Shown here piece by piece: positions 1 through 7,660 of a stretch of 7,660 nt of DNA. Below the pieces are notes generated by a model, which was not told the origin of the DNA, did no database searches, and worked only from the letters and a program-made list of their open reading frames with translations. The stretch is from an uncultured Acidobacteriota bacterium (GTDB lineage: Bacteria; Acidobacteriota; Blastocatellia; Pyrinomonadales; Pyrinomonadaceae), in the NCBI GenBank assembly GCA_946480545.1, contig CAMLKY010000082.1, positions 1 to 7,660 of the forward strand, in the 5' to 3' direction. Numbering within the stretch: the first letter of the stretch is position 1; every line of letters begins with the position of its first letter. A program made the position numbers and the translations under genes.

Positions 1-81
1 GGCGTTGGCACAGGCGGGACGATCACGGGCGTCGGCGAAGTGCTCAAAGCACGCAAACCCGGCGTGAAGCTCGTCGCCGTC
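1..81 (+). other. cysK: Cysteine synthase (CysK) fragment in frame with the SUMF1 gene
   Basis: The first 27 codons contain GVGTGGTITGVGEVLK followed by KPGVKLVAV. This is the Gly-rich loop that binds the PLP phosphate in O-acetylserine sulfhydrylases, plus the following helix and strand. In CysK proteins the next residues are normally Glu-Pro and then a conserved SGG.PG stretch. Here the match stops after VAV, and the sequence continues as a Ser/Thr/Gly/Pro linker (ATLVSAGTPAGG) into a membrane helix. None of the remaining ~100 C-terminal CysK residues is present. The piece is therefore a broken CysK end joined in frame to an unrelated gene, by recombination or by misassembly. Confidence 0.7.
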
Positions 82-1008
82 GCGACGCTCGTCTCCGCCG
101 GCACACCGGCGGGCGGCGTCGCGTCGCAGCCGCCGAAACGAAAGTTTCTTTCGCCGCTGGTTCTCGGTCTTTTGGGATTGGGGGTTCTTTTTATACTCGG
201 CGTAGGTGGTGTCGGCGCCGCCTACATGCTTGGACTTTTCCCGAAGATCCCGGCTGGACCCGCGAACACGGTCGACACTACTCCTAGCCCAGGGGGGAGT
301 GCCTCGCCGGTGGTCTCCAAGGCAGAAATGGTTGCGATACCGGGCGGCACATTTAAGATGGGCCGCAACACGGGTAACGAAAATGAGCGCCCCGAGCACG
401 AGATCACGGTCAAGGGGTTCAGCATGGACAAGAACGAGGTGACAAACGCCGAATACTACGACTTCGTCACCGCCACCGGGTACCGGCCTTTTCCCGTCCA
501 CTGGGTAAACGAGAAGCCGATACCGGGCCAGGAAAAGATGCCCGTTAGATTTGTGAATGCCGAGGACGTCAAAGCATTTGCGGATTGGCGTTCGAAGCGT
601 GACGGTGCCACGTATCGTCTTCCGACCGAGCAGGAATGGGAATACGCCGCACGGAACGGCAGCAAGCAGAACCTTTATCCATGGGGTGATAAGTTCGATC
701 CGCAGTGTGCCGTGATCGACCAGGCGGGAAACGATCCTACGGTTGTTGGGTCGAAGACTTGCCCCAATAGCTGGGGTGTCAACGATCTGATCGGCAATGT
801 ATTTGAATGGACGTCATCCGAGCCGTCGCTCTATCCGGGTAGTACGGGCGAGGTACGTCCGCTTACCGAACCGCATCTAATGTTGCGCGGCGGTGCCGCG
901 ATCTATAAGTCGTCAGGCCCTAACGCTATCACGTCGACGTTTCGCGTTGCCGTGCCAGCGAGCACACGCCGAGCCGAGATCGGATTTAGACTCGTGAAGC
1001 CCGAGTAA
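1..1008 (+). CDS. Membrane-anchored SUMF1/FGE-sulfatase-domain protein, 5'-partial, with a cysteine synthase fragment at its N-terminus
   Basis: The frame is open from base 1, so the true start lies outside the window; an internal GTG at 40 sits inside the cysteine-synthase-like part and is not a credible start. Codons 1-27 read as CysK. Codons ~49-80 (nt 145-240) form one hydrophobic membrane segment after a basic PPKRK stretch. A Pro/Ser/Gly linker follows, then a SUMF1 domain from codon ~110 (MVAIPGGTFKMG) to the end, with the family signatures RLPTEQEWEYAARNG and GNVFEW and the C-terminal IGFR. The region where active formylglycine-generating enzymes carry their two catalytic cysteines (nt ~883-1005) has none, so sulfatase activation is unlikely; the fold is probably used for binding. 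In this kind of bacterium such domains often follow a Ser/Thr kinase and a membrane helix, and the linker-TM-SUMF1 arrangement fits that. The protein probably spans the inner membrane with SUMF1 outside. The family call is firm; the N-terminal architecture is suspect. Confidence 0.85.
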   Translation, partial: GVGTGGTITGVGEVLKARKPGVKLVAVATLVSAGTPAGGVASQPPKRKFLSPLVLGLLGLGVLFILGVGGVGAAYMLGLFPKIPAGPANTVDTTPSPGGSASPVVSKAEMVAIPGGTFKMGRNTGNENERPEHEITVKGFSMDKNEVTNAEYYDFVTATGYRPFPVHWVNEKPIPGQEKMPVRFVNAEDVKAFADWRSKRDGATYRLPTEQEWEYAARNGSKQNLYPWGDKFDPQCAVIDQAGNDPTVVGSKTCPNSWGVNDLIGNVFEWTSSEPSLYPGSTGEVRPLTEPHLMLRGGAAIYKSSGPNAITSTFRVAVPASTRRAEIGFRLVKPE

Positions 1009-1055
1009 GGCGCTTACGATTTGCAGGCTTGTTGAAAATATCGAGAATAGTTGTA

Positions 1056-1694
1056 ATGAGAAGTTTTCTTACTAACTTAGTTCTGTTCGTCGCATTGGCA
1101 ATCATTCTTTCGAGCATGGCCGGCTGCTCGGGCACTGCGAGTTCCGAAAAGGCCCCGGCGAACGACCCCCAGCCCCAGGCCGCCTCAAACGAACCGAAAG
1201 CTCCTCCGGCTGAAAAGTCTGAAGAGGAGAAAAAGCAGAATCCGAATTATCGTCCGATCGAGAAGGCGATCGACGAGTCGCAGATCAAGAATCTCGACGG
1301 ATCTACGTTCAGGGTCGCCGACAAGCGGGGAAAAGTTATCCTGCTGAACATGTGGGCCACTTGGTGCGGTCCGTGTCGAGCAGAGATGCCGGCGCTTGTT
1401 CGCATGCAGGAAGAGCTTGGCGGTCAGGGTCTCGAGGTCATCGGGCTCAACACGGATGACGAGACTGTCGATCAGATCAACGAGTTCGCCGCGGATATGA
1501 AGTTGAATTACACGCTGACGTGGGCCGACACCGATCTGCAGACGGCACTCGTCCGCATCAGCAAGTTCCCCGGAATCCCGCAGAGCTTTATCATCGACCG
1601 TGATGGAAATCTGCGCGGGGTATTTCGCGGTGCAAAACCGGCAGACATAAAACAGATGGAAGAGCTTGTGAGGATGATCGTCACGAACGGTTAA
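1056..1694 (+). CDS. TlpA/ResA-type thiol-disulfide oxidoreductase lipoprotein
   Basis: This is a 213-residue exported thioredoxin-fold protein. The ATG at 1056 is preferred over the in-frame TTG at 1029, because from 1056 the protein opens with a compact signal peptide (MRSF, then a hydrophobic run) ending in the lipobox SMAGC. That predicts lipidation at Cys24 and anchoring on the periplasmic face of a membrane. Residues ~25-70 form a Pro/Ala/Lys/Glu-rich spacer. The AhpC-TSA/redoxin-like domain follows, with the catalytic WCGPC motif (Cys104 and Cys107) and a later GIPQSF with the cis-proline next to the active site. Family members reduce or exchange disulfides of extracytoplasmic proteins, for example in cytochrome c maturation; no cytochrome gene is present here to fix the substrate. 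The Shine-Dalgarno site is weak (cgagaa). It lies 47 nt after the SUMF1 stop and may share its transcript. Its stop overlaps the stop of the opposing rqcH gene. Confidence 0.9.
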   Translation: MRSFLTNLVLFVALAIILSSMAGCSGTASSEKAPANDPQPQAASNEPKAPPAEKSEEEKKQNPNYRPIEKAIDESQIKNLDGSTFRVADKRGKVILLNMWATWCGPCRAEMPALVRMQEELGGQGLEVIGLNTDDETVDQINEFAADMKLNYTLTWADTDLQTALVRISKFPGIPQSFIIDRDGNLRGVFRGAKPADIKQMEELVRMIVTNG

Positions 1695-3142
1695 TCGGTC
1701 TTGAGCTTTGCGTCGCCAATCTTCGGCTCGACGAGCAGCGTCTTAAAACTCGCCAGACTTACCAGCCCCGGTGCGGCGCCCCGGGGCTTATTCACGAACT
1801 TCTTTAACGTATAGTGCACCGCGGCCTTGGTCTGGCTCTTACCCTGGCTGTAGAACGCGGCTAGCTGTGCGGCCTCGACCAGGGTCTTATGCGGGATCTC
1901 TTTCCGGTTCGGATTGCGAACAACGACATGCGAGCCCGGGTAGTCCGCGGCGTGCATCCATGTGTCGAGTGACTTTGCGATCCGAAAGGTCAGGAAATCG
2001 TTGTCCGTCGACTTCTTACCGACGAGGATGTCGAAGCCGTCGGATGATATGAAATTCCGAACTCCGGTGGGCGCCGGCTCCTTCTTTTTTCGCGGAGTTA
2101 CGTCGGCCTTGGAATGGCTTACCCCTGCGGCATTCTCGATATAGGCTTCGTCTCCGCGTTCGATAGCAGCTTCCAGATCGTTGTGCGCTTTTGCGAGTGC
2201 AAGTAGCTCGCCCTCGAGCGTCGTCGTCCGATTCTCGATCTCGTCGCGTGCGTTCCGAGCTTTGGTGTAGCGCCTGAAGTATTTCTCCGCCGCTTCCGAC
2301 AGTGAGTCCTGCGGGTCGATCTCGATCGCAATCTCGGGCGCGGATTCGTCAAAGTAGTCGATCACGAAAACCCTATCGCCCTCGCGCCGGGCATTGGAGA
2401 CATTCGCCAGCAGAAGATCGCCAAGACGTTTCCATTTTTCCGCGTCACCGTGACGTTCAAGGTCGTCCCTCAACTTCCCGAGAAGCTTCTCGCGTTTTGT
2501 GATCTCGCGACGAATGCGATTCCGGGCTGCTGCTTCGAGCGAACGCAGGCGTGCCGACTCATCGCTCGCAAGGTGAAACTCGTCGAGGGCTTGCGACAGC
2601 GATCCATCGACCGCCGTTAATTTCCGCGGCCTTTCTCGCGCTGTACCGCCCGTTCTCTTTTCCGGCGGCGCATATCTCTCACCCGTCTGCTGACCGGTTC
2701 CCGATGTGCTCCTGGCCCGTTCCAGGATCGTGCCCTCGTCGTCGAGCAGGAACAGGTTCGCCGATTTACCGGTGAGCTGGACGATCAACGTGAACTTCGT
2801 CTCCCGCTCGAGCTCATCCATCGTTATGAATCCGAATGAGACTACACGTTCGTCCGCGATTTGTTGAATTGCCGTAACTGTCGCGCCGGAGAGCCGCCCG
2901 CGAACAAATTGCGAGAAGGCCGAAAGCCCGATCGACTCTTTCTCCAGATCGCGAAGCCGGCGTTTGATGAGATAAAGACGCGGCTTCGAGGGCTCGGCAC
3001 TAATAAACAGATATCGCGAATCGGCGAGTCGAAAGTCGATAGCCAGTTCCAGCCGCGAGAGCTGAAACAACTTACCGAGCCGCCGGCCGGAAAGCTCCGA
3101 CTCGAGCTCGGGAATTATCGCCTCGATGGTGCGAAGGTCCAC
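1691..3142 (-). CDS. rqcH: RqcH/NFACT family ribosome-associated quality control factor
   Basis: This 483-residue protein belongs to the NFACT family (bacterial RqcH, eukaryotic Rqc2/NEMF; older name fibronectin-binding protein A). RqcH binds 50S subunits obstructed by peptidyl-tRNA and recruits alanyl-tRNA to add C-terminal alanine tails that mark the stalled chain for degradation. Residues ~1-170 form NFACT-N (ELSGRRLGKLFQLSRLEL near the start; QIADERVVSFGF at ~94-105). Residues ~190-330 are charged and helical, the coiled-coil arms. Residues ~360-480 form NFACT-R (DUF814), with the hallmark DTWMHAADYPGSHVVVR from residue 393. It is shorter than the roughly 570 residues of the Bacillus protein. 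The Asp-Arg pair important for tRNA recruitment in B. subtilis appears here as Glu98-Arg99. The start is GTG; no purine-rich Shine-Dalgarno precedes it, and the leader is pyrimidine-rich. The start is supported by its fit to the usual NFACT N-terminus. Confidence 0.92.
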   Translation of the reverse strand: MDLRTIEAIIPELESELSGRRLGKLFQLSRLELAIDFRLADSRYLFISAEPSKPRLYLIKRRLRDLEKESIGLSAFSQFVRGRLSGATVTAIQQIADERVVSFGFITMDELERETKFTLIVQLTGKSANLFLLDDEGTILERARSTSGTGQQTGERYAPPEKRTGGTARERPRKLTAVDGSLSQALDEFHLASDESARLRSLEAAARNRIRREITKREKLLGKLRDDLERHGDAEKWKRLGDLLLANVSNARREGDRVFVIDYFDESAPEIAIEIDPQDSLSEAAEKYFRRYTKARNARDEIENRTTTLEGELLALAKAHNDLEAAIERGDEAYIENAAGVSHSKADVTPRKKKEPAPTGVRNFISSDGFDILVGKKSTDNDFLTFRIAKSLDTWMHAADYPGSHVVVRNPNRKEIPHKTLVEAAQLAAFYSQGKSQTKAAVHYTLKKFVNKPRGAAPGLVSLASFKTLLVEPKIGDAKLKTD

Positions 3143-3179
3143 AACGAGAGTCTAAGAGGAGGAAATGAAAAGTCCAAGG

Positions 3180-3191
3180 AGGAGGTGATCC
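3180..3191 (-). promoter_or_regulatory. Anti-Shine-Dalgarno-like 12-mer in the rqcH leader
   Basis: On the minus strand this reads GGATCACCTCCT, identical to the conserved 3' tail of bacterial 16S rRNA. It ends 37 nt before the rqcH GTG. A second pyrimidine block, CCTCCTCTT (3154-3162), lies between it and the start. The rest of the 16S 3' end (helix 45) is absent, so this is not an rRNA fragment. A regulatory role is inference; chance similarity in a biased stretch is possible. Confidence 0.35.
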
Positions 3192-3209
3192 GGTAAACTT
3201 TCAGCCTGA

Positions 3210-3215
3210 AGTATA
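3210..3215 (-). promoter_or_regulatory. Possible -10 box for rqcH
   Basis: The minus strand reads TATACT, five of six consensus positions, placing a transcription start near 3203 and giving a leader of about 60 nt. No acceptable -35 hexamer is found 16-18 nt upstream, where the arm of the inverted repeat element begins. The call is weak and rests on position and the -10 match alone. Confidence 0.25.
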
Positions 3216-3225
3216 GCTGGACGGG

Positions 3226-3387
3226 CCCGTCAGGGACGCTTGAGAATAGCCCACCGATTCATCGGTGGGAGATGTTCAGCCAGCGCTCGAAATCCCGGAG
3301 GGACTATCAGTCGTCCCTTCGGGACTTGCGTCGAAGCGCTCGATCCCAGCGATAAATCGCTGGGCTATTCTCAGATGTCCCTGCGGG
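3226..3387 (+). repeat. Two-unit inverted, multi-hairpin element with REPIN architecture
   Basis: Two copies of one unit face each other around a centre at ~3305-3312. The left unit reads inward as an arm CCCGTCAGGGAC (3226-3237), three bases, TGAGAATAG (3241-3249), a perfect 9-bp hairpin CCCACCGAT/ATCGGTGGG with a 2-nt loop (3250-3269), AGCGCTCGA (3282-3290) and the mini-hairpin TCCCGGAGGGA (3293-3303). The right unit, read on the minus strand, repeats every part: CCCGCAGGGAC (3387-3377), TGAGAATAG (3373-3365), CCCAGCGAT/ATCGCTGGG (3364-3345), a GCGCT block and TCCCGAAGGGA. The two large hairpins differ at a paired position (C-G versus G-C), so each stays perfect. Paired inverted REPs, each with a short conserved tag before a palindrome, are the REPIN layout mobilised by RAYT (IS200-like) transposases. 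The tag here would be ATAG, not the classic GTAG/GGAG. No transposase is in the window. Copy number elsewhere is unknown. Confidence 0.8.
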
Positions 3388-3467
3388 ATCGCCTCGGTAG
3401 AAAAAGCAATGTAAATCGCTCCATCTTTCCAAGGCTCGCGTTCGTTCAGTCGGCGCGTGCGGCTCTT

Positions 3468-4832
3468 CTAGTATTCGCGGACGAGGATCGTGCCCGAAAG
3501 GATGTCGTGCGCCGCTCGACGCTCCTCGTTGAAGAAGACCGGGAGGAATCCGATACCCGCGAAGATCAACGACAAGAGATAGACCGCCGAGCTTACCGCC
3601 GCCTGATGCAATGTCGGATACGCATTTTCCTCGACATCGACCAGTTCGAGCGAGAACAATCGCATTCCGATCGAGCGTCCGAAAAACGCCAGCGATGTCG
3701 TGAGATAAAGGAACATCACTATCGCGAGAGCGGCAGTAAATGCGAACGCTCCCGATAGAGACAGCCAGGTGCCGCCCGCGAGCATGAAGGGTGAAAGCAG
3801 GATCAGGGTCGCAAACAAACCGACGATCACGTCGAATACGCCCGACCCGAAGCGCATCGAGAGCGGCGCGAGATCTTCGATCTCATCGGTTTCTTCATTC
3901 TCGATCTCAACGATGTCATTCTCGATCGCCTTCTCGGCCACGCGTACGTCGATCGCCGTAGATGCCGCGGCGGCCGCGGGAATAAAGGCTCGCTCCGGAG
4001 ATGCCTGATCCGGAAGTCGGGGAAGTTTGTTGGTGTCGAACCCTCGCTTCTCGATCTTGAGAGGCGAGACGAGCATCGGCTTTGGCGACGGGTTGACGAT
4101 CGTCTTGCCCGGCTGACGCGGAGCGGCGTCGCTCGGTGCCACAACATTAAAAGGAAAATTGCGCGACGACGGCGGTTTGCCGATCTTCACCGATTGTTCG
4201 GCGACGGGCTGATTCGAAAAAATCTTGCGCGAAGCCTCGATGCGTTTCAGCGCATTCGCGACGCGCGGATTCTGATGGCGCGGTTGTTCGTCTTCGACAA
4301 ACTCAACCTTCAGCGCGTTCGCTCCGTTAGTCGTGCGCGGCGTCGAGGCCGGAGCCTCGGTCGCGTCAGAACGCTTGTTCGTTCCAACTTTCTGTCTGAC
4401 CGAATTCTGGAGCTGCAGACGCCACTCCGGAACCGTCGCTTTCTTTGTCTGAAACTCGACCAGCGTCGGGCTCGTCTTTTTGACGCGGAGATCGTTCGTA
4501 TCAAAGCGTGCCGCGATCGGCTTTGGTTGAACCGCCGGAGCTGGCGGCGGTGGCGCGGAAGCTTTCGGCGGCGGCGGTGGGGACACTTCCTTTTTCACGG
4601 GCGGCGGTTGTACATCCTTCACGACCGGAACTTGCGGAATTGCCGGAGGCGTCACCAGCGCGCCAGGATCACGCTTCGGCAAGCCGAGTCTTCCGCTCAC
4701 CGAAATCGCAGCCTCGCCCTTGGAGATCTTGGTCTCGAGCTCCTCGCGGACCGTGTCGTTGATCATGGCTCCGCATTGAAGGCAAATAGAAAGAGTAGGG
4801 GCAAGATCACGTTTACAGACCGGACAGATCAT
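3468..4832 (-). CDS. Zinc-ribbon, proline-rich, RDD-family membrane protein
   Basis: This 454-residue protein has three parts. Residues 1-22 form a zinc ribbon with two CxxC pairs (Cys3/Cys6 and Cys17/Cys20), which start right at the N-terminus and so support this ATG. Residues ~55-320 form a long low-complexity, probably disordered region with polyproline runs (PPPVKKEVSPPPPP, APPPPAP) and an acidic stretch just before the membrane. Residues ~324-453 form an RDD domain with about three membrane helices (~331-353, ~358-384, ~412-433), the Arg/Asp pair of the first helix (Arg327, Asp334), a GRSIGMRLFSLEL loop and the C-terminal RRAAHDILSGT signature. RDD proteins are inner-membrane proteins of mostly unknown role; some have been linked to ion transport. 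Only the architecture can be stated here, and no substrate is visible. The gene probably has its own promoter (4890-4919). A weak Shine-Dalgarno (cgagaaa) precedes the start. Confidence 0.88.
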   Translation of the reverse strand: MICPVCKRDLAPTLSICLQCGAMINDTVREELETKISKGEAAISVSGRLGLPKRDPGALVTPPAIPQVPVVKDVQPPPVKKEVSPPPPPKASAPPPPAPAVQPKPIAARFDTNDLRVKKTSPTLVEFQTKKATVPEWRLQLQNSVRQKVGTNKRSDATEAPASTPRTTNGANALKVEFVEDEQPRHQNPRVANALKRIEASRKIFSNQPVAEQSVKIGKPPSSRNFPFNVVAPSDAAPRQPGKTIVNPSPKPMLVSPLKIEKRGFDTNKLPRLPDQASPERAFIPAAAAASTAIDVRVAEKAIENDIVEIENEETDEIEDLAPLSMRFGSGVFDVIVGLFATLILLSPFMLAGGTWLSLSGAFAFTAALAIVMFLYLTTSLAFFGRSIGMRLFSLELVDVEENAYPTLHQAAVSSAVYLLSLIFAGIGFLPVFFNEERRAAHDILSGTILVREY

Positions 4833-4889
4833 AGAAATTTCTCGAATTAGGTGGAGTGATTGTTAGCGCGACCCGGGTAAATCGCAGAA

Positions 4890-4919
4890 AGAATATCAGA
4901 GATTACTTTAAGGCGTCAA
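4890..4919 (-). promoter_or_regulatory. Sigma70-type promoter for the RDD gene
   Basis: On the minus strand a -35 box TTGACG (4919-4914, five of six consensus) is followed after 18 nt by the -10 box TATTCT (4895-4890, four of six). The predicted start near 4883 leaves a leader of about 50 nt before the ATG at 4832. Placement, spacing and local AT-richness agree. No experimental support is available. Confidence 0.5.
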
Positions 4920-4923
4920 CAGT

Positions 4924-4945
4924 AAACGTAGAAATATTTACGTTT
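4924..4945. promoter_or_regulatory. Near-perfect palindrome upstream of the RDD promoter, possible operator
   Basis: The top strand holds AAACGTA, one G, then AAATATTTACGTTT. Removing the single G at 4931 leaves a perfect 20-bp palindrome. It ends 5 bp upstream of the predicted -35 box, a typical place for a dimeric activator or repressor. The stem is AT-rich with no T-run after it on the minus strand, so it is a poor intrinsic terminator. No regulator family could be assigned. Confidence 0.4.
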
Positions 4946-5063
4946 CGGGCTGGTGGGCCCAACGCGTTTTAATTGCAATGATTTGGATGGGATTCCGTGC
5001 GACCTCGGATTTGAAGATGTCGCCGTTTGAAGTGTTATTGGGGTCAAAAGGTGGGGCAAAAAT

Positions 5064-5438
5064 CTATAACGGCTGGCGCCCTGCGAATCCGGCTTCGACC
5101 TCATGCCACCATTCGATCTCATCGCCCTCGCCGACCTGCCAGCATAGGAGCACGACGCGGCCGTCGCGCATCGAGGGGAAATCGATCAGGCCGCGTGAGT
5201 AATCTTTGAGCTGAACACCGAGGTTGTGGATCTCCGTCGTAAGCTTGCCGACTTCGTACAGAGCCTTTACGTAACCCGAACCGCCTTCCATTCCGCCGGA
5301 GAACTCTGACGCACCGGCCGCTGCCGTTGCAGCTTCACGCAATTCTCCGATACGGGCGTAGAGTTTTTGGATCCGCTCAACACTCTGGCGAACGGTTGGC
5401 AGCAGCGAGTTCGCTTCGTCAATGGTAAAGGTCTTCAT
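5064..5438 (-). CDS. DUF2203 family protein
   Basis: This small 124-residue cytoplasmic protein of unknown function is recognised by the DUF2203 pattern. It opens with KTFTIDEANSLLPTVRQSVE, continues as a helical segment to ~residue 40, then a Gly/Ser-rich insert (GASEFSGGMEGGSG), a second helix, and the highly conserved C-terminal half: LGVQLKDYSRGLIDFPS, an RDGR..LLCWQ strand, then WWHEVEAGFAGRQPL ending the protein. Length and ends match the family, so the gene appears intact. No catalytic residues are known, although the conserved Asp, Arg, Trp and His residues suggest a binding or enzymatic site. Its ATG overlaps the stop of the upstream NYN nuclease gene by ATGA, so the two are probably co-translated and may act together. 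The Shine-Dalgarno is weak, which fits dependence on coupling. Confidence 0.85.
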   Translation of the reverse strand: MKTFTIDEANSLLPTVRQSVERIQKLYARIGELREAATAAAGASEFSGGMEGGSGYVKALYEVGKLTTEIHNLGVQLKDYSRGLIDFPSMRDGRVVLLCWQVGEGDEIEWWHEVEAGFAGRQPL

Positions 5439-6124
5439 TGATCGTCGTTCACTCTGATCAGGTCAGGATTCTTGTCCGGAGCGGTCGACCTGTGTACCGA
5501 TCCGCGCGTGTTACGTTCACGTCCGGTTCGCAAAACCTCGGGCACGCCAAGCTCGTCAGGCGGGACGAACGATGGAACATCGAACTCACCCTGCGTGCTG
5601 TCCTTTCGGATCAGCTCCGCGATATCGCCGAGATCGATAAAAAAGTCTGCGACATCGATCAGCCTCGGAGCCGTGTTCGAACGGAAGCCGGCAACCTCGA
5701 CACGACAGCCTTTGTAAGCGACCGCGTTCACAGCGTAGACAAAGTCCTCGTCACCCGACACAAGCACCGCCGTGTCATAGCGCCCCGCGAGGCTCAGCAT
5801 ATCGACCGCGATCTCGACATCGAGATTCGCTTTCCGTGTCCCATCGTAAAATGTCTTCAACTCTTTCTGCACGACACGAAAGCCGTTGCGTCGCATCCAG
5901 AGCAGAAATCCCTGCTGGCGTTCCGCACCGGCATCCACACCCGTGTAAAAGAACGCCCGAAGAAGCCGCCCGTCGCCCAGAAGGATCCTGAGCAACTTGT
6001 TGTAATCGATGTCGATGGTATGAAATCGCGCCGCGTGAAAGAGATTATTGCCGTCGATAAAAACTGCCACGCGACCACGATGCCCGAATTTCCAGGACGA
6101 ACTGGTAGTCGTGTCAAACTGCAT
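5435..6124 (-). CDS. NYN domain (LabA/DUF88, PIN-like) putative nuclease
   Basis: This 229-residue protein has an N-terminal NYN domain, a PIN-like fold that usually cleaves RNA with bound divalent metal. Visible motifs in order are AVFIDGNNLFHAAR (Asp24, Asn26), the middle KANLDVEIAVDML (Asp102, Asp108) and VLVSGDEDFVYAV (Asp125, Asp127), followed by a GCRVEVAGFRSNTAPRLIDVADFFIDL strand-helix unit typical of the LabA/DUF88 group. The acidic residues expected to hold metal are all present, so it should be active. Residues ~180-229 form a polar tail with no recognisable domain. The start ATG is supported by AGAGGT six nt upstream. It is the first gene of a two-gene unit with DUF2203 (ATGA overlap). 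The RNA substrate cannot be read from the sequence. Confidence 0.88.
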   Translation of the reverse strand: MQFDTTTSSSWKFGHRGRVAVFIDGNNLFHAARFHTIDIDYNKLLRILLGDGRLLRAFFYTGVDAGAERQQGFLLWMRRNGFRVVQKELKTFYDGTRKANLDVEIAVDMLSLAGRYDTAVLVSGDEDFVYAVNAVAYKGCRVEVAGFRSNTAPRLIDVADFFIDLGDIAELIRKDSTQGEFDVPSFVPPDELGVPEVLRTGRERNTRGSVHRSTAPDKNPDLIRVNDDQ

Positions 6125-6130
6125 GATTAG

Positions 6131-6136
6131 ACCTCT
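6131..6136 (-). promoter_or_regulatory. Ribosome binding site of the NYN gene
   Basis: The minus strand reads AGAGGT, then six bases, then the ATG at 6124. It is one of the clearest Shine-Dalgarno sites in the window and fixes this start; the other genes have weak or no purine tracts. Confidence 0.6.
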
Positions 6137-6379
6137 AGTTTATATTCGCGGCTCGTCGGAGGTACTGGATGGAAAGGAAGCAGTTTGAAAAAAGACGTAT
6201 CAATTAGCTTTTTAAACTTCCCCTTGGCTGTAACGGTTACTCGCTTCAGAAAAAATGATCTAAATGGTCTGATCCTTTTCCGCTCCCGCCCGCTTTAAGT
6301 CGCGGTTCTAGTTTGCAACGTGTCGCAGAACTGGTCAAGGCAATTTCGGCGAGCGACGTGTTACCATCTTGCGCAGATT
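6137..6379. other. Divergent intergenic region between the NYN operon and the zinc-ribbon gene
   Basis: This stretch contains no supported gene. It should carry promoters for both directions. The part from 6181 to 6270 is distinctly AT-richer than its surroundings (a run of A at 6188-6193, TTTTTAAA near 6209-6216, AAAAAATGATCTAAATGG near 6250), but I found no well-spaced -35/-10 pair on either strand. An 11-bp palindrome GTAACGGTTAC lies at 6230-6240. A 12-codon plus-strand ORF at 6169-6207 (MERKQFEKRRIN) follows a GGAGG at 6158-6162 with good spacing; it could be a leader peptide or chance. Confidence 0.4.
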
Positions 6380-7384
6380 ATGAACGGTGAAGACGACAGA
6401 ACCATCGATATCAAGGCCGTCGGCGACATCCCCGTCCGGTCCGAGGATATCGGCTTTGCCGCAGACGAGCTTAGCCATTGCGGACGTTGCACACGGGCAA
6501 ATGCGCCGACGCGACAGACGTGTCTTTACTGCGGTAATCCGTTAGGCGAGTCGATCGCGGGTTCGTTGTCGGTGGTCCCGGTACTCGAGAACTGGGAGCC
6601 CGGATTTAATCTCGTCATCACGGATTTTGGCGATGTCGGAGGCCGCGAGATCGCCAGGCTCGCTTCACTATTTCAGATCGAGCCGGTGACGCTTGAGCTT
6701 GCGATCGAGATAGGAAGGCCGGTACCCATCGCGCGGCTTGCATCCGAGGAGCATGCAAACTCTTTGCGTGCGGCAGCGGGCGAGAATGGCGTCGCCACCC
6801 GTGTAGTGCCGGATGAGAGCATGGAGCTTTCGAAGCCGTCGATACGGCTTCGGAGCATCGAGTTTATCGGGGCCGTATTGGATCTTCAATTATTCGGAAC
6901 GGCCGAACGCATCAGCGTTGGGCGTGACGATCTTGCACTGATCTTCGTTGGAGTCCGGACCGAAGAGCGCAGCGAAGAAGTGAAGAAGCAGAAACGAAAA
7001 TCGACGAAGACGTTGGCTGACAGTCAGACGAGCGCCAGTGAGCCGGTCGTCGAGATCTATTCGCGGCAACACATCTCGATCGGATGGCGAATACCCGCAA
7101 CCGGATTTGATTTCTCGTGCCTCGGTGTAGAGAAATCACTTCTTGCGGCCGAGAATATGCGAGCACTCGTTGCGCGACTCTCGGAGTTTGCACCGAATGC
7201 TGTAGTCAGTAACGATTACGAGGTGGTGCGGCCTATACTCGACCACACCTGGCCGATCGATCCGCAAACCGATACTCGTCGCAGCCGATCGGGCTATGCG
7301 CGGAAGGAGCTGACACGTGTCGTGACCATCGACAATGAACAACAACTGCTCAGGTATTCGCGATTGCAGCGGCAACTGATATGA
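6380..7384 (+). CDS. Unrecognised zinc-ribbon protein with an L7/L12-C-terminal-like segment
   Basis: I do not recognise this 334-residue protein as a named family. The ATG at 6380 is chosen over the in-frame GTG at 6320, because the 20 extra residues look like non-coding translation; neither start has a good Shine-Dalgarno. Residues 34-51 form a zinc ribbon with two CxxC pairs (CGRC and CLYC). Residues ~76-145 have the alternation and spacing of the ribosomal L7/L12 C-terminal fold: FNLVITDFGD strand, IARLASLFQIEP helix, PVPIARLASEEHANSLRAA, then ENGVATRVV strand. Residues ~155-190 look like beta strands, ~192-222 are charged and Ser/Thr-rich (linker), and ~225-292 form a second conserved-looking alpha/beta unit with IGWRIPATGFDFSCLGV and a closing WPID. 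There is no signal peptide or membrane helix, so it is cytoplasmic. Its TGA overlaps the rlmB ATG, suggesting co-translation and a link to RNA or the ribosome. That link is inference. Confidence 0.8.
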   Translation: MNGEDDRTIDIKAVGDIPVRSEDIGFAADELSHCGRCTRANAPTRQTCLYCGNPLGESIAGSLSVVPVLENWEPGFNLVITDFGDVGGREIARLASLFQIEPVTLELAIEIGRPVPIARLASEEHANSLRAAAGENGVATRVVPDESMELSKPSIRLRSIEFIGAVLDLQLFGTAERISVGRDDLALIFVGVRTEERSEEVKKQKRKSTKTLADSQTSASEPVVEIYSRQHISIGWRIPATGFDFSCLGVEKSLLAAENMRALVARLSEFAPNAVVSNDYEVVRPILDHTWPIDPQTDTRRSRSGYARKELTRVVTIDNEQQLLRYSRLQRQLI

Positions 7385-7660
7385 GACGCGAACGCGCACC
7401 GAAACCAAACTCACTTTCACGCGACGCGAAGAAGCGGCCGGCTCGTTTTCAGCCGCGTGATGAGCGACCTCGCGAGTCGCCTCCTGCGAGACGTGGGACG
7501 GATGCTTCTCTTACGTTCGGCGTTCTCCCCGTGCTCGAAGCGCTTCGTGCGAACGCGCGTCGAGTCGAGAAGATCGTTGTCGCAGAGGGTGTCAGGGAAG
7601 CTCGTCTGCGCGACATACTCGAGATCGCGCGACGTGATTGTGTGCGCGTCGATCGTGTTT
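7381..7660 (+). CDS. rlmB: RlmB/TrmH-type 23S rRNA (guanosine-2'-O)-methyltransferase, 3'-partial
   Basis: The ATG at 7381 overlaps the previous stop (ATGA) and the frame stays open to the window end, giving 93 codons. Residues 1-~44 are Arg/Pro/Lys-rich (RRERAPKPN, KKRPARFQPRDERPRE), an RNA-binding-like extension. From residue ~45 the SpoU substrate-binding domain begins: TFGVLPVLEALRANARRVEKIVVAEGV, then a helix RLRDILEIARR and a V.VDRV strand. This is the standard opening of RlmB and its relatives, which methylate the ribose of a 23S rRNA guanosine (G2251 in E. coli) with S-adenosylmethionine. The SPOUT catalytic domain lies beyond the window, so RlmB cannot be fully separated from other TrmH-family 2'-O-methyltransferases; the GVLPVLEALR opening favours RlmB. 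Confidence 0.82.
   Translation, partial: MRRERAPKPNSLSRDAKKRPARFQPRDERPRESPPARRGTDASLTFGVLPVLEALRANARRVEKIVVAEGVREARLRDILEIARRDCVRVDRV

Follow-up and report, generated by a model that had tools for sequence, protein, structure and literature searches.

What is the mirrored, hairpin-rich sequence that separates two otherwise ordinary genes in this stretch of acidobacterial DNA, and what put it there? The stretch, 7,660 nt in all and hereafter called the window, had been given a preliminary description in which the sequence figured as a REPIN-like element with a compensatory change in its hairpins, mobilized by a RAYT. Comparison with related genomes leads us to a reading that we consider very probable, namely that this is a REPIN-like miniature without a gene of its own, belonging to a mobile-element family and derived from tnpA elements of 640–740 bp. 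The REPIN-type layout is already known; what is new is that such repeats are tied to a subclass-1.2 transposase family that the literature covered here does not link to them.

The anatomy of the element is regular. Each half consists of an outer mini-hairpin, a short linker, an AATAG tag, a 9-bp hairpin, a further linker and an inner mini-hairpin, the right half being inverted, which over 3224–3390 amounts to two large and four mini hairpins (Table 1). When the left half is aligned with the reverse complement of the right half, the score of 90 is attained by none of 1,000 base shuffles; an inverted-repeat search returns 40-nt arms, 85% complementary and 73 nt apart, and the fold of 3226–3387 reaches −101.3 kcal/mol as compared with −55.5 (sd 3.85) for 200 dinucleotide shuffles (z −11.9). 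A covariance model of the half-unit, R1, matches at 3221–3271 on the plus strand (48.2 bits) and at 3343–3392 on the minus strand (58.4 bits), both window halves being included in the 38 rows from which it was built. The mirrored layout first proposed for this sequence is thus upheld by stem check, shuffles and fold, as is the reality of the element; its limits require amendment, since the true unit, in which the outer mini-hairpin on the left is degenerate, slightly exceeds the 3226..3387 originally assigned to it. The C–G to G–C swap between the large hairpins is also present (CCCACCGAT..ATCGGTGGG versus CCCAGCGAT..ATCGCTGGG). It had been offered as direct evidence that pairing is kept, for which a swap within one element is weak by itself, and it is the covariation among relatives that is decisive. 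Two REPs in inverted order, able to form one hairpin, are the trait of a REPIN, and the window element has it; it likewise has that of a MITE, with ends common to the tnpA elements of relatives and no transposase gene inside, no transposase-like frame being seen among the ORFs of 3224–3390 when these were judged by eye.

Table 1. The mirrored element of the window, its Rfam matches and the genes on either side
Feature	Position	Strand	Basis
Whole mirrored element, 167 nt, REPIN-like	3224..3390	no strand	Stem check, inverted-repeat search, fold, R1 matches
Outer mini-hairpin, left half, one pair broken	3224..3237	+	Stem check
AATAG tag (NTAG foot), 5′ of left large hairpin	3245..3249	+	Stem check
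Left large hairpin, 9 bp	3250..3269	+	Stem check, covariation
Inner mini-hairpin, left half	3292..3304	+	Stem check
Inner mini-hairpin, right half	3313..3325	−	Stem check
Right large hairpin, 9 bp, fifth pair swapped	3345..3364	−	Stem check, covariation
CTATT on +, AATAG tag on −, right half	3365..3369	−	Stem check
Outer mini-hairpin, right half	3376..3390	−	Stem check
Rfam RF01687 Acido-Lenti-1 match, 31.5 bits (cut-off 37)	3345..3390	+	Rfam covariance model search
Rfam RF01687 match, 29.5 bits (cut-off 37), 7 model positions skipped in mini-hairpin	3228..3269	−	
NFACT protein gene, neighbour of insertion	1691..3142	−	Pfam PF05833
RDD-family protein gene, neighbour of insertion	3468..4832	−	Pfam PF06271

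The half-unit already has a name. In both halves, positions 1–46 of the 46 in the Rfam model RF01687, Acido-Lenti-1, can be aligned, comprising the large hairpin, GGCTA and the mini-hairpin; both matches miss the gathering cut-off of 37 bits, which is exceeded by units of relatives whose hairpin is identical or almost so (up to 53.1 bits in genome G004, 39.5 at locus L066). The motif is described as lying near group II introns, and the group II intron model RF00029 has matches in 4 of 22 genomes, at 5 places (2 above cut-off), one of which, in G293, is about 0.9 kb from a unit. A table row in PMC2864571, as far as its text is accessible, grades Acido-Lenti-1 “y” as an RNA and assigns it to Acidobacteria and Lentisphaerae; the accessible portion of PMC10059132 notes a Vibrio chromosome with multiple copies, and that of PMC13298647 (2026) places such ncRNAs 3′ of two protease genes, describing their function as little known and suggesting regulation of neighbouring genes.

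Relatives were reached through the NFACT protein, which led to 21 Acidobacteria-type loci (best match 59% identity, in an Acidobacteria gp4 bin; a clostridial 22nd match was excluded); G-numbers denote the genomes and L-numbers loci in them. RF01687 matches 116 times in 13 of these 21 genomes, nine of which have matches above the cut-off, and where two matches lie less than 250 bp apart they form head-out −/+ pairs in 27 of 30 cases, so that the paired architecture that was to be looked for among further copies is indeed kept. By eye, 21 pairs broadly repeat the anatomy of the window element in quite different sequences. Matches to the Y1 transposase family (PF01797) occur in 19 of the 21 genomes, and among 88 Y1 rows (those scoring about 50 bits or more, and a single one of 44.9), 12 lie within 1 kb of an RF01687 match, against 0.34 expected from uniform scatter.

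Do these copies preserve pairing while their sequences drift? From 77 half-units, 64 were aligned (A1), excluding 5 that are truncated, 5 with extended hairpins, 2 that overlap (L107) and 1 at L111. Because other hairpin lengths shift a column, a second alignment (A2), the basis of both R1 and the covariation test, was restricted to 38 of these 64 rows, which are hence more uniform. These 38 half-units, 37 of them distinct, have standard pairs in 97.1% of their pair cells, as opposed to 69.7 in shuffles, and a covariation score of 0.663 as opposed to 0.171 in shuffles and 0.051–0.150 in slid versions, which supplies the covariation across copies that the preliminary description had called for. 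For two of the five measures no clear excess is seen over the shuffles, which themselves ignore relatedness: double changes, seen in 12 of 14 pairs against 9.9 (attained by 21 of 500), and further pair types, 21 against 19.5 (attained by 113 of 500). TAGCC is invariant in the 38 rows, and AAAGCC is also present among the 64 of A1. The tag itself is mostly ATAG or TTAG, with GTAG in some units of G010, G016 and G017. In 66 half-units conservation extends as far as the outer mini-hairpins and no further; in these, a search for a target-site motif outside the outer mini-hairpin gives hardly any signal (at most 0.21 bits per position).

Covariation of this kind, together with the Rfam listing under the type “Gene; sRNA”, is what would recommend a functional small RNA or a cis-acting RNA, the regulatory role suggested in the accessible text of PMC13298647 being one form of it. 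We regard that reading as extremely unlikely, for identical covariation is expected from hairpins in single-stranded DNA, and the opposite-strand mirrored pairs, the bracketed transposase genes described below, the sharp-ended multi-copy families and the presence or absence of units between relatives all fit mobile DNA. Multiplicity is pronounced in places. Many copies, as anticipated for a repeat of this sort, are found in some relatives (76 R1 matches in G001; 0 in G009 and in G015), and across the phylum R1 matches 61 of 297 genomes, the best 20 or fewer R1 candidates and 13 or fewer transposase candidates per genome having been scored in these scans. With a half-unit so close to RF01687 and so widely distributed, the expectation that an acidobacterial version would be unusual is not borne out.

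Two peculiar arrangements were met in these surveys. At L107 (G017:C26:4204–4281), one large hairpin is common to two oppositely oriented units, resembling the “double foot” REPs of PMC6006769 (as described in its accessible text). The closely related genomes G143 and G184 (L143–L148) carry dense unit arrays at mostly matching places but with differing copy number, and beside one such array lies some 9 kb of sequence that the other genome does not have. These arrays were considered as evidence for new insertion and rejected as such, since what they display is mostly copy-number change within arrays at the same places.

The preferred reading, that of a miniature within a mobile family, calls for a gene-bearing form, and relatives have one. 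At five loci (L048, L052, L054, L060, and L066) a gene stands between two three-hairpin ends, identified by eye, within 636–739 bp overall. For a broader count, a gene was termed bracketed if a plus-strand unit lies at most 400 bp before it and a minus-strand unit at most 400 bp after it; because the class is defined by distance and orientation, it also takes in genes between two complete miniatures (L046, L055). Among 30 unselected Y1 loci from 21 genomes, 12 are bracketed, 2 have a unit on one side and 16 have none, and among 7 further loci picked for nearby units, 5 are bracketed, 1 is one-sided and 1 has oppositely oriented flanks, several of these 37 loci having also contributed to R1. 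The best 30 transposase matches from the 297 genomes, one per genome, comprise 22 that are bracketed, 6 one-sided, 1 oppositely flanked (L123) and 1 without a unit; restricted to the 27 genomes not used for R1, the figures are 20, 5, 1, and 1. Weak and distant R1 rows were omitted from this last test, none of which would alter a class. A Y1 gene flanked by the same repeats, on which the preliminary description had made its proposal depend, is therefore found, although 20 of 27 applies to relatives of the A3 tnpAs and not to all Y1 genes, because A3, the subclass-1.2 transposase profile, was made mostly from bracketed tnpAs. Throughout the 297 genomes, R1 and tnpA occur together in 48, R1 only in 13, tnpA only in 18 and neither in 218, a Fisher odds ratio of 44.7 that ignores relatedness.

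The inverted ends can also be recovered without R1. In 19 of 25 transposase loci, none of 200 base shuffles attains the observed likeness; in the remaining six, the number that do is 15 for L043 and 26 for L062 (IS200-type controls), 6 for L044, 1 for L061, 29 for L057 and 35 for L098, and thus the subclass-1.2-like loci L057 and L098 lack significant inverted ends by this test. At L051, L067, and L068 the ends differ and no clear NTAG tag is discernible. Nor does every genome with units contain a matching gene: of 15 unit-carrying genomes checked, 6 have no PF01797 match (G016, G017, G160, G175, G215, and G300), G016 and G017 being metagenome bins from which contigs may therefore be missing, and the other 9 have Y1 matches, none to A3 at 1e-25. 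Among the genomes lacking a PF01797 match, G016 and G017 have clear units at L108–L112 and further loci, in part with a genuine GTAG tag. Elsewhere, a tnpA element with the hairpin type of the window sits between the transhydrogenase subunit genes pntA and pntB (L099, G021:C530). Outside the phylum, a Persicobacter plasmid (L189, Bacteroidota) carries a subclass-1.2-like transposase with the same mini-hairpin, TTAG, large hairpin and mini-hairpin ends (0 of 300 shuffles), one unit of which scores 35.7 bits on RF01687, below the cut-off; the transposase of a Bernardetia plasmid (L188, also Bacteroidota) has no such ends (129 of 300 shuffles).

To which class do these transposases belong? In 19 aligned proteins, W–Q, the tyrosine and a Q four residues on are common to all, as is the second H of the HUH motif; the first H is nearly invariant. 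The Y motif is mostly Y---Q--HH and not Y---NP, with YINNQAEHD (L055) and YVLNQEEPY (L085) as exceptions. HUH, Y---Q--HH and a length of about 148 aa are the traits of TnpA-Y1 subclass 1.2, and the relatives' transposases in these 19 rows have them. Compared with solved structures, A3 finds 8 IS200-type transposases, ISHp608 included (E 3e-16 to 2e-11). In the accessible text of PMC6006769, subclass 1.2 is entered as REP “no”, is generally without typical terminal structures and is found mostly in Cyanobacteria and Bacteroidetes. Some bracketed tnpAs may be dead, judging from their sequences: that of L102 (outside A3) is interrupted by a stop, and that of L060 (G013:C9) has Q for the first H of HUH, though G013 carries many units.

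This class assignment bears directly on the proposal of a classical REPIN mobilized by a class-2 RAYT. An inverted doublet, a tag at the foot of the hairpin and a Y1 transposase nearby are what one would expect of such a system. The protein families point elsewhere: six proteins, three of them bracketed, score 64–139 bits with the NCBIfam IS200 model (cut-off 55) and 19–35 with the REP-associated NF047646 (cut-off 80), the three bracketed ones by themselves reaching 67–81 and 19–30, respectively, and the three comparison proteins likewise passing the IS200 model only. With all three bracketed transposases of relatives short of the RAYT cut-off, with a Y motif that is mostly Y---Q--HH and with a tag that is mostly ATAG or TTAG, GTAG appearing in some units, a classical REPIN is very unlikely, and a RAYT improbable as the mobilizer of the window copy, the transposases tested in relatives not being class-2 RAYTs.

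If miniatures descend from tnpA elements, traces of the lost gene might survive, and one family retains them. In copies of about 305 bp in G292, the DNA between the inner mini-hairpins codes for ANSYTSIFIHII or close variants, resembling the start of tnpA; of the 8 stretches tested out of 11 (the rest are cut or hold half an element), none of 500 shuffles attains this in 7, and 10 of 500 do in the eighth. By eye a remnant of the C-terminus (IEYDEKYVW-like) can also be made out, but it is weak by the shuffle test (7–131 of 500). An intact parent was not found in G292, whose Y1 matches include none to A3 at 1e-25. These copies (L149–L159) also have common flanks beyond the outer mini-hairpins, TACATTTTGG.. 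and ..CCAAAATATGTA, as though they lay inside a larger repeat or a specific target, and four G292 contigs end at a copy. Repeats and transposases further match one another pair by pair. In G001, G004, and G010, all 17 half-units tested resemble the ends of one tnpA (0.76–0.92) more than those of the one or two others compared (0.43–0.64), and across 17 tnpAs the distance between proteins follows that between ends (Mantel r 0.79, p 0.0002, n 17, relatedness being ignored). The window halves are closest to the ends of L054, L055, L066, and L060 (0.65–0.82, as against 0.58 or less for the other 13). The tnpAs of these four loci group in a single clade (99/98) of a transposase tree that contains one row, L070, in a wrong reading frame and not a transposase.

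We now turn to the place of insertion. Gene order around NFACT is largely conserved in relatives. The RDD–NFACT gap measures 325 bp in the window and 66–244 bp (median 90) in the 17 relatives with both ends placed, and no R1 unit is found in the 349,915 bases of the relatives' 21 loci. A terminator-like hairpin is seen by eye at this junction in several relatives, and the window keeps a stretch, CCTTGGACTTTTCATTT, similar by eye to the 3′ side of that hairpin in relatives such as L001, this side being all of it that seems to be left there. A comparable case is a copy in G013 between two genes that are conserved in G192, where R1 finds no unit at the locus and the intergenic bases align inexactly. 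Might the window copy, once mobile, now be retained as a device of the host, such as a terminator or an insulator between the RDD and NFACT genes? The terminator-like hairpin of several relatives would suit such a role; a pattern scan gives no terminator in the window junction 3143–3467. The junction of the relatives examined has no unit, and one outer mini-hairpin of the window copy has a broken pair, and we therefore judge retention as a host device to be unlikely.

How, then, might a miniature mobile element of this family work? A full member consists of one gene, for a HUH/Y1 single-strand TnpA of about 150 aa (subclass 1.2), between two inverted three-hairpin ends, and miniatures would arise by loss of the gene, the ends being drawn close. 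When the DNA becomes single-stranded, for instance on the lagging strand, the cognate TnpA probably recognizes the large hairpin with its NTAG tag, and its tyrosine probably cuts and joins near the ends of the element. Gene-less copies would be moved in trans by TnpA, as proposed for REPINs; one such copy, probably dependent on a TnpA of this kind, would have inserted between the RDD and NFACT genes of the window.

For Acido-Lenti-1 the consequences may reach further. What has been described as a candidate RNA is here one end of a mirrored element able to hold a transposase gene. We give roughly even chances to the more general proposition that Acido-Lenti-1 is not an RNA gene and instead marks the terminus of a distinct system of single-strand transposition, in which six-hairpin elements with inverted ends are moved by an IS200-type subclass-1.2 TnpA, which is present in Acidobacteriota and at least one Bacteroidota plasmid, and whose REPIN-like architecture has its starting point in class 1 (IS200) and not in class-2 RAYTs. 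In the literature searched, to which subscription papers mostly do not belong, we found nothing joining Acido-Lenti-1 to REPs or to a transposase. Such a system would account at once for two orphans: a bacterial “RNA” that has been catalogued with no function assigned, and a transposase subclass for which no substrate is known. A further suggestion is that REPIN-like parasites can also arise around transposases of the IS200 type, and the question of how REPINs and RAYTs originated thereby becomes testable. There is a warning in it as well: strong covariation can stem from single-stranded DNA transposition rather than from RNA function.

Finally, the family may be set beside systems already known. 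IS200/IS605 elements have subterminal hairpins in direct orientation and no inverted ends; the present family differs in the inverted ends found at 19 of 25 transposase loci. The PATEs of Haloquadratum (PMC3119063, accessible text) are similar in being gene-less derivatives of IS605-type elements, formed by core deletion, with near-terminal palindromes, and dissimilar in being without inverted terminal repeats, the ends of the window element being inverted. TIRYTs and TIRtrons (PMC3733652) likewise have Y1 genes of Acidobacteria between inverted repeats, of which one constitutes a repeat family. Part of the present family may have been drawn there under another name, the comparison being one of accessible text, since the TIR sequences are in figures; that paper is not among the full-text matches for Acido-Lenti-1. 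With the subclass 1.2 set out in the accessible text of PMC6006769, our transposases share a length of about 150 aa and the HUH, WQ and Y---Q--HH motifs; what sets them apart is the elaborate inverted ends of most best-matching Acidobacteriota copies examined and of 1 of 2 Bacteroidota copies. The closest likeness in layout is to REPIN/RAYT systems as presented in the accessible texts of PMC3116915, PMC6006769, and PMC8266576, which have in common with ours an inverted doublet of tagged palindromes, gene-less copies alongside a Y1 transposase whose gene stands between the same palindromes, and pair-wise matching of transposase and repeat. They have a GT[AG]G foot, whereas the tag here is AATAG in the window and NTAG in most units, and the present family departs from them further in its class-1 (subclass 1.2) transposase, in the two mini-hairpins of each end and in a repeat that reaches beyond the tag.
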